5,410 nucleotides of DNA from Verrucomicrobiota bacterium (GTDB lineage: Bacteria; Verrucomicrobiota; Verrucomicrobiia; Verrucomicrobiales; DEV007): assembly GCA_027618625.1 (NCBI GenBank), contig JAQCER010000299.1:1-5410 (forward strand), in the 5' to 3' direction. The number at the start of each line of letters is the position of its first letter. Within the stretch, counting starts at the first letter, position 1. The position numbers and the translations under genes were made by a program. The notes under the pieces were generated by a model that had not been told where the DNA came from, did not search any database, and worked only from the letters and a program-made list of their open reading frames with translations. Below are positions 1 through 5,410 of the stretch, one piece after another.

Positions 1-2110
1 CGGTGTCGCCGACGAAAGCGACTACATTGGGAGCGCCGATATCCTGTAATCCACCTCCGCTGACGGAAGAGAAATTCGCCCCATGGATCCGAAATGCAAA
101 CCCATCATCGGTGTGAAATCCGAACGTGTAATCGCCCGGCTCAGTGATACGAATCGTTCCCTTGGCTAGCTGGACGAAGTCTTCATCCGTCCACGTATCC
201 GAGAATTGAACGTCATCTGGATACGGATCGTCTTCGGGGAACAATCCCGTGGCGTCCCCATGGTTGATATACGTGTGTTCGGTGTCGAAGACGCTGCCCT
301 CGAAACCTTCCCCAGTTGCCCGGTTGATCAGGTCCACCGCGCGAGCCAATCCGCCGAGAGTGCCTCCGCCCCAGATATAGCGGACGCCAAATGCGCCATC
401 GCTACCTTCCGGGCCTGCTAGAGCTTCGGGCAAGAGCGGCACCGGCGTCTGAAATGTTCCCTCCCAGGAGACATCGTTGCCCTTGTCGTCCTTGCCGGTA
501 AGCTTGTAAGTGTGTTCTGAACCAGGAGCAAACGCGACGGCGGTATTGTACTTAATGGTGACAAAGGAACCTTCCTTCGAAGTCACGGTCGTCACTGGCT
601 GACCGTCGATCAGCAGCGCGAACGAGGGCGTGTCCAGCTTGTTCAATCCAGTATCCGCCAGCACCACGCTCACTTCCTGTGGCAGGGCATTGACGCCCGA
701 AAGGATCGCTGATCCGCCCCCGGAAACCACGATATTGTCGATTGCCCACCACCAGTCATTTGTGGCGTTGGTGAGGCCAAAATTCAGCTTCATCGAGCGG
801 GTGCCTTCAGGGTTTTCGATCGGGACGATGATTGTTTCATTGGTGGAGTTGTCGTCGTGGAAGTTGTCGTCATTGCCGTCGGAACTCCAGTGCAAGACCT
901 CGACGGGTTCACCATCGTCGAAGGTTACGGTGATCGTGGCTGTCTGGTTGTTTGTGTTATCACCTTCGTCGCAACACTCTGGTCTCCAGCTGGAGTCGAA
1001 CTTCAGCAGAACTGAGCCTGGAGGAACTCCGTCCAGAGCGATGGCGGGCGTAGCCAGGAAGGAATTAAAGCGTCCCTGTCCTGCTGGGCTTCCTGAATCG
1101 TCCCATTCATCCGGGTCAGCGATCGCTACTGTCCCGGTTCCTTTGGTGAACTCGGTTCTTCGCTGGTCCCCGGCGGTCAGCGCCCACCAGTCCTTGTCCG
1201 CAAAACTCCAGCCCTTCCACTCGGTTACTCCCACCCATTCGATCGGATCTTCAGGTGCGGGATCGGGAGAGAAGTCGCCTTTAAAGAGCTGCGAATCATC
1301 GGTCACCCAGCCGACTGGGCCCTGCTTCGACCAGACCATCTCAGCAGCGGCTCCCTCATCAACACTGGCACCCAGTTCGATGCCCTCAAAATCCTCACTG
1401 AACAGATCATCCGAGCGGACTTCGACGTTATCGATCGCCCAGAACCAGTTGTTCACAGCATCGGTCATGGCAAACGTCAGCACCATCTGTGAAATGCCGG
1501 CGGGATTCGTCAATTTGATCTCAATGTGCTCGTTGGTCTTGTCGTCGGCCGTGACCACCCATTCGAGCACGGTAACGACTTCTGTTCCGTCATATTCGAC
1601 GGTCACACTCGCCTTCTGAGCGCCTTCCGGACGGAAGCTGGAATCGAACTCCAGCACCAGAGAATTGGCACCTGCGCCGGAGACGTCGATGGTTCGGGAC
1701 AGCAGGCTGTTAAAGGTGCCTTGACTGGACGGGCTCTTCAGGTCGTCCCACTCGTCAGGGTCAGTGACGGCTACCACGCCGGTGCCTTTGGTAAACTCTG
1801 TTCGACGCTGGTCTCCTGCGGTGAGCGCCCACCAGGCATTGTTCGCAAAACTCCAGCCGCGCCACTCGGTAACCCCAAGTCCCGCAGCCAGGCCTGCCAT
1901 CCCCGCGTCATCGATGCTCCAACCTCCAGGAGCCGTCTTCGTCCACACCTCTTCTCCCGCGACTCCCTGCGTGGTGCCCTCGTCGACGCTGTCACCCAGC
2001 GTGACGCTCTCAAAGTCCTCAAGCAAATAGGTTTTTGCCTCTGCCGACATGGGCAGGGCGATCGTGCAAAAGCAGGCCAGAAGGCCATGGCTCGTAATGA
2101 ATCGTTTCAT
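1..2110 (-). CDS. Large secreted multidomain protein with tandem beta-sandwich-like domains and a PA14-like segment (3' end outside window)
   Basis: The frame is open for 703 codons from ATG at 2110 to the left edge, so the C-terminus is missing. An in-frame TAA at 2146-2144 and the lack of another ATG between fix the start. Residues 1-25 look like a Sec signal peptide: MKR, a hydrophobic stretch LLACFCTIALP, then cleavage after A-E-A (23-25). Residues about 30-232 and 236-463 are two copies of one domain, each opening with L/SEDFE and closing with W-A-I-D-N; both carry GVTEW-x-GWSFA and ALTAGDQRRTEFTKGTG. Residues about 465-556 resemble an Ig-like linker (LLIDGQPVTTV, FAPGSEHTY). Residues about 570-703 include GDYTFGFHTDDGFAFRI, typical of PA14-like carbohydrate-binding folds. 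Copy 2 has a vicinal Cys pair (379-380) and an Asp/Asn-rich loop (411-421) that could bind calcium. Similar architectures occur in exported Verrucomicrobiota proteins. I infer an extracellular or surface adhesin/binding role, but any catalytic domain would lie beyond the window. No clear Shine-Dalgarno is visible. Confidence 0.5.
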   Translation of the reverse strand, partial: MKRFITSHGLLACFCTIALPMSAEAKTYLLEDFESVTLGDSVDEGTTQGVAGEEVWTKTAPGGWSIDDAGMAGLAAGLGVTEWRGWSFANNAWWALTAGDQRRTEFTKGTGVVAVTDPDEWDDLKSPSSQGTFNSLLSRTIDVSGAGANSLVLEFDSSFRPEGAQKASVTVEYDGTEVVTVLEWVVTADDKTNEHIEIKLTNPAGISQMVLTFAMTDAVNNWFWAIDNVEVRSDDLFSEDFEGIELGASVDEGAAAEMVWSKQGPVGWVTDDSQLFKGDFSPDPAPEDPIEWVGVTEWKGWSFADKDWWALTAGDQRRTEFTKGTGTVAIADPDEWDDSGSPAGQGRFNSFLATPAIALDGVPPGSVLLKFDSSWRPECCDEGDNTNNQTATITVTFDDGEPVEVLHWSSDGNDDNFHDDNSTNETIIVPIENPEGTRSMKLNFGLTNATNDWWWAIDNIVVSGGGSAILSGVNALPQEVSVVLADTGLNKLDTPSFALLIDGQPVTTVTSKEGSFVTIKYNTAVAFAPGSEHTYKLTGKDDKGNDVSWEGTFQTPVPLLPEALAGPEGSDGAFGVRYIWGGGTLGGLARAVDLINRATGEGFEGSVFDTEHTYINHGDATGLFPEDDPYPDDVQFSDTWTDEDFVQLAKGTIRITEPGDYTFGFHTDDGFAFRIHGANFSSVSGGGLQDIGAPNVVAFVGDT
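722..2023 (-). repeat. Two tandem copies of a ~200-230-residue domain within the secreted protein
   Basis: Copy 1 is about 1415-2023 and copy 2 about 722-1405. Shared blocks in order: (S/L)EDFE near the start, DEG, V-W-(T/S)-K, P-x-GW, GVTEW-x-GWSFA, WWALTAGDQRRTEFTKGTG, ADPDEWDD or TDPDEWDD, FNS, L-x-FDSS-x-RPE, LTN or ENP-x-G, and a closing W-(F/W)-WAIDN. Over the 17 codons of ALTAGDQRRTEFTKGTG the two copies differ at nine synonymous positions and at no amino acid. The duplication is therefore old and maintained by selection on the protein rather than a recent DNA event. Copy 2 carries an extra Asp/Asn-rich insertion before its last strands. Confidence 0.5.
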
Positions 2111-2130
2111 ATTTTGAATCGGTGAGTGAC

Positions 2131-2145
2131 GTTGTTGTTGTTGTT
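2131..2145. repeat. (GTT)5 microsatellite in the 5' leader of the secreted-protein gene
   Basis: Five perfect GTT units, read as AAC repeats on the minus strand, begin 21 bases upstream of the ATG at 2110. They lie between the upstream in-frame stop and the start codon. An unstructured A/C-rich leader of this kind may help ribosome loading where no Shine-Dalgarno exists. That role is inference. Confidence 0.5.
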
Positions 2146-2366
2146 AGCGAATATTGGAAAGTCGGCGTTGCGGTGAACCAAAACAGTCAGAATCGAATGC
2201 TGCAAAGGATCGCTGGTTACAGTTTTGGCAGGTCTCTGGGCGCGGTAACACCGTATTATTAATGCGGCACGCAAATAGATTCATTTTCCAAAAAATGGAT
2301 CTGGTTGAAGCATTAAGACCAGAAGTCTGGAGAAACACTTGCATCGACATGCAATCATGACGTGTA

Positions 2367-2555
2367 GTGATCGCTGAGGTCATTGTCCAGATAAATGCAG
2401 CGCGTTTCCTGGATGGACTGGAACGAACTGACGAAGCCTATGCGCCAGGGTGGGGTGTCAAGGCTGTGATCAACGCCACATTCGCACTGCTCAACTCCCT
2501 GCCTGAAAACGCGGTGCTTGGAGAGATCGATACCTACGGCTGCGCGGAGTGTTGA
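2367..2555 (+). CDS. Doubtful small ORF, 62 codons, no recognised family
   Basis: Starts at GTG 2367 and ends at TGA 2553-2555. Its codon choice resembles the neighbouring genes (many GCG, CTG, GTC, GAG and ATC codons), and the product would be soluble and mildly acidic, ending in YGCAEC. A segment WGVKAVINATFALLNSL could form an amphipathic helix. Against it: no ATG, no Shine-Dalgarno before the GTG, and no family I recognise. The frame is closed upstream by TGA at 2358-2360, beyond which the same frame is open again, so it could be the tail of a decayed gene. A terminator-like hairpin follows about 30 bases after its stop, which is the best external support for a plus-strand transcript here. 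Confidence 0.5.
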   Translation: MIAEVIVQINAARFLDGLERTDEAYAPGWGVKAVINATFALLNSLPENAVLGEIDTYGCAEC

Positions 2556-2571
2556 GTTGAGTTGAGTTGAG
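2551..2571. repeat. (GTTGA)4 pentanucleotide tandem repeat
   Basis: Four perfect GTTGA units plus a trailing G. The first unit contains the TGA stop of the doubtful ORF ending at 2555. The length is not a multiple of three, so copy-number slippage would shift frames of any reading through it. Confidence 0.5.
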
Positions 2572-2584
2572 GATCCGGCTCGCA

Positions 2585-2625
2585 GCCGCCGGTGAGACAG
2601 CGGCGGCGGCCGTTATTTATTGTTT
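2585..2625 (+). terminator. Possible rho-independent terminator (plus strand)
   Basis: GCCGCC at 2585-2590 can pair with GGCGGC at 2602-2607 around an 11-base loop, extended by two more G-C pairs after one mismatch. The 3' flank, from about 2611, reads CGTTATTTATTGTTTGTTTC, T-rich but not a pure T-run. The orientation suits a transcript coming from the left on the plus strand. The weak tail makes this tentative. Confidence 0.5.
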
Positions 2626-2745
2626 GTTTCGATGGGTATGAGGAGGAGTGGTGGATTGAAGCAATTTTCGCGTGAAACCGTTGGTAATTTGCATTGTCCT
2701 GCAGCATGGATTGCCGGTATTCTGAGGAATGGCCCGAGCTTGGAA

Positions 2746-2790
2746 ACGTCACACAACAATCATTGAGGTGTGACGTGACGCTTTTGTCAC
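2746..2790. promoter_or_regulatory. Operator-like dyad cluster upstream of the CYTH-CHAD gene
   Basis: ACGTCACAC (2746-2754) and GTGTGACGT (2768-2776) form a perfect 9-bp inverted repeat centred on C2761. The inner CAAT (2757-2760) and ATTG (2762-2765) share the same centre, so 13 of 15 symmetric pairs match over 31 bp. Overlapping it, GTGAC (2775-2779) and GTCAC (2786-2790) make a second dyad with a 6-base spacer. In all, four GTGAC/GTCAC half-sites lie within 43 bases, ending 13 bases before the ATG at 2804. It could be a DNA-binding site for a dimeric regulator or an RNA hairpin in the leader. The spacing of the second dyad (GTGA, 8 bases, TCAC) does not fit a standard CRP site, which has 6. 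Confidence 0.5.
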
Positions 2791-2794
2791 TATT

Positions 2795-2799
2795 GGTGA
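2795..2799 (+). promoter_or_regulatory. Ribosome binding site of the CYTH-CHAD gene
   Basis: GGTGA matches the 3' part of the Shine-Dalgarno consensus GGAGGTGA and lies 4 bases before ATG 2804. It supports that start. An out-of-frame ATG-CTA-TGA minimal ORF (2799-2807) overlaps the start codon. Confidence 0.5.
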
Positions 2800-2803
2800 T
2801 GCT

Positions 2804-4513
2804 ATGAAAACCCCTGAGACACGCTTCGAGTCTGAGTTATCGTTTGTATTGAATGATCCCGTTACAGAGCTGCCCAGGCTCCTGCGACTGGTGAAAAAAG
2901 AAGGGGGCATCATTGGCGATCCCGTGCCGGGAACGGGGGCCCTGGTGGACAGATACTTTGATACTCAGGACTGGGATCTCTACAATGCCGGCTGGTCTTA
3001 CCGTTTCCGCGATGCTTCCCCACTGAACCGGAGCGTCAGCCTTGAGACATTGCCAAGACTGGCAGATGAGAGTGGCAGTGGACGGCACGAAGGAAAAGAG
3101 GTTGAACTCACTGCAGACGGCGGGTTACCGATCAGCTCTGCGTTACTGATCTCGGAAGCGCCGCTCAGCGATGCGCTGCACGAGATCGTCAAGAATAGCA
3201 ACGCGGGCTTGTCGGAGCTATTTCGAATGAGCACGGAGCGCGCAAGCTACCGGCTGTCTGTGGACGGTGAGGACATCCTGCTGAGTGTTGATGATACGAC
3301 CGTAGACGTGGATGAAAGCACCCGTTCGGCGCATCCAGAACATTTTTACGAAGTGGAGTTCAAGCTGGAGGGCGGCGAGGGGCAACGCCTGCGTCATCTC
3401 GCGGGTCGGATTGAGAAGAAGCTGGGCCTTTCGAGGTCCCGCTTGAGTAAGTTTGAGAGAGGCCTGCAGGTTACCGGGGGGATGCCTTCAGTGGTTCTGT
3501 TAGAGGACGCGGATGACGGGCTGGAGTGCGGAGCTGAGGCTACCGTTGGGGAAATCGCGAGGGCATTTTTCCTATCTCATTTCCGCTCGTTCCTGTTGAT
3601 GGAAGGCACCGTTCGCGAAGGGGGCGATCCCAGGGCAGTGCGCAAGATGCGGGTGGCGAGCCGCCAGCTCCAGGTAGGCCTGGAGGTGTTCGCGGATTAT
3701 CTTCCAGCACCCATGATCAAGGCGCTTCGCTCGGAACTCCGTTGGATCAGCAGGAAGTTAGGGGAGGTGCGGGATCTCGACGTTTTCAGCGATTTCCTGA
3801 CGGCGGAAGTTGCAGATGTGGAGTTGACTTTGCCCGAGTTGCAGGCTCACGTCGCCGCTTCCTGGGCAGCGGCGCGGAGCGCTCTCGTTAAGGCTCTCAC
3901 CAGCGCGCGGTTCCTCCGCTTGCGACGTGACTTCGCGGCTTTCTTGAACTCCAGGAGTTTGTGGAATGAGCTGGGAGGTGATGTCGCGGCTTTGCAGATT
4001 GCAGAGAATGCGTTGCTGCCTGCTCTGGCCCTGTTGCGGAAAGGCGGATCGGCGATCGATGATGCATCAGCCGAAGCGAAGCTCCATCGGTTACGGCTCG
4101 CCTGTAAAGAGTTTCGCTATCGCCTTGGGCTTTTTGAACCGCTCGTTCCCGGCGGCCTGCAAATGTTTATCAAAGCCTGCAAGTCTCTGCAGAATGGTCT
4201 CGGGGTTCGCTGTGATGTTTTCGTTGCCCGCGGACGCATCAACGACTTCTGCAAATCGAATGAACTGGGCGACGTTGAACGGGACGAGCTAAAAAAGCTG
4301 AAGAAATTGCTGAAGGGTCGCCTGCGCGATCTGAAGGGAGGATATGCCGAGAAATGGCGGGACTTCTCTTCGTCTGTGCGGGGTAAGAAACTGCGCAATC
4401 GCCTCAGAGAGCCCGCAGTGGAGGAGGCGCGCGATGAAGATGGGCAACTCACGCAAGACACGACGGAGAAGGTGGCGGAGTTACGTCCGGTAGATGAGTA
4501 CGTGATCCGCTAG
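2804..4513 (+). CDS. CYTH and CHAD domain-containing protein
   Basis: 569 residues. Residues about 7-222 form a CYTH (triphosphate tunnel) domain: ExE at 9-11, YFDT at 51-54, YRFR at 66-69, KEVEL at 98-102, TERASYRL at 144-151, VDD at 162-164, YEVEFKL at 182-188 and SRLSKF at 212-217. Residues about 245-525 form a CHAD helical domain with two repeats: MRVASRQL (282-289) with LGEVRDLDVF (319-328), then LHRLRLACKEFRYRL (427-441) with RCDVFVA (469-475). The family acts on or binds inorganic triphosphate and polyphosphate; E. coli YgiF is a CYTH-CHAD triphosphatase. The protein is cytosolic, with no signal peptide. Oddities: the ExExK lysine is Ser13, and the usual CHAD His in the first repeat is Arg280, while His428 in the second is kept. 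The C-terminal 30 residues are an acidic extension. The start is supported by GGTGA and by the CYTH motif beginning at residue 8. Stop is TAG. Family call is firm; catalytic activity is uncertain. Confidence 0.5.
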   Translation: MKTPETRFESELSFVLNDPVTELPRLLRLVKKEGGIIGDPVPGTGALVDRYFDTQDWDLYNAGWSYRFRDASPLNRSVSLETLPRLADESGSGRHEGKEVELTADGGLPISSALLISEAPLSDALHEIVKNSNAGLSELFRMSTERASYRLSVDGEDILLSVDDTTVDVDESTRSAHPEHFYEVEFKLEGGEGQRLRHLAGRIEKKLGLSRSRLSKFERGLQVTGGMPSVVLLEDADDGLECGAEATVGEIARAFFLSHFRSFLLMEGTVREGGDPRAVRKMRVASRQLQVGLEVFADYLPAPMIKALRSELRWISRKLGEVRDLDVFSDFLTAEVADVELTLPELQAHVAASWAAARSALVKALTSARFLRLRRDFAAFLNSRSLWNELGGDVAALQIAENALLPALALLRKGGSAIDDASAEAKLHRLRLACKEFRYRLGLFEPLVPGGLQMFIKACKSLQNGLGVRCDVFVARGRINDFCKSNELGDVERDELKKLKKLLKGRLRDLKGGYAEKWRDFSSSVRGKKLRNRLREPAVEEARDEDGQLTQDTTEKVAELRPVDEYVIR

Positions 4514-4528
4514 AGGGCACCCATTACT

Positions 4529-4547
4529 TTAGCAATCTGTTAGCAAT
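4529..4547 (-). repeat. Short direct repeat at the 3' end of the SelW-like gene
   Basis: ATTGCTAA occurs twice on the minus strand (4547-4540 and 4536-4529), 11 bases apart. The first copy is read as part of P-L-L-T and the second supplies the last Cys codon and the TAA stop. It may be a small duplication that extended the C-terminus, or chance. Confidence 0.5.
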
Positions 4548-4750
4548 GGCCCGACTTCCCCTGGCTTGGGGAAACGTCCCGTTTTGGACTTCGCGTAGAC
4601 CGTGGTTCCATCCACGCGGACTTCAAAGATTCCGCTGCCGCCCGCGATGAGTTTGCTTTCTACGCCGTGGGATTGCTTCAGCTCAGCTGCTACACGAGCA
4701 GCTTCGGGCTGGTAGTTTCATACGGAGCAGTATTCGATTTCTACGTTCAT
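4529..4750 (-). CDS. SelW-like selenoprotein (Rdx / SelT-SelW-SelH family) with in-frame UGA for selenocysteine
   Basis: ATG at 4750, TAA at 4531-4529, one internal TGA at 4720-4718; 73 residues if the TGA is read as Sec11. The N-terminus MNVEIEYCSVU gives the redox motif C8-x-x-U11 directly after the first beta strand, followed by NYQPEAARVAAEL (helix). Then come GGSGIFEVRVDG (strands, residues 37-48) and KTGRFPKPGE (56-65), all hallmarks of the small Rdx thioredoxin-like family. Relatives carry CxxC or CxxU at this site, so the TGA replaces a redox residue, not a random one. A SECIS-like hairpin follows at once. Expected role: cytosolic thiol or selenol oxidoreductase of unknown partner. 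It starts 9 bases after the AIM24 stop, in the same frame, so nothing longer is possible upstream; no Shine-Dalgarno is seen, suggesting translational coupling. A Cys ends the protein (C73). Alternatives are a nonsense mutation or a sequencing error; the hairpin and motif position argue against these. Sec machinery genes are not in the window. Confidence 0.5.
4679..4720 (-). promoter_or_regulatory. Bacterial SECIS-like hairpin following the UGA codon
   Basis: On the minus strand the UGA (4720-4718) is followed by six bases, then CAGC (4711-4708), an internal-loop CCGA, AGCTGCT (4703-4697), loop CGTGT (4696-4692), AGCAGCT (4691-4685), GA, and GCTG (4682-4679). The 7-bp upper stem and 4-bp lower stem are both perfect. 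The apical loop starts 21 bases after the UGA and has G as its second base. Bacterial SECIS elements are described as having a short apical loop with a G in its first two positions, roughly 16-37 bases from the UGA, so both criteria are met. It would be bound by SelB to deliver Sec-tRNA. No bulged U like that of E. coli fdhF is evident. Confidence 0.5.
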
Positions 4751-4759
4751 ACGAATGTG

Positions 4760-5410
4760 TTATCTGCCTGCGTGTTGGTAAACGACTTCTTCGTAGGGTT
4801 GGACGACCACGAATCCTTCGCCTTTGAATTCCATCTGAATCGATTCGCCGCTGCCGCGCCCGACTAACGTCTTCAGGGACACGTCTTTCTTAAATGCGGG
4901 CTCAAGATTTCCTGACCAGGCGATGGTGGCATTCGGGTCGGTGACGACTGGATTTTCAGAGGTGACTCGGAGGGTCATCGGATCGTAGTGGGAAGTGATG
5001 GCAATGAGGCCAGTGCCTTCCAGGCGGACATTAAACAATCCTCCAGCCATCATCGCGGTGATCTTTCTCATCATCTTGATGGTGTTTTTGATCGAGGTTT
5101 CGAACGCCACAGCACGTCATTGCCATTGACGACGATCGCCTCGTTCTCAAGGCCGATGATGATCACCTTTTTGCCGGAATCTGCCAGATATACTTTGCCG
5201 GTGCCTTCAGCTTTGGTCAGGCGCGTTCCTTCACCGCTGACGGCCTTTTTCAAAAGATTCCCCAGGCCCTGTTCCAATACGCCCTCGCGTGTGAATTTTA
5301 CATTGCCCCGGTATGCAACCATCGATCCCATCTTAGTCCAGACTGTGCCGTTGAGGTTCACTTCCAGCAGTCGCTCGGTTTCCAATTCGAACAGACCCTG
5401 GCCACGGTCG
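4760..5410 (-). pseudogene. AIM24 family protein, frameshifted near 5108 and 5'-truncated by the window edge
   Basis: Two frames together give one AIM24-type (DUF124) protein. Right part: about 100 codons from the window edge to 5110, with [43 protein letters not shown] and VNGNDVL. Left part: 115 codons from 5107 to 4763, with [57 protein letters not shown] and GEGFVVVQPYEE, stop TAA at 4762-4760. Family members read straight through NGND-x-LAFE, so the two bases at 5109-5108 (TG on the minus strand, after CTG) look like an extra dinucleotide; a one-base deletion would instead give an added Val. No slippery heptamer suits a programmed shift. It is therefore a real mutation or a sequencing error. 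All motifs outside the break are intact, which suggests a very recent lesion or error. AIM24 proteins form beta-barrel-like folds; bacterial function is poorly defined. The SelW-like gene follows after 9 bases, implying co-transcription. Confidence 0.5.

Follow-up and report, generated by a model that had tools for sequence, protein, structure and literature searches.

Does the in-frame TGA of a short Verrucomicrobiota gene specify selenocysteine, and is the same true of the gene's relatives? The gene lies in a stretch of 5,410 nucleotides, hereafter called the window, that comes from the draft assembly of an uncultured bacterium (941 contigs, 4.82 Mb, 70.8% complete, 2.5% contamination). In our assessment, positions 4529-4750 on the minus strand are, with a probability of about 95%, an Rdx/SelW gene whose codon-11 UGA is predicted to be read as selenocysteine, forming a C-S-V-U motif on a predicted thioredoxin-like fold. 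The less expected part of the result is the group of relatives in which a second selenocysteine is predicted, and these matter more than the window gene.

The SelW-like frame and its annotation

Translated from 4750 to 4529 on the minus strand with TGA as U, the gene gives 73 residues (MNVEIEYCSVUNYQPEAARV...) up to a TAA stop. The sole TGA in the frame is codon 11 (4718-4720), at the second position of the C-x-x-U motif; the first position, codon 8 (4727-4729), is TGC, and the two codons make up the redox pair of the SelW-like protein. With codon 11 read as C, the protein matches the Pfam family Rdx (PF10262) at 65.1 bits against a cut-off of 22.6. It also matches NCBIfam TIGR02174 (52.0 bits, cut-off 34.2) and is barely over the cut-off for NF041051, the SelT/SelW/SelH family (seleno)protein model (89.2 bits, cut-off 88), whose short name refers to Campylobacterota. 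A search of the whole genome recovers the same place, with ‘1 TGA’ inside.

The gene is absent from the list of open reading frames of at least 50 amino acids, in which its first codons are covered by a plus-strand ORF (4667-4867). When 5.8 billion proteins were searched with the full-length query, three were found, of 48, 52 and 52 amino acids, all beginning after the UGA. One of them is the public entry for the same-genus gene, a 48-residue ‘Rdx family protein’ without the redox motif. These results bear out the first-pass annotation, made from the letters of the window, which had described a 73-codon minus-strand gene with TGA at codon 11 of a C-S-V-U motif, family-like on to its TAA, missed by ordinary gene calling and overlain by a spurious plus-strand ORF; the Rdx/SelW family search that it proposed gave the three profile matches listed above.

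The CxxU SelW-like family has been described in bacteria since 2005. The window gene is very likely a new, unannotated SelW-like selenoprotein of this long-known family, in agreement with the earlier view that the novelty lay in the member and not in the class. SelW-like genes formed the largest family of both the Sargasso Sea survey (48 genes; PMC1088965) and the Global Ocean Sampling survey (427 genes; PMC2398784), according to the available passages of both papers, and the excerpts at hand of a further study (PMC4607533) treat the truncation or omission of SelW genes in annotation as a known problem. The selenoproteins of the ocean surveys, as described in those passages, share with the window gene the Rdx/SelW family, the C-x-x-U motif and a bacterial SECIS hairpin after the UGA. 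Unlike them, the window gene is unannotated, comes from a Verrucomicrobiota draft and adjoins an AIM24 gene, an arrangement kept only within the genus. The case for a selenoprotein truncated by standard gene finding is well supported here.

The AIM24-family gene lies directly upstream (4760-5409, minus strand) in two overlapping frames, 4760-5110 and 5071-5409, and is not part of the selenoprotein. Its stop is 9 nt before the SelW start, and this spacing suggests that the two genes are co-transcribed. By tblastn, AIM24 was found near SelW in three of 28 loci, namely the window (L001), L020 and L061, the latter two being one gene, and in none of the 25 other SelW loci, most of which had flanks of 1.5 kb. 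A conserved AIM24-SelW pair was rejected because the pairing is seen within the genus only, and the nine upstream proteins that were scanned have no family in common. The AIM24 frame changes at 5109-5110 (minus strand), where it has two bases more than the same-genus gene, reflecting either real damage or an assembly error. Elsewhere in the window, the plus-strand frame 2804-4513, which converges on the SelW gene, encodes a CHAD protein, part of which is CYTH-like (23.1 bits against a cut-off of 23.2). The minus-strand frame 2-2110 encodes a large protein whose matches to CBM60 and PA14 are weak and do not reach the cut-off.

Conservation of the UGA, the hairpin and the insertion machinery

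The same-genus gene, on an 11,640-base contig of G001, the one genome of this genus that was found, has TGA at the same codon, and its protein is 86% identical to that of the window. In a survey of the family, 22 of 74 genomes gave a match. One match, in G466, is a fragment that is cut off at a contig edge and lacks the motif; the 21 intact copies, the window gene included, all have TGA at the second motif position. Among 387 genomes from across the phylum, 43 matched, eight with one TGA and 35 with none; the 22 TGA-free matches that were fetched are all C-x-x-C. A collection of species genomes contributed 31 loci, of which 30 were translated and counted, L046 being left out as its match spans residues 34-72 only. 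The UGA position in these is TGA in eight loci, Cys in 21 and Tyr in one, and the eight TGA loci belong to Verrucomicrobiia, Planctomycetota, four Acetobacteraceae, Devosia and Chloroflexi. Selenoproteins are typically recognised by such alternation between selenocysteine and cysteine at a single residue, and its presence across these homologues argues for the selenoprotein reading of the window gene.

Downstream of the UGA, a SECIS-like hairpin is found at 4685-4703 on the minus strand. Its 7-bp stem starts 14 nt after the UGA in the mRNA, and its loop, CGUGU (4692-4696), lies 21 nt after the UGA. The bacterial SECIS model, as given in the accessible part of a 2026 review (PMC13188914), has a loop of 3-9 nt with G in the first two loop positions, a stem of 4-16 bp, a distance of 16-37 nt from the UGA and an energy of at most -7.5 kcal/mol. 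Compared with these published values, the window hairpin agrees at every point (5 nt loop, G second, 7 bp, 21 nt, and -15.7 kcal/mol for a stretch of 46 nt, with 4 of 200 shuffles equally good).

The pairing was then examined across relatives in an alignment of 20 distinct sequences (A2). Of the 100 cells for the five apical pairs, 95% are paired, and four of the five pairs show changes on both sides. The covariation score is 0.496 vs. 0.237 and was reached by none of 500 shuffles, and when the partners are slid by 1-3 columns, pairing is only 20-68%. All seven stem pairs taken together are formed in 85%, and the consensus fold agrees. For two weaker measures, both-side-changed pairs and pair types, 28 and 14 of the 500 shuffles, respectively, gave values at least as high. 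It should be noted that this alignment omits the identical stretches L056, L069 and L020 and keeps the degenerate L068; five alphaproteobacterial loci (L036-L039 and L042) were omitted because, in our reading of the alignment, their hairpin is about one codon nearer the UGA. In 12 later loci (A4), the apical pairs are formed in 59 of 60 cells, two of the five show both-sided changes, and the covariation score was again reached by 0 of 500 shuffles, with two of the five covariation measures reached by 32 and 29 of 500; loci L168-L180 were read but left out of the pairing counts. Every sequence of the two sets (20 and 12) has G as the second loop nucleotide. Folding energy alone is weak in some relatives (L020, z -0.96, its 86-nt stretch folding otherwise; L060, z -0.19), and Rfam gave zero matches on the window and eight loci.

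The first-pass annotation had also called for a search of the genome for selA, selB, selC and selD. Three of these are present, i.e. tRNA-Sec with anticodon TCA (62.3 bits, cut-off 47), selA (482 bits, cut-off 268) and selD (263 bits, cut-off 125), and selB is represented by its 3′ end only. The selD gene (L017, 1384-3681, minus strand) has no in-frame TGA and encodes SelD with a pyridine nucleotide-disulfide oxidoreductase domain joined to its N terminus, and the ‘fusion_not_SelD’ model scores it at 470, below its cut-off of 700. The SelB profile had zero matches over cut-off in this genome and seven places below it: one is release factor 3 (Pfam), another we take from its sequence to be IF-2, and the remaining ones, judged by length only, are taken as EF-Tu and EF-G. 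A search with the SelB of the same-genus genome located the final 24 codons of selB at 8954-9025 of the 9026-base contig C61 (92% identical, E 4e-6). This position at the contig edge indicates that the full-length gene is most likely split by the assembly rather than absent. In a draft of this kind (941 contigs, 2.5% contamination), machinery genes on other contigs could in principle derive from another organism.

In a set of 57 genomes that includes our own, all 19 that bear the SelW gene, the degenerate G044 being counted among them, have selB or tRNA-Sec, vs. 8 of the 38 without the gene (Fisher p 3e-9). The corresponding counts are 16 and 6 for SelB alone (p 8e-7) and 14 and 8 for tRNA-Sec alone (p 3e-4), the latter from a survey with stricter filters in which weak matches were lost. 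Since related genomes are not independent, these p values serve as a guide only. The three gene-bearing genomes without SelB, again including our own, are 71-85% complete.

These data bear on three other readings of the TGA. A sequencing error, or the sign of a decaying gene, is a very improbable explanation, even with a fragmentary assembly, an adjoining AIM24 gene broken by a two-base difference from its relative, and a decayed SelW copy with several stops in G044. The same-genus genome has the same TGA, as does every one of the 21 intact family copies, and the remainder of the window frame is open and family-like. Sequencing error was rejected because the TGA is kept in independent genomes; the earlier expectation that a TGA would hardly fall on this residue by chance is upheld, and the near relatives, where TGC or TGT had been named as grounds for doubt, have TGA. 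The suggestion that the whole lineage reads UGA as an ordinary amino acid (Trp, Gly or Cys), which the first-pass annotation had kept in view, accounts for a window frame that is open when UGA is read, but is scarcely credible: TGA ends 7 of the 16 long ORFs in the fetched stretches of this genome, and four of the seven have family matches (release factor 3, HrpB helicase, CNNM/CBS and thiamine-phosphate kinase). One of the others, in L002, has no family match, and the remaining two are in L003 and on the window plus strand, overlying the large minus-strand gene. Thus, UGA ends ordinary genes in this genome and is not a general sense codon, and reassignment was rejected on these grounds; the tRNA-Sec with anticodon TCA and the Cys at the UGA position in relatives also speak against it.

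It is highly improbable as well that translation normally stops at the UGA, or that a short product starts after it, and that the read-through form is not made. The 48-52 residue database products that begin after the UGA would fit this reading, though they are gene-finder outputs; a post-UGA product is without the redox motif, and the UGA and the hairpin are both conserved. From these sequence comparisons, we infer that selenium would be inserted at codon 11 of the window gene.

Relatives with two predicted selenocysteines

Of the 21 intact family copies, 12 carry TGA at the first motif position as well, as in Y-U-G-M-U-N-Y (genomes G030, G024, G015, G014, G017, G031, G019, G460, G468, G463, G462 and G453). 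A survey of the order (386 genomes) adds G685 and G530, both of a second family, and U-x-x-U is thereby present in 14 of the 74 matching genomes of that survey, in five genera. The rest comprise 55 genomes with one TGA and five with fragments or broken copies (G044, G466, G581, G630 and G663); for genomes whose locus was not fetched, the data are a count of TGA codons. In the same survey, G541, G603 and G524 have a second, TGA-free SelW copy. The window gene itself, with TGC at codon 8, is not U-x-x-U.

The U-x-x-U loci of the 14 genomes (L051/L069, L052, L053, L054, L056, L057, L064, L143, L150, L151, L156, L157, L171 and L175) each have one hairpin after the second TGA. Because the hairpin keeps its place in all of them, its loop lies 21 nt from the second UGA and 33 nt from the first, and both distances fall inside the 16-37 nt of the published model, as its available passages give it (PMC13188914). 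A single hairpin would serve both UGAs. We consider it likely that the Verrucomicrobiota SelW group that includes the window gene contains members, from at least five genera in two or more families, in which the first Cys has also changed to Sec. Their U-x-x-U diselenide site would be encoded by two UGAs 12 nt apart, with one SECIS hairpin for both. In a tree of 35 SelW proteins, the C-x-x-U and U-x-x-U forms can be explained by two changes (2-4 across bootstraps), with only 10 of the 32 inner branches well supported, and on these sequences U-x-x-U may have arisen once or several times.

A UxxU SELENOW has been published for amphioxus and for the alga Ostreococcus lucimarinus (PMC7539508, available in part). 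These proteins belong to the same family and have the same double Cys-to-Sec change as the 14 relatives of the window gene, but they are eukaryotic, and the window gene is CxxU. In the bacterial UxxU relatives, there is one hairpin, located within the coding frame directly after the second UGA. The UxxU Prx-like proteins of marine bacteria also have two selenocysteines per redox motif, but they are of another protein family (PMC2398784, in the passages available). The prokaryotic SelW family is given as CxxU in the accessible portions of the 2008 ocean survey (PMC2398784), a 2022 review (PMC9312934) and the 2026 review, the last with one Sec (PMC13188914). No bacterial UxxU SelW-like, SELENOW-like or Rdx protein was found in the literature searched, part of which was available as passages only. 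Within a single fold of some 70 residues, the relatives supply a natural series, C-x-x-C, C-x-x-U and U-x-x-U, and they offer a compact system for studying how a single bacterial SECIS hairpin could serve two UGAs 12 nt apart, as well as the role of a diselenide site.

Alongside its U-x-x-U gene, G019 has a second, divergent Rdx-like gene with a C-P-I-U motif (L161, 1501-1656).

Predicted fold and function, and further SelW copies

The AlphaFold model of the window protein (pLDDT 89.3) has the SelW-type thioredoxin-like fold. Its 21 closest PDB chains all come from bacterial SelW-type proteins, with TM scores of 0.89-0.92 by query for the predicted model. Known structures from Agrobacterium (2fa8), Streptomyces (3dex) and mouse (SelW, 2npb) give TM scores of 0.91, 0.90 and 0.66 by query length, respectively, the fit of the mouse protein being much weaker than that of the bacterial structures; all three also match the window protein by sequence, at 24-39% identity.

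In the mechanism that we propose, SelA would turn seryl-tRNA-Sec into selenocysteyl-tRNA-Sec with selenophosphate from SelD, and SelB would bind the hairpin and bring the selenocysteyl-tRNA-Sec to the UGA. In the product, the C8-U11 pair would cycle between a selenenylsulfide and a reduced form. The C-x-x-U motif and the fold point to a protein that may act as a small selenol/thiol oxidoreductase or redox adaptor. It is unlikely that C8 and U11 of such a selenoprotein instead bind a metal or organometal, or serve only as a docking site, without redox chemistry: a C-x-x-U motif set in a thioredoxin-like fold, with C-x-x-C in homologues, is how redox sites are usually arranged, even if the literature searched, some of it available in excerpt, yielded no substrate of a bacterial SelW-like protein, which is in favour of the non-redox roles.

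A C-x-x-U SelW gene was also observed on two IMG/VR viral contigs, at 2001-2219 of L166 (71.8 kb) and at 1540-1746 of L167 (14.5 kb), and the small genes around the two are similar to each other. These are possibly phage-borne selenoproteins. Among 50,697 named phage records, there is no relative, and PHROGs matches for the neighbouring genes are few (4 of 8 proteins at E 0.01). The viral hairpins, at -6.1 and -5.6 kcal/mol, fall short of the -7.5 kcal/mol of the SECIS model and are no better than shuffles. Finally, the SelW gene of G044 (L068) is decayed, with one TGA, two TAG and three TAA codons, and its genome retains selB and tRNA-Sec.
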